Below are positions 1 to 57,740 of a stretch of 57,740 bases of DNA, in pieces. This DNA is from Desulfobulbaceae bacterium (lineage in GTDB: Bacteria; Desulfobacterota; Desulfobulbia; Desulfobulbales; SURF-16), in assembly GCA_020444175.1 (NCBI GenBank), contig JAHLLM010000037.1:1-57740 (forward strand). The letters are read 5' to 3'. The position numbers and the translations under genes are program-made. A model generated the notes under the pieces. It did no database searches. It was not told the origin of the DNA and saw only the letters and a program-made list of their open reading frames with translations. Positions within the stretch are counted from its first letter, which is position 1; each line of letters begins with the position of its first letter.

Positions 1-59
<59 letters not shown>

Positions 60-106
60 ATGAAGCGGAGAAGGTACCGAAAGCCGGTCTTATTGTCAAG
101 ATTTTT

Positions 107-574
107 TTACCTTTCCAAGTAAATGACCTGACTCCCTGATAGTTTATCGTGCCAGGAGGCGCTGTCTTTATCGAGAACAACCCAGAAAAAACCTGCTCCC
201 AAAGGAAAAAAAGAAACAAGATAGCCAACTAAACGCAAAAATGATGTTCCAAGCGAGAGAAATGTTCCTGCCTGAGGGACAACCTGGATACCCATAAAAA
301 TTTTTCCAAGGGTCTGCCCTCCGAAACTGTGCAATACGACAAAATAGCACCCTCCAAGCAGGAAGGGTACCGCTGCAGCCAGTAAGCTGAATACTCCGAG
401 AACAGAAAATACATTTCGCATTTCAAAAGGAGGCAGCAACAGTGTCATGCACGCCAGAAGGCCGTATGAAACCATGATAAGCATGGACAGGAAGGCAGCG
501 TCAATGAGGAACGCCATGGCCCGGCTGAAAAAATCTGCCTTATTATCTTTTTCCTCCATAAAAATATCTGCCAA
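107..574 (-). CDS. RDD family integral membrane protein
   Basis: A 155-residue membrane protein with the RDD-family layout: an N-terminal R-A-x-x-I-D segment (residues about 18-26, SRAMAFLIDA) opening the first membrane helix, two more hydrophobic segments (about 55-85 and 110-135), and the family's G-x-T-x-G-K motif at GGQTLGKIFMG (about residue 86). The C-terminal W-H-D-x-x-S pattern (SWHDKLSGSQVIYL) is also typical. RDD proteins are poorly understood; some act as ion or metabolite antiporters. It lies 9 bases downstream of the acidic zinc-ribbon gene on the same strand, so the two are probably co-transcribed. Function beyond membrane location is not known. Confidence 0.85.
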   Translation of the reverse strand: MADIFMEEKDNKADFFSRAMAFLIDAAFLSMLIMVSYGLLACMTLLLPPFEMRNVFSVLGVFSLLAAAVPFLLGGCYFVVLHSFGGQTLGKIFMGIQVVPQAGTFLSLGTSFLRLVGYLVSFFPLGAGFFWVVLDKDSASWHDKLSGSQVIYLER

Positions 575-583
575 ATAAAAAAA

Positions 584-1651
584 TTACAGTTCTATCTCGG
601 GCAAGTCTCCGCCTTTCTCCTCATCTTCTTCCTTTGTGAGCTCGCCATCTTCAAGGGTGAGATCCATAGGAGGAGGAGACTTGTCCTCTTCGTCGTCTCC
701 TCCGGCATTCAGGTAATTTTCCAGGCCAAGAGTCGAATCCTCAGGAGGTCCTTCTGCGGAATCTTTCGATTCTTCAATAACCAAATCCGACATGTCAATG
801 TCCTCAAGATTGAAAACCATGTCTTCATCTTCCGGTTCATCGTCTTCAATATCAGCATCAACGTTATGCAGCAAATCCGAACCAGGGGTACCATCTGTTG
901 ATTTTGCAGGAGGAACTTCTTCCTCATCGGATTCCAGGGCAATGGTCGGCATTTCTTCAGATTCGAATTCAACCGCCTCTTCCTCTGCAGCAGTTTCGCC
1001 ATTGTCCTCATCAAAGCCAATGGGCTCTTCAAGGGCAAAATCAAGACCGGGTCCCTCATCATCATCCTCAAGTTGAAACTCTATTCCAGTCTCTTCTTCC
1101 TCACTGGATTCCTCGGCAGAAACGGCGGACTCTTCCTCGTCCTCAGGCAATGCCAGACTTATTTCTGACTCCTCTTCTTCAGGAGGAGTCATGGAAATCC
1201 CTCCTTCTTCTTCATCTTCAGGAATCGTCAGACTGATTTCAGGCTCTTCCTCTTCAAGCGAAGGCATGCTTATCTCGGACTCCTCTTCTTCAGGAGATGT
1301 CATGCTGATTCCGGATTCCTCGGCTGAAGCCTCATCCTCCTGTTCTTCGCCAAATTGGGAGAGATCCACCATGGGCACCTCATCCTCAACCTCTTCCACT
1401 CTTTCATCGGCTTCCTCATCAGCCCCTCCGGGAATTTCATCGTCAGTTGAATCAACAAGGGCATCTGAAAGATTAAATTCTGCTTCCGTACCTAAAGCTT
1501 CATCTCCAACAACGGAAGAAAGAAATGATGGCTCTACGACTTTTAATACCGTTCCGACAGAAGCCACTTCGTTTTCTTTAAAAACAACGGAGCATTTTGC
1601 ACAGGATCCAACTTGATCAAAAGAAATGTATCCACATTTTGGGCAGCGCAT
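584..1651 (-). CDS. Zinc-ribbon protein with a long acidic repeat region
   Basis: A 355-residue protein. The first 25 residues carry two CxxC pairs (MRCPKCGYISFD...SCAKC), a zinc-ribbon as found at the head of many deltaproteobacterial regulators and adaptor proteins. The remainder is extremely rich in Glu and Asp and contains four to five imperfect copies of a unit of about 16 residues with the pattern (E/G)-I-S-(M/L)-x-x-P-E-(E/D)-E-E between residues about 105 and 190. No enzymatic domain and no membrane segment is visible. It is probably cytoplasmic and largely disordered. Co-directional with the RDD gene downstream (9-base gap). The role is unknown; the acidic tail could bind cations or basic proteins, but that is only a guess. 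Confidence 0.8.
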   Translation of the reverse strand: MRCPKCGYISFDQVGSCAKCSVVFKENEVASVGTVLKVVEPSFLSSVVGDEALGTEAEFNLSDALVDSTDDEIPGGADEEADERVEEVEDEVPMVDLSQFGEEQEDEASAEESGISMTSPEEEESEISMPSLEEEEPEISLTIPEDEEEGGISMTPPEEEESEISLALPEDEEESAVSAEESSEEEETGIEFQLEDDDEGPGLDFALEEPIGFDEDNGETAAEEEAVEFESEEMPTIALESDEEEVPPAKSTDGTPGSDLLHNVDADIEDDEPEDEDMVFNLEDIDMSDLVIEESKDSAEGPPEDSTLGLENYLNAGGDDEEDKSPPPMDLTLEDGELTKEEDEEKGGDLPEIEL

Positions 1652-1727
1652 TACTATTATTCCTCGTAAAGATTCAGGACAAGCACAACGATGAAAAGGG
1701 TATGATAACTGTAATTTTTTTAAATAA

Positions 1728-1745
1728 TATAATAAATTTATTATA
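1728..1745. promoter_or_regulatory. Perfect 18-bp AT palindrome between divergent genes
   Basis: TATAATAAATTTATTATA is exactly self-complementary and sits in a very AT-rich part of the divergent intergenic region (1652-1921) between the acidic zinc-ribbon gene and the BamE-like lipoprotein gene. It could be an operator or overlapping -10 elements of two promoters; nothing in the sequence decides this. The rest of the 270-base region holds no gene that I can support. Confidence 0.4.
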
Positions 1746-1921
1746 CTATTCAGGTTAAGGTCAAGTTATTCCCTCCCGTTGCCGGCCATTTTTTTGTTTA
1801 ATTTAAGGGTTCCGGGGCAAATCATTGCAGAAAGCTTGCAAAATTTGAACCTTCAGGATAATTTCAGAAAAATTAGAAAATTACCTCTCTCCTAAACGGA
1901 AACCCAAAAAGCGCGGTACAT

Positions 1922-2302
1922 ATGCAAAAATATATTCTCACACCTATTCTCGCCCTGTTACTGAGCCAGGCAGCCTGCTCGCACTCGCCTGTACGTCATT
2001 TAACCTCCGATGTTTGCCTGATGAGCAAAGGCACCACACGACAGGATGTTGTCACCTACATGGGCCCGCCGGATCAACAGATGCGTGACCAGTTCGGAGA
2101 GATTTGGATCTATTATCAGGTCAACAAGAGTATATTGCGCAAAACTCCTTTTATCGGGGACAACCTGGGCAAAGAGGACGTTGACGTGGTCACGGTCAGA
2201 TTTGATGGAGATGTGGTTGCCACCTGCGCCTACCGCTCATTAACCCGTGAAGAGTTTAATAAATCCGGAATCAGCACACAGTATGAAGATGGAGCTGAAT
2301 AA
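1922..2302 (+). CDS. Lipoprotein with BamE/SmpA-like domain
   Basis: A 126-residue exported lipoprotein: a signal peptide with lipobox at LLSQAAC|S (Cys about residue 19) followed by a BamE-like fold signature, namely SKGTTRQDVVTYMGPPD (turn plus P-D after the helix) and a strand E-I-W-I-Y-Y. SmpA/OmlA/BamE-type domains occur in the outer-membrane BAM complex and in many other envelope lipoproteins. The protein is longer and more divergent than BamE itself, so I call the domain and not the complex. Its 3' end overlaps the start of pcm, suggesting translational coupling. Confidence 0.72.
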   Translation: MQKYILTPILALLLSQAACSHSPVRHLTSDVCLMSKGTTRQDVVTYMGPPDQQMRDQFGEIWIYYQVNKSILRKTPFIGDNLGKEDVDVVTVRFDGDVVATCAYRSLTREEFNKSGISTQYEDGAE

Positions 2303-2939
2303 TTATGGTCTGGCCAGGGCCAGAATGGTGCGGGAACAACTCGAACCCAGGGGCATTATAAACCAACGGGTCATTGAAGCAATGGACGATGTGCCCAGGC
2401 ACCTCTTTGTTGAAGACGCTCTGCAGAATCAGGCCTACGGAGACTTTCCCCTGCCTATCGGGGAAGGGCAAACAATCTCACAACCCTATATTGTCGCTCT
2501 CATGACCCAGGCCCTGGAACTTAAAGGCCATGAGAAAGTGCTTGAAATCGGCACCGGATGCGGTTACCAGAGTGCCGTTCTAGCCCGGCTCTGTGACAAG
2601 GTCTACACGGTTGAACGCATAAAAAGTCTTCACATCAAGGCGCGCCGCACTTTCGACCGACTGAAGTGCCTTAATATTGTCTGCAAAATTGATGACGGAA
2701 CCCTGGGGTGGCCCGAATATGGCCCATATGACGCCATCATGGTCACTGCGGCTGGCCCGCATATCCCGGAATCATTACTTGACCAGCTGGCTGATCCAGG
2801 TCGACTGATTATCCCCGTGGGTGACCGATTAGGCCAGGACCTCCTGGAGGTTACCAAAATCGACGGAAACATCTCCCAGAGATGCATAGAAAAAGTGCGT
2901 TTTGTCAGTCTGATTGGCAGCCAGGGCTGGGGAGATTAA
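2283..2939 (+). CDS. pcm: Protein-L-isoaspartate O-methyltransferase
   Basis: A 218-residue cytoplasmic enzyme that methylates L-isoaspartyl residues in damaged proteins with S-adenosylmethionine. The family signature is plain: R-E-Q-L near the N terminus, VPRHLFV, the G-Q-T-I-S-Q-P-Y substrate loop, and the SAM-binding motif I VLEIGTGCGYQSAVLA. The end PVGD..Q.L and the length match Pcm. I chose ATG 2283 (a second ATG is at 2289); the longer in-frame GTG/ATG at 2247 would run deep into the upstream lipoprotein gene. Its stop overlaps the stop of the convergent VTT-family gene. Confidence 0.92.
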   Translation: MKMELNNYGLARARMVREQLEPRGIINQRVIEAMDDVPRHLFVEDALQNQAYGDFPLPIGEGQTISQPYIVALMTQALELKGHEKVLEIGTGCGYQSAVLARLCDKVYTVERIKSLHIKARRTFDRLKCLNIVCKIDDGTLGWPEYGPYDAIMVTAAGPHIPESLLDQLADPGRLIIPVGDRLGQDLLEVTKIDGNISQRCIEKVRFVSLIGSQGWGD

Positions 2940-3625
2940 AAAAATATGCCCGCCACGGCAAAGCCTGCAATAAGCAGCAGCACAAAGGCGATGCAGAGCA
3001 GGTTGAAGTAGCGGTCAATGAAATCTTTGGCAGGTTTTCCCCATTTTTTCAACATCCAGGCTACCGCAAAAAAACGCGTAGCCCGGGCGGCAATGGATGC
3101 GACAATAAAAATGGGCAGATTGACCTTGGCAACCCCGGCCGTAATGGTAATAAGCTTGTAAGGCAGAGGGGTCAGCCCGAACACAAAGACAATCCAGGCA
3201 TTCCATTTATCATAGACCTGAAAAAGATACTCCCCCCCCAAAGCAGACCCAAAGGCGTTGACAATATAGGCAGGAAGGGCAATATCCCCCCGGCCATCAA
3301 CCTGCACAAGAGTAATGTGGGCGACATTTTCCACAATCCATGTCCCTACTGTTTCCCAGGCAAAAACCCCGATGCCGTATCCAGCCAGACCTCCGACCAC
3401 AGACGCCGCTGTACACCAGAGGGCAAAACTACGCCAGCGCGGTAAGGCTCCCATTACCAGGGGAATCAGCAGAATATCCGGCGGTACAGGAAAAAAACTG
3501 CTTTCCATAAAGGAAAGAACAATTAAGGCCGGCAACCCGTAGGGGGTCTGCGCCCAGTGAAGCACCCAGTCATACAATCTGCGATGAATATGCCAGGCGG
3601 ATGGTTTTGCTGCAACGTTTCCCAT
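2936..3625 (-). CDS. VTT/DedA (YqaA-type) membrane protein
   Basis: A 229-residue inner-membrane protein with about five hydrophobic segments. The VTT-domain pattern is visible: an early F-x-E-S-S-x-x-P-x-P-P-D motif (FMESSFFPVPPDILLIP, residues about 38-55), a G-x-x-x-G-Y-x-x-G turn, and a P-L-P-Y-K motif with downstream R-x-x-R-F (ARATRFFAV). DedA/VTT relatives include lipid scramblase-like and undecaprenyl-phosphate flippase proteins; YqaA-type members have no assigned substrate. It is two bases downstream of the deaminase gene on the same strand, so probably one transcript, although the products have no obvious functional link. Confidence 0.85.
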   Translation of the reverse strand: MGNVAAKPSAWHIHRRLYDWVLHWAQTPYGLPALIVLSFMESSFFPVPPDILLIPLVMGALPRWRSFALWCTAASVVGGLAGYGIGVFAWETVGTWIVENVAHITLVQVDGRGDIALPAYIVNAFGSALGGEYLFQVYDKWNAWIVFVFGLTPLPYKLITITAGVAKVNLPIFIVASIAARATRFFAVAWMLKKWGKPAKDFIDRYFNLLCIAFVLLLIAGFAVAGIFF

Positions 3626-3627
3626 AG

Positions 3628-4929
3628 TTATTCCTTCATGACAGAGCAGGCCATTTCAGCCACCCGGTCCATTGTCTCTGCAACATCAAACGTCAGAATT
3701 TCCCTGTCATCCATAACAATTTTTCCATCTATAATCGAGGTTACCACATCTGCACTGCAAGCGGCATAAACCAGGTTGTCAATGGAATAAAATGGCGTCA
3801 GATGGGGTTTATTCAAGTCGAGGATTATGAGATCCGCCCTCATATCCGGGGCAATCAGCCCCACGTCCTTCATACCCAGAAGCCGGGCGCCGTCTTCAGT
3901 GGCCATCCGCAGCACATCCCTGGCTTTCATTATGGTTGGATCAAGACGGTGAACCTTATGCAGCTTGGCACAGGCATCCATTTCCCCGAAAAGATCAAGG
4001 TCATTATTGCTGGCGCAGCCATCCGTGCCCAAGCCGACATTTACCCCGGCCAGTCGAAGCTCGGCAAGAGGGGCAATTCCCGAGGCAAGTTTCATGTTGC
4101 TTTCCGGGCAGCTGACAACCTGGGCTCCACTTTCGGCAACAAGATCGATATCCTTTTCATCAAGCCAGACGCTATGGACACAGACGGTCTGCTCATCGAG
4201 AATATTCAATGAATGGAGATAGGAGGCTGGAGAGCCGCTCCATTTTTCGCCAAGCAGATCCCTCTCTCCTGCTGTTTCGGACAAATGGATAAAAAAGAGG
4301 GCATTATGGCGGCGGGCCGCCTCCTTTGCCGCCACCAGTGTCTTGCTTGAACAGGTATAAGGTGAATGGGCAAAGACTGCCGGCCGGACGCGTTCATTTT
4401 CCTGCCAGCGTTCAAGATAACGCTCGGCAACCGCCACATTCTCTTTGGGGTCAGGAACGCCCGGAGCCGGAAAATCGATAACGCCCTGAGCCGCCACGGC
4501 ACGCATACCTGCCTCAGTAAAAGCACGGGCTGACTCATCCTCAAAAAAATAGGCATCCGCCACTGTTGTCGTGCCGGACAGAATCATCTCGGCTGCCGCA
4601 AGTTTTGTTGCCCAATAGACCATCTCCGGATTAACAAACCGGGCCTCTGCTGGAAAAATGTGTTTTTCCAGCCATGTCATGAGAGGCAGATCATCGGCAA
4701 GTCCCCGAAAAAGAGTCATGCCTGCGTGATTATGGCAATTGACAAGGCCAGGCATGACAAGCCCGCCCTCAGCGTCAATAATCCAGGCCTCATCCGGCGC
4801 GTCAAACTCCGGCATCAAACCGACAGACCGAATACGTCCTGCGCTGATGGTAATAAAGCCGTTTTCATAAAAACCTTGAGGCAAATGCGGCGCATAGACT
4901 CTGGCGTTTGTAATAGCGATATCTTCCAT
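3628..4929 (-). CDS. mtaD: Amidohydrolase, 5'-methylthioadenosine/S-adenosylhomocysteine deaminase type
   Basis: A 433-residue TRZ/ATZ-type member of the amidohydrolase superfamily. Metal-binding residues of the HxH motif are in PGLVNCHNHAGMT (about residue 60), later metal and substrate ligands in FIHLSET and VCVHSVW, and the final Asp in GLGTDGCASNNDLDLFGE, which is the MTA/SAH deaminase signature. The likely reaction is hydrolytic deamination of MTA and SAH to the inosine forms. I prefer the ATG at 4929; an in-frame TTG at 4944 would add five residues without a clear ribosome binding site. Other TRZ/ATZ substrates such as guanine-like amines cannot be excluded. Links by pathway to the MTA phosphorylase gene at 50.2 kb. 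Confidence 0.83.
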   Translation of the reverse strand: MEDIAITNARVYAPHLPQGFYENGFITISAGRIRSVGLMPEFDAPDEAWIIDAEGGLVMPGLVNCHNHAGMTLFRGLADDLPLMTWLEKHIFPAEARFVNPEMVYWATKLAAAEMILSGTTTVADAYFFEDESARAFTEAGMRAVAAQGVIDFPAPGVPDPKENVAVAERYLERWQENERVRPAVFAHSPYTCSSKTLVAAKEAARRHNALFFIHLSETAGERDLLGEKWSGSPASYLHSLNILDEQTVCVHSVWLDEKDIDLVAESGAQVVSCPESNMKLASGIAPLAELRLAGVNVGLGTDGCASNNDLDLFGEMDACAKLHKVHRLDPTIMKARDVLRMATEDGARLLGMKDVGLIAPDMRADLIILDLNKPHLTPFYSIDNLVYAACSADVVTSIIDGKIVMDDREILTFDVAETMDRVAEMACSVMKE

Positions 4930-5020
4930 GATAATTTTTTTCAAAATCAGGGTTTATGGGTTTGGTGTTGCATTAACGACACGTTCTCGCTTGAATTATC
5001 ACATGTGGCAACAGTAACAA

Positions 5021-5049
5021 TTGACATCAGGCACGAGCTTCAGTACATT
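5021..5049 (+). promoter_or_regulatory. Sigma-70-type promoter of hinT-mobA-moeA
   Basis: TTGACA at 5021-5026 and TACATT at 5044-5049 with a 17-base spacer give a near-consensus housekeeping promoter. It lies about 70 bases before the hinT start codon in the divergent region behind the deaminase gene. Confidence 0.6.
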
Positions 5050-5118
5050 TTACGCTGTGTTTCCATGATGTACCCGTATATCTTCCCCTGAGCAACTTTT
5101 TTCACAAGGAAATTCCTT

Positions 5119-5463
5119 ATGGACAACAACTGCCTGTTCTGTAAAATCATTAAAGGTGACATCCCCTCCGACAAAATCTATGAGGATGATGACGTCTTTG
5201 CCTTCTGGGACATTGCCCCCCAGGCCCCGAAGCACTTCCTGGTAATCCCCAAAAAACACATCAGCGGCCCGGCTGCCATGACTGCGGAAGATGAACAGCT
5301 CATCGGCAAAGTCATACGCGTTGGGGCAGAACTTGCCCGCCGGAACGACATTGGGGACAACTTCAGGGTTGTGTTCAACAACGGCGAAGGCGCAGGCCAG
5401 ACCGTCTTTCACATCCACATGCATATTCTTGGCGGACGGAACATGGGCTGGCCTCCGGGTTGA
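5119..5463 (+). CDS. hinT: Histidine triad (HIT) nucleotide-binding protein
   Basis: A 114-residue cytosolic purine-nucleoside phosphoramidase/nucleotide-binding protein of the HinT branch. It begins CLFCKIIKGDIPSDKIYEDD, carries the P-K-H-I motif and ends with the histidine triad HIHMHILGGRNMGWPPG; the C-terminal G-W-P-P-G is typical of HinT. The N-terminal CxxC plus the HxHxH motif are intact. It is the first gene of a compact run: mobA begins one base after its stop and moeA overlaps mobA. Confidence 0.95.
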   Translation: MDNNCLFCKIIKGDIPSDKIYEDDDVFAFWDIAPQAPKHFLVIPKKHISGPAAMTAEDEQLIGKVIRVGAELARRNDIGDNFRVVFNNGEGAGQTVFHIHMHILGGRNMGWPPG

Positions 5464-5464
5464 C

Positions 5465-6073
5465 ATGACGCCCCCCCTTGAGCAGACAACCGGAGTCATC
5501 CTGGCAGGAGGAGCAAGCTCCAGATTCGGCAGCAACAAAGCCCTGGCCCTTTTGGACGGAAAACCGCTTATCTCCCATGTGGCAGATGCCATGGAAAAAC
5601 TTTTTCCGAACCTTCTGCTGGTGACCAATACCCCGCAGACCTACGCCTTTCTGGGCTGGGAAATGATTGGAGATATCCACCGCAACTGCGGACCTCTGGC
5701 CGGCATACATAGCGCACTTCATAAAACCGACAACAAGCAGATTTTTATTGCCGGCTGCGATATGCCGTTAATCGATCCCACCCTGATAGCCTACATATGC
5801 ACCCTGCCGGGGGAATGGGATGCCGCCCTGCCCTGTCTCGAGCGCGGACCGGAACCTCTCTACGGCATCTACCGCAAAAGCTGCCTGCCGGTCATCGAAA
5901 AGCAGCTTTTAAATAAACAGGGTAAAATTCGCCTTGCCCTAGAAAAAATTCATCTTCGCAAGATCTCCCAGGAAGAAATCCTCGCCCATCTCCCGGACCT
6001 GAAAACCTTCCACAACATTAATCGCCAAAGCGATTTACAGATGATACAGCAAGAGGGCCGGCTCCGTGATTAA
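5465..6073 (+). CDS. mobA: Molybdenum cofactor guanylyltransferase
   Basis: A 202-residue cytoplasmic nucleotidyltransferase that joins GMP from GTP to molybdopterin-Mo to make the MGD cofactor used by DMSO-reductase-family enzymes. The glycosyltransferase-A-like nucleotide-binding motif is GVILAGGASSRFGSNKAL at residues about 9-26, the metal-binding Asp is in AGCDMPLI (about 98) and P-L-Y-G-I-Y follows. The ATG at 5465 was chosen because the open frame before it lies inside hinT. The 3' end overlaps the moeA GTG start by 8 bases. Confidence 0.92.
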   Translation: MTPPLEQTTGVILAGGASSRFGSNKALALLDGKPLISHVADAMEKLFPNLLLVTNTPQTYAFLGWEMIGDIHRNCGPLAGIHSALHKTDNKQIFIAGCDMPLIDPTLIAYICTLPGEWDAALPCLERGPEPLYGIYRKSCLPVIEKQLLNKQGKIRLALEKIHLRKISQEEILAHLPDLKTFHNINRQSDLQMIQQEGRLRD

Positions 6074-7259
6074 GCCCCTTTCCCTTGAAAAAGCCAGAAA
6101 ACTTATCTTTGCCTCCGCTCCTGCCGGCAAAGAAGAATCCGTCTCTCTCCACGATGCCCTGAATCGAAAAACAAGCCAAAATATCCGAGCCAGGATTGCA
6201 GTTCCTCATTTTGATCAATCCACCATGGACGGCTATGCCATCCGCGGCAAAGATCTTGCCGATTCATCCGGTCCCTGGCATTTCCCGGTGAGTGGCGAAA
6301 TTGCCGCAGGCTGCACCGAACTCCCTAAACTCAAGCCCAAAACAGCTCTCCGCATAATGACAGGCGGGGCAGTGCCGCCCAAAGCGGACCGTATCATTCC
6401 TTTTGAATGGTGCCATGAATCAGAAAGCGGTATTACCGTTTTCAAATCAGCCAAAGCCGGGATCTTTATCCGTAAAAAAGGAACCGACCTCAAATCAAAG
6501 CAGATCATTGTCAAAAAAGGCGAAACAATTACCCCCTACCATCTTCATCTGCTGTCAACTGCCGGAGTAACAAACCTCCAGCTCTATGCCAGACCGGAAG
6601 TCGCCTTTATCTGTACAGGCAGTGAGCTTGTCAGAAAGTCTCCTTTACCCGGGCAGATCATAAGTGGAAACCGCTGCCTTGTTGCAGCGCTTATACGGCA
6701 GAGCGGTGCTCTTTGTCGGGATCTGGGCATGGCAAGCGACCACCTGTCGATTATCAGCGAAAAACTGCGTGAAGCTGACAAGTCCGACATCATCATCACA
6801 ACAGGAGGCATGGGTCCGGGAAAATATGACCTTATGGAAGAAGTCCTGGAAAAGATGGGGGTGCGAATTTTCTACAAAGAACTCCAGGCCCGCCCTGGAG
6901 CCTCAACAATATTCGGCATAAAGCACAAAACCCTTTATTTCAGTCTGCCCGGACCTCCACCCGCAGTGCATACTTTATTCTACGAACTTGTACGCCCGGC
7001 GATCCTGGCCTTACAGGGAGCACATTCCGCACCTCAAAAAAATCGAGCTATACTGCAGGAAGATATTTCCATCCGAAAAAAAGGGATCTTAAATCTCAAG
7101 AGCGCCGTGACACGGATCAAAGGAGGGCAACTGACAGCACGCCCCTGCAATTCGGCTGAAAGCGCCAATTCGGCTATCCTTATCCCGGCAAGCCGAAGGC
7201 ATCTTCGAAAAGGGGAAAATGTGGGCGTCCATTTATTTCATGAGTTTCCGGAAGGGTAA
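6066..7259 (+). CDS. moeA: Molybdopterin molybdenumtransferase
   Basis: A 397-residue enzyme that inserts molybdate into adenylyl-molybdopterin. MoeA landmarks are in order: the N-terminal S-x-x-x-A motif, P-x-F-D-x-S-x-M-D-G-Y-A at residues about 46-58, M-T-G-G-A-V-P, the molybdopterin-binding domain with T-G-S-E-L and T-T-G-G-M-G, and L-P-G-P-P at the end of that domain, where many MoeA proteins have L-P-G-N-P. The start is a GTG overlapping the mobA stop codon by eight bases, a usual coupling arrangement. Together with mobA it implies that the cell uses Mo- or W-bis-MGD enzymes. Confidence 0.93.
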   Translation: MIKPLSLEKARKLIFASAPAGKEESVSLHDALNRKTSQNIRARIAVPHFDQSTMDGYAIRGKDLADSSGPWHFPVSGEIAAGCTELPKLKPKTALRIMTGGAVPPKADRIIPFEWCHESESGITVFKSAKAGIFIRKKGTDLKSKQIIVKKGETITPYHLHLLSTAGVTNLQLYARPEVAFICTGSELVRKSPLPGQIISGNRCLVAALIRQSGALCRDLGMASDHLSIISEKLREADKSDIIITTGGMGPGKYDLMEEVLEKMGVRIFYKELQARPGASTIFGIKHKTLYFSLPGPPPAVHTLFYELVRPAILALQGAHSAPQKNRAILQEDISIRKKGILNLKSAVTRIKGGQLTARPCNSAESANSAILIPASRRHLRKGENVGVHLFHEFPEG

Positions 7260-7432
7260 CTTTTTTGAAGATGCTACCAAGAAAAGGGCAGAGGAGGTTG
7301 TCCGAGAAGAGACATTTTTTCTGAGTTCAAGGAGCATAGAAAATAAAAAGCGCAGCATATGAGGAATATGTGAGCATTTTTATTTTCGTAGCGACGCTGA
7401 AATCGGGAAAAAGGGCGTTCTCGGTCAGGCTC
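7260..7432. other. Convergent gap between moeA and the PP2C gene; possible small repeat
   Basis: There is no supported gene. The stretch from about 7297 (TCCGAGAA) to about 7426 (TTCTCGG) has short inverted ends (CCGAGAA/TTCTCGG) and a dyad in the middle (CATATGAGGAATATGTGAG). This resembles the edges of a small palindromic repeat but only one copy is visible in the window. Confidence 0.25.
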
Positions 7433-8203
7433 CTAGCGACAAATGACGACTGCCGTAATATTATCCTTGCCCCCTGCCTCGTTTGCCTGGTGAACAAGGG
7501 TGTCGCAGGCCTCTTCGGGGTTTTGCGATTCCTGGAGAACACGGGACATCTCATCATCATCAAGCATCCCCCAAAGCCCGTCAGTGCAAAGAAGAATTTG
7601 ATTTCCTGACTGCAGGGGAATCTGATGCAATTCCGGTTCTTCAGGAAAAGGGAAACCTATGCCCCGGGTGATTACATGTCGGCCAAAGGTATTCCCCTTG
7701 CCCTCCGCTGTTCCCTCCTGTTCCCTGACCAGGGAATGATCCGTGGTTATCTGTTTCATGGAATCGGAATCCGCCAGATAGGCCCGCACGTCGCCGACGT
7801 GGCAGAAGTAGGCAGTATTCCCGTCAATAAGACAGGCAATAAAGGTACACCCCATGCCCTGCTGGTCGGGATCTTCCGATGACATATCCATCACTTTCTG
7901 GTTTGCACAATGGAAACTCAACAGCAATTCGTGCCCTATTGCCAGCGCGTTTCCCCGGATCCGGGCAATCTTCTCAGGTGTGAAAAACTCAATAAGGCAT
8001 TCCGTTGCCACCCGGCTTGCCACCTCTCCGGCATTGTGACCGCCCATTCCATCGGCAACGAGAAAAAAATTTCTTTCAGGAAGGATGGCAAAATTGTCTT
8101 CATTGTTTTTGCGAACCATTCCCGTATCAGTACGACCGAAACAGGAAATCGGGCGATCCGGCCAGAAGATTTTTTTGAGAAAACTCAGGATGCGTCCCAT
8201 CAT
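7433..8203 (-). CDS. PP2C-type serine/threonine protein phosphatase
   Basis: A 256-residue cytoplasmic Mn/Mg-dependent phosphatase (PrpC/Stp1 branch). Motifs in order: R-x-x-N-E-D (RKNNEDNFA, about residue 31), the metal-binding VADGMGGHNAGEVAS (about 49), the H-V-G-D-V-R-A-Y motif, the acidic CTDGLWGML and the terminal GGKDNITAVV. All metal-ligand Asp residues are present. It starts 9 bases downstream of the WD40 kinase gene, so it presumably reverses phosphorylation by that kinase. The N-terminal 20 residues contain a short basic-hydrophobic stretch that is not a convincing signal. Confidence 0.92.
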   Translation of the reverse strand: MMGRILSFLKKIFWPDRPISCFGRTDTGMVRKNNEDNFAILPERNFFLVADGMGGHNAGEVASRVATECLIEFFTPEKIARIRGNALAIGHELLLSFHCANQKVMDMSSEDPDQQGMGCTFIACLIDGNTAYFCHVGDVRAYLADSDSMKQITTDHSLVREQEGTAEGKGNTFGRHVITRGIGFPFPEEPELHQIPLQSGNQILLCTDGLWGMLDDDEMSRVLQESQNPEEACDTLVHQANEAGGKDNITAVVICR

Positions 8204-8212
8204 AGCAATCTG

Positions 8213-10681
8213 TTAATGACTCCTCAATGCCGACGGACGACCATCATCAAAAGTCAATTGATAGATGATCGCCCATAAAATTATTGCTCCATCCTGGCGC
8301 CCTGCCAGAAAAGTATGCGGTTTCGGTCCCTGGGCAAGGCTGCTCACTCCGTCTCCCCTGGCATCCAGCACATGCTTGCAGTTGCCGCTCTGCAGGTCCC
8401 ATAGTTTGATGATATCGTCCTCGCAGCCGACAACTACCGTTTTCTCGTCGGCAAGCAGCAGAACCGAACTCACGGCATCTTCATGCCCGTCAAGGGTCTG
8501 AAGACAACGGCGGGTTTTACTGTCCCATATACGCACCTGCCGGTCGGCACTGCCGGTTGCAAGGCATCTGCCGTTTGGGCTTACGGACATTGTTGTCAGC
8601 GGCAGCACATGCGCATCTGTTTCGTGCAGGCATTCCCCGCTTTGACCGTCGAAAAAACGAAGCGATCCATCATCACAGCCGGCGGCAAAATCGAGCCCTC
8701 CCAAAGGCACCAGAGAACATACTGCTCCTGACGCCACATCTATAACATTTGTCTTGCCGCTGTCGATTGAATAGATAACCGCTTGCCCATCTTCCAAGCC
8801 AAGCAGAAGATGTTTTTCATCACGACTGAAACAGATTGCCTGGACCGCTGACTTGCCGCAGGACAACACTTTTTTCTTCATATTTTTGAACGGGTGGAGA
8901 ACAATGGTTCCATTTTTCTGCCCCATGACCAGCATACCGGCCGAAGAAGAAACGGCAAGGGAGGTGATTTCATCCTCAGTCTCGGAAAAAAGGACACTGT
9001 TTTTTCGCTGACCAATGCTCCGCACATAAGCCTGCTTTCCCGGAGCGGCTGAAAAAACAAGTTTTCTCTCCGGAATGCTGGCAAGAAAGGCTGCCTGCCC
9101 GGCTTCTCCCGGATGGGTGAGCAGCCTCTGTACAGCACTGATTGTTCCCTTCTTGCCTTCCGGCAGCATTTGTTCATAAATTTTGTAGTAAAATTTATCC
9201 TTTTTAAACGCTTCATTTCCCCAGCTGATCATCAAAGTATCGCAGCACTCCGTCAAACGCCTGTTCTGCAGGAGAGTCAGAATGTTATGATGGACAGAGC
9301 GCCGCAACTGCGCTTCCCGGAATATTTCAGTGGGCGCTTTTGGGAAACAGAGTTGCAGCTCGGACTCTGATTTTCGATCAGGCTCCCGGCCGTCATCATT
9401 GCGCTCCACAAAGTTTTTTATTTCTTTTTCCAGGGAATCAAAGACGGCAAGCTTGGGGAACCTTTTTTTAGTTGCTTCAATACGGCGAAGTAATCTTTCA
9501 GGATTCTCCGTATCCTTGCGCCACATAAGAACATAGGAGTTGTAAAGCGCCTCAGGCAGGCTGTCATTAACCTCAAGGGTCCGGGAAAGATAATTTAAAG
9601 CCTGTTTGTATTTACCCAGCTCGGCTAGGGAAACAGCCCTATTATTCAAGTTTTCAGCCCGCATATCTATTTTTCCCATAATGGCATATGGGCAGGAAAC
9701 TCGGAACAGCTCGAAATAAACCTGATTGAGCGCCTCCTTCATTTCAGTGAAGTTGTTAAACCGTTCATCCTGGTGATAGGCCACGCTCTTAACCAAAATA
9801 TCCTTCAACCCCAGGGGAAGTTCAGTCGCCGGATCCGCCGCCGCAGGCTCCGGGCATTGCCCCTGGGCATTATGCTTATAGGGTCGTTTGCCGCAGAACA
9901 TCATCCACAGACAAAGCCCGAAGGAAAAAACATCCGTACGCCTGTCCACCTTATGCGTATTGCGCAACTGTTCGGGAGAGGCATAGTTCGGAGTTCCCCT
10001 GAAGCCCACCGTAGCATTTTTGTCTTTTTCTGCCTTGGTCAGGGACTGTTCCTTCTCTTCTGCCGGATTCTCAATGGCCCGCAAAATACCGAAATCCGTA
10101 ATTTTAACGAGACCATCCTTGGTCATGAGAATATTTTGAGGTTTGATGTCACGGTGGATGAAACCCATGGAGTGCGTGTATTCCATGCCATTGCAGAATT
10201 GAATGGCCAGCGAAAGAGCGGTTCTCATATCACGGCAACGCCCTCTGTTAATCCATTCATCCAGGGTGCCACCGGAAACATACTCAATAAATATATAGGG
10301 AATATTATCAATTGCGCGGACATAATAACAGGAGGCGATATTTGGATGCACACCCAGTCGAATCCAGCCATTGGCCTCGCGCAGAATACGCTGCAGCCCC
10401 TCACGATCAGCCCACACTTCCGGCCTGGGAGCTTTTATGGCCATCCAGACCCCCCAGCCAAGGTGTTCGGCTATGTAGACCTTGCCCATGGCGCCGCCGA
10501 AAATACGATCAATACGATAGCGGCCATCCATCACGACTTCTCCCGGCAGCCAATTCAGCTGTTGCGCTAATTCTCCTCCGTCGCCGGGTAAAACTACCGT
10601 ATCGGAACCTGTTGTCGTATCACCTGCTCTCCCATGACCGCCAAGAGCCTTGGCCCCTTTTTTAAAAAAACGGCTCAGCAT
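8213..10681 (-). CDS. Serine/threonine protein kinase with TPR-like middle and C-terminal WD40 repeats
   Basis: An 822-residue cytoplasmic kinase. The Hanks-type catalytic domain (about 52-330) has the glycine loop GGAMGKVY, lysine in MAIKAP, catalytic loop FIHRDIKPQN, DFG in ITDFGIL and activation-segment GTPNYASPEQL. A TPR-like stretch follows (about 350-410, NNRAVSLAELGKYKQALNYL). The C-terminal 260 residues contain WD40-type blades with G-S-A-D-R-Q-V-R-I-W-D and D-D-I-I-K-L-W-D signatures, presumably a beta-propeller for protein binding. There is no transmembrane helix, unlike PASTA-type kinases. It lies between the double-FHA gene (338 bases upstream) and the PP2C gene. The substrate is unknown; the neighbouring FHA proteins are the obvious candidates. 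Confidence 0.92.
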   Translation of the reverse strand: MLSRFFKKGAKALGGHGRAGDTTTGSDTVVLPGDGGELAQQLNWLPGEVVMDGRYRIDRIFGGAMGKVYIAEHLGWGVWMAIKAPRPEVWADREGLQRILREANGWIRLGVHPNIASCYYVRAIDNIPYIFIEYVSGGTLDEWINRGRCRDMRTALSLAIQFCNGMEYTHSMGFIHRDIKPQNILMTKDGLVKITDFGILRAIENPAEEKEQSLTKAEKDKNATVGFRGTPNYASPEQLRNTHKVDRRTDVFSFGLCLWMMFCGKRPYKHNAQGQCPEPAAADPATELPLGLKDILVKSVAYHQDERFNNFTEMKEALNQVYFELFRVSCPYAIMGKIDMRAENLNNRAVSLAELGKYKQALNYLSRTLEVNDSLPEALYNSYVLMWRKDTENPERLLRRIEATKKRFPKLAVFDSLEKEIKNFVERNDDGREPDRKSESELQLCFPKAPTEIFREAQLRRSVHHNILTLLQNRRLTECCDTLMISWGNEAFKKDKFYYKIYEQMLPEGKKGTISAVQRLLTHPGEAGQAAFLASIPERKLVFSAAPGKQAYVRSIGQRKNSVLFSETEDEITSLAVSSSAGMLVMGQKNGTIVLHPFKNMKKKVLSCGKSAVQAICFSRDEKHLLLGLEDGQAVIYSIDSGKTNVIDVASGAVCSLVPLGGLDFAAGCDDGSLRFFDGQSGECLHETDAHVLPLTTMSVSPNGRCLATGSADRQVRIWDSKTRRCLQTLDGHEDAVSSVLLLADEKTVVVGCEDDIIKLWDLQSGNCKHVLDARGDGVSSLAQGPKPHTFLAGRQDGAIILWAIIYQLTFDDGRPSALRSH

Positions 10682-11019
10682 ATGTTCGAAAATTTGAGTT
10701 TCAAAATTTGGTGCTTTCGCATTTGTTCCTTAGAGTGTGAAAAGCCGCGCAATTGCCAGTCGACACCTGTGGAGCAGGTTGATATTGCGTGGCCAACGAG
10801 CAGCTTTCTGTTTTTTTTGCATCTTCGCCAAAAAGTAAAGTTTACCCCAGATAAACATAAAAAATTAAAGCACTGGACTCTTTATTGGCCCCTTAAGAGG
10901 GGTAAAAGCACCTTACCAGCAGGCGGGAACCCGTGCCTGTCCACAAATGATCTTTTTACTCAACATCTGTGTCTTGTTCAAAAAATTATTGAACAGGAAA
11001 GGAAACGCGGAAAGGCAAA
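10682..11019. other. Gap upstream of the kinase gene, no gene seen
   Basis: A 338-base region with no credible frame on either strand. It contains a small dyad CCCCTTAAGAGGGG at about 10890. It presumably carries the kinase leader or promoter on the minus strand; I cannot point to a convincing -35/-10 pair. Confidence 0.4.
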
Positions 11020-11718
11020 TCAGTCAAAACGGATCTGTACACCCCGTATCTGAATAATGTCTCCCGGGCGAAGCTGCTGCTCTTTTTTCACAGGTGTACC
11101 ATTGATAAAGGTATTGGACCAGCTGCGCTGGGGGACAAGATAATATTTTTTATCGCGGTTGATCACGTAGCACTGAGCATTTGCCACAAACCATGCACTT
11201 ACACGCAAATCACAGTTTACCTCTTTACCGATTTTAACACTGCTGCGACCGAGCAAAGGAACTTCCTGGGGACTACCGGCCCCCTTAATAACCGTCAGGG
11301 TATGTGTTGTCTTGGCGCCGGCGCTTTTTTTCTCGGAGGGGGCTGAAGGATTCTGACGAGTGACAAAAACAGTTTCATCGCCATAATCCATGGACGCGCT
11401 CTGGGAGGAAAACCCCTGGTCTCTCACGGCTTCAGCAGGCAGCAGGAGAAATTTCCCAAGTTCAACAACATCTTCATCAAAGAGCTGAACACAGGAATCT
11501 ATCTTTTTGCCATTCACCATGGTGCCATTAAGGCTGCCGAGATCTTCCAGAAAGTAAACACCGTTTTTTCTCTCAATTACAGTGTGTTTCCTGGAAATAG
11601 CTGTATTATCGACAACCACATCCGCTTCAGCACTCCTGCCAATAACAAGCCGTTCACCATCCTCAATGGCAAACTGCTTCACCACCTTATCCTTCAGTTT
11701 TATTGCCCATACAGCCAT
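11020..11718 (-). CDS. Double FHA-domain protein
   Basis: A 232-residue protein with two forkhead-associated domains. The first (about 18-90) keeps all phosphothreonine-recognition features: VIGRSAEADVVVD, ISRKH and GSLNGTMVNG. The second (about 140-232) is degenerate: K-I-G-K replaces G-R, V-A-N-A-Q replaces the S-R-x-H motif, and SWSNTFINGTPV keeps only the last turn. I prefer ATG 11718, preceded by AGAGGAG; a TTG at 11736 is less likely. It lies between the FHA-cyclase and kinase genes and may be the docking partner of the kinase. Confidence 0.9.
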   Translation of the reverse strand: MAVWAIKLKDKVVKQFAIEDGERLVIGRSAEADVVVDNTAISRKHTVIERKNGVYFLEDLGSLNGTMVNGKKIDSCVQLFDEDVVELGKFLLLPAEAVRDQGFSSQSASMDYGDETVFVTRQNPSAPSEKKSAGAKTTHTLTVIKGAGSPQEVPLLGRSSVKIGKEVNCDLRVSAWFVANAQCYVINRDKKYYLVPQRSWSNTFINGTPVKKEQQLRPGDIIQIRGVQIRFD

Positions 11719-11742
11719 GATACGCTCCTCTGTCAAGCCAAT

Positions 11743-11836
11743 CCTTGATGATCTCTCAAAAAATCACGAAGCTGATCATCCGCCTAAAAAATATCAAAAG
11801 TTGATGGTCTCGCATTTATGCCCCGTGAGGGTAATG
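11743..11836 (-). repeat. Dispersed repeat of the GGCGGATGGTCAGCTT family, copy C
   Basis: Read on the minus strand it contains TTGATATTTTTTAGGCGGAT followed by GATCAGCTTCG and a T-run, which aligns with the copies at 31.8, 41.2 and 50.1 kb. It lies between the FHA-cyclase and double-FHA genes. Confidence 0.65.
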
Positions 11837-11892
11837 ACCATAAAACGCCTTCATACTTCACACGAAAAGTATGTCACATTCTTTGGGAAATG

Positions 11893-12891
11893 TCATTTTT
11901 CCATCTCTTTTTTTAACAATGACTTCCAGTTGGCAAGATAATCCCGCAGATTTTTGAAGGAGGTGTAGTAAGCGGTTACCTCTTCGGATTTTCCTTTAAT
12001 AGTGTATTTTCTACGGGTAAAATAAGATTCAGCCTCCTGGAGCTGTTGAAAGGTGTGCTCGCCGATAATCAAATCCACCTGCTGGAAAGATGTCATCTGC
12101 TCCAGACGGAAGGTAAGATTAACGACGTCTCCGACAATGGTGAAATCACGCTGGCCGTCTCCGCCGACGTTGCTCATAACCGCTTCGCCGGTATTCACCC
12201 CGGCCCCGACCTGCAGCTCCCTGTCGCCTCCCTTTATCTTTTCCCCGATCTTCCTCGTCCAGAGGCTTATTTCAAGAACTGAATAAAGGGCCTTGATGAC
12301 CGTGATAAAATCAGCTCCACTGGGCCAGACGGCAAGAACGGCATCGCCTATGAATTTATCAACATGCCCACCGTTTTTCTGGATAATGGCGGCAACCTTC
12401 TTTGTCCATACAGTAAGAAACTCAGAAACATGCTCTGCTCCGATTTCTTCTGAAAGCGGAGTAAACTGGCGGATATCGCAAACAAGAATAGTTGCCAGTT
12501 CCTTTTGAAAAAAGGCCACTGTTTCATCCCCCTGCTCCGATTCCTCATCCCCCTCCACTTCCGTGGGCATCCAGTTTTCCAGGACAAAAACAAGTTCAGA
12601 TTTGCCGATTTTTATCAGGTCACCGGAAGATAATCTGGTTGGGGTGTAAACACGGCGTCCATTCAGCAGGGTGCCGTTTGAACTGCCAAGATCAATTATA
12701 TTATGGTTAAAATTCTCCTCCACCTGTATCATGGCATGCTGCCTGGAAACCCAGGGATACGGCAGAAGTATATCGCAGCCATCACCACGCCCAAGACGGA
12801 ACGTGCCCTTGCCTTCGAGCGGCCATATTTGCTCATCCCCGCTCCCGGATTGCAGCTTTAAAAAAGCTTTTGGTGCTACTCTGTTGCCCAT
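11893..12891 (-). CDS. FHA domain-class III adenylate cyclase fusion
   Basis: A 332-residue cytoplasmic protein. Residues about 25-105 form a canonical FHA domain (RLGRGDGCDILL, VSRQHAMI, GSSNGTLLNGR). Residues about 135-300 form a class III nucleotidyl cyclase: first metal Asp in LVCDIRQFTPLSEE, second metal Asp and adenine-specifying Lys in VDKFIGDAVLAVW, and transition-state Asn and Arg in FTIVGDVVNLTFRLE. All catalytic residues look intact, with Lys/Asp-type selection that favours ATP, so cAMP is the expected product. FHA modules let such cyclases dock on phosphothreonine proteins. It begins the minus-strand run FHA-cyclase, double FHA, kinase, PP2C and is divergent from an HDOD gene. Confidence 0.92.
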   Translation of the reverse strand: MGNRVAPKAFLKLQSGSGDEQIWPLEGKGTFRLGRGDGCDILLPYPWVSRQHAMIQVEENFNHNIIDLGSSNGTLLNGRRVYTPTRLSSGDLIKIGKSELVFVLENWMPTEVEGDEESEQGDETVAFFQKELATILVCDIRQFTPLSEEIGAEHVSEFLTVWTKKVAAIIQKNGGHVDKFIGDAVLAVWPSGADFITVIKALYSVLEISLWTRKIGEKIKGGDRELQVGAGVNTGEAVMSNVGGDGQRDFTIVGDVVNLTFRLEQMTSFQQVDLIIGEHTFQQLQEAESYFTRRKYTIKGKSEEVTAYYTSFKNLRDYLANWKSLLKKEMEK

Positions 12892-13075
12892 ATAATACGT
12901 TTTCTTGTACTTTTCCGGAACCGTTCAGCCGGAACGTCCCGGGTTATTCTGATATTGGTCACATCTGCCTGCAACATAAGAATGTTTAACAGACTATGGA
13001 ATTTCCTGATCTTTTGACGTATAATATCATTTTATTGAATTAGAATGTAACTTTTTAATGATACATATTTGACTA

Positions 13076-14620
13076 ATGACTGAACCCACAGACCAGCCTT
13101 CCGAAAAACTGGCAGAAATTTTCGCCAAGATGAACATGAGCGAACTTCCGGCCATGTCCGGGCATGTACAAGAGCTCATCTCACTGGTGCACAGCAGTCG
13201 CAGTGCCGCCTATGACCTCTCAAGGGTCATTCTCAAGGACTACTCCCTTACCAATAAAGTTTTGCAGGTGGTCAATTCCGCGTACTACTCAATAGGACAG
13301 TCCGTCAGCTCCATTTCAAAGGCTGTAACCATTCTCGGCTTTGATGCAGTGCGCGACCTGGCAACCGCCATTGCTATTTTTGAAGATTTTATTAAATCCG
13401 GTGTTGAGAAAGAGGGTATCAGCAAACTCATGACCAGATCTTTTCTCAGCGCACTTCAGTGCCGGGACATGGTCAATATTAAAAAATTAAACATCCTGCC
13501 GGAGGAAGCATTCATCTGCGGCCTTCTTCATAACCTTGGAAAAATCATCACTTTCATTTATCTTCCTGAAATTTACAAAGAAATAGAAAAAATGGTTAAC
13601 GCAGGCACGGATGAAGAAAAAGCAACCCGCAACCTGCTTGAGGAACTGACATTTGCCGACCTGGGCCGGGAAATTGCCACATTCTGGAACCTCTCTGATA
13701 AGGTAGTGGTGTCCATGAATACCAACCCGAGCACCCCAAAAAGCAATTATGACACAGATGCTTACCTGCAAAATATTGCAGATTTCAGCAATCGCTTCGT
13801 CGACCAGATCTGCAGTGGCGGAGATACGACTGAACTGTTTGAAAAATACGGCCCTGTGTTTTCCATTGACAAAGAAAAATCACTTGAGCTCCTTGAAAAA
13901 AGCGTTGAGGCTTCCCAGGATATTTCTGACAATGTCCGCTTCGGCCTTTCCAAACTGAAAATCCATTCCAAAATGCAGAAAGCGGCCAGGGAACTTTCGG
14001 CTCCGCCGGAGGAAGGAAAGCAAAAAAGCAAAACACCTGGCGGCAAAGAGAATAAATCAGCCAAGAAAGAACAGAAAAAAACCATCAAGGAGCTTGATGA
14101 TCTGCCAAGCAGTGATAAATCAATAAACGAGTTTATCAAAGAGATGACGGAAACCCTTATGGGTTCCTTTCAGCTCAATGAATTTTACGCCAACCTGCTT
14201 GAGGCAATCTATCGGGGAGTCGGTTTTGACCGGGTAATCCTTGGCGTTCTCAGTATACAGACCACAAAAATCGTTCTGGTCGGCCGCTTCGGTCTTGGAG
14301 ACATAGACTCCTCTGAAATTGCCAACTTCGAGCAATCCATGGCCAATACAGACCAGGCAATCCCCAGAGCAATGATTCATCGCAAGGATGTGGCCATCTC
14401 CCCCGGTTCACCAGGTGATTTCCCGGAAAACATGCAGTACCTGGTGAAAGACAGAACCGTTTACCTCTTTCCAATTTGCGTTAACAAGAAAGCCATTGCC
14501 CTCCTTTATATGGATCGCAAACTGGGAAGACCAAAACTGGACAAAAATCGCATCAAAGCTGTTCGGCTTTTCCGCGATTTTGCAGCTATGGCAATCAAAA
14601 AAAGCAGCAAAAAAGGCTGA
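13076..14620 (+). CDS. HDOD-domain signalling protein with C-terminal GAF-like region
   Basis: A 514-residue cytoplasmic protein. Residues about 18-230 are an HDOD domain (LPAMSGHVQEL, YSLTNKVLQVVNSAYYS, AVTILGFDAVRDLA, EEAFICGLLHNLGKI). A Lys/Glu-rich linker follows (about 300-345). The last 160 residues look like a GAF-type sensor (GVGFDRVILGVLS, VYLFPICVNKKAIALLYMDR). A close relative of the same layout is encoded at 42994-44451. HDOD proteins usually act as non-catalytic scaffolds in signalling. It is divergent from the FHA-cyclase gene. A TATAAT at 13020-13025 is a plausible -10 element. Confidence 0.88.
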   Translation: MTEPTDQPSEKLAEIFAKMNMSELPAMSGHVQELISLVHSSRSAAYDLSRVILKDYSLTNKVLQVVNSAYYSIGQSVSSISKAVTILGFDAVRDLATAIAIFEDFIKSGVEKEGISKLMTRSFLSALQCRDMVNIKKLNILPEEAFICGLLHNLGKIITFIYLPEIYKEIEKMVNAGTDEEKATRNLLEELTFADLGREIATFWNLSDKVVVSMNTNPSTPKSNYDTDAYLQNIADFSNRFVDQICSGGDTTELFEKYGPVFSIDKEKSLELLEKSVEASQDISDNVRFGLSKLKIHSKMQKAARELSAPPEEGKQKSKTPGGKENKSAKKEQKKTIKELDDLPSSDKSINEFIKEMTETLMGSFQLNEFYANLLEAIYRGVGFDRVILGVLSIQTTKIVLVGRFGLGDIDSSEIANFEQSMANTDQAIPRAMIHRKDVAISPGSPGDFPENMQYLVKDRTVYLFPICVNKKAIALLYMDRKLGRPKLDKNRIKAVRLFRDFAAMAIKKSSKKG

Positions 14621-14738
14621 CCAGCTAGAAAACCTTCACCCTTTGCCTGTTTCACGTTGCTCCTGTGGACAAGAGCAAAGACTTCAAAGCAAAATAAATA
14701 AAAACTCACCTGAATAGTCTTATAAAGGATAACACAAG

Positions 14739-16010
14739 ATGCTGGAACTTCGCTTCATTCGAGACAACATTGACCTTGTCAAAGAAAAAATAAAAATGCG
14801 CGGCATTACCAACAGCCGCATTGATGAATTTGTCGACATAGACCGCAACCGGCGCGAACAGCTTTCCGAGGTTGAGGGACTTCGCAATCGAAGAAAAATC
14901 GTTTCCCAGGAGATTGCCGAACTGAAAAAAAACAAAGAGAACGCAGATGACCTCATCCTTGAAATGCGCAAGGTCAGCGACCGAATCAAGGAACTTGACG
15001 CAAGTCTTGCTGCCATAGAGGAAGATCTGCAGAGCATCGTCATGGAGATTCCCAATCTCTGCCACGACTCCACCCCTCCAGGGAATGATGACAGCGACAA
15101 TGTCGAAATCAGAACATGGGGAAACCCCACCCAATTTTCTTTTCAACCCAAGGCCCATGGGGAACTGGGAGAAGCGGACGGCACCCTTGACTTTAAACGG
15201 GCGGCCAAAATCTCCGGCGCCCGCTTTGCACTCCTCAAAGGTTTTGCCTCCAGGCTGGAAAGGGCTTTAATTAATTTCATGCTGGATCTTCACACCCAGA
15301 AACATGGCTATACCGAAGTTTTACCGCCTTTTCTTGTGAATACGGAAACGATGACTGCCACGGGCCAGCTGCCGAAATTCGAGGAAGATCTCTTCAAAAC
15401 CTCTGTTTCCGAGCGTGACCTATGGCTTATTCCCACAGCCGAGGTACCGGTGACCAATATCCACAGGAATGAAACCATCGCGCCTGACGACCTTCCTATT
15501 AAATACTGCGCCTACACCCCCTGCTTTCGCTCTGAAGCCGGCTCTTACGGCAGAGATACCAAAGGACTCATCCGCCAGCACCAGTTCGACAAAGTCGAAC
15601 TGGTTAAATTCACCACACCGGAAACTTCAGACGAAGAACTTGAGATGCTGCTTGCCGACGCAGAAGAGGTTCTGCAACTCCTGGAGCTGCCATACCGCGT
15701 GGTTGTCCTCTGTACAGGAGACCTTGGATTTTCCGCCACCAAAACATATGATATTGAGGTATGGATGCCTTCCCAGAATACCTATCGGGAAATTTCATCC
15801 TGCAGTAATTTTCTTGATTTCCAGGCCCGCCGCGGCGGTATTCGTTATCGCCCTAAAGGAGAGAAAAAAAGTGCCCTGGTCCACACCCTTAACGGCAGTG
15901 GTCTTGCCGTTGGACGAACCCTGGCAGCCATCTACGAAAACTTTCAGCAGGAGGATGGCACAATCACGCTGCCCGAAGTGCTTAAACCTTATTTTGAAAG
16001 ACGCTTTTAG
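14739..16010 (+). CDS. serS: Seryl-tRNA synthetase
   Basis: A 423-residue class II aminoacyl-tRNA synthetase that charges tRNA-Ser. The N-terminal coiled-coil arm (about 25-110) is followed by the class II core: motif 2 [20 protein letters not shown] and motif 3 [17 protein letters not shown]. The length (about 423) is typical. A ribosome binding site AAAGGA precedes ATG 14739. The two tRNA-Ser genes lie elsewhere at 27.1 kb. Confidence 0.97.
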
Positions 16011-16433
16011 CCTGGTTAACTGCCTGAATTAGTTTGATTTGTTACTTGGTTGAATGATTTTCTCGTTCCCACGCTTCGGCGTGGGAACATAAATTACTGA
16101 TTTCCTGATTTACTCAGCTCTTCCCGCCCCTCACCCATTTTCCGCAAAATCTGATTTTTCCGCCACCTTTTTCCTGTTTTCAAGAATATTTTGTCCGGAT
16201 TCCCGGAAAACGAATTGACTCCCTCAGAAACCAAACACTCGCCACCCTTTTTTGAACGGACATATCCCGCTGAAACAACGAGAAAAACAGAAAAACACCA
16301 CCAACAAAAAATATCTGGCAAGCAATTTGCTTAATTGTCTCATAGCATTGTTACAGTATTGACACGCACATGCTCTTTTGAGAAAAATCACTCCCGCCGG
16401 GAACGGGAGACATAAACCACCCAGGAGAAAAAA
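16011..16433. other. Intergenic region serS to PEP-CTERM gene
   Basis: This 423-base region holds the hairpin at 16065-16088, then low-complexity sequence without a supported gene, a possible promoter TTGACA at 16359-16364 and a short hairpin CTCCCG/CGGGAG at 16391-16409 just before the ribosome binding site of the PEP-CTERM gene. Confidence 0.4.
16065..16088. repeat. Perfect hairpin GTTCCCACGC-TTCG-GCGTGGGAAC
   Basis: Ten perfectly paired bases close a stable TTCG tetraloop, 55 bases after serS. It lacks a T-run, so it is either a processing or partial termination signal for serS or a mobile palindrome; closely similar hairpins are widespread dispersed repeats in bacterial genomes. Confidence 0.6.
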
Positions 16434-17180
16434 ATGAAACGAACATACTACACAACACTCGCTCTTTGCTCGGCATTCCTGCTCTTAGCAGGAAATGCTT
16501 CTGCATTAAATTTTGACGTAAGCAATAAAATCACCATCTATGACGGGTATGAAAATGCTTCTGCAGGGACTTGGTATGGAACACAAGAAGATCAGGAAGT
16601 TGAATACCACAGTGTTACCGGGCAAGAATGGGATCTGGAGGGATTTTTTCTCAGCGGCTCAGAGCTGACAATGGTGGGAGGTTTTGATTTCGTAAACGGA
16701 GAAACCCCATGGGACAATTATAACTATCGCGCCGGAGACGTTTTTATCGATACGGACTTTTCAAACGCTGCTTACGATTATGTCTTGGACCTGGATTTCA
16801 TCAACAAACTTTACACTGTGTACGAAATTACCCAAGATACCGTGCTCGCCAACCCTACATACAAAACAACATCAAGCCCCTGGAGCTATGTTTCCGGAGG
16901 AACAGCTATAGCCGGTTTTGAAAATTTATCAATGGATTATGTGGCCGGACTGACAGACAGCGATGTTGGTTTTCAGGGCGGAAGCCATAATGCCGTAGGA
17001 CTGGATCTTTCCTTTTTGCCCATTGGCACTCAATTCTTAGTGCACAACACCATGGAGTGCGGCAACGACAATCTCATGGGAAACGGAACCACTGCCCCCG
17101 TACCAGAGCCGGCCACCATGATTCTTTTCGGCACCGGCCTGGCCGGTCTTACCGGGTATGCGCGGAAACGTAAAAAATAA
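16434..17180 (+). CDS. Exported protein with PEP-CTERM sorting signal
   Basis: A 248-residue exported protein. It starts with a signal peptide (MKRTYYTTLALCSAFLLLAG, cleavage near NASA) and ends with a complete PEP-CTERM tail: V-P-E-P-A-T, a hydrophobic stretch, then the basic cluster ARKRKK. Such proteins are processed by an exosortase and linked to exopolysaccharide or the cell surface. The mature region (about 24-220) is acidic, Tyr/Trp-rich and contains no domain I recognise. A good AGGAG ribosome binding site precedes ATG 16434. The exosortase and PrsK/PrsR genes are not in this window. Confidence 0.9.
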   Translation: MKRTYYTTLALCSAFLLLAGNASALNFDVSNKITIYDGYENASAGTWYGTQEDQEVEYHSVTGQEWDLEGFFLSGSELTMVGGFDFVNGETPWDNYNYRAGDVFIDTDFSNAAYDYVLDLDFINKLYTVYEITQDTVLANPTYKTTSSPWSYVSGGTAIAGFENLSMDYVAGLTDSDVGFQGGSHNAVGLDLSFLPIGTQFLVHNTMECGNDNLMGNGTTAPVPEPATMILFGTGLAGLTGYARKRKK

Positions 17181-17208
17181 AATTTTCTCCATTCTTCACC
17201 ATTCCCCT

Positions 17209-17237
17209 AAGCGGAGTCGCAAGACTCCGCTTTTTTT
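17209..17237 (+). terminator. Rho-independent terminator after the PEP-CTERM gene
   Basis: Perfect stem AAGCGGAGTC / GACTCCGCTT with loop GCAA (17209-17232) followed by a T-run. It lies 28 bases after the stop codon. Confidence 0.9.
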
Positions 17238-17430
17238 ATTCGTCATCCAGCCCTCACTGCCCCCAAAAAAACAAAGCATACTCACCACAAAATGGTCATT
17301 TCCCCCAATTAACCACACCGGACACTCCCACTCCAACCACCAAAGAAGCAACCAGAACCAACAAAATACATCCTTCTAATCAGTGACTTAGCCACTAAAA
17401 ACCGCTATAATCCCGGCTCAAAAATACGCA

Positions 17431-17446
17431 TGGCACCCTTATTGCT
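17431..17446 (+). promoter_or_regulatory. Sigma-54 (RpoN) -24/-12 promoter
   Basis: TGGCACCCTTATTGCT: TGGCAC at 17431-17436 and TTGCT at 17442-17446, with GG and GC elements 10 bases apart, matches the -24/-12 consensus at every invariant position. A predicted start near 17457-17460 would give a leader of about 40 bases before the ATG of the 64-residue protein gene. The sigma-54 activator gene at 36957-37937 shows the organism uses RpoN. The rest of the 17238-17430 space is featureless. Confidence 0.85.
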
Positions 17447-17496
17447 TATCGCAGAGTACAAAAGGCAACACTAACAGTTATGCCAGGAGAACAGCT

Positions 17497-17691
17497 ATGT
17501 ATGCACGGGAAAATGGACAGATTTGGGTGAATGGGCCTCAACTAAAGGAAGCTTCCGCCAAAGGTGTTTGGGTTTATCCGGGTGAAGATGTGGAATGGCA
17601 TTACACCTGCACACCTTTTGGAACTCTGGTGACGGGATACACCATCAAACCATCTCGCGTTGAAAGCAAAGACGAAGGAGAGAACCTATAA
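17497..17691 (+). CDS. Small conserved-looking protein behind a sigma-54 promoter
   Basis: A 64-residue protein without signal peptide or membrane segment, rich in Trp, Tyr and Gly (MYARENGQIWVNGPQLKEAS, later GVWVYPGEDVEWHYTC). It probably forms a small beta-rich fold. An AGGAG ribosome binding site lies 8 bases before ATG 17497 and a sigma-54 promoter about 50 bases upstream, so it is clearly a regulated gene. I do not recognise the family. It converges with ddl and overlaps its stop by 6 bases; the basic-acidic tail therefore comes from the overlap. Confidence 0.75.
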   Translation: MYARENGQIWVNGPQLKEASAKGVWVYPGEDVEWHYTCTPFGTLVTGYTIKPSRVESKDEGENL

Positions 17692-18630
17692 CCCCTTTCC
17701 CTCCAAAGCCAATTCAATAAGCAGGTCAATCAGGCCGGAAAAAGAAATTCCTGCGGCCTGTGCTGCCTGGGGAAGCAGGCTGGTCGGTGTCATACCGGGA
17801 ATGGTATTGGTTTCGATCACAAAAACTTCCCCTCCTTCCGTTACCATCATATCGGTTCTGCTGTAACCTCTCAGTCGAAGTGCCCTGTGCGCAGTCATAG
17901 CATAACGTTGAGCCTTACCTGTTATTCCCTGCGGCAAGTCAGCAGGACAGATTTCCCGAGTTGCCCCGGGCTGATACTTCGCAGTATAGTCAAAAAATGG
18001 GTGCTCCGCCCCGGGAATAACCTCAACAAGGGGCAATGCACGCAGGTCTTCATTGCCGACAACTCCGCCGGTTATCTCCCTCCCCCTTATAAAGCGCTCC
18101 ACCATCACCTCATCGTCAAAAGCGAAAGCCTGCCCAAGGCCTGCAGCAAGCTCCTCATTATCATGGGCAATACTCATGCCGAGACTCGACCCCTGCCGTA
18201 TCGGTTTAACCACCACAGGAAAACCTATTCTGTCGGAGATCCTTTCCGGTCTTTCCATATCCGCAGGCGACGCCATCACCCAGTCAGCTACCGGCAACCC
18301 GGCCTGTTTATAAAGAATTTTCGCCAGGTTCTTGTCCATGGCAATGGCACTGCCCAAGACCCCTGACCCCTGATAGGGAAGCCCCAGCAAATCAAGAAAC
18401 CCCTGCATCGAGCCATCCTCCCCCAGCGGCCCATGCAGAAGAACAAAAGCCACATCAAGGGAATCAACATCATGTGCAAGATCGGCAAGGTCAGTTGCCG
18501 GATCATACTGCCGCACATCATATTTTTCTGCACCAAGGGCAGCCAGCACCCCTTTGGCACCCGCCAGGGATACATCCCGCTCACCCGATTTTCCACCAGC
18601 TATCAAAGCAACCCGTAATTTTTCAGACAT
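17686..18630 (-). CDS. ddl: D-alanine--D-alanine ligase
   Basis: A 314-residue ATP-grasp enzyme that makes the D-Ala-D-Ala dipeptide of peptidoglycan. The family motifs are present: GGKSGERDVSL (about 12-22), HGPLGEDG (about 64-71), the ATP-grasp loop PIRQGSSLGMS, the R-G-R-E-I motif and the active-site YSRTDMM...E.N.IPGMTPTS region (E-T-N-T-I-P-G-M-T). The end (SLLPQAAQAAGISF) is also typical. No substitution suggesting D-Lac specificity was noticed, though I cannot model the pocket. It is convergent with the small sigma-54 gene. Confidence 0.95.
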   Translation of the reverse strand: MSEKLRVALIAGGKSGERDVSLAGAKGVLAALGAEKYDVRQYDPATDLADLAHDVDSLDVAFVLLHGPLGEDGSMQGFLDLLGLPYQGSGVLGSAIAMDKNLAKILYKQAGLPVADWVMASPADMERPERISDRIGFPVVVKPIRQGSSLGMSIAHDNEELAAGLGQAFAFDDEVMVERFIRGREITGGVVGNEDLRALPLVEVIPGAEHPFFDYTAKYQPGATREICPADLPQGITGKAQRYAMTAHRALRLRGYSRTDMMVTEGGEVFVIETNTIPGMTPTSLLPQAAQAAGISFSGLIDLLIELALEGKGL

Positions 18631-18675
18631 ACCCCTCTACTCTCAATCCTCTCGGTTCTTTTACTCTTAAAAAAA

Positions 18676-18712
18676 CGTAACTATTCAGCTGCACCTCATC
18701 TGAATAGTTACG
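18676..18712. repeat. Perfect 13-bp inverted repeat CGTAACTATTCAG
   Basis: CGTAACTATTCAG (18676-18688) and CTGAATAGTTACG (18700-18712) pair perfectly around an 11-base loop. The first 20 bases match the right end of the larger element at 42814-42990 (AACTRTTCAGCTGCACCTCA), so this looks like a minimal form of the same repeat. It lies upstream of ddl and of the GlcD-like gene. Confidence 0.65.
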
Positions 18713-18825
18713 GCCTGGAGTCGAGTCCCATTTCGAGCCCTCGCTGAATAGATACAAAAAAACATTCTTCTAGTCATTCGCCAAATTCATTTTGCATATT
18801 ACATAGAACATCGTACATTAGCAAC

Positions 18826-20205
18826 ATGGACCGAAAAACCATAAAAAAGCTCAGAAAAATAGTAGGCGATGAACACTTCACAATATCAAGGGAGGACATC
18901 ATCTGCTACTCCTACGACGGAACTGGGCAGGAATTCCCTCCTGATGCCATTGCCTTCCCGGCAAGCACGGCCGAAATCAGCAGCATCATGAAGCTTGCCC
19001 AGGAGGCCAGCTTTCCCGTCGTCCCCAGAGGGGCAGGAAGCGGCATGACGGGAGGCTCGCTACCGGTTCAAGGAGGACTCGTCCTGGCAATGTCCAGGCT
19101 GAACCGAATCCTTGAAATCGATTTAAAAAACCAAATTGCCGTTGTGGAACCGGGAGTCATCACCGGCGATTTCCGCAATGAACTGAAAACAAAGGGGCTT
19201 TATTACCCTCCGGACCCGGCCAGCCTCAAATTTTGCACAATGGGAGGCAACGCGGCAGAGTGTGCCGGAGGCCCAAGCGCTGTCAAATATGGGGTAACCA
19301 GGGACTACGTTCTGGGACTTGAAGTGGTGCTGGCGGACGGCAGAATTATGCAGACCGGCGTGCGAACGGCCAAAGGAGTGGTCGGCTATGACCTGGCACG
19401 TCTCTTCATCGGTTCGGAAGGCACCCTGGGCATTATCACAAAAATCATAGTGAAAGTTATCCCCCTGCCCCAGGCAAAGAGGACGCTTCTCCTCCTGTGC
19501 AACAGCATAACCAGAGCCACGCAACTTGTTTCCGAGATTCTTGCAGAGCATCAGCCATGCACCCTGGAATACATGGACCGCACCGCCATAAAAATCGTCA
19601 GAGAAAAAATCCCCTTCACACTCCCACCACAGGTTGAAGCCTTGCTGCTCCTGGAAGTGGACGGCAGCCACCAGTCTGTCATAACTCAAACCTCTGCATT
19701 GAAAGAATATCTCGAAAAGGCAGAAGGCCTTGTGGAATTCAAGGAGGCCCGGGATGAAAATGAGGTCGCGTCGCTCTGGACAGCGCGCCGCGCCGTCTCA
19801 CCTGCCGCCTTTGAGCTCAAACCCCACAAAACAAGTGAAGACGTTGTTGTTCCCCGCAGCAAAATCCCGGAACTCGTCTCACACACGGAGAACCTTGCCC
19901 GCCAAAACCAATTGACAATTTTCACCTTTGGTCACGCCGGAGACGGCAATATTCATGTCAACATCATGCTCAATAAAGAAGATCCGGATGAAAAAGAAGG
20001 CGCACGCGTTGCCAAAGAGTCTCTTTTCCGAAAAGTTATAGAGCTCGGGGGCACACTCTCCGGAGAACATGGTATCGGCATAACAAAGGCCGATTTTCTT
20101 CCCCTGGAGCTCGACCCGGTAAATATGAATGTCATGCGCGAACTCAAAAAACTCTTTGACCCGCAAAACATCCTGAACCCCGGCAAAATATTTCCCCTCA
20201 CTTAA
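18826..20205 (+). CDS. FAD-linked oxidase, glycolate oxidase GlcD/D-lactate dehydrogenase type
   Basis: A 459-residue flavoprotein. The N-terminal FAD-binding domain (about 40-220) has VPRGAGSGMTGGSLPVQGG and the SAEVNxPGxxxGA-equivalent PPDPASLKFCTMGGNAAECAGG region with GSEGTLGII; the C-terminal FAD-oxidase domain ends GHAGDGNIHVN and GTLSGEHGIG, both diagnostic for GlcD/D-LDH. The substrate is probably D-lactate, glycolate or another 2-hydroxy acid. No GlcE/GlcF or iron-sulfur partner gene is next to it, so its electron acceptor must be encoded elsewhere. Confidence 0.88.
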   Translation: MDRKTIKKLRKIVGDEHFTISREDIICYSYDGTGQEFPPDAIAFPASTAEISSIMKLAQEASFPVVPRGAGSGMTGGSLPVQGGLVLAMSRLNRILEIDLKNQIAVVEPGVITGDFRNELKTKGLYYPPDPASLKFCTMGGNAAECAGGPSAVKYGVTRDYVLGLEVVLADGRIMQTGVRTAKGVVGYDLARLFIGSEGTLGIITKIIVKVIPLPQAKRTLLLLCNSITRATQLVSEILAEHQPCTLEYMDRTAIKIVREKIPFTLPPQVEALLLLEVDGSHQSVITQTSALKEYLEKAEGLVEFKEARDENEVASLWTARRAVSPAAFELKPHKTSEDVVVPRSKIPELVSHTENLARQNQLTIFTFGHAGDGNIHVNIMLNKEDPDEKEGARVAKESLFRKVIELGGTLSGEHGIGITKADFLPLELDPVNMNVMRELKKLFDPQNILNPGKIFPLT

Positions 20206-20396
20206 CAAAACGTAGGATTTTTGAGGTCAGCAACACACTCCATGGAAAAACCGATATAATCCCACTTCGGGAAGGAATGTGAGCATGAGCAATGAACTCA
20301 CGCAAGGACGTGAAGAAAAAATGCCGTCTTTTTCATTGTCGTTTCGTCGAGTTCGTGGCCCAAACCTTCTTCTCCCCATCAATCCGCCAAAAAACA

Positions 20397-20426
20397 TTGA
20401 CAGCCACAAGGATGATAGAGTATACA
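20397..20426 (+). promoter_or_regulatory. Sigma-70-type promoter upstream of rpsU
   Basis: TTGACA at 20397-20402 and TATACA at 20421-20426 (18-base spacer) make a good housekeeping promoter about 70 bases before the rpsU start. The AT-rich leader ends in TTTGGAGTTATC before ATG. Confidence 0.55.
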
Positions 20427-20494
20427 ATTATGTTTTACAGGAACAGACGAAATCGATTTTTACTTTTTTATAATTTAATTTTTTTGGAGTTATC

Positions 20495-20692
20495 ATGATA
20501 GAAGTTGAGGTTCGAGGAGACATTGAGTACGCGATTCGCCAGCTTAAGAAAAAGCTGCAGCTTGACGGCATCAAAAAAGAACTGAAACGCCGTGAGTACT
20601 ATGAAAAACCAAGCGTGAAAAAACGCCGGAAACAGGCTGAAGCCAAAAGAAAGCTTCGCAAAGTAATGTACCGCATGGATCGCGAAGGTTAA
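20495..20692 (+). CDS. rpsU: 30S ribosomal protein S21
   Basis: A 65-residue very basic protein of the small ribosomal subunit. It has the S21 signature: an N-terminal E-V-x-x-x-x-x-I-E-x-A-I-R segment, the R-R-E-Y-Y-E-K-P motif and a Lys/Arg-rich C-terminal helix. The ribosome binding site GGAG precedes the ATG at 20495. XerD follows 16 bases later; S21 and a replication/recombination gene are often neighbours in bacteria. Confidence 0.96.
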   Translation: MIEVEVRGDIEYAIRQLKKKLQLDGIKKELKRREYYEKPSVKKRRKQAEAKRKLRKVMYRMDREG

Positions 20693-20700
20693 GGACTACC

Positions 20701-20727
20701 TTCCTCGTATGAAAAAAAAACGAGGAA
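20701..20727 (+). promoter_or_regulatory. Hairpin enclosing the xerD start codon
   Basis: TTCCTCGT (20701-20708) pairs perfectly with ACGAGGAA (20720-20727); the loop is ATG plus a poly-A run, so the start codon of xerD sits in the loop. The weak ribosome binding site AAGGA lies before the stem. The arrangement could modulate translation of XerD after rpsU. Confidence 0.45.
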
Positions 20728-21695
20728 CTCCCCAAACGCGCCTCCATTCCCCGCAGCAAAAGAACAGGCCTCCTGGCACCCCGCTCCCCAAGGAGTCGAT
20801 TTACTGCCAGGACCTGTTCCTTCATTACCTCGCCGCAGAAAAAAGACTGGCAGAAAACACACTTGTATCCTATCAGTCCGACCTTGAGTCATTTCTTTCC
20901 TTTTTAGCGCAAAAAAAAATATCTCCAGGAAAAGCCTCAACTACACTCATCCGTGATTTTTTCTCTGCATGTAAAAAAAAGGGCATTTCCAACCGCAGCA
21001 ACAGCAGACGACTTTCCTGCCTCAAATCTTTTTTCCGCTTTCTTCTGGCCGAAAAAATCATAGATACTGACCCAACAGCACTCCTTGATTCCCCAAAACG
21101 CCAGAGCACACTCCCAGAGCATCTTTCTGTCGACGAAGTCACCCTTCTCCTGCAAGGCCAGGATGGAAACACGCTGCTCGGCATTCGCAACACCGCCATG
21201 CTCCACCTCCTTTACGCAACTGGCATGAGGGTTTCCGAGCTTGTCAATCTCCCGGTTATGGCTGTAAATCTGGAAGCCGGCTTTGTGCGGGTGCTGGGCA
21301 AAGGCAGAAAAGAACGCCTCATACCTTTTGGAGAGGAAACAAAGGACAAAATCCAGCTCTATCTTCAGGACTGCAGGCGCAAATTGCTGCAAGGGAAAAA
21401 AAGCAACAGCCTCTTCATCACCAACAGAGGGAAAGCCATGACCAGGCTGCGCTTCTGGCAGATCATCAAAGACACTGCATACAGAGCCGGGATAGACAAA
21501 AAAATCAGCCCTCACATGCTGCGCCATTCATTTGCCACCCATCTGCTGGAACACGGGGCCGACCTGCGCTCAGTGCAGCTCATGCTGGGGCATTCCGACA
21601 TATCGACAACCCAGATTTACACCCATGTGGACAGTGGACGCCTGAAAGCCATTCACCAGAAATTTCACCCGAGAAGCAGAAAAAAAAGTGACTAA
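20709..21695 (+). CDS. xerD: Tyrosine recombinase XerD
   Basis: A 328-residue tyrosine site-specific recombinase that resolves chromosome dimers at dif with XerC. The N-terminal SAM-like core-binding domain (about 38-125) is followed by the catalytic domain with Arg in ATGMRVSELVNL, Lys in KGRKERLIP, H-x-L-R in PHMLRHSFATHLL, H/W in GHSDISTTQIYTHV and the nucleophile Tyr of I-Y-T-H-V. The end (LKAIHQKFHPR) matches XerD rather than XerC. The first 30 residues are basic and not part of the usual family. The stop codon lies in the 9/10-base tandem repeat described next. Confidence 0.92.
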   Translation: MKKKRGTPQTRLHSPQQKNRPPGTPLPKESIYCQDLFLHYLAAEKRLAENTLVSYQSDLESFLSFLAQKKISPGKASTTLIRDFFSACKKKGISNRSNSRRLSCLKSFFRFLLAEKIIDTDPTALLDSPKRQSTLPEHLSVDEVTLLLQGQDGNTLLGIRNTAMLHLLYATGMRVSELVNLPVMAVNLEAGFVRVLGKGRKERLIPFGEETKDKIQLYLQDCRRKLLQGKKSNSLFITNRGKAMTRLRFWQIIKDTAYRAGIDKKISPHMLRHSFATHLLEHGADLRSVQLMLGHSDISTTQIYTHVDSGRLKAIHQKFHPRSRKKSD

Positions 21696-21725
21696 AGTGA
21701 GCTAAAGCGACTAAAGTGGGCTAAA
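21688..21725. repeat. Four tandem copies of a 9/10-base repeat across the xerD stop
   Basis: GTGACTAAA, GTGAGCTAAA, GCGACTAAA and GTGGGCTAAA run back to back, beginning in the last codons of xerD and including its TAA stop. An inverted relative (TGAGTCACTTTAAACC and AGCCACTTTTGCC) is at about 21788-21820, just before the DHH-CBS gene. Confidence 0.6.
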
Positions 21726-21826
21726 ATCTCTTAAAGAAACCAGGGTCGCTTACTCTCAAACAAGCTGCCTGGAAATATCTTTTAAAATGAGTCACTTTAA
21801 ACCTTAGCCACTTTTGCCACCTTTCA

Positions 21827-24454
21827 ATGGAAGTAATCACAACCCACCTGAATGCTGATTTTGACAGCATGGCGTCTATGGTTGCCGCCCAGAAATTGTA
21901 CCCAGAGGCCACCCTTGCCTTTTCCGGATCCCAGGAGAGGAACCTGCGCAAATACTTTGTCCAGTCCCTGATGATCTATGATTTCCAGAAAATGAAAAAC
22001 ATACCTCTGGACAAAGTGACCAAGCTCATCGTGGTTGACACCAGACAGGCATCACGAATAGGAAACTTTGCACAATGCCTCAACAACCCGGGAATCGAAC
22101 TTCATCTTTATGACCACCACCCTGACGCCCCCGGCGACATGAAAGGAAATGTGGAAGTAGTTCGCCAAGTGGGTTCCACAGCAACAATTTTTGTTGAGAT
22201 ATTCCGGCAAAGAAACATCCCGATCAATGAGGATGAAGCAACCCTGCTTGCCATGGCAGAATACGAAGACACCGGTTCATTTACATTCAGCACCACAACT
22301 CCGGCTGACCTCAACGCAATGTCCTGGCTGCTGAGCTGCGGGGCCAAACTTCACACCGTAACCCAGTACATCACCCATGAGTTAACAACAGACCAGGTTG
22401 GCCTGCTCCACGAGCTGATCAAATCGGCAACAACCTACACAATTCAGTCAATTGAAATAACGGTCGCCCGCATTGCCTTCAGCAGCTATATTGACGAGTT
22501 TTCCCTCATCGTCAGGCGCTTTATGTCCATGGAAAACCTTAATGTCCTTTTTGCCCTGGCCAGCATGGGGGAACGGATCTACCTCATTGCACGCAGCAGA
22601 ATTCCCGAAGTCAATGTGGGCAAAATAGCTCTGGAATTTCAAGGGGGCGGCCATGCCTCCGCCGCGGCTGCCACAATTACCGACATGACCCTGATTGAGG
22701 CGGAAGAAAAGTTAATCCGCCTTTTGCACAAGCATGTACGCCCGGAAAGCCTGGCCTGGGAACTCATGTCTTCGCCAATTATTTCCGCGCCCCCGGATAT
22801 TACCACCCAGGAGGCGAATGATCTCCTCATCCGCTACAGCATAACCGTACTTCCCATTATAAAGGGCAAGAAGATAATCGGCCTCTTTTCACGGCGCGAT
22901 GCCAGCAAGGCGATCTTTCACCATCTTGGAGATCTGCCGGTGACGGAATTTATGACAACCGAATTTGCCACTCTGCCGCCATCAGCCACCCTGGCCGACA
23001 TACAGGAACTGATCATAGAACACCGTCAGCGCTTTATCCCTATTACCATCAACAATAACCTTGTCGGCGTTATTACACGAACCGATCTTTTCAACCTGCT
23101 TGTCAATGACCCGGCCTACCTGCCCAGCCTGAATACAACCCAGAACCAACCTTCCTCTGAACGCAACCGCAACCTGACCAATCTGCTCACCCAGTCTGTT
23201 GACAGAAAAACGGTGATCCTCCTGCAGACCATTGGCCAGGTGGCCCACAGAATCGGTTTTACCGCTTTTGCTGTGGGCGGTTTTGTCCGCGACCTGCTTC
23301 TCCATACACAAAACTTTGATCTTGACATTGTCATTGAAGGAGACGGCATTACTTTTGCCAAAAAACTGGCGGAAGAGCTAGGCGGTATTGTCCGCACCCA
23401 CGTCAAATTCAACACTGCCATGGTCAAACTTCCGGGCGGCATGAAAGTTGACGTTGCTACCGCACGCCTTGAATATTACGAATACCCAGCCGCCATGCCG
23501 ATTGTTGAGCTCAGCTCCATTAAGCTTGACCTCTTCCGCCGCGATTTTACCATTAATGCCATGGCAATTCACCTCAACCCCAACAGATTCGGCACCCTGG
23601 TTGACTTTTTCAACTGCCAGAATGACCTGAAGGACAGACAAATACGCATCCTCCACAACTTGAGTTTTGTTGAGGACCCAACCCGCATATTCCGCGCCAT
23701 CCGTTTTGAACAACGCATGGGCTTCACCCTGGGGAAACTGACGGAAAAGCAGCTTAAAAACGCGGTCAAAATGAACCTCTTTGACCAGAAATTGGGCTTG
23801 CGGTATTTCCAGGAAATCAGACTTATTCTCTCGGAAGACAATCCTTTGCCGGCCATCAGGAGAATGGCGCAATTCAACATTTTGCAATTCCTGCACCATT
23901 CGCTCAACCTTGACCCCAGGCTTTCCAGAATTCTGGAGGAGACGCAACTGGCCGTGGCCTGGCACAGACTGCTCTATCTCGACGAAGAATGCGAGCAGTG
24001 GATTGTCTACCTGCTTGCGCTCATGTCGCGTATCCAAACCAGGGCCATGCACGGATTCTGTAAAAAATTCGAGGTACCAGAGCGCTACACAAACACCCTT
24101 ATCAGAGTAAAAGTCGAAGCAAAACGAATTGTCCGCACCCTGGAAAGGCGCGTCCACCTGCGCCGCAGTGAAATATATTGGCTTTTCCAGGGCTTAAGCC
24201 AGGAAGGGCTCCTTTTTGTGATGGCGATTTGCCGGAACAAAGCGGGCAAACAGGCTGTCTCTCTTTATGTCACCCAGCTGCGCCACATAAAAAGTCGCAT
24301 CCAGGGCGCGGATCTGAAGAAAATGGGCTATCCTCCAGGCCCACTATACAAAACCATACTCAACCATCTCCTGGAAGGAAAACTGGACAATAAACTTCAG
24401 ACCAGGAAAGATGAAATAGAATTTCTCCGGAAAGAATATCCTCTGGAGAAATGA
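21827..24454 (+). CDS. tRNA nucleotidyltransferase (A-adding type) with DHH and CBS domains
   Basis: An 875-residue fusion. Residues 1-300 form a DHH phosphoesterase-like domain (NADFDSMAS, VDTRQ, LYDHHPDAPGD, and DHHA1 end GGGHASAAAA). Two CBS repeats follow (about 310-430, ending VGVITRTDLFNLL). The C-terminal class II nucleotidyltransferase (about 460-860) has VGGFVRDLLL, catalytic Asp pair in FDLDIVIEGD, RRDFTINAMA and EDPTRIFRAIRFEQRMGF. Such proteins are known in deltaproteobacteria and cyanobacteria as A-adding or CC/A-split CCA enzymes. The DHH part may act on a nucleotide substrate or regulate by AMP/ATP through the CBS pair. A C-adding partner is expected elsewhere if this one is A-specific. 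Confidence 0.88.
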   Translation: MEVITTHLNADFDSMASMVAAQKLYPEATLAFSGSQERNLRKYFVQSLMIYDFQKMKNIPLDKVTKLIVVDTRQASRIGNFAQCLNNPGIELHLYDHHPDAPGDMKGNVEVVRQVGSTATIFVEIFRQRNIPINEDEATLLAMAEYEDTGSFTFSTTTPADLNAMSWLLSCGAKLHTVTQYITHELTTDQVGLLHELIKSATTYTIQSIEITVARIAFSSYIDEFSLIVRRFMSMENLNVLFALASMGERIYLIARSRIPEVNVGKIALEFQGGGHASAAAATITDMTLIEAEEKLIRLLHKHVRPESLAWELMSSPIISAPPDITTQEANDLLIRYSITVLPIIKGKKIIGLFSRRDASKAIFHHLGDLPVTEFMTTEFATLPPSATLADIQELIIEHRQRFIPITINNNLVGVITRTDLFNLLVNDPAYLPSLNTTQNQPSSERNRNLTNLLTQSVDRKTVILLQTIGQVAHRIGFTAFAVGGFVRDLLLHTQNFDLDIVIEGDGITFAKKLAEELGGIVRTHVKFNTAMVKLPGGMKVDVATARLEYYEYPAAMPIVELSSIKLDLFRRDFTINAMAIHLNPNRFGTLVDFFNCQNDLKDRQIRILHNLSFVEDPTRIFRAIRFEQRMGFTLGKLTEKQLKNAVKMNLFDQKLGLRYFQEIRLILSEDNPLPAIRRMAQFNILQFLHHSLNLDPRLSRILEETQLAVAWHRLLYLDEECEQWIVYLLALMSRIQTRAMHGFCKKFEVPERYTNTLIRVKVEAKRIVRTLERRVHLRRSEIYWLFQGLSQEGLLFVMAICRNKAGKQAVSLYVTQLRHIKSRIQGADLKKMGYPPGPLYKTILNHLLEGKLDNKLQTRKDEIEFLRKEYPLEK

Positions 24455-24466
24455 CAAGGAAAATTA

Positions 24467-25081
24467 ATGAATATCCTGCAGCAAATAATCATTCTCGCAC
24501 CGCCCTTTCTTTTTGCGCTCACCATCCATGAATACTCACATGGCAAGATGGCCTACCGCTTGGGGGACCCCACTGCGCACAACCTGGGGCGCTTGACCCT
24601 CAACCCCCTGAAACACCTTGACCCTTTAGGAGTTCTGGCCTTTATCATAATGAAAATCGGCTGGGCAAAACCTGTCCCGGTCAACCCCCGTTATTTTAAA
24701 AACCCGCTCAAAGACATGATATGGGTTGCCTTGGCCGGACCTGCCGCCAACCTGATGACCGCCATTGCCAGCAGCCTGCTTGCCCAGTTCCTGCTCATGT
24801 TTTCCTCCATTTTCCCTCAAGGCATCGTTTTTCCCCTCTTTCAGATGCTGGGAGCAAGCATATGGATCAACATAATTCTTGCCATCTTTAACCTGCTGCC
24901 CATCCCCCCACTGGATGGCAGCAAGGTGCTCATGGGAATTTTGCCGCCCCGCCAGGCAGCTTCTTTTGCCAAACTTGAGCCGTTTGGCTTTATCATCCTC
25001 CTGGCCCTCTTTTATACAGGCATTATCCAACAAATACTCATGCCAATAGTCGGACTGGCCGAAAGGGTGATAAGCGGCTGA
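24467..25081 (+). CDS. Site-2 protease family (M50) membrane metallopeptidase
   Basis: A 204-residue integral membrane zinc protease with the short YdhO/Rip-like layout. The zinc motif HEYSHG is at residues about 21-26 in the first helix, the substrate-binding region contains P-V-P-V-N-P-R-Y-F, and the third zinc ligand Asp is in IPPLDGSKVLMG. No PDZ domain is present, unlike RseP. It could cleave transmembrane regulators, but no anti-sigma factor is nearby. It starts 12 bases after the tRNA nucleotidyltransferase fusion gene. The stop codon falls inside a small hairpin GGCTGA/TCAGCC (25076-25090) without a T-run. Confidence 0.85.
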   Translation: MNILQQIIILAPPFLFALTIHEYSHGKMAYRLGDPTAHNLGRLTLNPLKHLDPLGVLAFIIMKIGWAKPVPVNPRYFKNPLKDMIWVALAGPAANLMTAIASSLLAQFLLMFSSIFPQGIVFPLFQMLGASIWINIILAIFNLLPIPPLDGSKVLMGILPPRQAASFAKLEPFGFIILLALFYTGIIQQILMPIVGLAERVISG

Positions 25082-25348
25082 TTTTCAGCCAAGCGGACAA
25101 TGCCCGTATTATGCTTGACGATTTCGCCCATGCCCCTCTTGATGAGGGCGAAAAACCTACACCCGCTGACGATACGCTCATGCGTCTAGAGCACGCGGGC
25201 GAATAGTCGTCTTCATGCTTTTTTTTGCGACTTCATCTCTTTTGAACCGGCGCATTGCTCTTGCTCTGTGCTTAATGAGCCCTTCTCATCTCTGGCTTTA
25301 TTTTTGCATAGTTCTTGTGTTATTGTGTTGATATACGGTGACTTTATA
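25082..25348. other. Gap with hairpins and a marginal 31-codon frame
   Basis: This 267-base stretch includes dyads TTCGCCC/GGGCGAA (about 25121-25152) and ACGC-TCAT-GCGT (about 25182-25194). A small frame at 25111-25206 (start ATG, acidic, no ribosome binding site) has no support beyond its existence. A promoter for the following gene must lie here but I cannot define it. Confidence 0.3.
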
Positions 25349-25615
25349 ATGGACGAAACAGAAAAAACAAAAGCAACAAAGGGCAACAAGCGTGCCCAAC
25401 TGCAGACGTATAAGCTTTATTATGAAAGCAAAATCGCCTGTTTAAGCAATACCCGTCTGTCACCGGCCCTCCACCTTCTCGCCTGCAAAGACGCCCCAAT
25501 TGAACCAGGCAACCTTGACTCCAGCTGGCAACGGGGTCGATACATTAAAAAATGTCTTAAGTTTTACAAAAAAAAATTAAAAGAATTTGATAAAGAATTA
25601 AACAAACTTAAATGA
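25349..25615 (+). CDS. Small charged protein coupled to radA
   Basis: An 88-residue hydrophilic protein, Lys-rich with two Cys (SKIACLSN, LLACKD) and a C-terminal helix of lysines and glutamates. No known family was recognised. ATG 25349 was chosen over the in-frame ATG at 25268 because the extra 27 residues are hydrophobic and unlike the rest. Its TGA overlaps the radA ATG in the tetramer ATGA, so radA is translated after it; this close coupling is the main support. Confidence 0.6.
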   Translation: MDETEKTKATKGNKRAQLQTYKLYYESKIACLSNTRLSPALHLLACKDAPIEPGNLDSSWQRGRYIKKCLKFYKKKLKEFDKELNKLK

Positions 25616-26979
25616 AAGCAGCAAAAACATCCTTTGCCTGCGGTAACTGTGGTGCAATTTTTCGCAAATGGGCGGGCCAATGTCCGGAGTGCCGGGAATG
25701 GAATTCAATCCATGAGCAGGAGACGCCTCCAGTATCTCCATCCACGGGCTACAGCGGCACCCTTTCCACCGTACAACACATCTCACAAGTAACTCTTTCT
25801 GATTCACCACGAATAAAGACCGGCATGACGGAGCTTGACAGGGTGCTCGGAGGCGGACTTGTCCGCGGTTCCGTTGTCCTTGTCGGAGGCGATCCCGGAA
25901 TCGGGAAAAGCACATGTCTCCTGCAAGTCTCCTGTCAACTCAGCGATAAAAACAAGGTTCTTTATGTTACTGGAGAGGAATCTCCGCAACAAATTGCCAT
26001 GCGCGCCAAGCGGCTTCGTCTGCCAGATCGTCATCTTCTGCTTATGGCTGAAACCCAGGTGGAAAATATCTGCGCTACCGCTTCAGTGGAACAACCCCAA
26101 ATTATGGTCATTGATTCTATACAGACCATGCAGACCGCTTCAACATCTTCAGCGCCGGGCAGTGTTTCTCAGGTGAGGGAATCAGCAGCCCAGCTCACCC
26201 AATTTGCCAAACTCAATAATATTGCCATTTTCCTTGTCGGGCACGTGACAAAGACAGGAGATATTGCCGGGCCCAGGGTACTGGAACACATTATCGACGT
26301 GGTCTGCTACTTTGAAGGCAACAACGACAGCAGATACAGGGTAATGCGTGCTGTAAAAAATCGCTACGGAGCAGTTAACGAACTGGGTGTTTTTGCCATG
26401 ACCGACTCGGGCCTTAAGGAAATCCATAATCCTTCGGCGATATTTCTGAACCGCTACGGCAAGCCCATGCCCGGCAGCGCGGTGATGGCAATCTGGGAGG
26501 GAAGTCGCCCGCTGCTTGTAGAAATCCAGTCTCTTGTGGACACAAGTCATTCAGAAAATTCCCGCCGGGTAACCGTTGGCATCGACCAAAACAGACTGAT
26601 CATGCTCCTTGCCATCCTGCACCGTCATGGAGGGATAGTCAGTTACAACCAGGATGTTTTTATCAATGTTGCCGGCGGGGTAAAAGTGAGCGAAACCAGC
26701 GCGGATCTAGCCCTTGCCCTTTCCATCATCTCAAGCCTGGAAGACAAACCGCTGCCTGCCGATCTGATCACCTTTGGAGAACTGGGCCTTGCCGGAGAAA
26801 TACGACCTGTCCCCAATGGTCAGGAACGTTTGAAAGAGGCTGTTAAGCATGGGTTTAAAAAGGCCATCATTCCCAAGGCCAATGCCCCGCTGGAAAAAAT
26901 TGACGGCCTTTCGGTTTTTCCTGCTGAAAAACTGACTGACGCTCTTGAAGTCTTTTACCAATTCCCCGCAGCACAATAA
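25612..26979 (+). CDS. radA: DNA repair protein RadA
   Basis: A 455-residue RecA-related branch-migration ATPase. It has the N-terminal zinc finger CGNCGAIFRKWAGQCPEC, Walker A GGDPGIGKST, the RadA K-N-R-Y-G/F motif (KNRYGAVNELGVF) and a Lon-like C-terminal domain (about 290-450, VNVAGGVKVSETSADLALAL with the S/N positions of Lon degenerate). RadA stimulates strand exchange and recombination intermediate processing. It is coupled with the preceding 88-residue protein gene by an ATGA overlap. Confidence 0.96.
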   Translation: MKAAKTSFACGNCGAIFRKWAGQCPECREWNSIHEQETPPVSPSTGYSGTLSTVQHISQVTLSDSPRIKTGMTELDRVLGGGLVRGSVVLVGGDPGIGKSTCLLQVSCQLSDKNKVLYVTGEESPQQIAMRAKRLRLPDRHLLLMAETQVENICATASVEQPQIMVIDSIQTMQTASTSSAPGSVSQVRESAAQLTQFAKLNNIAIFLVGHVTKTGDIAGPRVLEHIIDVVCYFEGNNDSRYRVMRAVKNRYGAVNELGVFAMTDSGLKEIHNPSAIFLNRYGKPMPGSAVMAIWEGSRPLLVEIQSLVDTSHSENSRRVTVGIDQNRLIMLLAILHRHGGIVSYNQDVFINVAGGVKVSETSADLALALSIISSLEDKPLPADLITFGELGLAGEIRPVPNGQERLKEAVKHGFKKAIIPKANAPLEKIDGLSVFPAEKLTDALEVFYQFPAAQ

Positions 26980-27024
26980 TTTCCCTTACATTCCAACGAA
27001 TTCTCTCTTTAAGCACATCTACCG

Positions 27025-27055
27025 TTGACATGAAAATTCCGAAATGGTAAATAAT
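27025..27055 (+). promoter_or_regulatory. Sigma-70-type promoter of the tRNA-Ser pair
   Basis: TTGACA at 27025-27030 with an AT-rich -10 region (TAAATAATG, 27048-27056; best match AATAAT at 27050-27055) lies 15 bases before the first tRNA. Confidence 0.55.
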
Positions 27056-27069
27056 GGAGCACAGATTGC

Positions 27070-27155
27070 GGAGGAATGGCCGAGTGGTTGAAGGCGGCGG
27101 TCTTGAAAACCGTTGAACGAAAGTTCCGTGGGTTCGAATCCTACTTCCTCCGCCA
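27070..27155 (+). tRNA. tRNA-Ser (TGA)
   Basis: Acceptor stem GGAGGAA / TTCCTCC, discriminator G, encoded CCA, a D-arm, anticodon loop CTTGAAA with anticodon TGA, a long variable arm (GTTGAACGAAAGTTC region) and T-loop GGTTCGAATCC. The long variable arm is the class II serine type. Confidence 0.97.
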
Positions 27156-27171
27156 TTTTATTGTAAAAAAC

Positions 27172-27261
27172 GGAGAGATGACCGAGAGGCCGATGGTGCT
27201 CGCCTGCTAAGCGAGTGTGGGGGAGACTCCACCGAGGGTTCGAATCCCTCTCTCTCCGCCA
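27172..27261 (+). tRNA. tRNA-Ser (GCT)
   Basis: Acceptor stem GGAGAGA / TCTCTCC, discriminator G, encoded CCA, anticodon loop CTGCTAA with anticodon GCT, and the long serine variable arm. It is 16 bases after tRNA-Ser(TGA), so the two are surely co-transcribed. Confidence 0.97.
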
Positions 27262-27267
27262 CTTTAG

Positions 27268-27294
27268 GAGCTCATTCCATGAGCTCTTTTTTTT
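27268..27294 (+). terminator. Rho-independent terminator of the tRNA-Ser operon
   Basis: GAGCTCA (27268-27274) pairs with TGAGCTC (27280-27286) around TTCCA, followed by eight T. It lies 6 bases after the second tRNA. Confidence 0.95.
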
Positions 27295-27566
27295 GGATCA
27301 TACCCTTCAGCGTACCCTTTTTATTTTTCCCTGCTTTTTTTCACAACACCAAAGAAAATAATAATCGAGTATTGCTTCTGGACGGAACTGTCGGAGTTGT
27401 GATTCCCCTGCCCGCTGTCAGCCGACGGCTAAGTATCCAATGACTGCAGGCAGGGTAATATGGGCAGGGAAAAAAGGATCTCTTTGCCCTCTTTTTCCTG
27501 TCTTCCCTCATCACCCTGCAGACAGCAGCCATGTCGGGCAAACAAAAAAACAGGTCATGACTCAGT
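27295..27566. other. Non-coding gap after the tRNA genes
   Basis: No supported gene; small frames here lack ribosome binding sites and resemblance to known proteins. No duplicated tRNA 3' end is seen, so there is no evidence of an integrated element using these tRNAs. Confidence 0.4.
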
Positions 27567-27938
27567 CTATTTGGCCTGATTATCACGAGGTGGCGACGAT
27601 TCAGCACCCAATGGCCTATTGAAGGTGTAATTTCCTGGGGTTACTATTAATGACCCTGCCGCTCGATTTACGCTTTTGGAAGGGATCGTGAAAGGCAAAG
27701 AACAAAAAAACAGTACAACTCCTCCAAGAGTAGCAACTGCACCAATCGGTCTGTAAACAAGAAGATCAACCACTGCAGCAATACTATTTGGACCATCTTC
27801 AATCCTGTCAACGGTTTGAGATTTCTCAACGCCTTCTGGTGTATTGCCGGCTCCAGCACTCGCTGCCATCACAGGGGAATATGTAAGTAAAAAGGTCAAA
27901 GAAACAACAAAGGCAATGCATTTTTTGAAATTATTCAT
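27567..27938 (-). CDS. Small exported protein with a hydrophobic central segment
   Basis: A 123-residue protein: a signal peptide (MNNFKKCIAFVVSLTFLLTY, cleavage near VMAASA), then a polar region, a hydrophobic segment (about 65-88, RPIGAVATLGGVVLFFCSLP) and a tail with the pattern ...LIVTPGNYTFNRPLG. This tail and the R-P-x-G-x-x-x-T-x-x-G segment recur in a family of uncharacterised envelope proteins of deltaproteobacteria. ATG 27938 was chosen because AAGGAG lies immediately before it; an upstream ATG at 27956 is less likely. Function unknown. Confidence 0.72.
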   Translation of the reverse strand: MNNFKKCIAFVVSLTFLLTYSPVMAASAGAGNTPEGVEKSQTVDRIEDGPNSIAAVVDLLVYRPIGAVATLGGVVLFFCSLPFTIPSKSVNRAAGSLIVTPGNYTFNRPLGAESSPPRDNQAK

Positions 27939-28688
27939 GTTTTTCTCCTTGGCCAAATGGTCATTTAATTCATGGTAAACCTGACTTTAAAAGCTTATAT
28001 TTATTTCTAAAACTTTGTCAACGTTTCTACAGAGAATTTTCACATGGACCAAAAGGGCCACATGGCGGTGACCATCATATTCTAGCAGGCTGTTGAAAAA
28101 CTACTGCGCTCGAAGTCTCACTTTGTTCGCTATCTGCTGATACTGCGTCAAAATTCGGCTCAAAATGCTCATTTACTCCATGTAAACTGTGCTTTTTCGC
28201 CTCATTTTTACCCTAAAGGGCATAAATCCTTGTCTCCGCTACGCTCGCTACATTTTTCGACAGCCTGCTAGAGGCTAACACAAATCATTGTAATCATATC
28301 AAGAAGATGAACGAGCATCTCGTTAATCTCACCCTGGCTCTTTTTTACGACATCCAAGTGCTCAAGTCGAGGAAGATCAAAAAAATTTCATGCCGAGCTT
28401 GCTTATTCTGAGCATTTCAGAAGCAACTGTCTTTCACTCCGGAAGCAGGGAGGAATTTCCCCGCGCTTGAGAAACTTCCATGACAGTGCATCATGATTTC
28501 CCCATGAACAATGCCGCATTAGTACGCACTTTACCGACACCTAACTTTCTACAGCATGAAAACCTCCTCAGATATCCAAAAGAAATACTTTAACAACCTT
28601 TCCGCCATTGACTTCCAAAATAAAAAAGCTGATACTGTTTTTTGATCAAAATACATCCCAAAACTAAACCCTCAGAAACCTAACAAAA
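27939..28688. other. Large intergenic region with one MITE, otherwise non-coding
   Basis: 750 bases without a supported gene apart from the 192-bp element at 28081-28272. The remainder after the element is moderately AT-rich; it includes AACGAG-CAT-CTCGTT at about 28312. It may contain the promoter for the diguanylate cyclase gene. Confidence 0.4.
28081..28272. mobile_element. MITE-like element, 192 bp, with 20-bp terminal inverted repeats
   Basis: TCTAGCAGGCTGTTGAAAAA at the left end and the reverse complement of TCTAGCAGGCTGTCGAAAAA at the right end (one mismatch) bound a 192-bp insert with no coding capacity. CAGGCTGTTGAAAAA-type ends are known on non-autonomous elements in many proteobacteria. 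The inside contains a segment TTTTTACCCTAAAGGGCATA shared in part with the dispersed repeats at 41.2 and 50.1 kb. No obvious target duplication is visible. Confidence 0.8.
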
Positions 28689-30368
28689 ATGACTCCTCAA
28701 ATATTGGTTGTGGATAATAACCCTGTCTTTTTAAAATTAATGACAAATTTTTTAAAAAAAGAAGGTTATGAGGTTTTAACGGCTTCAAATGGACTCCACG
28801 CACTTGATATTCTCGAAAAAACAAAACCAGATATTATATTTGTTGATTTAGTCATGCCCACTATAACGGGCAGTAAAATATGCCAAATAATACGAAGCAA
28901 GCCGGAGTTTGACGATGTCATTTTGATTGTTTTATCAGCAACGACCCTTGAAGATGAGGAGGAAATTCTATTTTCGTGTAATGCTGACGCCTATATAGCC
29001 AAAGGACCTTTCAAAGAATTATCTAAAAACATATCGCAATTTATTGAAAATTTTGAAAAGAAGGAAAAAGATACTCCACAGAATAAAATTATAGGGACCG
29101 AGGGAATCTACAAAAGGCAAGTAACGAAAGAACTATTATGCCTGTTACGGCACCGTGATTTTGTATTAGAAAACATGAATGATGGAGTAATTGAATTTAC
29201 AACAAAAAATAAAATCATATATATAAACAAAAGCGCCCTTTCTATGCTGGATATTAAGGAAGAAAATGTCCTCGGAAAGAGCTTCATTGATTTGCTGCCC
29301 ACGGAACTTCCTAAAAATATTGAGAAAATACTGTCAAGAAATAGAGATGGCTGTTTAGATGAGACAATAAAAACATATGTAAACAATAAATATATTACCA
29401 TTGGGCTCATATCTATTTTCGTCGATGAGCACAAATCATATGTTGCGATATTGAAAGATATTACAGAACAAACCATTTCTAAAAATGCCTTAATAGACAG
29501 CGAGAAACAATATAGAGACCTCGTTGAAAATTCATCTGATATCATTCAAAGCATTTCTACTGATGGAAAAATAATTTATGCCAATAATGCCTGGCGAAAG
29601 GCTTTAGGATACAGCGTAAAGGAGACAGGGGAACTCAATATTGCGGAAATAATTCACCCAGACTGCTTTCAGCACTGCATGGATAAATTCAGGCGAATTA
29701 TGTCCGGAGAAGAAATTAGCCACATTGAGGCCGTATTTCTTTCGAAAGACAAGAAAAAAATTACCCTTGAAGGAAATGTAAACTGTAAGTTTGTTGACGG
29801 CAAACCAACTTCTACCAGAGGCATTTTCCGTGACATAACCGAGAGGAAAGAACTGGAACAAAAGCTTCAAAAATTATCAATTACTGATGAGATGACAGGC
29901 CTTCTCAACAGGCGTGGTTTTTTTGAATTTGTCACAAAACAATTTGAAATTGCGGATAGAAATAAAACGAAATTATTTATATTTTTTGCTGACCTTGATG
30001 CTCTGAAGTGGATCAATGATAATCTGGGGCATAATGTTGGGGATCAAGTTATAATTGATGTTGCAAATATTTTAAGGGAAACATTTAGAAAATCAGACAT
30101 AATAGGGCGTCTTGGAGGAGATGAATTTGCAGTTCTCCAAACAGATCAAGGTGAAAATAATCTAAAAAAATTAATGTTTGATCGCTTAGAGAACAATATC
30201 GAGATGTTTAATAATAGCTCAGAACATACCTTTAAAATATCATTGAGTGTTGGAATTACTCAATATGACCCCAACGCCCCCTGTTCCCTCGAAGATCTTC
30301 TCAAAGAAGCCGATGCCTTGATGTATCAACACAAAAACAGAAAAAAAATGAAGCAAAATTTGACGTAA
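28689..30368 (+). CDS. Response-regulator diguanylate cyclase (REC-PAS-PAS-GGDEF)
   Basis: A 559-residue cytoplasmic protein. The receiver domain (about 1-120) keeps the phospho-acceptor Asp in FVDLVMP and the Lys in IAKGP. PAS domains are at about 155-255 and 270-395 (LVENSSDIIQSIS, ending ITERKELEQKL). The GGDEF domain (about 400-555) has the intact G-G-D-E-F active site and an R-x-x-D inhibitory site five residues before it (FRKSDIIGRLGGDEF), so it should make c-di-GMP with product inhibition. It is visibly AT-rich compared with its neighbours, stands alone after a 750-base gap with a MITE and is possibly acquired. No partner kinase gene is adjacent. Confidence 0.93.
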   Translation: MTPQILVVDNNPVFLKLMTNFLKKEGYEVLTASNGLHALDILEKTKPDIIFVDLVMPTITGSKICQIIRSKPEFDDVILIVLSATTLEDEEEILFSCNADAYIAKGPFKELSKNISQFIENFEKKEKDTPQNKIIGTEGIYKRQVTKELLCLLRHRDFVLENMNDGVIEFTTKNKIIYINKSALSMLDIKEENVLGKSFIDLLPTELPKNIEKILSRNRDGCLDETIKTYVNNKYITIGLISIFVDEHKSYVAILKDITEQTISKNALIDSEKQYRDLVENSSDIIQSISTDGKIIYANNAWRKALGYSVKETGELNIAEIIHPDCFQHCMDKFRRIMSGEEISHIEAVFLSKDKKKITLEGNVNCKFVDGKPTSTRGIFRDITERKELEQKLQKLSITDEMTGLLNRRGFFEFVTKQFEIADRNKTKLFIFFADLDALKWINDNLGHNVGDQVIIDVANILRETFRKSDIIGRLGGDEFAVLQTDQGENNLKKLMFDRLENNIEMFNNSSEHTFKISLSVGITQYDPNAPCSLEDLLKEADALMYQHKNRKKMKQNLT

Positions 30369-30473
30369 CAGGCTTTGAAAAAAGTATCTCCAGGCATCCC
30401 CTTTTTTGTATTTTAGTCGCTTGATTTCCAAAAAAATGGAATTTCTCTTTTTTACCCTTTCTCTGGATGCGCC

Positions 30474-31805
30474 ATGAACTACCTGCAGGAAGTCAGAAAC
30501 CAGTACGAAAATTATCCTTACCCTTACCGTAACCCGGAAGAAGAAAAGCAGCGACTCCTTGCCACCCAGGACGGATATCTGGAAAAGATCAATCATTTCT
30601 GTTTCCAAGGCAAACAAAGCTTTAATAACTTTCGCGTACTTGTTGCCGGAGGAGGCACAGGGAGCGCTGCAATCTTCCTGGCCGAGCAGTTACGCTATCG
30701 AAAAAACTCCGAAGTCGTCTATCTTGATATCAGTAAACAAAGCATGGAAGTAGCCAGAAAGCGGGCCGAAATCCGTGGGCTTGACAACATTACCTGGCTG
30801 CATCACTCTATTCTTGACCTCCCCCACCTTGACCTCGCCCCCTTTGACTACATCAACTGTGTCGGTGTTTTGCATCATCTTGAAGACTACCACAAAGGCC
30901 TGAAAGCTCTTGACTCAGTTTTGTCTCCCAAAGGCTGCATGGGGATCATGGTCTACGGCAAGCACGCCAGAGCCCCGATTTACCAGATGCAGGAACTCAT
31001 GAGACTGGTAAATGAAGATGAACCTGACATGCAGGCCAGGGTGGAGAACACAAAAAATATCATCAACTCTCTGCCTCCCTCAAATTTTTTCAAACAGCGG
31101 GAAAAGGAGTGGATGAGCGAAGTAGAGGAATATGGCGACATCGGTATCTACGATCTCTTCCTTCACTCGCGGGATCACGGCTTTGATGTTCTTGAACTGT
31201 ATGAATGGGTGGGAAATTGCGGTCTTAATATTGTGCAGTTCATCGGACCCATGTTTGAAAGTAAAATTGGCTATGAGCCGAAAACATTTATCGCAAGTCC
31301 TGCTGTGCTGCAGAAAATTTATCGCCTCCCCAAACCAAAACAACAGGCCATTGCCGAACTTCTTTCCGGACTCATCCAGCGCCACAGCTTCTATCTTTCC
31401 CGTAGCAGGAACACGACGGCGAGTATTGAGAACCTGGACAACGTCCCTTTTTTCTTCCAATCCCCGCCCCATGGGCTGTCCGAAGAAATTAAACGCAACA
31501 GGGGAGGAAAAATTTCCCTGAAAAGCCCGGACCAGATAGCAGTGCAATTTCAGCCGACACGATTCACGGCCTCCATATTTCAGAACCTTGATGGCAAGAG
31601 AAGCCTTAAAGAGATTTTCAACAAAATCAGAAAAGAGCTTCATGCACCCGCACTCAGCCACAGTGAACTTCTTGACGATTTCCAAAAAACCTACACAATA
31701 TTTAATGATATCAGCTGGATGCTCCTGAGGCACCATTCTGTTCCCCAGTTTTTGCCAGCCAGTCAATTACAGGAGAGGGTCAATCAGAAATATAAGAATG
31801 ACTGA
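30474..31805 (+). CDS. Class I SAM-dependent methyltransferase with extra C-terminal region
   Basis: A 443-residue protein. An N-terminal motif Q-Y-E-x-Y-P-Y-P (residues about 10-17) and the SAM-binding site VLVAGGGTGSAAIFLAEQL are followed by VYLDIS, LDNITWLHHSI and GVLHHLEDY, the pattern of the class I methyltransferases that modify small molecules or cofactors. The remaining 200 residues (from about 220) contain no clear enzyme motif and may bind the substrate; a similar Q-Y-x-x-Y-P-Y-P head is found in methyltransferases of unassigned function. No operon partner is visible. The repeat at 31811 follows directly. Confidence 0.78.
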   Translation: MNYLQEVRNQYENYPYPYRNPEEEKQRLLATQDGYLEKINHFCFQGKQSFNNFRVLVAGGGTGSAAIFLAEQLRYRKNSEVVYLDISKQSMEVARKRAEIRGLDNITWLHHSILDLPHLDLAPFDYINCVGVLHHLEDYHKGLKALDSVLSPKGCMGIMVYGKHARAPIYQMQELMRLVNEDEPDMQARVENTKNIINSLPPSNFFKQREKEWMSEVEEYGDIGIYDLFLHSRDHGFDVLELYEWVGNCGLNIVQFIGPMFESKIGYEPKTFIASPAVLQKIYRLPKPKQQAIAELLSGLIQRHSFYLSRSRNTTASIENLDNVPFFFQSPPHGLSEEIKRNRGGKISLKSPDQIAVQFQPTRFTASIFQNLDGKRSLKEIFNKIRKELHAPALSHSELLDDFQKTYTIFNDISWMLLRHHSVPQFLPASQLQERVNQKYKND

Positions 31806-31810
31806 AAATC

Positions 31811-31880
31811 TACCGCCACCGAAACGCGTGTATCTGTTGCTATTGCCTTGACAGATGGTCAGCTTCGGGCTTTTTTTTCC
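31811..31880 (+). repeat. Dispersed repeat of the GGCGGATGGTCAGCTT family, copy D
   Basis: CCGCCACCGA...GTTGCTATTGCCTTGACAGATGGTCAGCTT followed by a T-run (positions 31811-31880; only short parts quoted) aligns with the copies at 50.1 kb and, inverted, at 41.2 and 11.7 kb. It sits directly after the methyltransferase gene and partly in front of the SH3 gene stop. Confidence 0.6.
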
Positions 31881-31894
31881 CACAGGAACTTCTA

Positions 31895-32332
31895 TCACCA
31901 GCCCCACAGCAGACTTCTCAAGATCCAGCCGGTTATATTTTCTTCTTCGTGCTTTACTTTTACCCAGTTGCCTTCTTTGTCAAGGGTCCGGAAAACCACG
32001 CCCTTCTGGGCCTGACGGATTATCTTGAATTTTTTCCCAGGCCCGCTCCGAATATTGACAACCTTTTTCTTGACGACCAGATGGGCTTCCCGGTTCACGA
32101 CTCTGCTGTGAACCCAACCCGTATCATTCTCAAAATCAGTAACCTTAAGCCAATCGCCCTTGGTTGCAATGATCTTCAATGGATACCCCTGCCCTAACTC
32201 CCAGAGCACTGCATAATCAGGACCTGGCCCGGAACGCATACTCACCAGCTCTCCGGAAACACTGACCATCTTTGCCTGGGCTACTGCAGCAAAAAAGAAC
32301 AGAATGACAAATGTCAGAAAATATTTTTTCAT
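31895..32332 (-). CDS. Secreted bacterial SH3-domain protein
   Basis: A 145-residue protein with a signal peptide (MKKYFLTFVILFFFAAVAQA) and two bacterial SH3 domains with the typical V-x-M/I-R-S-G-P-G turn (about 25-75 and 85-140: VSMRSGPGPDYAVLW and VVNIRSGPGKKFKI), each ending in G-W. Such proteins bind peptidoglycan or act as small periplasmic adaptors. ATG 32332, preceded by GGAGAGAGAA, was chosen over a non-ATG start further up. The neighbour downstream in transcription order is the repeat at 31.8 kb; upstream is the NapH-like gene 55 bases away. Confidence 0.87.
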   Translation of the reverse strand: MKKYFLTFVILFFFAAVAQAKMVSVSGELVSMRSGPGPDYAVLWELGQGYPLKIIATKGDWLKVTDFENDTGWVHSRVVNREAHLVVKKKVVNIRSGPGKKFKIIRQAQKGVVFRTLDKEGNWVKVKHEEENITGWILRSLLWGW

Positions 32333-32387
32333 TTCTCTCTCCACAACACAGGATTGAGGCACGAACAAGGCCACAGGCCTTATTACA

Positions 32388-33284
32388 TTACACCTCCTTA
32401 CTTACGGCAGGCTTTCTGATATCTCCTGCCCGCAGGGGAATTCCGCCCACGCTAAGTGAAATTGCATCAAATTTACAGGCCTGATTCATACAGGCCATAC
32501 ACGAAATACATTCCGCGTCATCGGGGGATTCGTTGAATTTGACCCCCATGGGACATACATGGTGACAGGCTTTACACTGGGTACATTTCTGCAGATCGAG
32601 CTCCAACTTCACAAGCTTCACACGACTGAACAGAGCATAAAAGGCCCCCAAAGGACAGGCTACCCGGCAGAAAGGCCGACTGGCCATAACGCTCCAGCCG
32701 ATAAAGGCTATCAAGATGACAAGCTTATTGTAAAAGAGGATGCCAATAGTGCTCCTGAGGCCGGGCTGCATAATCGGCAGAGGAATTCCAGCCTCCAAGG
32801 TTCCTGCGGGGCAAAGAAATTTGCAAAACCAGGGAGACCCCATTCCAAACTCATTTACAACGAAAAGGGGCAAAAGAACAACCATGAACGCAAGAATGGC
32901 GTATTTCAGGAATCGAAGAATTCTCGGCACTCCAAACTTCCTTGAAGGAATTTTATAGAGCATCTCCTGAAAAAAACCAAAAGGACAGGCCCATCCACAT
33001 ACCATTCTGCCCAGAAAACTGCCCACAACGCCGATACAACCCACCACATACCATCCAAGGAAGTACTGGGCATTCTCCAGATTGAACCGCATGGTCAACA
33101 TCAGTTGCTGAAGAGCTCCAATGGGACAATACGTGGTGGAAGCGGGACACGAATAACAATTCAGTCCCGGCGAACAGACAACCTTCAAAGGCCCCTGGTA
33201 AATTGTCCTGGTAAAGGGAAATCCCCAATAACCGTTAGTCAAAAATGCAATAACAATCTGGACCCACTTTCTTCCCAGTTCCAT
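32388..33284 (-). CDS. NapH/MauN-type membrane 4Fe-4S protein
   Basis: A 298-residue integral membrane protein with about five transmembrane segments and 4Fe-4S sites. The polyferredoxin-like CGWACPFG and FCRVACPLGAFY motifs (NapH/NosR type) lie between membrane helices, and the C-terminal 75 residues contain two ferredoxin clusters: CTQCKACHHVCP and CISCMACMNQACKF. A Cys pair near the N terminus (LNCYSCPASTTYC) is an extra. It probably passes electrons across the membrane. It is one base after the CxxC peptide gene (TGA CATG) and thus in an operon with it and the MTH1187-type gene. Confidence 0.88.
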   Translation of the reverse strand: MELGRKWVQIVIAFLTNGYWGFPFTRTIYQGPLKVVCSPGLNCYSCPASTTYCPIGALQQLMLTMRFNLENAQYFLGWYVVGCIGVVGSFLGRMVCGWACPFGFFQEMLYKIPSRKFGVPRILRFLKYAILAFMVVLLPLFVVNEFGMGSPWFCKFLCPAGTLEAGIPLPIMQPGLRSTIGILFYNKLVILIAFIGWSVMASRPFCRVACPLGAFYALFSRVKLVKLELDLQKCTQCKACHHVCPMGVKFNESPDDAECISCMACMNQACKFDAISLSVGGIPLRAGDIRKPAVSKEV

Positions 33285-33285
33285 G

Positions 33286-33438
33286 TCAACCTATGCCGAT
33301 GCAGCTCAAACAAATCTGCCATGATTGTTCAAGAACGCGCGAGGGCTCTCCACTGATCACCCCGGCAAGAAACAGAAAAAGAAAAAAACCAAGGACAATA
33401 AAAGGCGCCTTGCGCATGCGCTGTTTCTTTTTTTTCAT
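33286..33438 (-). CDS. 50-residue membrane peptide ending in CxxC-IGIG (CD1871A-like)
   Basis: This short gene (minus strand 33438 to 33286) encodes a very basic N terminus (MKKKKQRMRK), one hydrophobic helix (about 11-30) and the tail QICLSCIGIG. The ATG is preceded by AAGGAGG and overlaps the end of the MTH1187-type gene in ATGA; the stop is one base before the NapH-like start codon. The final C-x-x-C-I-G-I-G motif resembles the CD1871A family of small CxxC proteins described in clostridia and other anaerobes. The two cysteines may bind a metal or act in redox with the ferredoxin protein. The short length makes it easy to miss. Confidence 0.78.
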   Translation of the reverse strand: MKKKKQRMRKAPFIVLGFFLFLFLAGVISGEPSRVLEQSWQICLSCIGIG

Positions 33439-33755
33439 GTTTCCTCCTTTTCAGACAACTTCAGTCTGCTCTGAACCGCATCAATTTTATCCCCGATTTG
33501 AATGTCTTTATCCCTGCGGTCATCAATCACCATCTGAGTTACAACCCGCTGGGCGCCCTTCAGAAAAGGCAGTTCATAAATCCTGGACACAACGCCGAGG
33601 AGCTCCTGCGCCTCTCCCTCGATAAGGGTTCCCATGTCATTAAGCTGAAAGCGTATATTTTCTTTTTCAAGTGCCTTTTGGACATCCGCAACATACTCGC
33701 CAACACTTGGATTCCCGGTTCCCAAAGGGATTACCGTCAACTGCAAAAGCGCCAC
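33435..33755 (-). CDS. MTH1187 family thiamine-binding protein
   Basis: A 106-residue cytosolic protein with a ferredoxin-like (ACT-like) fold. The N terminus LLQLTVIPLGTG and the NDMGTLIEGE segment are characteristic of the MTH1187/YkoF family, which binds thiamine or pyrimidine compounds. It opens the minus-strand operon with the CxxC peptide and NapH-like genes; the link between thiamine binding and membrane electron transfer is not explained by known pathways. The stop overlaps the following ATG by one ATGA tetramer. Confidence 0.85.
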   Translation of the reverse strand: MALLQLTVIPLGTGNPSVGEYVADVQKALEKENIRFQLNDMGTLIEGEAQELLGVVSRIYELPFLKGAQRVVTQMVIDDRRDKDIQIGDKIDAVQSRLKLSEKEET

Positions 33756-33879
33756 ATCGGACTCCTTTTTTGTTCATTTTCAGGTGTAATATCTCTTTTG
33801 GTGAACCGCGTGAAGAAAGAAAAAGACTCCCTCGCTCAACGGGAACAAGACAAAAAGCATTCAGACACAATTGATCGAA

Positions 33880-34302
33880 CTACTCGAATGCACCCTCAGG
33901 AATCTCCTCGACAACAGTGTCGACAACATCCTCTTCAAGGGCATCAGGATCATCGCTATTGTAATAAACTATATTTTTCAAATGAAAAAAAGTATCAATA
34001 TCAACTTCTTTAAAATGAATACCGGCTCCAAAGTCATCCGTCCGCGCCACTTCACCTCTCATCGTCAGTTTGAGCTCACTGCTTGTTCCGGACAACAGCA
34101 GATCAATATCGCACATATCCCCTTCATTCCTGCCGGTAACACCATAGAGATAAGCGCCTTTCAGGCTCAAGTCCCGAACATCGATCTCTTCATAAGACCT
34201 GTCGGCAAAGCTTACCAATGCCGTGGTACGGAAAGCAACCCTTGTGTTCTTACGCCTCTCATCATGTTTCATCCAGACACCCTCATATGATTTGTTTGTC
34301 AT
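33880..34302 (-). CDS. PilZ domain c-di-GMP receptor
   Basis: A 140-residue single-domain PilZ protein. Both motifs needed to bind c-di-GMP are present: R-x-x-x-R in RRKNTR (residues about 16-21) and D-x-S-x-x-G in DLSLKGAYL (about 43-48). An acidic C-terminal tail (about 115-140) follows the domain. The ATG at 34302 overlaps the stop of the 416-residue coiled-coil protein gene in ATGA, so the two form an operon and may act together. Confidence 0.87.
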   Translation of the reverse strand: MTNKSYEGVWMKHDERRKNTRVAFRTTALVSFADRSYEEIDVRDLSLKGAYLYGVTGRNEGDMCDIDLLLSGTSSELKLTMRGEVARTDDFGAGIHFKEVDIDTFFHLKNIVYYNSDDPDALEEDVVDTVVEEIPEGAFE

Positions 34303-35549
34303 ACCATTGTCAGAAAACCTTCACGCCTCAAAACTGAAACAGCATTCAGCAAAGGAAATTCCATGCCTGCCATATCAAAACCAATACCGACAATATCTCC
34401 ATTTTTGGCCTTTTTAAATTTAACCATGGCAACAGGTTCATTTTCTACTTCTGAACAGGCCAGGACTCCATTCCATTGTCCATTGGTCACAACAACAAGG
34501 CTGCAGCCATTTTCATCAGGGATGTCCGGCAGGTTGAATCCGGAAGGAATCATAAGCGGCAGGGACAGTTTCTTGAGTTTCTTATCCGGGATATTGGCCA
34601 GCGATCCGCTGAACTGCTTTGCCAGCCCCTGGAAAAGACCGGCAAAGTCCTTTAACGGGACGTTGCTTGTTTTGAGATATGCCTTTAACTTCTGTTTCGA
34701 CACCTCACGAATCATGGCAATGGCGCTCTCCTGAAGATAAACGGATACTCCGCCCAGAACAATTTTTCTGAGTTCTGTGGCTGGACAATTCTTGATGGGA
34801 TTTTCCTCAACAGCTCGAGGAGTTTCCACAACTCTGCTGAAATCAGGAATCTCCTCATCTTCTTCGCCCTCATCTTCATAAAGTTCATTGTCAGCCGTCT
34901 CTTCCTGGCCACGGGCCTTATTTGCCGCAAGCAGCTCTTTCAAGAGCTGTCTTATGGTCTCGCCAACATACTCCGCCCGCTCCAGGGAGGCCTGCAGATC
35001 ATGAACCAGTCTTTCAACCTCACCTTTTTCAAGATCAAGGTCTGCCTGCCGCAAAGCGGAAACTTTTTTCCGCAACTCCTCTATACTTTCAGGCACAAGG
35101 GTATCACGATCAATCTCCTGCTCGCGGGCATCTTTTTGAATATGAAGAGGAGCTGCAGCTTCCTCTGCAGATCTGCCGCCGCGTTCTTTCTCGGCCTTAA
35201 TTTTTTCTTTCAGTGTATTAAATCTGAAATAAAGGCCTTTAAAAAGTTTCTCATCCTTTTCGAGGTCAAATTCATCAGTCTCGTAAAGATTAACAACATG
35301 GGCCATTGCCTCTTTCAAAAAATCAATGGAATCAGAGGGGGTATTTTCACCTTTTCTCTTCACATACTCGAGAACACTCCCAGCCATGATAAGAATGGCA
35401 TGGGCGGCTTTTCTGTTTTTAAAGCGCTGCTTCAGACAGGAAAAAGCTGCATCAAGCAACTCTATCCTCTTTTCACTGAGCCCCCAATCCTGGGCTATGA
35501 TTTCCGCCTTAAGGCGCTTGATCGACTCATCAATGGACAATTGGACCAC
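34299..35549 (-). CDS. Uncharacterised coiled-coil protein coupled to PilZ
   Basis: A 416-residue cytosolic protein that I do not recognise. Residues 1-120 are helical and contain a region like ...KAAHAILIMAGSVLEYVKR; 120-245 form a charged coiled coil with an acidic end (NELYEDEGEEDEEIPD). The C-terminal third (about 290-416) is globular, ending with beta-rich sequence (SLPLMIPSGFNLP, SLVVVTNGQWNGVLAC, VGIGFDMAGMEFPLLNAVSV), faintly reminiscent of CheW-like folds. It is translationally coupled to the PilZ gene; a role as a c-di-GMP responsive partner is inference only. Confidence 0.65.
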   Translation of the reverse strand: MVQLSIDESIKRLKAEIIAQDWGLSEKRIELLDAAFSCLKQRFKNRKAAHAILIMAGSVLEYVKRKGENTPSDSIDFLKEAMAHVVNLYETDEFDLEKDEKLFKGLYFRFNTLKEKIKAEKERGGRSAEEAAAPLHIQKDAREQEIDRDTLVPESIEELRKKVSALRQADLDLEKGEVERLVHDLQASLERAEYVGETIRQLLKELLAANKARGQEETADNELYEDEGEEDEEIPDFSRVVETPRAVEENPIKNCPATELRKIVLGGVSVYLQESAIAMIREVSKQKLKAYLKTSNVPLKDFAGLFQGLAKQFSGSLANIPDKKLKKLSLPLMIPSGFNLPDIPDENGCSLVVVTNGQWNGVLACSEVENEPVAMVKFKKAKNGDIVGIGFDMAGMEFPLLNAVSVLRREGFLTMV

Positions 35550-35769
35550 TGTGTTCTCCCGGACCAGATTATTATACTGGATTTTCTTAAAGGGTATGAG
35601 AGGTTGGAGACTCTCTCTTCTTTGCTCAATGTCATTAAATCAATTTTATGGTATTCTTAACAATATTTTTTTTGCGGTGCAAGAAATGTGGATAACACGC
35701 TGTATATTGGACTACTCAGGAGAAGCGTCTTTCTGCGAATTCATCTAAATTTCATTGAAATGATTAACT

Positions 35770-35939
35770 AGTGTCTGTCCAGAAATAGGTCATTTTGTTC
35801 GAGATCAGGGATTGCGCAAAAAATTACCGGAGGCATATATACGATATCTCGGTGTCTCGCCGAGGCTCGCTTACCGGAGGATAATTTTTTTAAGCATGAC
35901 GCAGATATCGGTCAAAAGGGCCATTTATGGACAGGCACT
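35770..35939. mobile_element. MITE-like element, copy 1 (170 bp), abutting pilD
   Basis: Ends AGTGTCTGTCCAGAAATAGG (left) and the inverse of AGTGCCTGTCCATAAATGGC (right) pair with a few mismatches. The core CGATATCTCGGTGTCTCGCC and a second conserved block are shared with the element at 54542-54679. Compared with that copy it has lost the right arm of the large internal hairpin. The right end lies 14 bases before the pilD ATG at 35953. Confidence 0.75.
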
Positions 35940-35952
35940 GAACGAGCAAAGC

Positions 35953-36735
35953 ATGGACATACTTTTGGGATCGCCTGTATCCTTTCTTTTCGGAACCATT
36001 ATCGGGAGTTTTTTGAATGTTGCCATCCTGCGTATTCCAACTCAGGACCAGTCCGTTGTCTTTCCGGCTTCCCATTGTCCCAGGTGCAAAACCCCTTTAA
36101 AGTGGTATGATAACATTCCCCTGCTCAGCTTCATTATCCTTGGCCGTAAATGCAGATATTGCCAGTGCAAGATATCCTGGCAATATCCTCTTGTTGAATT
36201 CTCAATGGGTCTCCTGTCCCTCTTTCTTTTTCATACATTTTCATTTCCTCTGCCGTTTATTGGTTTTTTCCTTTTTACAGCAGCACTTCTGGTCATTATT
36301 TTCATTGATTTTAAACATCAGATTATACCCGATGTAATCAGTCTTCCGGGAATTATTATAGGATTTGCCTTTTCCTTCATGAACCCCCGGCTCTCCTGGG
36401 TAGACTCAGGGATTGGGATTTTTTTAGGAGGAGGCATCCTTTTTCTTGTCGCCTATGGCTACTTTTTATTCACCCGTCGAGAAGGTATGGGCATGGGAGA
36501 CATCAAACTCCTTGCCATGATCGGGGCATTTTTGGGCTATCAGGCTCTGCCGTTTGTTATTTTCAGCAGTTCACTTCTTGGTACCATCGGCGGCATCGGA
36601 GCCATGATCAAACAGAAAAAAGGAGGCGCAACAGTTATCCCATATGGACCTTTTCTGGCCACAGGAGCCCTTCTCTATCTTTTTTTTGAACCATATATTC
36701 AATTTTATACGCGTTCTCTTTTACTACAACAATAG
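35953..36735 (+). CDS. pilD: Prepilin peptidase (leader peptidase and N-methyltransferase)
   Basis: A 260-residue inner-membrane aspartate protease that cleaves and N-methylates type IV pilin-like proteins. It has the N-terminal GTIIGSFLNVAILRIP, two CxxC pairs of the cytoplasmic loop (CPRCKTPLKW and CRYCQCKISW), one catalytic Asp in VIIFIDFKHQIIPD, and the second in MGMGDIKLL. ATG 35953 is used because an open frame upstream runs through the MITE and adds 47 non-family residues. The ribosome binding site is weak. No pilin gene is adjacent. Confidence 0.9.
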   Translation: MDILLGSPVSFLFGTIIGSFLNVAILRIPTQDQSVVFPASHCPRCKTPLKWYDNIPLLSFIILGRKCRYCQCKISWQYPLVEFSMGLLSLFLFHTFSFPLPFIGFFLFTAALLVIIFIDFKHQIIPDVISLPGIIIGFAFSFMNPRLSWVDSGIGIFLGGGILFLVAYGYFLFTRREGMGMGDIKLLAMIGAFLGYQALPFVIFSSSLLGTIGGIGAMIKQKKGGATVIPYGPFLATGALLYLFFEPYIQFYTRSLLLQQ

Positions 36736-36956
36736 CTTATGGTATTATCTGCCTTATTTAGTACTTCATAAGAGTGAAACATTCTTGTAAATTATTATAA
36801 TTAACACCAGTTAGCGTCTATTCAAGAAGTGCATTTTTTTCTCAAGTCCAGGCACACGGAAAAATTTCCTCAGGTTCTTGATAATTTTTCCGTCCATCAA
36901 AAGTTGGGAAAAAAAGGCGTTCATAGGCTTTAAACTTTACATTTCAGGCACGACAT

Positions 36957-37937
36957 ATGGATTCTCTTGGTTCCCAATCTTTTTCCAATATCGTCGCAAA
37001 AAGCGGCAAAATGCTGACAATTTTTAAAACCATCAAAAAAATTGCCGACTTCAAAACCTCAATTCTCATTACCGGCGAATCAGGAACAGGAAAGGAATTG
37101 ATTGCCAAAGCGATTCATGCCAACTGCATCAGAAGCAACAAACCCATGATCAACGTCAATTGCGGCGGAATCCCTGAAACACTGCTTGAAAGTGAATTAT
37201 TCGGTCATTCTAAAGGAGCTTTTACCGATGCCTATAAAGACAAAAAAGGCCTTTTTGAGGAAGCTGACGGCGGCACACTTTTTCTGGATGAAATGGGGGA
37301 GCTTCCTATTTCTCTTCAAGTCAAACTGCTTCGTGCCTTACAGGAAGACGAAATCCGTCCCTTGGGAGACAGCAAGACTGTCGAGGTTGACGTCCGCATT
37401 ATTACGGCAACGGCGAGAAACCTTGGAGATATGGTCAACAAAGGACTTTTCCGGGAAGATCTTTTTTATCGAATTAATGTTTTAACCATTGAAGTCCCTC
37501 CCCTGCGTGAACGTCGCGAAGATATTCCACTGCTCGTCGAGCACTTTGTGGAAAAATACAATGAACGGCTCAATCTGCAGGTCAAAGAGGTACATGAAGA
37601 CTGCCTGAAACGTCTTGTCAATTATAACTGGCCCGGCAACGTCAGAGAGCTGGAAAATGTCATGGAAAGGAGCATGGTCCTCTCCGAGCATGACATCCTG
37701 ACAACAGAAATACTTCCCCCCGAGCTTTTGCGCTATGCCTCTTCCGCAAATGAAGAACTTTTTTTCTGGGATGAATATTCCATCAAAACCAATACCAAAA
37801 AGCTTGAGAAAAAACTTATCACCAAAGCCCTTGTTGAAACCAAGGGAAACAAAACAAAAGCAGCTTCACTTTTAGAAATAAGTCTTCCGGCACTTCTTTA
37901 TAAAATAAAGGAATATGATATCGGCAAGGACTTTTAA
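36957..37937 (+). CDS. Sigma-54-dependent transcriptional activator (AAA+ and Fis HTH, no receiver)
   Basis: A 326-residue bacterial enhancer-binding protein. The AAA+ domain (about 12-240) has Walker A GESGTGKE, the sigma-54 loop as GAFTDA (consensus GAFTGA; Gly to Asp variant), Walker B GGTLFLDEMGELP and the second region of homology WPGNVRELEN. A short Fis-type HTH ends the protein (about 285-320, NKTKAASLLEISLPALLYKIKEY). No receiver or GAF domain precedes the ATPase, so regulation is probably by partner or expression. It may act on promoters such as the one at 17431. Confidence 0.9.
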   Translation: MDSLGSQSFSNIVAKSGKMLTIFKTIKKIADFKTSILITGESGTGKELIAKAIHANCIRSNKPMINVNCGGIPETLLESELFGHSKGAFTDAYKDKKGLFEEADGGTLFLDEMGELPISLQVKLLRALQEDEIRPLGDSKTVEVDVRIITATARNLGDMVNKGLFREDLFYRINVLTIEVPPLRERREDIPLLVEHFVEKYNERLNLQVKEVHEDCLKRLVNYNWPGNVRELENVMERSMVLSEHDILTTEILPPELLRYASSANEELFFWDEYSIKTNTKKLEKKLITKALVETKGNKTKAASLLEISLPALLYKIKEYDIGKDF

Positions 37938-37949
37938 AACAAGAGTCTA

Positions 37950-37986
37950 AGGCAAAAATGGTGTTCTCATTTTTGCCTTTTTTTTG
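37950..37986 (+). terminator. Rho-independent terminator after the sigma-54 activator gene
   Basis: AGGCAAAAATG and CATTTTTGCCT (37950-37978) pair perfectly around GTGTTCT and are followed by a run of T. It lies 12 bases after the stop codon. Confidence 0.93.
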
Positions 37987-38111
37987 CATTTTCCATCATT
38001 TATCTCTATTTTTTTCTTGACTTTTCCACCCTCAACGTACGATTCTACTTGACAAGAAATTCATTTTTTAATAGCCTCTTGAAAAGAATAACTATTATCA
38101 AGTAACAAGAG

Positions 38112-38342
38112 ATGCTGAAAGAAATATTATCTTTTTATATCGATGGATTTCGTTCCATGAAAACAGGTCGCAAACTCTGGGCGATAATTTTCATCAAGCT
38201 GTTTATCATGTTTGCCATCCTGAAAGTCTATTTTTTCCCAAATTATCTCAACACAAATTTCTCAAATGATGAGGAAAGGGCTGAGCATGTCATCGAGAAC
38301 ATTACCCAGCTCCCACAAAACAAGAATCAGCGGAGGTTGTAA
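38112..38342 (+). CDS. DUF4492 protein of the cytochrome bd operon
   Basis: A 76-residue protein with one membrane helix (residues about 25-45) and a charged C-terminal tail. The segment S-F-Y-I-D-G-F-R-S-M-K-T-G-R-K-L-W is characteristic of the DUF4492 family, which almost always precedes cydAB in epsilon- and deltaproteobacteria. It is immediately upstream of cydA with no gap and shares a transcript. It probably assists assembly or stability of the bd oxidase, a role inferred from this context. Confidence 0.8.
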   Translation: MLKEILSFYIDGFRSMKTGRKLWAIIFIKLFIMFAILKVYFFPNYLNTNFSNDEERAEHVIENITQLPQNKNQRRL

Positions 38343-39878
38343 ATGGTTGAACAAATCGATCTGACACAGGTCAATTGGGCCCGGGCTCAGTTTGCTCTCA
38401 CCGCAATGTACCATTGGATTTTCGTCCCACTCACCCTGGGGCTATCCTTTCTGGTGGCATTTTTTGAGAGTATTTACGTGCGCACCGGAGATGAGGATTG
38501 GAAACGACTGACAAAATTCTGGATGACCCTTTTTGGCATTAACTTTGCCATCGGTATTGCCACGGGTATCATTCTTGAGTTTCAATTCGGCACGAACTGG
38601 TCAAATTACTCATGGATGGTGGGTGATATCTTTGGTGCCCCCCTGGCCATTGAAGGGATTTTTGCCTTTTTCCTGGAAGCCACTTTCTTTGCCGTTATGT
38701 TTTTTGGCTGGAACAGGGTTTCCAAAGGTTTTCATCTCTTTTCCACCTGGATGGTGGCTGTTGGCTCCAACCTTTCCGCCGTGTGGATTCTGGTTGCCAA
38801 TGGCTGGATGCAGTTCCCCACAGGCATGGCATTCAATCCGGATACAGCTCGCTTTGAGATGCAGAATATCACGGAAGTTATTTTTTCACCTGTGGCCATC
38901 AGCAAATTCTGTCACGCTACAAGCTCAGGCTTTCAGCTTGCGGCACTTTTTGTTGTCGGGATTTCCTCATGGTTTCTGCTTAAAGGCCGCCACCAACTCA
39001 TGGCCAAAAGGAGCATCATCGTTGCCTCGGTTTTCGGTTTGCTGGCATCAGCCTACGTCGGTTTCACCGGTGATGAGGCCGCATACAGTGTTGCCCAGAA
39101 GCAACCTATGAAACTCGCCGCCATGGAAGGTCTTTTTGTTGGTCAAAAAAATGCGCCCCTTGTTGCAGCAGGCCTTATCAACAGTGCCAAAACACCTGGG
39201 GACAGACAGGATGCCTTTATTGCGGAAGTAAAAATTCCAGGGCTCCTTTCACTGCTGGCCAACCGGGAGTTCGGCTCGTTTGTTCCGGGAGTGGACGATC
39301 TGGTCTACGGCAACAAGGAAGAAAATATCGTCGGCGCCCAGGAACGGATGGAAAAAGGCAAAATTGCCATTGACCTGCTCCGTACATACAAAGAGGCGAG
39401 CAAGAACGGCGACACCAAAATTGCAGAAGCTGCCCTCAAGGCCTTTAACGACTACAAAGACGACATGGGATACGGCTACCTGAGTAGCCCGGAACAAGCC
39501 ATGCCGCCGGTGGGGCTGACCTTTTACGCCTTCCATATAATGGTTATTCTGGGAACAATCTTCCCCCTGCTCTTCCTGCTTTTTCTTTACTTTAACTTTA
39601 AAGGCAATATCCAATATCAGCAGTGGCTGCTCTATCTCGGCATTTTATGCGTACCGCTCGGCTATATTGCCCAGCAAGCTGGATGGGTGGTGGCTGAAGT
39701 CGGTCGTCAACCCTGGGCCATCCAGGGATTACTTCCCGTTACCGTGGCCAATTCAAACCTGACAACCGGCACGGTACAGACAACTTTTTTTGTTTTTCTC
39801 GGCCTCTTCACTCTCTTGATGATTGCCGAAATCAGTATCATGGTGAAACAAATTCAAACCGGACCGGAGGGTGAATAA
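38343..39878 (+). CDS. cydA: Cytochrome bd ubiquinol oxidase subunit I
   Basis: A 511-residue membrane subunit carrying haems b558, b595 and d. The N-terminal R-x-Q-F-x-x-T-x-x-Y/H-H motif (RAQFALTAMYHWIFVPLT) contains the His haem ligand, GRQPWAIQGLLP is the C-terminal signature and the protein shows about nine hydrophobic segments. The length and short Q-loop resemble the CIO-type oxidases rather than E. coli CydA. It reduces oxygen at low levels with quinol, fitting oxygen protection of an anaerobe. GGAGG precedes the ATG and the stop overlaps cydB by one base (TAATG). Confidence 0.96.
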   Translation: MVEQIDLTQVNWARAQFALTAMYHWIFVPLTLGLSFLVAFFESIYVRTGDEDWKRLTKFWMTLFGINFAIGIATGIILEFQFGTNWSNYSWMVGDIFGAPLAIEGIFAFFLEATFFAVMFFGWNRVSKGFHLFSTWMVAVGSNLSAVWILVANGWMQFPTGMAFNPDTARFEMQNITEVIFSPVAISKFCHATSSGFQLAALFVVGISSWFLLKGRHQLMAKRSIIVASVFGLLASAYVGFTGDEAAYSVAQKQPMKLAAMEGLFVGQKNAPLVAAGLINSAKTPGDRQDAFIAEVKIPGLLSLLANREFGSFVPGVDDLVYGNKEENIVGAQERMEKGKIAIDLLRTYKEASKNGDTKIAEAALKAFNDYKDDMGYGYLSSPEQAMPPVGLTFYAFHIMVILGTIFPLLFLLFLYFNFKGNIQYQQWLLYLGILCVPLGYIAQQAGWVVAEVGRQPWAIQGLLPVTVANSNLTTGTVQTTFFVFLGLFTLLMIAEISIMVKQIQTGPEGE

Positions 39879-41014
39879 TGATAGGGAATCTTGATTATTC
39901 AGTTTTACAGATTATCTGGTGGCTCATAGCCTCCGTTGTCGGCTCGCTTTTTCTCTTCCTGAATTTTGTCCAGGGAGGCCAGACGCTTCTTTTTACCGTC
40001 CCTAAAGATGAGCAGGAAAAAGCCTTAATTATTAATTCACTGGGACGGAAATGGGAATTAACATTCACGACCCTGGTTCTTTTCGGAGGCGCCTTATTTG
40101 CCGCTTTCCCCAAATTTTATGCAACCAGCTTTGGCGGAGCCTACTGGGTGTGGATGCTGATTCTCTTTACCTTTATTATCCAGGCGGTAAGTTATGAGTA
40201 CAGAAAAAAACCGCAGAATTTCCTGGGTTCGGCAACCTATGAAGCTTTTCTTTTTATTAACGGCAGCGCCGGAATTCTCCTTATAGGCACAGCAGTTGGT
40301 ACATTTTTTACAGGATCAAGCTTCAGTTTGAATGATTTCAACCAGGTCACCTGGCAAACTCCCTACAGAGGACTGGAAGCTGCAAGAAATTTTTTCAACC
40401 TCTCACTGGGCCTCTTTCTTGTCTTTAATGCCAGAGTGCTTGGAGCCATGTATCTCGTCAATAACATTAACCATAAACCCTTAACTGACCGTTGCCGAAA
40501 ATCAGCCTGGACAAGCTTCCTGTGGTCCCTGCCTTTTCTGCTCTTTGTCCTCGTGAACCTGCTTTTCATGACAGGCTATGCAGTAAATCCCGAAACAGGG
40601 GAGATCTTTCTGCAAAAAGGCAAATACCTGCAGAATCTCTTAGGGAATCCTATCACAACTATCCTGCTCCTGGCCGGGCTCATTTTTGTGATTTACGGTG
40701 TCATGCTGACCTGCTTTAAGGAGAAAAACAACGGTATCTGGTTTAGCGGCCTTGGGACAGTGCTGGTCGGTCTTTCAGTCTTTTTCCTGGCTGGTTACAA
40801 CAATACGGCATTCTACCCGTCAAGCTTTGACCTGCAAAGCAGTCTGACCATACACAATGCCTCAAGCAGCCATTACACATTGACGGCCATGACCTATGTC
40901 GCTTTAGGTGTTCCCTTTGTATTAGCCTATATTGCCTATGTGTGGAAACAGATGGACAGCAAAAATCTCACCATGGATGAGCTGGCCGGAGAGGATGCAG
41001 AGGAAATGTATTAA
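39878..41014 (+). CDS. cydB: Cytochrome bd ubiquinol oxidase subunit II
   Basis: A 378-residue polytopic membrane protein with about eight to nine helices, the CydB partner. The N-terminal L-Q-I-I-W-W and G-G-Q-T segments (LDYSVLQIIWWLIASVV, NFVQGGQTLLFT) and the conserved membrane core of CydB are visible. The start overlaps the cydA stop by one base. A 30-codon peptide gene follows 40 bases later. Confidence 0.94.
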   Translation: MIGNLDYSVLQIIWWLIASVVGSLFLFLNFVQGGQTLLFTVPKDEQEKALIINSLGRKWELTFTTLVLFGGALFAAFPKFYATSFGGAYWVWMLILFTFIIQAVSYEYRKKPQNFLGSATYEAFLFINGSAGILLIGTAVGTFFTGSSFSLNDFNQVTWQTPYRGLEAARNFFNLSLGLFLVFNARVLGAMYLVNNINHKPLTDRCRKSAWTSFLWSLPFLLFVLVNLLFMTGYAVNPETGEIFLQKGKYLQNLLGNPITTILLLAGLIFVIYGVMLTCFKEKNNGIWFSGLGTVLVGLSVFFLAGYNNTAFYPSSFDLQSSLTIHNASSSHYTLTAMTYVALGVPFVLAYIAYVWKQMDSKNLTMDELAGEDAEEMY

Positions 41015-41054
41015 TTGTCAGACGAATTTTTTTCGTCATGAAGGAGAATAAACG

Positions 41055-41147
41055 ATGTCAGCAATACTCATACTGAGCTGGATAGGCCTTGTGGTTGTTT
41101 CTTATCAAGGTGCTGTAATGATTTTAAATAAAACCGACAATCTTTGA
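41055..41147 (+). CDS. 30-residue membrane peptide, CydX/CydS-like
   Basis: ATG 41055 to TGA 41147 encodes a peptide of 30 residues with one hydrophobic helix: MSAILILSWIGLVVVSYQG then a short polar tail. The excellent ribosome binding site GAAGGAGAATAAACG lies 13 bases before the ATG. Its position right after cydB matches the single-helix accessory subunits (CydX, CydS, CydH) of bd oxidases, although the sequence is not obviously one of these. Too short for usual gene finding. Confidence 0.72.
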   Translation: MSAILILSWIGLVVVSYQGAVMILNKTDNL

Positions 41148-41154
41148 TGGAACT

Positions 41155-41310
41155 GCATTTATGTCCCTTAGGGGTGTAAATGCGAGACCGTCAATCTTGA
41201 TGGTCTCGCAAAAAGCTCTCAAGCTGACCATCCGCCAACGAAATATCAACAAGTTACATACTTGTCGGCGGCGGTTGAGAGGGTTTTTACGAAACCGTCA
41301 ATCTTGACTT
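41155..41310 (-). repeat. Dispersed repeat of the GGCGGATGGTCAGCTT family, copy B
   Basis: The inverse strand reads TTGGCGGATGGTCAGCTTGA and CAACCGCCGCCGACAAGTAT, matching copy A at 50.1 kb. It includes a 28-base imperfect palindrome GCGAGACCGTCAA-TC-TTGATGGTCTCGC (41182-41209, one mismatch) and two copies of ACCGTCAATCTTGA. It fills the gap after the cydAB operon. Confidence 0.65.
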
Positions 41311-41315
41311 AACGA

Positions 41316-41358
41316 AAAAAGGCATAGAGATTGAGAACATCTTTCTCTATGCCTTTTT
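41316..41358. terminator. Bidirectional terminator between convergent operons
   Basis: AAAAAGGCATAGAGA (41316-41330) pairs with TCTCTATGCCTTTTT (41344-41358) around a 13-base loop, with A- and T-runs on either side. It can serve both the cydAB operon and the CutA-TPR gene. Confidence 0.88.
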
Positions 41359-41449
41359 CTGTAAACTTTCTGATCCGTGGCCAATGGTCAGTTTCGTCGC
41401 CTGATTGCTTCCGGATTCATTTTTTCGTCGTTCAGCTACTCAGGAGACA

Positions 41450-42787
41450 TCAAGTTCCATCGGGGAAAAGCCTCTCTTTCACTTCCCTGGCCCTGCCCTC
41501 GTCTCCCATCTCTTCATAAATGGCGAGCAATTCTTCCAGAATCCGCCGCTCGTCAGGTTTTTTGACAAGAGCGTCAAGACAGAATTTTTCAGCATTCTCA
41601 AAATCATTTTTAAGCCGATAGGCCTTTGCCATGCCCATCATTGCAAAGGCATCAAAACCAACGTCAAGGCTGAGCTGATAGTGCTCTATGGCCTCATCCA
41701 ATTTACCAAGACCGACCAGGGCATCGCCTACCCGGGAATGAAGATTTTGATTTTGCGGCTCTTTTTCAAGAATTTTAAGCCAGTAACTTATTGACTCCTC
41801 ATAATTTTGCATACCCCTCTGGGAATCCCCCATGCCATACAGCGCAAAGATATTCCAAGGCTCCTTTTTCAAGGCCTTGTCATAAAATTCTGCAGCTTTA
41901 TCATATTGTTTTCGGCGCCGATAAATATTCCCGGCCATGGTGAGGACAGCAATATAACTATCATCCTGGGCGATAAACTTTTCAAAATAGGCAAGGGCTT
42001 TATCATGATCTGCTAATTTATAATAGAGATTGCCAATGCCCCGCAGGGCATACTTATCCGTTTCATCAAGGGAAAGGGCTTTGAGATAAAGGGTTTCCGA
42101 TTCTGAAAAATTCCCTATCTTCACATACGAATCAGCCAGTCGTGTCAGTACATGGATATCATCACTGTTCTGTTCCAGATAACGCTGCCAGAATGAGACA
42201 GCCTTTCCGGCCTGCCCCAATCCCCTGAAGGCATCACCTATGCCCCGCAAGGCAAACATGTTCATGGGATCAACCAGAAGCGTTTTCTCGTAAAATCCAA
42301 TGGCCTTGTGAAATTTTCTTGTTTCCCTGTGCAGGTCACCCAGGCCGACGAGAACATATGAATTTTCAGGGTCAATCTCAAGCGCTTCCATAAAAGCAAT
42401 CTCAGCATCACGCCATCGCCTTTTTTTCAAAAATTCGGAACCCTGGCGGGAAAGATCAACGGCCTTCTTATGATCGGACTGGAAATTCCCTTTTGCCCAG
42501 CGTAAATATTCAGGGAGGACATGCTCGGCTTGCACAGTCACCCATTGAGGAACCTCATAGGTATGGTTTTCTTTCAACCACATTTCCAGCCTGCCTGCAT
42601 TTTTGGGGAGAAACTTAAAAGTGACCCGGTACTCTTCATCAGTTTCAAGATTTTCCTGCCAAAGATAAAATGAACGAATTGGCCCATCAATCTGGGCGCA
42701 AACTGCCAAGCGTTCATTTACACTTTCGCGAGCAAGCTTTTCCGCATCTTCGAGAGAAGCAACTGTTGTCCAGCCGATATACATCAT
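41450..42787 (-). CDS. CutA domain fused to tetratricopeptide repeats
   Basis: A 445-residue protein. Residues about 1-105 are a CutA1-like domain (IGWTTVASLEDAEKLARESVNERLAVCAQI, with the conserved A-x-x-L-A-R and L-x-A-C-A pattern and F-x-x-W pattern SFYLWQENLETDEE, ending ENHTYEVPQ). Residues about 110-445 are about nine TPR units with the A-L-x-x-I-D-P/G-N motif (ALEIDPENSYVLVGLGDLHRE and following repeats). CutA proteins trimerise and have unclear function in metal tolerance; a TPR fusion is rare. It stands alone, convergent with the cydAB operon and separated from it by a terminator. Confidence 0.85.
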   Translation of the reverse strand: MMYIGWTTVASLEDAEKLARESVNERLAVCAQIDGPIRSFYLWQENLETDEEYRVTFKFLPKNAGRLEMWLKENHTYEVPQWVTVQAEHVLPEYLRWAKGNFQSDHKKAVDLSRQGSEFLKKRRWRDAEIAFMEALEIDPENSYVLVGLGDLHRETRKFHKAIGFYEKTLLVDPMNMFALRGIGDAFRGLGQAGKAVSFWQRYLEQNSDDIHVLTRLADSYVKIGNFSESETLYLKALSLDETDKYALRGIGNLYYKLADHDKALAYFEKFIAQDDSYIAVLTMAGNIYRRRKQYDKAAEFYDKALKKEPWNIFALYGMGDSQRGMQNYEESISYWLKILEKEPQNQNLHSRVGDALVGLGKLDEAIEHYQLSLDVGFDAFAMMGMAKAYRLKNDFENAEKFCLDALVKKPDERRILEELLAIYEEMGDEGRAREVKERLFPDGT

Positions 42788-42813
42788 GACTCGTCCTTTT
42801 CTTCTTTATTCGT

Positions 42814-42990
42814 AACTGTTCAGCCAAGGCGTAAAAGTACCTCAGCTCAAGGCTGTAACTTGTTTAGATGTTGTCCCAGATTCGTACAGATAAGATGAAA
42901 CGAAGTGGAGACTTCGAGCGGGCCTGCGAATCTGTTGCAGCCTATGTGAGCAGGCCTGGTCACACGAATCTGAGGTGCAGCTGAACAGTT
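42814..42990. repeat. MITE-like element, 177 bp, with AACTGTTCAGC ends
   Basis: AACTGTTCAGC (42814-42824) and its inverse GCTGAACAGTT (42980-42990) bound the element. Inside are further inverted pairs: CAGATTCGT/ACGAATCTG and CCTCAG/CTGAGG. The right end shares AACTGTTCAGCTGCACCTCA with the short hairpin at 18676-18712. It lies between the CutA-TPR and HDOD genes, just behind the HDOD stop. Confidence 0.7.
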
Positions 42991-42993
42991 CCC

Positions 42994-44451
42994 TTATTCT
43001 TTTTTACGTTTCAACATAATCGCCTTCTCGGCAAGGTCGCGAAATTTCTTCACATACTTTATCTGGAGTGCATCCAGTTTAGCCTTTCCCTTTTTTCGGT
43101 CAAGATAAATAAGAGCAACTCCCTTGTTTCGCATACTGACAGGAAACAGATAGAGCACACGATCTTCGACCAGCGACTGGAGATGATCGGGGAAAACAGC
43201 TTTTGTCCCGTCTGCCAGGGCCAAATCCCTTCTCATTACAAATGATTCTACCAGACTAACCCTTGAATCTGCCAGCGAAACCTTAAAACTCTTAATATCA
43301 GCAGGAGAAACATCTCCAACTCCTAATTTTCCGGCAAGCATTTTTCGGTTTTCATCGTCAATGCGCAACATGAGAAGCAACACTCGATCAAAGCCAATAC
43401 CTTTGTAAAGCGCATCAATGAGAAAAGAAAAAAAATCATTCAGCCGAAAATCGCTCTTTAACAGGGCATTTATCTCTTCCCAGTAATCTTTTATGCTTTT
43501 TGCGCTGGAAGAAGAGGAAACAACCTCCTCCAATTCTTGAATTTCATTCAGTCTTTTCTGAAAATCAAGCTGCTCGATTCCGGGCCGAATTGACTCAAAA
43601 ATCGCTTTTCCAGAGGTTGATGTCTCCTGTAATATATCTACAGTCTCTTCATCATCCAGATCAAGAGTAAAACCATATTTCTCAATTAATTCAGTGGTAC
43701 TCTTCAGAAACCAGAGGCAGTCAACATATCGATTGCTGAAATCGACAATATTATGCAAATATGTCTCGACTTCGCTTTCCTCTTCAGCAAGCGGGGGATC
43801 AACTTCCATGGTTTTTATAACATTTTCAGTCATATTCCAGAAAATTGCCACCTCTCTGCCCAAATCCGCATAGGACAATCCATCAAGGATCGACCGGCAG
43901 GCCTGCTCTTCGTCCCCGCCTTTCTTCACCTTATCTTCAATTGCAATGTAGACTGTGGGCAAATATATACAGGCAATTATTTTGCCCAAATTCCGCATCA
44001 GTCCACAGATAAACGCCTCTTCGGGTAACACCTTCAGATAACGCGACTCTGCTATCCGACGGGATAACATTGCTGCCAAAAATGAACGGGTCAGGATTTC
44101 ACCAATCTGTCCGGCATCCACCCCGGCCTGGACAAAATCATCATACAGAGCAATACCAATGGCAAGATCGCGAACCGTATCAAATCCCAAAACGGCAACA
44201 GCCATTGAGACGGTGGAAACTTTCTGCCCCAGAGAGTAATATGCAGAATTTGCATACTGCAACACCTTATGGGTCAGCGAGAAGTCATTCAGTATGATTT
44301 TTGCCAGATCATCATAATTTGCGCTTCTTTTGCCACTTGTCATGGCAAGTAATTCCTGCACATGAACAGACATTGCAGGCAGTTCGCTCATGTTTATCCT
44401 GGAAAAAATTTCGGCAAGTTTTCCTTGCTGGACCGTACTGGAATCAGTCAT
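42994..44451 (-). CDS. HDOD-domain signalling protein, paralogue of the 13-kb protein
   Basis: A 485-residue protein with the same order as the gene at 13076-14620: HDOD domain (about 15-230, LPAMSVHVQELLAM, FSLTHKVLQYANSAYYS, EEAFICGLMRNLGKI), short linker, C-terminal GAF-like region (about 325-480, GIGFDRVLLLMLR, LYLFPVSMRNKGVALIYLDR). Amino-acid similarity is high over the whole length, so it is a true paralogue. It lacks the long Lys-rich linker of the other copy. Isolated between the CutA-TPR gene and divergent recQ. Confidence 0.87.
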   Translation of the reverse strand: MTDSSTVQQGKLAEIFSRINMSELPAMSVHVQELLAMTSGKRSANYDDLAKIILNDFSLTHKVLQYANSAYYSLGQKVSTVSMAVAVLGFDTVRDLAIGIALYDDFVQAGVDAGQIGEILTRSFLAAMLSRRIAESRYLKVLPEEAFICGLMRNLGKIIACIYLPTVYIAIEDKVKKGGDEEQACRSILDGLSYADLGREVAIFWNMTENVIKTMEVDPPLAEEESEVETYLHNIVDFSNRYVDCLWFLKSTTELIEKYGFTLDLDDEETVDILQETSTSGKAIFESIRPGIEQLDFQKRLNEIQELEEVVSSSSSAKSIKDYWEEINALLKSDFRLNDFFSFLIDALYKGIGFDRVLLLMLRIDDENRKMLAGKLGVGDVSPADIKSFKVSLADSRVSLVESFVMRRDLALADGTKAVFPDHLQSLVEDRVLYLFPVSMRNKGVALIYLDRKKGKAKLDALQIKYVKKFRDLAEKAIMLKRKKE

Positions 44452-44721
44452 GAGATTTGATCAATCGGCATAAATCTTGTTTTATTGTGTTGCTATCCAG
44501 CCCAGGGCACGAAACAGGCCACAAACCCAGACTCTAACTCTTCAGATTTTCAAGCACCTGCTCACACCACGGCATTATGAAGGGAATATATGATAATTTC
44601 TTTTATTTATAACGAAATCAAGGGATTTGCAAAGAAAAAGGCCCCAAAAGTAATTTTGTCCGGCTGACAATGAAACAAAAAAGGGGTATGTTGCATTTCC
44701 TTGACACAGAAATCAGAAAAA

Positions 44722-46920
44722 ATGTCCTCAGAAAATATTCATATAACGAAAAAACTTCGCAATGTCTTTGGGTTTGAAACCTTCCGGCAGAATCAGAAAG
44801 AAATCGTAGAAGCCATTCTTGCCGGCCAGGATGTGTTTGCCGTCATGCCGACAGGCGGAGGAAAATCTCTCTGTTATCAGCTTCCAGCCCTTCTCCTTGA
44901 CGGGACATGTGTGGTGGTAAGCCCGCTCATTTCCCTTATGAAAGATCAGGTGGACAGCGCGAGAAGCCTGGGCATAGCAGCCGACTATATCAACAGCTCA
45001 CTTGCTGCCCATACCAGAAATGATGTCCTCAATCGTTTCAAAAAAGGAAAACTTGATCTGCTTTACCTGGCGCCGGAACGATTGGCTGTCAAAGATTTTA
45101 TAAGCCTTTTAGAAGAGGTCCCCCTCTCTTTCATTGCCATTGACGAAGCCCATTGCATCTCTGAATGGGGCCATGATTTCAGGCCGGATTATCTCATTCT
45201 CTCCTCCCTGAAAAAACAGCTGCCCTCTGTTCCTCTGGCAGCCTTTACTGCCACTGCAACCCAAACAGTGCAGAATGACATAATCAAACGCCTCCAGCTC
45301 AAGAACCCTCTTCTTGTCAGGGCGTCCTTTAACCGGCCAAATCTTTTTTACCGTGTCCTTCCTCGAAACAGAGTCATGAAACAGATAGAAAACTGTATTA
45401 TGCAACACGAGGGAGAGGCAGGCATTGTTTATCGCCTCAGCCGGGCAGACGTTGAAAAAACAGCTCTCTATCTCCAGGAACGCGGCATCAAAGCCCTGCC
45501 CTACCATGCGGGTCTCCCCTCCCAGAGACGTTTCCAGAACCAGGAGGCCTTTAACCGTGACACTGTGCAGGTCATTGTGGCTACAGTGGCATTCGGTATG
45601 GGTATTGACAAATCAAACATACGTTTCGTCATCCATGGCGACCTGCCGAAAAACATGGAAGGCTATTACCAGGAAACAGGCAGGGCCGGCCGCGACGGTG
45701 AACCGGCTCACTGCCTGCTGCTCTATAACCGGGGCGACATGATGCGCCTGGGGAATTTCATAGACCAGATGGAAAAGCAGGAAGAACAAACCGTAGCCTG
45801 GAAAAAACTGACCCAAATGGGCGATTTTGGAGAAATTGCCACATGTCGAAGAAAACAACTTCTTTCCTATTTCGGCGAAATCTATCCGGAGGATAATTGC
45901 GGAGCCTGCGATGTCTGTGCCCAGGGAGTTGAAAAGGTTGAAGCAACGACAGAAGCTCAGATGCTCATGTCGGCCATGTATCGCACAGGGCAACGTTTCG
46001 GTGCCTCCCATATCATCGATATCGTCGCCGGAGCCAGAACCAAGAGAATCACTGAGCTCGGTCATGATAAAATAAAAACCCATGGAGTGGGCAGTCATCA
46101 TAATAAGCCATACTGGCGTCGCCTTATAGATGCGCTGCTTGCCGCCGACTGCCTCAAGGCCACGGGAAGTCCCTATCCGATTCTTCAGCTCACGCCGAAG
46201 GGGGATGATGTCCTTTTCGGACGATCATCTTTTTCGTTTCTGCAGATCATTCACACGAAAGAAGAACAGACCAAACAGCAGCTTCCCACTGACTACAATA
46301 CAGAGCTTTTTGCAATCCTCAAAAAAGTGCGCCTCACCCTGGCCCAACAGGAGGACGTTCCACCATTCGTCATTTTTTCTGATAAGAGTCTCCATGAAAT
46401 GTGCCGTTTTTTCCCGACACAACCAAATGCAATGCTGGCTATCCATGGCGTCGGACAGGCCAAGCTTGCGCGCTACGGCGAACCTTTCCTTATCGAAATA
46501 ACCACCTTCTTGGAAAACAACCCGGAATACAGACAAACCGGAGCACCACTACCTACGACCAGCCAGCCGGAAACCGACACTACTGCAGGACAAACTGTTC
46601 ATGAAAGCGGCAAACTGGCGGAGCAGGGACTTTCTCTTGCTGAAATTGCCGAAAAAAGAGATTTAAAAGAGACAACCATCGCCGGACACCTTGAGAAATT
46701 CCTTGCCCAGGGCAGTAATGTCAATATAGACGTTCTAATAGGTGTGGAGAAAAGAAAACTGCTTGAAGAAAAATTCAGCGAATTAGGAACGGATTTTCTC
46801 AAACCTGTAGTTGATGCCCTCAAAGGCAAGGTCAGCTACAATGAAGCACGTGTAATCCGCGGCTACATACTTGGATCAAAGGAGGCCCGCCCATGCAGCG
46901 ACTCTCCCTGTCCCTCTTGA
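44722..46920 (+). CDS. recQ: ATP-dependent DNA helicase RecQ
   Basis: A 732-residue 3'-5' helicase of recombination and repair. Walker A MPTGGGKSLCYQ, DEAH box IDEAHCISEWGHDFRPDY, helicase motifs III-VI (TATAT, ETGRAGRDG) and the zinc-binding Cys cluster (CRRKQLLSYFGE, then NCGACDVC) are all there. An HRDC domain (about 525-595) is followed by an extra RQC-like/HTH-40 type helix-turn-helix C terminus (about 620-720, LAEIAEKRDLKETTIAGHLE) that lengthens the usual 600-610 residues. I prefer ATG 44722; a TTG at 44701 would add seven residues. Its 3' end overlaps the decayed DUF302 gene. Confidence 0.95.
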   Translation: MSSENIHITKKLRNVFGFETFRQNQKEIVEAILAGQDVFAVMPTGGGKSLCYQLPALLLDGTCVVVSPLISLMKDQVDSARSLGIAADYINSSLAAHTRNDVLNRFKKGKLDLLYLAPERLAVKDFISLLEEVPLSFIAIDEAHCISEWGHDFRPDYLILSSLKKQLPSVPLAAFTATATQTVQNDIIKRLQLKNPLLVRASFNRPNLFYRVLPRNRVMKQIENCIMQHEGEAGIVYRLSRADVEKTALYLQERGIKALPYHAGLPSQRRFQNQEAFNRDTVQVIVATVAFGMGIDKSNIRFVIHGDLPKNMEGYYQETGRAGRDGEPAHCLLLYNRGDMMRLGNFIDQMEKQEEQTVAWKKLTQMGDFGEIATCRRKQLLSYFGEIYPEDNCGACDVCAQGVEKVEATTEAQMLMSAMYRTGQRFGASHIIDIVAGARTKRITELGHDKIKTHGVGSHHNKPYWRRLIDALLAADCLKATGSPYPILQLTPKGDDVLFGRSSFSFLQIIHTKEEQTKQQLPTDYNTELFAILKKVRLTLAQQEDVPPFVIFSDKSLHEMCRFFPTQPNAMLAIHGVGQAKLARYGEPFLIEITTFLENNPEYRQTGAPLPTTSQPETDTTAGQTVHESGKLAEQGLSLAEIAEKRDLKETTIAGHLEKFLAQGSNVNIDVLIGVEKRKLLEEKFSELGTDFLKPVVDALKGKVSYNEARVIRGYILGSKEARPCSDSPCPS

Positions 46921-47184
46921 TACTCCGGCTCTCAGTATCTCCGGCTCTTGCCCAAAAAGGACTGGTCAGCCTCAAAAGCGTCCATTCAGTTAAGCGTACA
47001 GCAGACCGGCTGGAAAACAGTCTCAGGCAGAAAAATATAATTGTTTTCAAGCGCATTGATCATGCCCTGGGGGCATTCAAGGCAGGTATTCACCGACGCC
47101 CATGGAATTACTGAATGCAAAGATATTATTGAAAAACTTGAGAAGGCCCTGAAAAGTTTTGCCACTGCAGCCACCACTCCCTGA
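46893..47184 (+). pseudogene. Decayed DUF302 family gene, internal deletion and frameshift
   Basis: The gene starts at ATG 46893 inside the end of recQ behind AGGAGG and encodes a signal peptide (MQRLSLSLLILRLSVSPALA) and a DUF302 N-terminal half (LVSLKSVHSVKRTADRLE, IIVFKRIDHALGAFKAG). The frame then ends after a few non-family residues at about 47114. In the next frame (about 47085-47184) the expected DUF302 C terminus appears: AHGITECKDIIEKLEKALKS and FATAATTP before TGA 47182. The part between (about 35-40 codons) is missing, so this looks like an internal deletion plus a frameshift. Assembly error is possible. Confidence 0.72.
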
Positions 47185-47215
47185 GGTGAACCGGTTCAAG
47201 GCCGCAACAAATCCA

Positions 47216-48022
47216 TCATCGCCCCACCATGGAAAGCGCCCCTTCAGGGCAGGCATTACGGCAGAGCCCGCAGCCGAAACAGCTTTCCCTGTTGACAACA
47301 GCATAAAATTCCCCTGATGACTCACGGCTTGAGATAGCCCGGAACTGGCAGGCATCCTCACAGGCTCCGCAGCCACTGCAAAGCTCTTCATCCACCTGCG
47401 CCACATGTTCGCCCCGGAACATGGTTTCAACATCAAGGGACAAGGTCCTCAGCCCCAGACAATCTCCAGGCTGGCAATTGCATATCGCTCCCACAAAAGG
47501 AGTTACCATGGTCCAGACAGTATGCACTGCTCCATGCTGCTCAAGCTCAGCCATCTGGGCAATGGCCTGCTCCGGAGAAATGCTTTCCAACCCCTCATCC
47601 TGGGCCAACCCGAAATATTCCATATCCAGCCCTTCATACCATGCATCAGGGCTGTAGCTTACACTGTAGCAACATCGATTTTCCTTTTTCATGGCGGCCC
47701 AGCGACAGGCACATGGCATTCTCACCACGGTGGCGGCTTTGCTGACAATTTCCCGGATGTCTTCAAGAGTAACCACCTGGCCGAAATGCTCTTCCCTTGC
47801 CCGATCCACCATCTGCTTGACCAAGCGCTGCGGCAAGCGTTTCTTTTTCTGATAGAGCGCCTCCAAACGTCCAAGAGTGACAATCCCCTCCTCAATTGTT
47901 GACCGAAAGAAACCTTCGATATAGTGTCGGCGCCTGATATCAGCCATCAGGTCTTGTCCATAATTTGCTGCATTTTTGAACCAAACCTTGCCGTCGCCAT
48001 GTTTTGTACAAAATTCACACAT
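47216..48022 (-). CDS. 4Fe-4S ferredoxin-domain protein with Cys-rich N terminus
   Basis: A 268-residue cytoplasmic protein. The C-terminal 60 residues hold two ferredoxin-type clusters: C-S-G-C-G-A-C-E-D-A-C and C-F-G-C-G-L-C-R-N-A-C. The N terminus begins MCEFCTKHGDG, and the middle carries additional Cys motifs (VVRMPCACRWAAMKKENRCC, ICNCQPGDC) that could bind another metal cluster. The N-terminal M-C-E-F-C-x-x-H-G-x-G-x-x-W pattern occurs in a family of uncharacterised deltaproteobacterial ferredoxins. Electron transfer role likely; partner unknown. Divergent from the subtilase gene. Confidence 0.8.
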   Translation of the reverse strand: MCEFCTKHGDGKVWFKNAANYGQDLMADIRRRHYIEGFFRSTIEEGIVTLGRLEALYQKKKRLPQRLVKQMVDRAREEHFGQVVTLEDIREIVSKAATVVRMPCACRWAAMKKENRCCYSVSYSPDAWYEGLDMEYFGLAQDEGLESISPEQAIAQMAELEQHGAVHTVWTMVTPFVGAICNCQPGDCLGLRTLSLDVETMFRGEHVAQVDEELCSGCGACEDACQFRAISSRESSGEFYAVVNRESCFGCGLCRNACPEGALSMVGR

Positions 48023-48219
48023 GTTTCACTCCACTCTGCTTGAGTATGTTACTTTTAAGTAACTTTCTGGTCTTTCATGAATTCATTCGCAAGTAGCCTG
48101 TTTCGAATTAATAAACTTTTCCCAACCTTGCTATATTTTTCATATGACCTATTTTTACCTATATGGCACCTTTGACACCTTCATCTTTCAAAGTCCACAA
48201 AAATGGCCCCTACACCTCT

Positions 48220-49998
48220 ATGAAAAAACGCTTCTTACTCCAAAATATATTTTGCAGCCTTCTGAGCGTCCTATGCCTTATTGTCCTTTTATTTGCAACA
48301 ACAGGATATGGCTCGGAGAATACTTTAAGCAGGCCTTCCACGGCAAGCGACACCACTGATGCTCCCGAGAAGCGCTACCTTGTCAGATTGCAGGGGCAGC
48401 CATATTCACTTAAAAAAGGCAGAGCTGCTTTGCAAAAAAACATTCCGGATGTTGCACAACACATTAAGAGGGAAATTCCCCGCTATAACGTCCTGGCTGT
48501 TACAGTCAACACTGAAGGCTATGAACAACTGCGAACCGACCCCTCTGTGGCATTTATCGAACCGGACCGCAAACTTTACCTGCTCAGTCAATTTCAACCA
48601 TACGGGATATCCATGGTTGAGGCGGACCTCCTGCCCGATCTGCACGCAGGCGACATCACGGTCTGTATTGTTGACAGTGGTTACGAGTTGAATCATGAGG
48701 ATCTGGGCACTGACAATGTCACGGGCACGGATCTCTATGGCAGCGGCAACTGGTATGAGGATACCAATTCCCATGGAACCCATGTGGCCGGAACCATCTC
48801 AGCCCTCAACAACACCACCGGCGTAGTCGGCATTCTACCAAACAACAATATTAACCTGCATATTATCCGGGTTTTTGATCCCAATGGCGAGGCCTATACT
48901 TCCGATATTCTTGCCGGGGTCTCAGAATGCGCCGGTCCGGATGTCAACGCCGACGTCATTAATATGAGCTTTGGCAGCACGGAATCAAGCATCACTGAAG
49001 AACAGACCTTCCAGGATATAGCGGACAGCGGTGTTCTGCTTGTGGCGGCAGCAGGCAATGATGGAACAACCGGCTACAGCTATCCGGCCTCGTACGATTC
49101 CGTTATTTCGGTGGCAGCAATTAATATAAATAAGGACAAAGCCTATTTTTCTCAAACCAATGACCAGGTTGAACTGGCAGCCCCGGGTGTGGATACCATC
49201 TCCACAGTTCCAGCAGGCAGTACCGGCTCCGGACTCACCCTCCCTGATCTTGTTGTCGACAACGCTTCTTACTGGTCACAAGTCATGGAAGGGGCGCCCC
49301 AGACAAATATTCAGGCACCCCTTGCTTACTGTGGCCTTGGCGATACCGCCTGCCCTGATTCTGTAAACCAGATATGCCTTATTGAGCGTGGAGGTTCTTA
49401 TTTCTGGGAAAAAGTTCTTTCCTGCCAAAATGGCGGAGGTATTGGCGCGCTTATTTATAATAATCTACCCGGCCCCTTTGCAGGAACCCTGGATGGCCAC
49501 AGCACATCCATACCGTCCCTCTCCCTTACACGGGAAGACGGCTTAGCGTTTCTTGATCAGATCGGCTCAGAGGCGCAGCTCTCTTTTTCCCTTTACGCTG
49601 ATTACGCAAGGAAATCCGGGACATCAATGGCTACCCCCCATATTGCAGGCCTGGCAGCCCTTATCTGGAGCTTTCATCATGATACGTGCAGCGCGCAAGA
49701 CATACGCACGGCCCTTAACCAAAGCGCAGAAGATCTCGGCGATCCGGGGCGGGATACCTCCTTCGGCTTTGGCCTCGTCCAGGCGCTTCAGGCAAAACTG
49801 TTTCTGGATGCCACCTGCGGAGGCAGCAGCCTCAACCGTGCCGATTTCGATAATGACGATGATATCGACGGAATCGATCTCGTCTCCATGGCCGCTTTCT
49901 TCTCTTCTTCCAGTCCGTCCGCCGATCTGAACAGGGATGGCGAGCTGACTTCTGCCGACCTTGCAGTCTTTGCTTCGGGTTTCGGAGATCTCCTGTAA
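48220..49998 (+). CDS. Secreted subtilisin-like serine protease (S8) with PA domain and Ca-binding tail
   Basis: A 592-residue exported protease. After a signal peptide (MKKRFLLQNIFCSLLSVLCL...) comes an I9-like propeptide (about 40-120, RYLVRLQGQPYSLKKGRAAL to IEPD). The catalytic residues are Asp in VCIVDSGYELNHED, His in NSHGTHVAG, and Ser in SGTSMATPHIAG; the oxyanion Asn is in AAAGNDGT. A PA-type insert (about 345-450, QICLIERGGSYFWEKVLSCQ) sits between His and Ser. Two dockerin-like Ca loops (DNDDDIDGIDL and DLNRDGELTSADL) end the protein. I use ATG 48220, since the in-frame ATG at 48163 adds 19 residues before the signal peptide. Confidence 0.9.
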   Translation: MKKRFLLQNIFCSLLSVLCLIVLLFATTGYGSENTLSRPSTASDTTDAPEKRYLVRLQGQPYSLKKGRAALQKNIPDVAQHIKREIPRYNVLAVTVNTEGYEQLRTDPSVAFIEPDRKLYLLSQFQPYGISMVEADLLPDLHAGDITVCIVDSGYELNHEDLGTDNVTGTDLYGSGNWYEDTNSHGTHVAGTISALNNTTGVVGILPNNNINLHIIRVFDPNGEAYTSDILAGVSECAGPDVNADVINMSFGSTESSITEEQTFQDIADSGVLLVAAAGNDGTTGYSYPASYDSVISVAAININKDKAYFSQTNDQVELAAPGVDTISTVPAGSTGSGLTLPDLVVDNASYWSQVMEGAPQTNIQAPLAYCGLGDTACPDSVNQICLIERGGSYFWEKVLSCQNGGGIGALIYNNLPGPFAGTLDGHSTSIPSLSLTREDGLAFLDQIGSEAQLSFSLYADYARKSGTSMATPHIAGLAALIWSFHHDTCSAQDIRTALNQSAEDLGDPGRDTSFGFGLVQALQAKLFLDATCGGSSLNRADFDNDDDIDGIDLVSMAAFFSSSSPSADLNRDGELTSADLAVFASGFGDLL

Positions 49999-50098
49999 AG
50001 AATGCCTCGTCTTTTTGCCTCTTGACAGTTGTTTAAGACCTAAAGTACTAGTATACACACAAATATGAGTCAGATTCATCTGCGTTCGAACGTATTAT

Positions 50099-50216
50099 TT
50101 GACGGTTTCTCATTTATGCCCTATAGGGTAAAAATCCACTCAACCGCCGCCGATACGTATGTACCTTGTTGATATTGCCTTGGCGGATGGTCAGCTTCAG
50201 GACTTTTTACGAATTC
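50099..50216 (+). repeat. Dispersed repeat of the GGCGGATGGTCAGCTT family, copy A (reference copy)
   Basis: TTGACGGTTTC, TTATGCCC-TATA-GGGTAAA, CTCAACCGCCGCCGATACGT, TTGATATTGCCTTGGCGGAT and GGTCAGCTTCAGGACTTTTT in order. Copy B (41.2 kb) has the same blocks inverted. It ends 25 bases before the MTA phosphorylase ATG. Confidence 0.7.
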
Positions 50217-50240
50217 ATCATTATTTGGCAAGGAGAGATC

Positions 50241-51005
50241 ATGGTTAAGATTGGAATAATTGGCGGCTCAGGCCTGGATAATCCGAAACTTCTCAAAAAT
50301 GCTGAGGAAATAAAGGTAAACACTCCGTACGGCAAACCTTCATCCGACCTTACATGCGGTAAGATAGAGGGTGTGAATGTGGCAATCCTGGCAAGACATG
50401 GCAAGGATCATTCCATTTACCCGAGCAAGGTGAACTTCCGCGCCAATATCTGGGCTCTAAAGGAATACGGCTGCACTCATATTCTGGCAGCAACAGCCGT
50501 TGGTTCGCTGCAGGAGGAGATCGCACCCGGACACCTTGTTTTTCCTGATCAATTCATTGATTTTACCCGCAAAAGAGAATCAACCTTTTTTGATGAAGAT
50601 GATGTAGTCCATACGCCAATGGCGGAACCTTTCTGCCCCATGCTCCGTCAACTCTATGAAAAATCAGCAACATCCCTGGGACTTGCCCATCATTCGTCAA
50701 AAACAGTGATTACCATCGAAGGTCCGCGATTTTCAACCAAAGCGGAAAGCCATATGTTCAGAAGCTGGAATGCCGATGTCATCAACATGAGCACTGTTCC
50801 GGAAGTCAATCTCGCCCGTGAGAAGAAAATGCATTATGCAACCGTTGCCATGTCAACAGATTACGACTGCTGGCGGGAAGGTGAAGAATCCGTCACCTGG
50901 GAAATGATCCTGGCAACCATGCAGCAGAACGCCGACAGTGTTATCAACCTCTTCCTTGATGTCATTCCGCAAATCAAAGATCATGATGATGTCTGTGTGA
51001 GCTGA
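50241..51005 (+). CDS. mtnP: S-methyl-5'-thioadenosine phosphorylase
   Basis: A 254-residue PNP-family phosphorylase that cleaves MTA to adenine and methylthioribose 1-phosphate. The start MVKIGIIGGSGLDNP with phosphate-loop R-H-G-K (ILARHGKDH), ATAVGSL, TIEGPRFSTKAE and the adenine-specific Asp in AMSTDYDCW support MTAP over purine nucleoside phosphorylase. ATG 50241 lies 10 bases after CAAGGAGAG, and upstream residues in the open frame are repeat-derived. Followed 81 bases later by apt, which would use the released adenine. The repeat ends just before it. Confidence 0.88.
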   Translation: MVKIGIIGGSGLDNPKLLKNAEEIKVNTPYGKPSSDLTCGKIEGVNVAILARHGKDHSIYPSKVNFRANIWALKEYGCTHILAATAVGSLQEEIAPGHLVFPDQFIDFTRKRESTFFDEDDVVHTPMAEPFCPMLRQLYEKSATSLGLAHHSSKTVITIEGPRFSTKAESHMFRSWNADVINMSTVPEVNLAREKKMHYATVAMSTDYDCWREGEESVTWEMILATMQQNADSVINLFLDVIPQIKDHDDVCVS

Positions 51006-51086
51006 CCAACACGCTCAATCCGAACGCATCATTTTTCGTAGAAAGAGTAGACAGAAAACTTTCCGAAACCACACCAGGAGATAAAA

Positions 51087-51620
51087 ATGCCGATCAAACA
51101 AAGAATTCGAACTGTGCCCGATTACCCCAAAAAAGGAATCATGTTCAGGGATATCACCACCCTTATCAAAGATCCCGTGGGATTTCGCCTTGTCATTGAT
51201 AACTTAACCCAGCGCTACCTTTCAGGTGAAGTTGAGTTTGATGTCATTGTCGGCATAGAGGCCCGCGGATTTATAATGGGAGGCGCTCTTTCCTACACCC
51301 TCGGCAAAGGCTTTGTGCCCATCAGAAAAGCCGGAAAACTTCCCCATGAAGTTGAAGAGCAGGAATATGCGCTTGAATACGGAACAGATAAGATCGAGAT
51401 CCACAAAGACGCCTTTGCCCCGGGCTCACGGGTACTTGTGGTCGATGACCTGCTTGCCACGGGCGGGACTGCACTTGCTGCGGCAGCCCTCATTGAAAAG
51501 GTGGGAGGCAAGGTGGTTGAAATGGCTTTTATCGTCAACCTGCCGGATGTCGGCGGTGAAAAGAAACTGCTTGAAAAAGACTATACCATATACTCTCTGA
51601 CCGAATTTGAGGGAGAGTAG
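51087..51620 (+). CDS. apt: Adenine phosphoribosyltransferase
   Basis: A 177-residue cytoplasmic enzyme converting adenine and PRPP to AMP. Landmarks: IRTVPDYPKKGIMFRDITTL (N-terminal hood), the adenine-binding segment GIEARGFIMGGAL and the PRPP-binding loop VLVVDDLLATGGTALAAAAL. It follows the MTA phosphorylase gene at 81 bases in the same direction and the permease gene is nearby, indicating adenine salvage from MTA. A ribosome binding site AGGAG precedes the ATG. A dyad TGACGGGTC/GACCCGTCA is 31 bases behind the stop. Confidence 0.96.
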   Translation: MPIKQRIRTVPDYPKKGIMFRDITTLIKDPVGFRLVIDNLTQRYLSGEVEFDVIVGIEARGFIMGGALSYTLGKGFVPIRKAGKLPHEVEEQEYALEYGTDKIEIHKDAFAPGSRVLVVDDLLATGGTALAAAALIEKVGGKVVEMAFIVNLPDVGGEKKLLEKDYTIYSLTEFEGE

Positions 51621-52229
51621 TTTTTGCGACTCACCTTATTGGGGCATAAGATGACGGGTCTTTCCAGCTTATACTTGGGATTGACCCGTCACCGACACAA
51701 CATGCTCCTCGAGATACTCATGGGTCTAATAGAATTTAATCCCCCATCTGACTAATTCGACCCCTGCCGTGGAATTAAGGTGAATTTTAATGCCGCGGTT
51801 CAAAGTTCCAGAAGAGTAATGAGATATGGTTCAGGCCTGATGTCGGTCGTCAATATCGGACACTTCAACTTTTACGGCAAATTTCACAAAGAAGTTAGCT
51901 CTGGCAGTCTCAATCCCAAAGGTCGTCATATTTCCTCCCAAAAACGGCAGAAAAAATGCATGTCCTTGCCTTGGGATTCATTAAAGATCTTTTGATCTCA
52001 GAGTGAGAGCCAACTTCCCTCACCATCAATCATGATCAAGCTCAACTGCTCAGTTAGCCAACAATGAATTGCTCAAACCAAGAGGCTTTGTAACATCTTG
52101 AAATTATGATTTTTTCTATTTCAGGGTAATGTGTGGAGAAAATGTAGAAACAAAAGAAAAAGGTGTTTGTCTTAACATTAATGATTTTTTTTATATTGAT
52201 ATGCTCTTTTACTCATTGAGAGAATAAGA
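51621..52229. other. Non-coding AT-rich gap with one large dyad
   Basis: 609 bases between apt and the Cys-rich exported gene. A hairpin TGACGGGTC (51652-51660) / GACCCGTCA (51683-51691) may end the apt transcript, though there is no T-run. A GTG-start frame at about 51780-51995 has no ribosome binding site and no family features. The last 100 bases are very AT-rich (possible -35 TTGTCT at 52167 and -10 TATATT at 52192 with a long spacer). Confidence 0.35.
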
Positions 52230-52691
52230 ATGATCCTATTTATCCCTCAAAAAAAATCTGCTTTCAAAGGCATCACATTAGCTTTGCTCGTTTTTTTTGT
52301 GATGTCATCATTAGCAGGTGCCACCGAGTCAGTGCTTTGTATTGACCAAGGGGAAACGCATATTTTGAGGGAAGAGCCCCTCCCTTTAGCTGCATGCCAT
52401 GCCTTAAGAGCAACTCATTCTGAGGACAAATCTTGTCGAACATCTCTTGCGGGCTCTGGAGAGCATCATGAAAATTCTTGTGTTGATGTTGCTCTCAGCT
52501 CGCAAGAACCATCAATCTTACGCCACAAGTTAGACAAGGTCACTCCGAAAGCATTGTCCAACGTCTTGGTCACTTCCTATCCTCCATGTATAGCCTCATC
52601 ATCTTATGTAAATACAACTGTCACACCTTCTTATAAGTATCCACGCATCTTACCGCTTACGTCATTACATTCCGTCGTTCTTCTCCTTTGA
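52230..52691 (+). CDS. Exported Cys/His-containing protein, metal-efflux-associated type
   Basis: A 153-residue exported protein with a signal peptide (about 1-30, FKGITLALLVFFVMSSLAGA). The mature part holds five Cys and His clusters: VLCIDQGETHI, LAACHALRATH, SCRTSLAGSGEHHENSCVDV. The patterns x-L-C-I-x-x-x-x-x-H...C-V-D-V-A-L resemble small CzcI-like periplasmic proteins found beside metal-efflux pumps, but I cannot confirm this by search and no pump gene is here. It lies 140 bases before the DsbB gene, so it may also be a client or component of the disulfide pathway. Low GC compared with the rest of the window. Confidence 0.6.
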   Translation: MILFIPQKKSAFKGITLALLVFFVMSSLAGATESVLCIDQGETHILREEPLPLAACHALRATHSEDKSCRTSLAGSGEHHENSCVDVALSSQEPSILRHKLDKVTPKALSNVLVTSYPPCIASSSYVNTTVTPSYKYPRILPLTSLHSVVLLL

Positions 52692-52830
52692 TACTCCATT
52701 TGATTTCACTTTTACCCATTTAAACAGTCTTTGAAATAGATTGCGTCCTAGAAGGCATAGATTGCAACATGCTAGTTGAAAGACTGAAATAGTTTGTGAA
52801 TTTTGCTTCTTGCCTTTGGAGACTTTGAAT

Positions 52831-53274
52831 ATGAATATGCTTCAATTTGATAAAACATCCAATGCAAACTGGACGATACTTTTTCTCTGCTGGCTTATAG
52901 CGAGTATATCAACTCTGGGAAGTCTGTTCTTCAGTCATGTAATGGAGTTCGCCCCCTGTGTGTTGTGCTGGTATCAAAGAATATGCCTGTTCCCTCTAGT
53001 CATAATTTTAGCAATAGGACTTTTCCCTTTTGATAAAAATGTAGTGAAGTTCGCTCTTCCCTTAGGACTAGCGGGCTGTCTATTGGCATTTTATCACAGT
53101 TTGCTCTATGCCGGCATAATCCCTGAGAATATACAACCTTGCAGCCAGGGAATCTCGTGTACAGAAGAATATATAAATATTTTTGGTTTTTTAAGCATAC
53201 CAATGCTTTCTTTGCTTTCATTTTCAACAATTACAGCACTTTTAATTATCCTAAAAAGGAGGATTTCAAAATGA
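52831..53274 (+). CDS. DsbB/BdbC-type disulfide bond formation protein
   Basis: A 147-residue four-helix membrane protein that oxidises DsbA and passes electrons to quinone. The first redox pair is CVLCWYQRI (C-x-x-C), the second periplasmic pair CSQGISC. ATG 52831 with GGAG nine bases before it was preferred to a longer non-ATG start. Its stop overlaps the start of the DsbA-like gene in ATGA, so the two are coupled. Small size and the C-x-x-C followed by W-Y-Q-R put it in the BdbC class. Confidence 0.88.
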   Translation: MNMLQFDKTSNANWTILFLCWLIASISTLGSLFFSHVMEFAPCVLCWYQRICLFPLVIILAIGLFPFDKNVVKFALPLGLAGCLLAFYHSLLYAGIIPENIQPCSQGISCTEEYINIFGFLSIPMLSLLSFSTITALLIILKRRISK

Positions 53275-53930
53275 AGAAATATATCCTATTTGGTGCCGCC
53301 TGCCTTGCATTGCTCATAATTTTTGTTTTTGCCAGTTCGAACTATAAAAAACAGCAAGTTAAAAAGTTGGGCTTTATGGCTCAAGAAAATGCGTCAATTT
53401 TTGTTAGAGAGCACTCTCAAACGCTTGGCAGCGATGACGCCAAAGTCTATCTTGTTGAGTTTATGGATCCTGCCTGTGAAACATGTGCTGCTTTTTCCCC
53501 GATTGTTAAACAGATAATGGCTGCCAATCCAGGAAAGATCAAACTTGTTATTAGGTATGCACCTTTTCATCAAGGAGCTGATTACTTTGTCAAAATTCTT
53601 GAAGCAGCGAAGAAACAAGGAAAATATTGGGAAACCTTGAATGTCATGTATAGGTCGCAACAGTACTGGGCCAGTCACCACAATCCACAACCTCAAAAGA
53701 TATGGCAATTCCTCCCTAGAGCAGGTCTTGATTTAGAAAAAATTCAAAATGATATGAATGACCCCGCCATTGCAAAACTCATTGAACAGGATATAGCTGA
53801 TGCAAAAACGCTTAATGTCCGAAAAACACCTGGATATTTTGTTAATGGAAAGCCCCTCCAGTCTTTCGGCGTCCAGCAATTACAGGAATTGGTTCAATCT
53901 GCAATCAGGGAAAATTATCCCAATAATTAA
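53271..53930 (+). CDS. DsbA-type thioredoxin-fold protein
   Basis: A 219-residue protein with an N-terminal membrane anchor (about 5-24, LFGAACLALLIIFVFASS) and a DsbA-like thioredoxin fold (about 50-210). The redox motif is C-E-T-C in FMDPACETCAAFSP; a cis-Pro motif is in KTPGYFVNG. C-E-T-C is unusual against the typical C-P-H-C. It is coupled with the DsbB-like gene by an ATGA overlap and has AAGGAGG before the ATG. It oxidises periplasmic thiols, likely of the upstream Cys-rich protein among others (inference). Confidence 0.87.
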   Translation: MKKYILFGAACLALLIIFVFASSNYKKQQVKKLGFMAQENASIFVREHSQTLGSDDAKVYLVEFMDPACETCAAFSPIVKQIMAANPGKIKLVIRYAPFHQGADYFVKILEAAKKQGKYWETLNVMYRSQQYWASHHNPQPQKIWQFLPRAGLDLEKIQNDMNDPAIAKLIEQDIADAKTLNVRKTPGYFVNGKPLQSFGVQQLQELVQSAIRENYPNN

Positions 53931-53973
53931 CTGATACAATGAACGTTTCTTTTGTAGGAGGCTACAAATCATT

Positions 53974-54480
53974 ATGAAAAAGTTAGTACTTATCATCCTG
54001 GTATCTTGTCTCTCTTTGTTCATTAGCGCCTGTGGAAAAGGGCCGAAGGTGGCTACTGTTGGCGAGCCTGCTCCGGATTTTATCCTGGTTGATAGAAAGG
54101 GTAAAACATGGAGTATCTCAGAACTGAAAGGGCAAGTGGTATTTGTGAATTTCTGGGCAACCTGGTGCCCTCCCTGTCGAGAGGAGATGCCGTCAATGCA
54201 AAGGCTTTACGCAATGCTGCCGAAAGACAAATTCAAAATGCTGGCTATACTGAATAGTGATGATCCCGCAATGGCGGACACTTTTTTAAGACAATTCAAT
54301 ATAACCATACCAGTCCTCGATGATCAAAAGAACAAGGTTGGTCCGAAATATGGTCTTACCGGGCTCCCTGAGACTTTTATTATTGATAAAACCGGAGTGC
54401 TCCGTAAAAAATTTATCGGTGCTGCTCCATGGGACTCCCCTGAAATTATTAAAATGCTGATGAAATATATTAATCAGTGA
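53974..54480 (+). CDS. TlpA/ResA-type thioredoxin lipoprotein
   Basis: A 168-residue thioredoxin-like lipoprotein. The signal peptide ends with lipobox SACG (Cys about residue 20), followed by the AhpC-TSA/Redoxin fold with W-C-P-P-C in NFWATWCPPCREEMP and the cis-Pro in GLPETFIIDK. TlpA/ResA proteins reduce periplasmic disulfides, often for cytochrome c maturation. Its GGAGG-containing ribosome binding site lies 10 bases before the ATG and the gene follows the DsbA-like gene at 43 bases, likely one transcript. Confidence 0.9.
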   Translation: MKKLVLIILVSCLSLFISACGKGPKVATVGEPAPDFILVDRKGKTWSISELKGQVVFVNFWATWCPPCREEMPSMQRLYAMLPKDKFKMLAILNSDDPAMADTFLRQFNITIPVLDDQKNKVGPKYGLTGLPETFIIDKTGVLRKKFIGAAPWDSPEIIKMLMKYINQ

Positions 54481-54541
54481 AGACTGAGTGACCAGTCATA
54501 GTAATAATTTATCCAATAGTTTTTGCTTAAACCCATGATTT

Positions 54542-54679
54542 AGTGCAAGTCACTGATGCGATATCTCGGTGTCTCGCCGAGGCTCGCTTACCGGAGGATA
54601 ATTTTTTAAGCATGACGCAGATATCGGGCAGGTAAGCGAGCCCGCGAGACTCCGAAAGGGCCATTTATGGACAGGCACT
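54542..54679. mobile_element. MITE-like element, copy 2 (138 bp), intact hairpin
   Basis: Shares CGATATCTCGGTGTCTCGCC, GGCTCGCTTACCGGAGGATA and the right end GGCCATTTATGGACAGGCAC with the element at 35.8 kb. Here the internal dyad is complete: GTCTCGCCGAGGCTCGCTTACC region at 54571-54592 pairs with GGTAAGCGAGCCCGCGAGAC at 54631-54650, and CGATATCT (54559-54566) with AGATATCG (54619-54626). The left end is degenerate (AGTGCAAGTC). It closes the AT-rich Dsb/TlpA cluster. Confidence 0.75.
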
Positions 54680-54723
54680 TACTAACCACATTGTGAGAGA
54701 TATTACATGTCAAGATTTGATGA

Positions 54724-56022
54724 TCACCCAAGAGCCAGGGCCCCTATGGCAAACAGGTCAATAACCAGCAAAGTAGCAGGTATTTCTTCTTTTTTCCCGG
54801 CCACAAATTTTGTCACAGTCCAGCTTAAGAAACCCCAGATAATGCCCTGGGTTATCGAATAGGTTGCCGGAATCAGAAACAAGGCCAGAAAGGCGGGCAG
54901 CGCGCTGTCAAGCTCGGACCAGTGGATGGCATTGATCGGTCGTATCATATAGACTCCCACCATGATCAAGGCAGGAGCCGTGGCAATGGACGGCACAACG
55001 GAGAGAAAGGGGGAGAGAAACATAAAGGGGATGAATAAAAGCCCCGCCACCGCAGCAGTCAAGCCGGTTCGTCCACCTTCCCTGATGCCGGTTCCGGATT
55101 CGATATAACTTGTGCCGGAACTCGTGCCGAACAGACCGGAAATCGCTGTTGCAATGCCATCCACGATAAGTGACTCCCGAATATTGCGGGGGCTTCCATC
55201 CTCTTCTTTCAGGTCTCCGGCTTCGGCAACCCCGACAAAAGTGGAAAGGCTGTCAAACATATCCGTAAAAAGAAAAGCAAAAATGACCGGCCACATGGCC
55301 AGGACAAGGGAACCGGTCAGATCAAGCTGAAAAAAGACACTGAAATCAGGTGCCGAAGTAACGCCGTTCCAGAATACTCTTTTTTCATCTCCCCACAAAC
55401 GACCCAAGGGTACGGCTGCTAATGTCGTCATAACAATGCCGGCAATAAGCGCTCCCTTAAACCTCCTTACAACAAGAATCCCTGTCAGGCATAATCCCGC
55501 CAGAAAGGTAAGAGTTTCCGGGTCCAATGCTCCCCGACTGATAAGAGTCGCCTTATTGGCAACGATAAAACCGCCATTTGTAAAACCAATCAAGGCTATA
55601 AAAAGCCCAATACCTGCAGAAAGCGCGAAACGGAGCTGCTCGGGAATGGCTTTGACAATCTGCGTTCTGATGTTGAAAACAGAGAGAATTATAAAAATGA
55701 TTCCGGACCAGAAAACCGCACCAAGCGCGGTCTGCCAGGGGACATTCATGCCAATGACAATGGAGTAGGTGAAAAATGCGTTCAGTCCCATGCCTGGAGC
55801 TATGACTATGGGATTTCTGGCATAGACTCCCATGGCAATGCTGCTCAGAGCGCTGACCAGCACTGTGGCCGTCAGAACACCGTTAAAGGGCATACCGGTT
55901 GCGCTGAGTATGGTTGGATTGACAACAATAATATACATGGTGGCCAAAAAGGTGGTCACCCCGGCCAGCACTTCAGTACGAAAATCAGTTTTATGTTTTT
56001 TGAAATCAAAATAGTTATTCAT
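54724..56022 (-). CDS. AzgA/PbuG-type purine permease (NCS2-related)
   Basis: A 432-residue polytopic membrane transporter (12-14 helices). Diagnostic motifs: YFDFKKHKTDFRTEVLAGVT at the N terminus, APGMGLNAFFTYS, the SGTSYIESGTGIREGGRTGLT segment and the FMFLSPF/AP motif with L-I-M-V-G-V-Y-M. AzgA/PbuG proteins import adenine, guanine or hypoxanthine by proton symport. ATG 56022 was preferred; the open frame continues 16 residues further upstream. The gene fits the nearby adenine salvage genes mtnP and apt. No purine riboswitch sequence is visible before it. Confidence 0.88.
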   Translation of the reverse strand: MNNYFDFKKHKTDFRTEVLAGVTTFLATMYIIVVNPTILSATGMPFNGVLTATVLVSALSSIAMGVYARNPIVIAPGMGLNAFFTYSIVIGMNVPWQTALGAVFWSGIIFIILSVFNIRTQIVKAIPEQLRFALSAGIGLFIALIGFTNGGFIVANKATLISRGALDPETLTFLAGLCLTGILVVRRFKGALIAGIVMTTLAAVPLGRLWGDEKRVFWNGVTSAPDFSVFFQLDLTGSLVLAMWPVIFAFLFTDMFDSLSTFVGVAEAGDLKEEDGSPRNIRESLIVDGIATAISGLFGTSSGTSYIESGTGIREGGRTGLTAAVAGLLFIPFMFLSPFLSVVPSIATAPALIMVGVYMIRPINAIHWSELDSALPAFLALFLIPATYSITQGIIWGFLSWTVTKFVAGKKEEIPATLLVIDLFAIGALALG

Positions 56023-56300
56023 GTTTTTTATCAATTCATAACGGTTTATTAACATTTTTGAAACATTCACTGGTTATATAAAGAAACATGAGAAAAAGTT
56101 ACCCCTCTTTTTCGCCAATATTCATTGACACTACGATTTTTTGTAACCAATCAGCACAATGTCGAGTTGAGCTAAAACCACAGCTGAGCAGTTACCACTT
56201 TTTCAATAAAACCCCATATAGACTTTTACCAGGAAGAAACATGCTACAGAACGACAACAGCCTTTCATACACTCCAGATACATTTATACCAGGAATGAAC

Positions 56301-57470
56301 ATGTTACAGAAAGACGATACCCTTTGCAACGACATGAGCAGCACCGGCAAAATACTTATTGTTGAAGACGAAAAGGACATGGCGGACCTGCTTGATTTCA
56401 GACTCAAAAAGGAAAATTACACTACCTTTATGGCCCATGACGGATTGAGCGCCTGTCATATAATTGAAGACAAAAAGCCCGACCTTGTCCTGCTGGACAT
56501 CATGCTTCCAAAAATGAACGGCTGGGAAGTTTGTAATTTTATACGATCCAATCGGAACAGCGAAATTGCAGCAACGCCGATAATCATGATGACGGCCCTG
56601 GGTGCCCATGAAAATAAAATAAAAGGCCTGCAATGCGGCGCTGACTCATATATACCCAAGCCCTATTCGGTTAAGGAAGTTCTTCTAAAATGTCGTAACC
56701 TTCTTTCCTCCAAAGGGAAACATTCCTCCCTGCAGAACCAGATCGAGGTTTTCAAGACTGAAAAAAAAGACCAGGAGGATATGAACAGTATGCTGCATCA
56801 CGAACTCCGATCACATCTGAACATAATACTTGCCCTGTGCAAACGTTTGAAGAAAAACATGCCGGAGAATATTTCAGGGGAAAACAATAATAAATACTTA
56901 CTGAGCATAGAAAAAAGCTCTCTCCATCTCTCCGGTATTACAGATGAAATTTCACTTCTGCATAATATGACTCATGAAAATTTCCGACTGAGCACAGAGC
57001 ATTTCTTCATGAAGGACATTGTTGACGAAGCGGTTTCCAGTTACCAGTCTCTTGCTCGCTTAAAAAAGCTCATTATTACCTCCGAGCTCATAAATCTTGA
57101 TGAAAAAATCAGCCTCAATAAAATTGCCGTTAAACTGATTCTTTCAAATCTTCTAGAAAACGCAGTGAAATACAGCAACCCTAAAAGCGAGATTAAAATA
57201 CTGAGTGAAAGAAAAAAGAACGGCACCTTTTCTCTCAGTGTGACGGATTCGGGTATCGGTATCCAAAAAAATGACCTTGAATTTGTCTTTAATCGCTTTT
57301 ACAGAACGGAAAAGGCGAAAAGAAGGTGCAAGGGTTCAGGTTTAGGGCTTTATACTATCAAGAAGCTGACAGAGGAAATGGGCGGTCAGGTAAACATCAT
57401 CAGTGAAGAAGACAAAGGCTGCAAGGTGAGCGTGATTTTTACACCCCAGGAAAAGAGTGCGAAGAATTAA
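56301..57470 (+). CDS. Receiver-histidine kinase hybrid protein
   Basis: A 389-residue cytoplasmic signalling protein in the unusual order REC-HisKA-HATPase. The receiver (about 15-130) has the phospho-Asp in LLDIMLPKMNGWE and Lys in IPKPYS. A HisKA segment follows with H-box LHHELRSHLNIIL, and HATPase_c motifs N (NLLENAVKYS), G1 (DSGIGI), F (FNRFYRTEKAK) and G2 (GSGLGLYTIKK). The start is uncertain: the open frame extends to 56088 with two 60-base tandem units each carrying the same AGGA-N6-ATG arrangement (starts 56241 and 56301). I chose 56301. No membrane helix is visible. Confidence 0.85.
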   Translation: MLQKDDTLCNDMSSTGKILIVEDEKDMADLLDFRLKKENYTTFMAHDGLSACHIIEDKKPDLVLLDIMLPKMNGWEVCNFIRSNRNSEIAATPIIMMTALGAHENKIKGLQCGADSYIPKPYSVKEVLLKCRNLLSSKGKHSSLQNQIEVFKTEKKDQEDMNSMLHHELRSHLNIILALCKRLKKNMPENISGENNNKYLLSIEKSSLHLSGITDEISLLHNMTHENFRLSTEHFFMKDIVDEAVSSYQSLARLKKLIITSELINLDEKISLNKIAVKLILSNLLENAVKYSNPKSEIKILSERKKNGTFSLSVTDSGIGIQKNDLEFVFNRFYRTEKAKRRCKGSGLGLYTIKKLTEEMGGQVNIISEEDKGCKVSVIFTPQEKSAKN

Positions 57471-57502
57471 ACCCGTTTGGTATCTATTCAGCGAGGAAAG
57501 TT

Positions 57503-57703
57503 ATGGACCAGACGAGCCCATTTTACAATGAAACAAGCGCACTGGTAAAGGCTGCCAAGTATGTCTGCAATCTCAAATGCGGCCTCTGTCCAATGGTTGT
57601 TGAAGATTTTTTCTGCGAATTCGACTGCAACCTGGAGACAAGACCCTGGCAATGCTGGCTGCACTACTTTAAAGAAAGAGCGACACTGAGGGCTGAGGGC
57701 TGA
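57503..57703 (+). CDS. Small Cys-rich protein ending in a heptamer repeat
   Basis: A 66-residue protein with seven Cys in two clusters: VCNLKCGLCPMVVEDFFCEF and DCNLETRPWQC. The motif C-x-x-x-C-x-x-C-P suggests zinc or Fe-S binding; no family is recognised. GAGG precedes ATG 57503. The last codons (LRAEG) are encoded by the CTGAGGG repeat that runs to the end of the window, and the stop TGA falls in it. It follows the receiver-histidine kinase by 32 bases. Confidence 0.65.
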   Translation: MDQTSPFYNETSALVKAAKYVCNLKCGLCPMVVEDFFCEFDCNLETRPWQCWLHYFKERATLRAEG

Positions 57704-57740
57704 GGGCTGAGGGCTGAGGGCTGAGGGCTGAGGGCTGAGG
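57686..57740. repeat. Tandem heptamer CTGAGGG, at least 7 copies, open at window edge
   Basis: CTGAGGG is repeated without error from 57686 to the last base (about 7.9 copies). Because 7 is not a multiple of 3, all frames meet TGA within 21 bases, so copy-number changes would alter the C terminus of the small protein by only a few residues. Total length beyond the window is unknown. Confidence 0.95.

Follow-up and report, generated by a model that had tools for sequence, protein, structure and literature searches.

How might a bacterium convert a phosphothreonine signal into a cAMP signal? A gene cluster at positions 7433–14620 in DNA from a Desulfobulbaceae bacterium (GCA_020444175.1, contig JAHLLM010000037.1) raises this question; we analyzed it within a stretch of 57,740 nt, hereafter the window. 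The original prediction read five of its genes as a complete circuit from kinase to cAMP. All five open reading frames were found where it had placed them and are intact by motif, and together with Pfam matches they confirmed its layout: a minus-strand run of PP2C phosphatase, WD40 kinase, double-FHA protein and FHA-adenylate cyclase, with a divergent HDOD gene (Table 1). A gap of 9 bp lies between the PP2C gene and the kinase gene. Because larger gaps follow, of 338 bp from kinase to double-FHA and 156–174 bp from double-FHA (start set at ATG 11718; alternative TTG start at 11736) to cyclase, a single transcript is not certain. A sequence scan, kept out of our operon calls, gave 19 promoter-like sites (8.0 expected) and 12 terminator-like sites (9.0 expected), and an Rfam scan gave three tRNAs only.

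Table 1. Features of the cluster, in window coordinates.
Feature	Position	Strand	Evidence
PP2C-type Ser/Thr phosphatase, 256 aa	7433..8203	(-)	Pfam PP2C 3.4e-18, 66.7 bits
WD40 Ser/Thr kinase, 822 aa	8213..10681	(-)	Pfam Pkinase 1.5e-40 at 62-274; WD40 1.3e-28
Kinase Thr224 codon, activation loop (NATVGFRGTP)	10010..10012	(-)	Thr in 35/37 complete kinases
Double-FHA protein	11020..11718	(-)	Pfam FHA, two stretches, 115.1 bits
FHA2 of double-FHA protein	11026..11241 (approximate)	(-)	Degenerate pThr site
Thr116 codon, inter-FHA linker (D-E-T-V-F-V)	11371..11373	(-)	Thr in 33/33 complete double-FHA proteins
FHA1 of double-FHA protein	11434..11640 (approximate)	(-)	Consensus pThr-binding residues
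Predicted FHA-adenylate cyclase fusion, 332 aa	11893..12891	(-)	Pfam FHA 1.6e-20, Guanylate_cyc 2.2e-13
Class III cyclase domain	11956..12510 (approximate)	(-)	Lys179/Thr251
Thr124 codon, linker (G-D-E-T-V-A-F), proposed phospho-switch	12520..12522	(-)	Thr in 45/45 complete cyclases
FHA domain of cyclase	12577..12858 (approximate)	(-)	G34 R35 S49 R50 H52 N72 G73 T74
HDOD protein	13076..14620	(+), divergent	Pfam HDOD 3.3e-40, 138.1 bits

Intact catalytic motifs had been predicted for all three enzymes, and we found the same: the catalytic residues of the kinase (K83, E102, HRD, N183 and DFG) are kept in 37/37 complete kinases, those of the cyclase are conserved as described below, and what we take to be the acidic motifs of a PP2C are visible in the phosphatase translation. 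The kinase consists of a variable N-terminal tail, the kinase domain, a middle region and a C-terminal WD40 propeller, with Pfam scores above the cut-offs (Pkinase 139.7 bits; WD40 98.6 bits). Thr224 of its activation loop, six residues ahead of the invariant Thr230, is Thr in 43/46 aligned loci. A PASTA kinase (PknB-type) assignment was rejected, the score against NCBIfam PknB_PASTA being 186.3 bits for a cut-off of 450; the phosphatase reached 220.6 bits against Stp1, slightly below the cut-off of 230. Likened by domains alone, the kinase resembles PkwA (5yzv) and the cyanobacterial kinases of PMC2176072, which also combine a kinase domain with a WD40 propeller; the one here sits in a PP2C/FHA/HDOD cluster. 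Ser/Thr kinases are coupled to class III-like cyclases in the TOMM kinase/cyclase fusion (TIGR03903) and, according to PMC1262709, Myxococcus PKN2, but there kinase and cyclase form one chain, and the TIGR03903 match covers only our kinase, far under the cut-off. An anti-phage system such as Pycsar, in which an effector accompanies the PycC cyclase, gained no clear support: PADLOC matched kinase, PP2C and PycC domains only, with the PycC matches confined to the cyclase domain and no effector-model match among the matches listed for the five proteins (25 of 34 rows for the kinase).

The cyclase proved, as predicted, to be a pThr-reading type of FHA domain fused to an intact cyclase, judging by residue conservation in an alignment of 45 complete proteins from the order. 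All eight consensus pThr-binding positions of the FHA domain are kept, each in 45/45. D139, K179 and N258 of the cyclase domain are present in 45/45, and D183, T251 and R262 in 44/45, the T251 exception being one Ser. Both domains score above Pfam cut-offs (FHA 73.7 bits, Guanylate_cyc 50.6 bits), and the second is Guanylate_cyc, not GGDEF. We take these residues to comprise two metal Asp, a base-specifying Lys/Thr pair and the catalytic Asn/Arg. The Lys/Thr pair is of the adenylate type, presumably class IIIb, and we infer from this that the protein is a class III adenylate cyclase of IIIb type, a predicted cAMP maker. An AF2 model of it has a mean pLDDT of 88.2, with residues 111–123 below 50. 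The regulatory domains of the cyclases CyaC (Spirulina platensis) and CyaB (Pseudomonas aeruginosa) differ from FHA. In cyclase fold, our model resembles both (1wc1, Z 22.9 over 184 residues at 2.2 A; 3r5g, Z 22.7 over 188 at 2.5 A), the aligned chains being catalytic domains.

Between the two domains lies a linker that is variable (its other columns average 0.36 for the majority residue) except around one threonine, Thr124. Located 19–23 residues C-terminal of the last invariant FHA residue, it is Thr, and never Ser, in every complete cyclase from the order (45/45), and it is Thr in 49/49 loci of the order besides the window when incomplete genes are counted. The residue at −2 is D/E in 42/45 and that at +3 is F/Y/V in 43/45. 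Such a residue could be structural, leading into the first cyclase strand while the FHA domain responds to some other signal: in the AF2 model Thr124 sits four residues ahead of that strand (128–140), and its +1 to +3 residues are conserved too. We regard this explanation as improbable, since Ser or Val might then be expected as tolerated substitutes, and cyclases without a detected FHA domain have Thr at the equivalent place in just 3/63 (within two places, 13/63); removing known FHA-cyclases by name from this control still gave 3/63. The double-FHA protein, moreover, shares the threonine without having any cyclase domain.

In that protein the residue is Thr116, between the two FHA domains, with D/E at −2 in 32/33 complete sequences; it is Thr in 53/53 loci of the order, incomplete genes included, and in 20/20 double-FHA homologues elsewhere in the phylum. 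The same linker Thr therefore precedes two unrelated following domains. The double-FHA protein had been predicted to be a phosphothreonine reader, which fits FHA1 and not FHA2. FHA1 has a consensus pocket (G27, S42 and N64 in 33/33; R28, R43 and H45 in 32/33). In the degenerate FHA2, the Arg of the 'GR' position is Lys in 29/33 and Arg in 3, and at the positions aligned with S-R-x-H, Ser occurs in 6/33 and Gln replaces His in 32/33. With these pThr-binding residues largely lost, FHA1 is probably the sole pThr reader within the protein, and FHA2 would probably act as a phosphate-independent binding domain. Built alike but lacking an enzyme, the protein is probably a GarA/OdhI-like phospho-switched adaptor of the WD40 kinase. 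It scored 60.1 bits against NCBIfam OdhI and the cyclase 39.7, for a cut-off of 200; the cyclase FHA domain matches OdhI and GarA (including 2kfu, the pThr22 form) by sequence. Type VI secretion FHA signaling was rejected, as both proteins fall under the cut-off of 120.25 for the TagH model TIGR03354 (double-FHA 64.8 bits, cyclase 27.5 bits).

We propose that the class III adenylate cyclase is gated by its own phosphothreonine at Thr124, following the logic of the diguanylate cyclase DgcB but with cAMP as output, and we give this proposal about an even chance of being right. The FHA domain would bind phospho-Thr124, in the short disordered linker, on the same chain or a dimer partner. Once bound, it would shift the two cyclase domains relative to each other and thereby set cAMP output, with activation, on the model of DgcB, slightly more likely than inhibition. 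The WD40 kinase of the cluster would be the likely writer, given the similar surroundings of its Thr224, and the PP2C, whose gene lies 9 bp from that of the kinase, the likely eraser; as further kinase-like genes are present elsewhere in the same genome, the writer may be another kinase. The sequences themselves show the gene content and its neighborhood pattern, the intact catalytic and pThr-binding residues and the invariant Thr; from these we infer the phosphorylation of Thr124, its binding by FHA, the direction of regulation and the identity of the kinase. The original prediction had the kinase phosphorylate some target, and this picture is sharpened here: the mark is likely to be on the cyclase's own linker.

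The closest parallel is DgcB (Bd0742) of Bdellovibrio (PMC6733907, 6hbz). As described in its paper, DgcB fuses a consensus-pocket FHA domain to a second-messenger cyclase and carries a tethered Thr flanked by an acidic residue at −2 and a hydrophobic one at +3; engagement of the tail by the FHA domain was proposed to control the cyclase, and a kinase is expected upstream, which the paper does not identify. In the self-peptides of DgcB, GarA and OdhI, a central Thr is preceded by Glu at −2 and followed by a hydrophobic residue at +3 (PMC6733907). In contrast to our protein, DgcB has a GGDEF domain and makes c-di-GMP, its Thr lies N-terminal to FHA rather than between FHA and enzyme, and the −3 and +1 self-peptide features named in that paper are not shared by the Thr124 context; our cluster also encodes a kinase alongside the cyclase. 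Our model aligned to 6hbz over 294 and 296 columns with rmsd of 17.9 and 12.8, so the domain arrangements are not comparable. DgcB and GarA were absent from the best 50 rows of VIA-align, which were filled by the cyclase domain, so we draw no conclusion from their absence. The actinobacterial GarA and OdhI (with PknB/PknG) are alike in that FHA binds its own pThr and a kinase tail recruits FHA (PMC8546545), but they have no enzyme domain, an N-terminal ETTS motif and other partners, and the GarA peptide is N-terminal to FHA whereas Thr124 is C-terminal.

Recruitment by kinase tails or loops suggests another explanation, in which the cyclase FHA domain docks in trans on a pThr outside its own protein, be it in the double-FHA linker or in the tail or activation loop of the kinase, so that the cyclase is recruited, not self-switched, and Thr124 is one of several kinase sites or not phosphorylated. 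Docking of this kind is described in PMC8546545 (PknG-GarA/OdhI) and PMC4238996 (PknQ-MupFHA), and our kinase offers both the activation-loop Thr224 (35/37) and a tail threonine, Thr28 (majority residue in 57%). We consider the trans explanation unlikely, though not strikingly so; alone, it leaves unexplained an invariant Thr beside FHA in two differently built proteins. A scan of each protein with the motif profiles of the others, where p-values, computed per threonine, were modest, spoke partly for and partly against the Thr124 proposal. The cyclase profile ranked Thr116 top of 11 Thr in the double-FHA protein and Thr224 top of 38 in the kinase; it also gave Thr192 of the HDOD protein, in a modelled helical region, p 0.0019, as good as the expected sites. 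With the activation-loop profile, Thr124 was top of 21 Thr in the cyclase and Thr116 only third of 11. Under the double-FHA profile Thr134 outranked Thr124 in the cyclase and Thr748 outranked Thr224 in the kinase, and under the kinase-tail profile Thr124 was outside the top three.

Conservation of the neighborhood, on which the original prediction had staked itself, is present in relatives, and since the clustering recurs it reflects more than chance. The widespread core is PP2C, kinase and double-FHA facing HDOD, with all four in one stretch in 25/32 fetched genomes from other families within the order. All five genes are together in 10 genomes of the window's family (f1), the window included, and the four without HDOD in 2 more. 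Beside the core, the cyclase was found only in f1, inserted exactly between double-FHA and HDOD and kept there, and in 0/33 genomes outside that family. A search for the kinase at 1e-60 gave no match in G005, where cyclase, double-FHA and PP2C are retained; in G001 and G009 kinase and double-FHA persist with cyclase and HDOD absent, which does not support one obligate circuit. We rejected a single five-gene system across the order, and of the predicted complete circuit what stands is the intact enzymes, the fusion of a pThr-reading FHA domain to the cyclase and the conserved neighborhood.

This distribution could mean that the cyclase is functionally unconnected to the kinase and that its gene came to lie in the cluster by drift in a single family, where one or two arrivals would suffice; within family f4, too, G092 carries the cyclase but no double-FHA gene, and G077 the opposite. 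We think this very unlikely. Across 97 genomes, with shared ancestry ignored, 48 have both genes, 2 the cyclase only, 8 double-FHA only and 39 neither (presence cut-offs about 1e-40, 1e-30 and 1e-60, which excluded G080, double-FHA 3.4e-22), and joint absence also occurs inside f4, in G024, G037 and G046 (the kinase entries of G024 and G046 match residues 284–812 only). The precision and retention of the insertion argue against drift, as do kinase genes near FHA-cyclases of other phyla: a kinase-like match lies in the stretch of 7/13, at about 0.4 kb or less in L150, L164 and L166, and none was found in the stretch of the other 6.

These cyclases from other phyla have the linker Thr in 11/13, with Ala in L157 and L179, and the motif flanking it is not retained. 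A phylum search with the cyclase alignment gave listed matches dominated by the cyclase domain; among those listed outside the order, few (G438, G297, G339) extend into the FHA part. A contig scan with two short patterns listed mostly cyclases without FHA, and provides names rather than a census. The HDOD protein has its HDOD domain at residues 24–215 and a C-terminal third of GAF-like fold (about 350–512), for which Foldseek matched the GAF structures 3eea, 3oov and 5w10. A broader picture, which we rate as rather far-fetched, would make FHA-class III cyclases of several phyla pThr-to-cAMP converters with a linker phospho-ligand of their own, the core writing the signal in this order and HDOD-GAF reading cAMP; the relay would run from kinase to cAMP to HDOD, with cAMP sensed by the GAF domain.

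As far as we know, little work has addressed how Hanks-type kinases in bacteria might act directly on cAMP, and among the titles listed by a literature search, over a library with few subscription papers, none describes an FHA-gated adenylate cyclase. The cluster suggests, from its sequence, that a phosphorylation signal is converted into a cAMP signal. In 12 of the examined genomes the genes for a candidate writer, eraser, reader and enzyme stand side by side, and the switch idea turns on one mutable residue, Thr124. If it is true, FHA gating would serve second-messenger enzymes in general as a plug-in, and the linker Thr would be a sequence marker for finding further FHA-gated enzymes.

The cluster in the window (see table), flanked by moeA and serS on contig C16 (genome size 5.4 Mb, listed completeness 100%), is a real, conserved signalling neighbourhood, and the FHA-adenylate cyclase is its most informative piece. 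We aligned the complete, unique proteins of the window's order (37 kinases, 45 cyclases and 33 double-FHA proteins), excluding incomplete or interrupted genes. The alignments bore out the original prediction that the catalytic motifs of the kinase and cyclase are intact: all 37 kinases retain K83, E102, H176-R177-D178, N183 and D196-F197-G198, and the cyclases retain D139, K179, N258 and eight FHA positions in 45/45 and D183, T251 and R262 in 44/45. We take the Lys/Thr pair to indicate a IIIb-type adenylate cyclase. AF2 modelled the protein (mean pLDDT 88.2, pTM 0.63) as two confidently predicted domains joined by a disordered linker (111-123), and the cyclase half of the model matches CyaC (Z 22.9, 2.2 A, 184 residues) and CyaB (Z 22.7, 2.5 A, 188 residues). 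One ortholog (locus L069) carries D183A (GAA for GDA), losing the second metal-binding Asp and retaining the FHA residues and linker Thr; its sequence is possibly that of a catalytically dead reader. In the second FHA domain of the double-FHA protein, Lys replaces Arg in 29/33 and Gln replaces His in 32/33.

Features of the signalling cluster and related genes in the same genome
Feature	Coordinates	Strand
Whole cluster	7433-14620	
PP2C phosphatase		minus
Kinase with C-terminal WD40 propeller		minus
Two-FHA protein		minus
FHA-cyclase fusion		minus
HDOD protein		divergent from the minus-strand four
HDOD-GAF paralogue	42994-44451	minus
Second FHA/PP2C-like group, contig C63	L040:5390-17664	

The linker of the cyclase likely supplies a built-in phosphothreonine ligand, judging from sequence conservation. 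Thr124 is present in 45/45 complete cyclases, following the last invariant FHA residue by 19-23 positions, in a linker whose columns outside the motif have a mean majority residue of 0.36. Its flanks are also conserved (n = 45: D/E at -2 in 42, V/I at +1 in 45, A at +2 in 43, F/Y/V at +3 in 43), and five orthologs outside this alignment likewise have Thr, giving 49/49 loci beside the window. Thr116, between the FHA domains of the double-FHA protein, is Thr in 33/33 (D/E at -2 in 32, F at +2 in 30, V at +3 in 28) and in 53/53 loci that align over that place; distant homologues, fetched from 20 of 59 genomes outside the order, have Thr in 20/20 and an acidic -2 residue in 17/20. FHA domains prefer phosphothreonine, so the complete absence of Ser at this place in the order-wide cyclase and double-FHA sets is as expected for an FHA ligand. 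By contrast, the HDOD protein varies at every column between L294 and E359, a region that includes its low-confidence linker (310-341). Among 13 FHA-cyclases of other phyla (records titled Chamaesiphon, Aminicenantes, Verrucomicrobia or Chthoniobacterales, Acidobacteria and Elusimicrobia), 11 have the Thr (absent in L157 and L179) and the flanks are not retained; an ungapped count on three of them found it in one. Where no FHA domain was detected (63 class III cyclases), the ungapped offset placed Thr at the position in 3 and within two places in 13.

Which kinase would act on this linker is hinted at by a shared motif. The activation-loop Thr224 of the WD40 kinase is conserved in 35/37 complete kinases and 43/46 aligned loci, in the context N/D-x-T-V-G-F. 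Scored against 8285 background Thr windows, the cyclase-linker profile ranked Thr224 first of the kinase's 38 Thr (p 0.0033) and Thr116 first of 11 in the double-FHA protein (p 0.0027); the activation-loop profile ranked Thr124 first of 21 in the cyclase (p 0.0045), but Thr116 third. Counting against motif sharing, HDOD Thr192 scored similarly with the cyclase-linker profile (p 0.0019). The double-FHA profile placed cyclase Thr134 above Thr124 and kinase T748 above T224, and the kinase-tail profile ranked Thr116 first and left Thr124 outside the top three. We treat motif sharing among the three sequences as a hint only. As a rival or complementary step, the FHA proteins may dock on the kinase itself; PknG is reported to recruit OdhI/GarA through autophosphorylated tail threonines (PMC8546545) and the PknQ activation loop to bind MupFHA (PMC4238996), precedents that support docking. 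As to gene proximity, seven of the 13 FHA-cyclases from outside the phylum have a kinase-like match in their stretch (L147, L149, L150, L164, L166, L168, L208), within about 0.4 kb in three, and L149 also has a PP2C; the other six had no kinase match in their stretches, some of which are short.

Among 97 genomes searched, orthologs were found in 50 (cyclase), 56 (double-FHA) and 51 (kinase) at thresholds of about 1e-40, 1e-30 and 1e-60, and we examined all 50 cyclase loci (the window and 49 fetched stretches). The conserved neighbourhood expected for the five-gene set stood in part: the set recurs in the window's family, f1, but the cyclase lies beside the core in 0/33 genomes outside it. Within f1, the cyclase occurs in 17 genomes and directly adjoins the double-FHA gene in 16; in the seventeenth (L041) the contig stops at the cyclase, with HDOD on the opposite side. 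All five genes share one stretch in 10 f1 genomes (the window, L042-L046, L076, L078, L080, L082), four of the five are together without HDOD in L047 and L048, and contigs end within or next to the kinase gene in L081, L085 and L089. At L083, PP2C, double-FHA and FHA-cyclase lie together and the WD40 kinase is absent; none was found in that genome (G005) at 1e-60. In a further f1 member (G021, L105), the cyclase 3' end adjoins double-FHA at a contig end. Outside f1, the cyclase often adjoins genes read as yggS and coaBC, and no core gene matched in the cyclase stretch of 32 of the 33 genomes, several stretches being short; the exception, L087, has double-FHA and HDOD ~5 kb from the cyclase. 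The cyclase is thus unlinked to the core in most genomes that have it. On a tree of 49 cyclases the in-cluster label needs two changes, and one origin was not rejected (AU p 0.304).

The core itself is more widely kept. We fetched double-FHA loci from 32 of the 34 non-f1 genomes having one, and 25 carry PP2C, kinase, double-FHA and divergent HDOD on one stretch; contig ends cut or split the set in G029, G059, G068 and G074, G040 keeps PP2C and double-FHA but lacks the kinase and HDOD, and G063 and G077 have only double-FHA at the locus. Tandem HDOD genes stand beside the core in L106, L110, L114 and L129. In G001 (L101) and G009 (L102), double-FHA adjoins serS, the intervening cyclase and HDOD genes are both missing, and no cyclase matched anywhere in either genome at 1e-20, suggesting joint loss of HDOD and FHA-cyclase. 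Since these genomes keep the core without the cyclase, and the in-cluster cyclase is confined to f1, the core can persist without it. Across the 97 genomes, 48 have both cyclase and double-FHA, 2 cyclase only (G025, G092), 8 double-FHA only and 39 neither (Fisher p 1e-16, uncorrected for ancestry); in at least three of the eight (G010, G015, G021) a contig ends near the gene. In the wider phylum, a double-FHA match at 1e-25 turned up in 63/395 genomes sampled; among 20 of these loci that we fetched, 16 contained PP2C, 12 a kinase and none HDOD.

In the window's genome there are six FHA matches, which read as four proteins (two in the cluster, two on C63), alongside three class III cyclase matches and 17 cNMP_binding matches, so possible cAMP receivers exist. 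The C63 group differs from the cluster in gene order. It includes FHA proteins, one of them with apparent GAF and histidine-kinase parts, together with a PP2C-like gene, a class III cyclase and two genes resembling kinases; one FHA protein there has a Thr behind its FHA domain (E-H-T-I-V-L), and none was seen in the other. Pfam names no domain for the C-terminal part of the cluster's HDOD protein (model mean pLDDT 78.6), which structurally resembles a GAF domain (3eea, TMt 0.80; 3oov, 0.73) and also matches the cAMP-bound Lcd1 GAF 5w10 (0.68-0.72). That this modelled domain might read cAMP is speculation, because GAF domains bind many ligands. The HDOD-GAF paralogue in the window shares 48% identity over the HDOD part.

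In sequence comparison the FHA half of the cyclase matches structures of GarA and OdhI, and no chain among the 55 listed spans both FHA and cyclase. Two Foldseek alignments of the full-length model with Bdellovibrio DgcB cover 294 and 296 columns at rmsd 17.9 and 12.8, so domain order alone is comparable. In DgcB, the FHA domain is reported to bind the protein's N-terminal tail at the segment around T14, which homologues conserve; like the GarA and OdhI peptides, this one has Glu at -2 and a +3 residue of importance, and the kinase acting on it is given as unidentified (Meek et al., 2019, PMC6733907). These -2/+3 features of a self-peptide also fit the cyclase linker, but its Thr follows the FHA domain, whereas the DgcB peptide precedes it. 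Filings under OdhI, PASTA kinase or TagH failed the tests made. Pycsar looks unlikely for these five proteins, whose PycC matches cover the cyclase domain alone, with no effector model among the matches listed. WD40 kinases are already known (the PkwA chain, a cyanobacterial list), and the cluster is not a new kind of system. The variant lies in a proposed self-switch by which an FHA domain would control a class III cyclase; no title listed in the literature searches described one.
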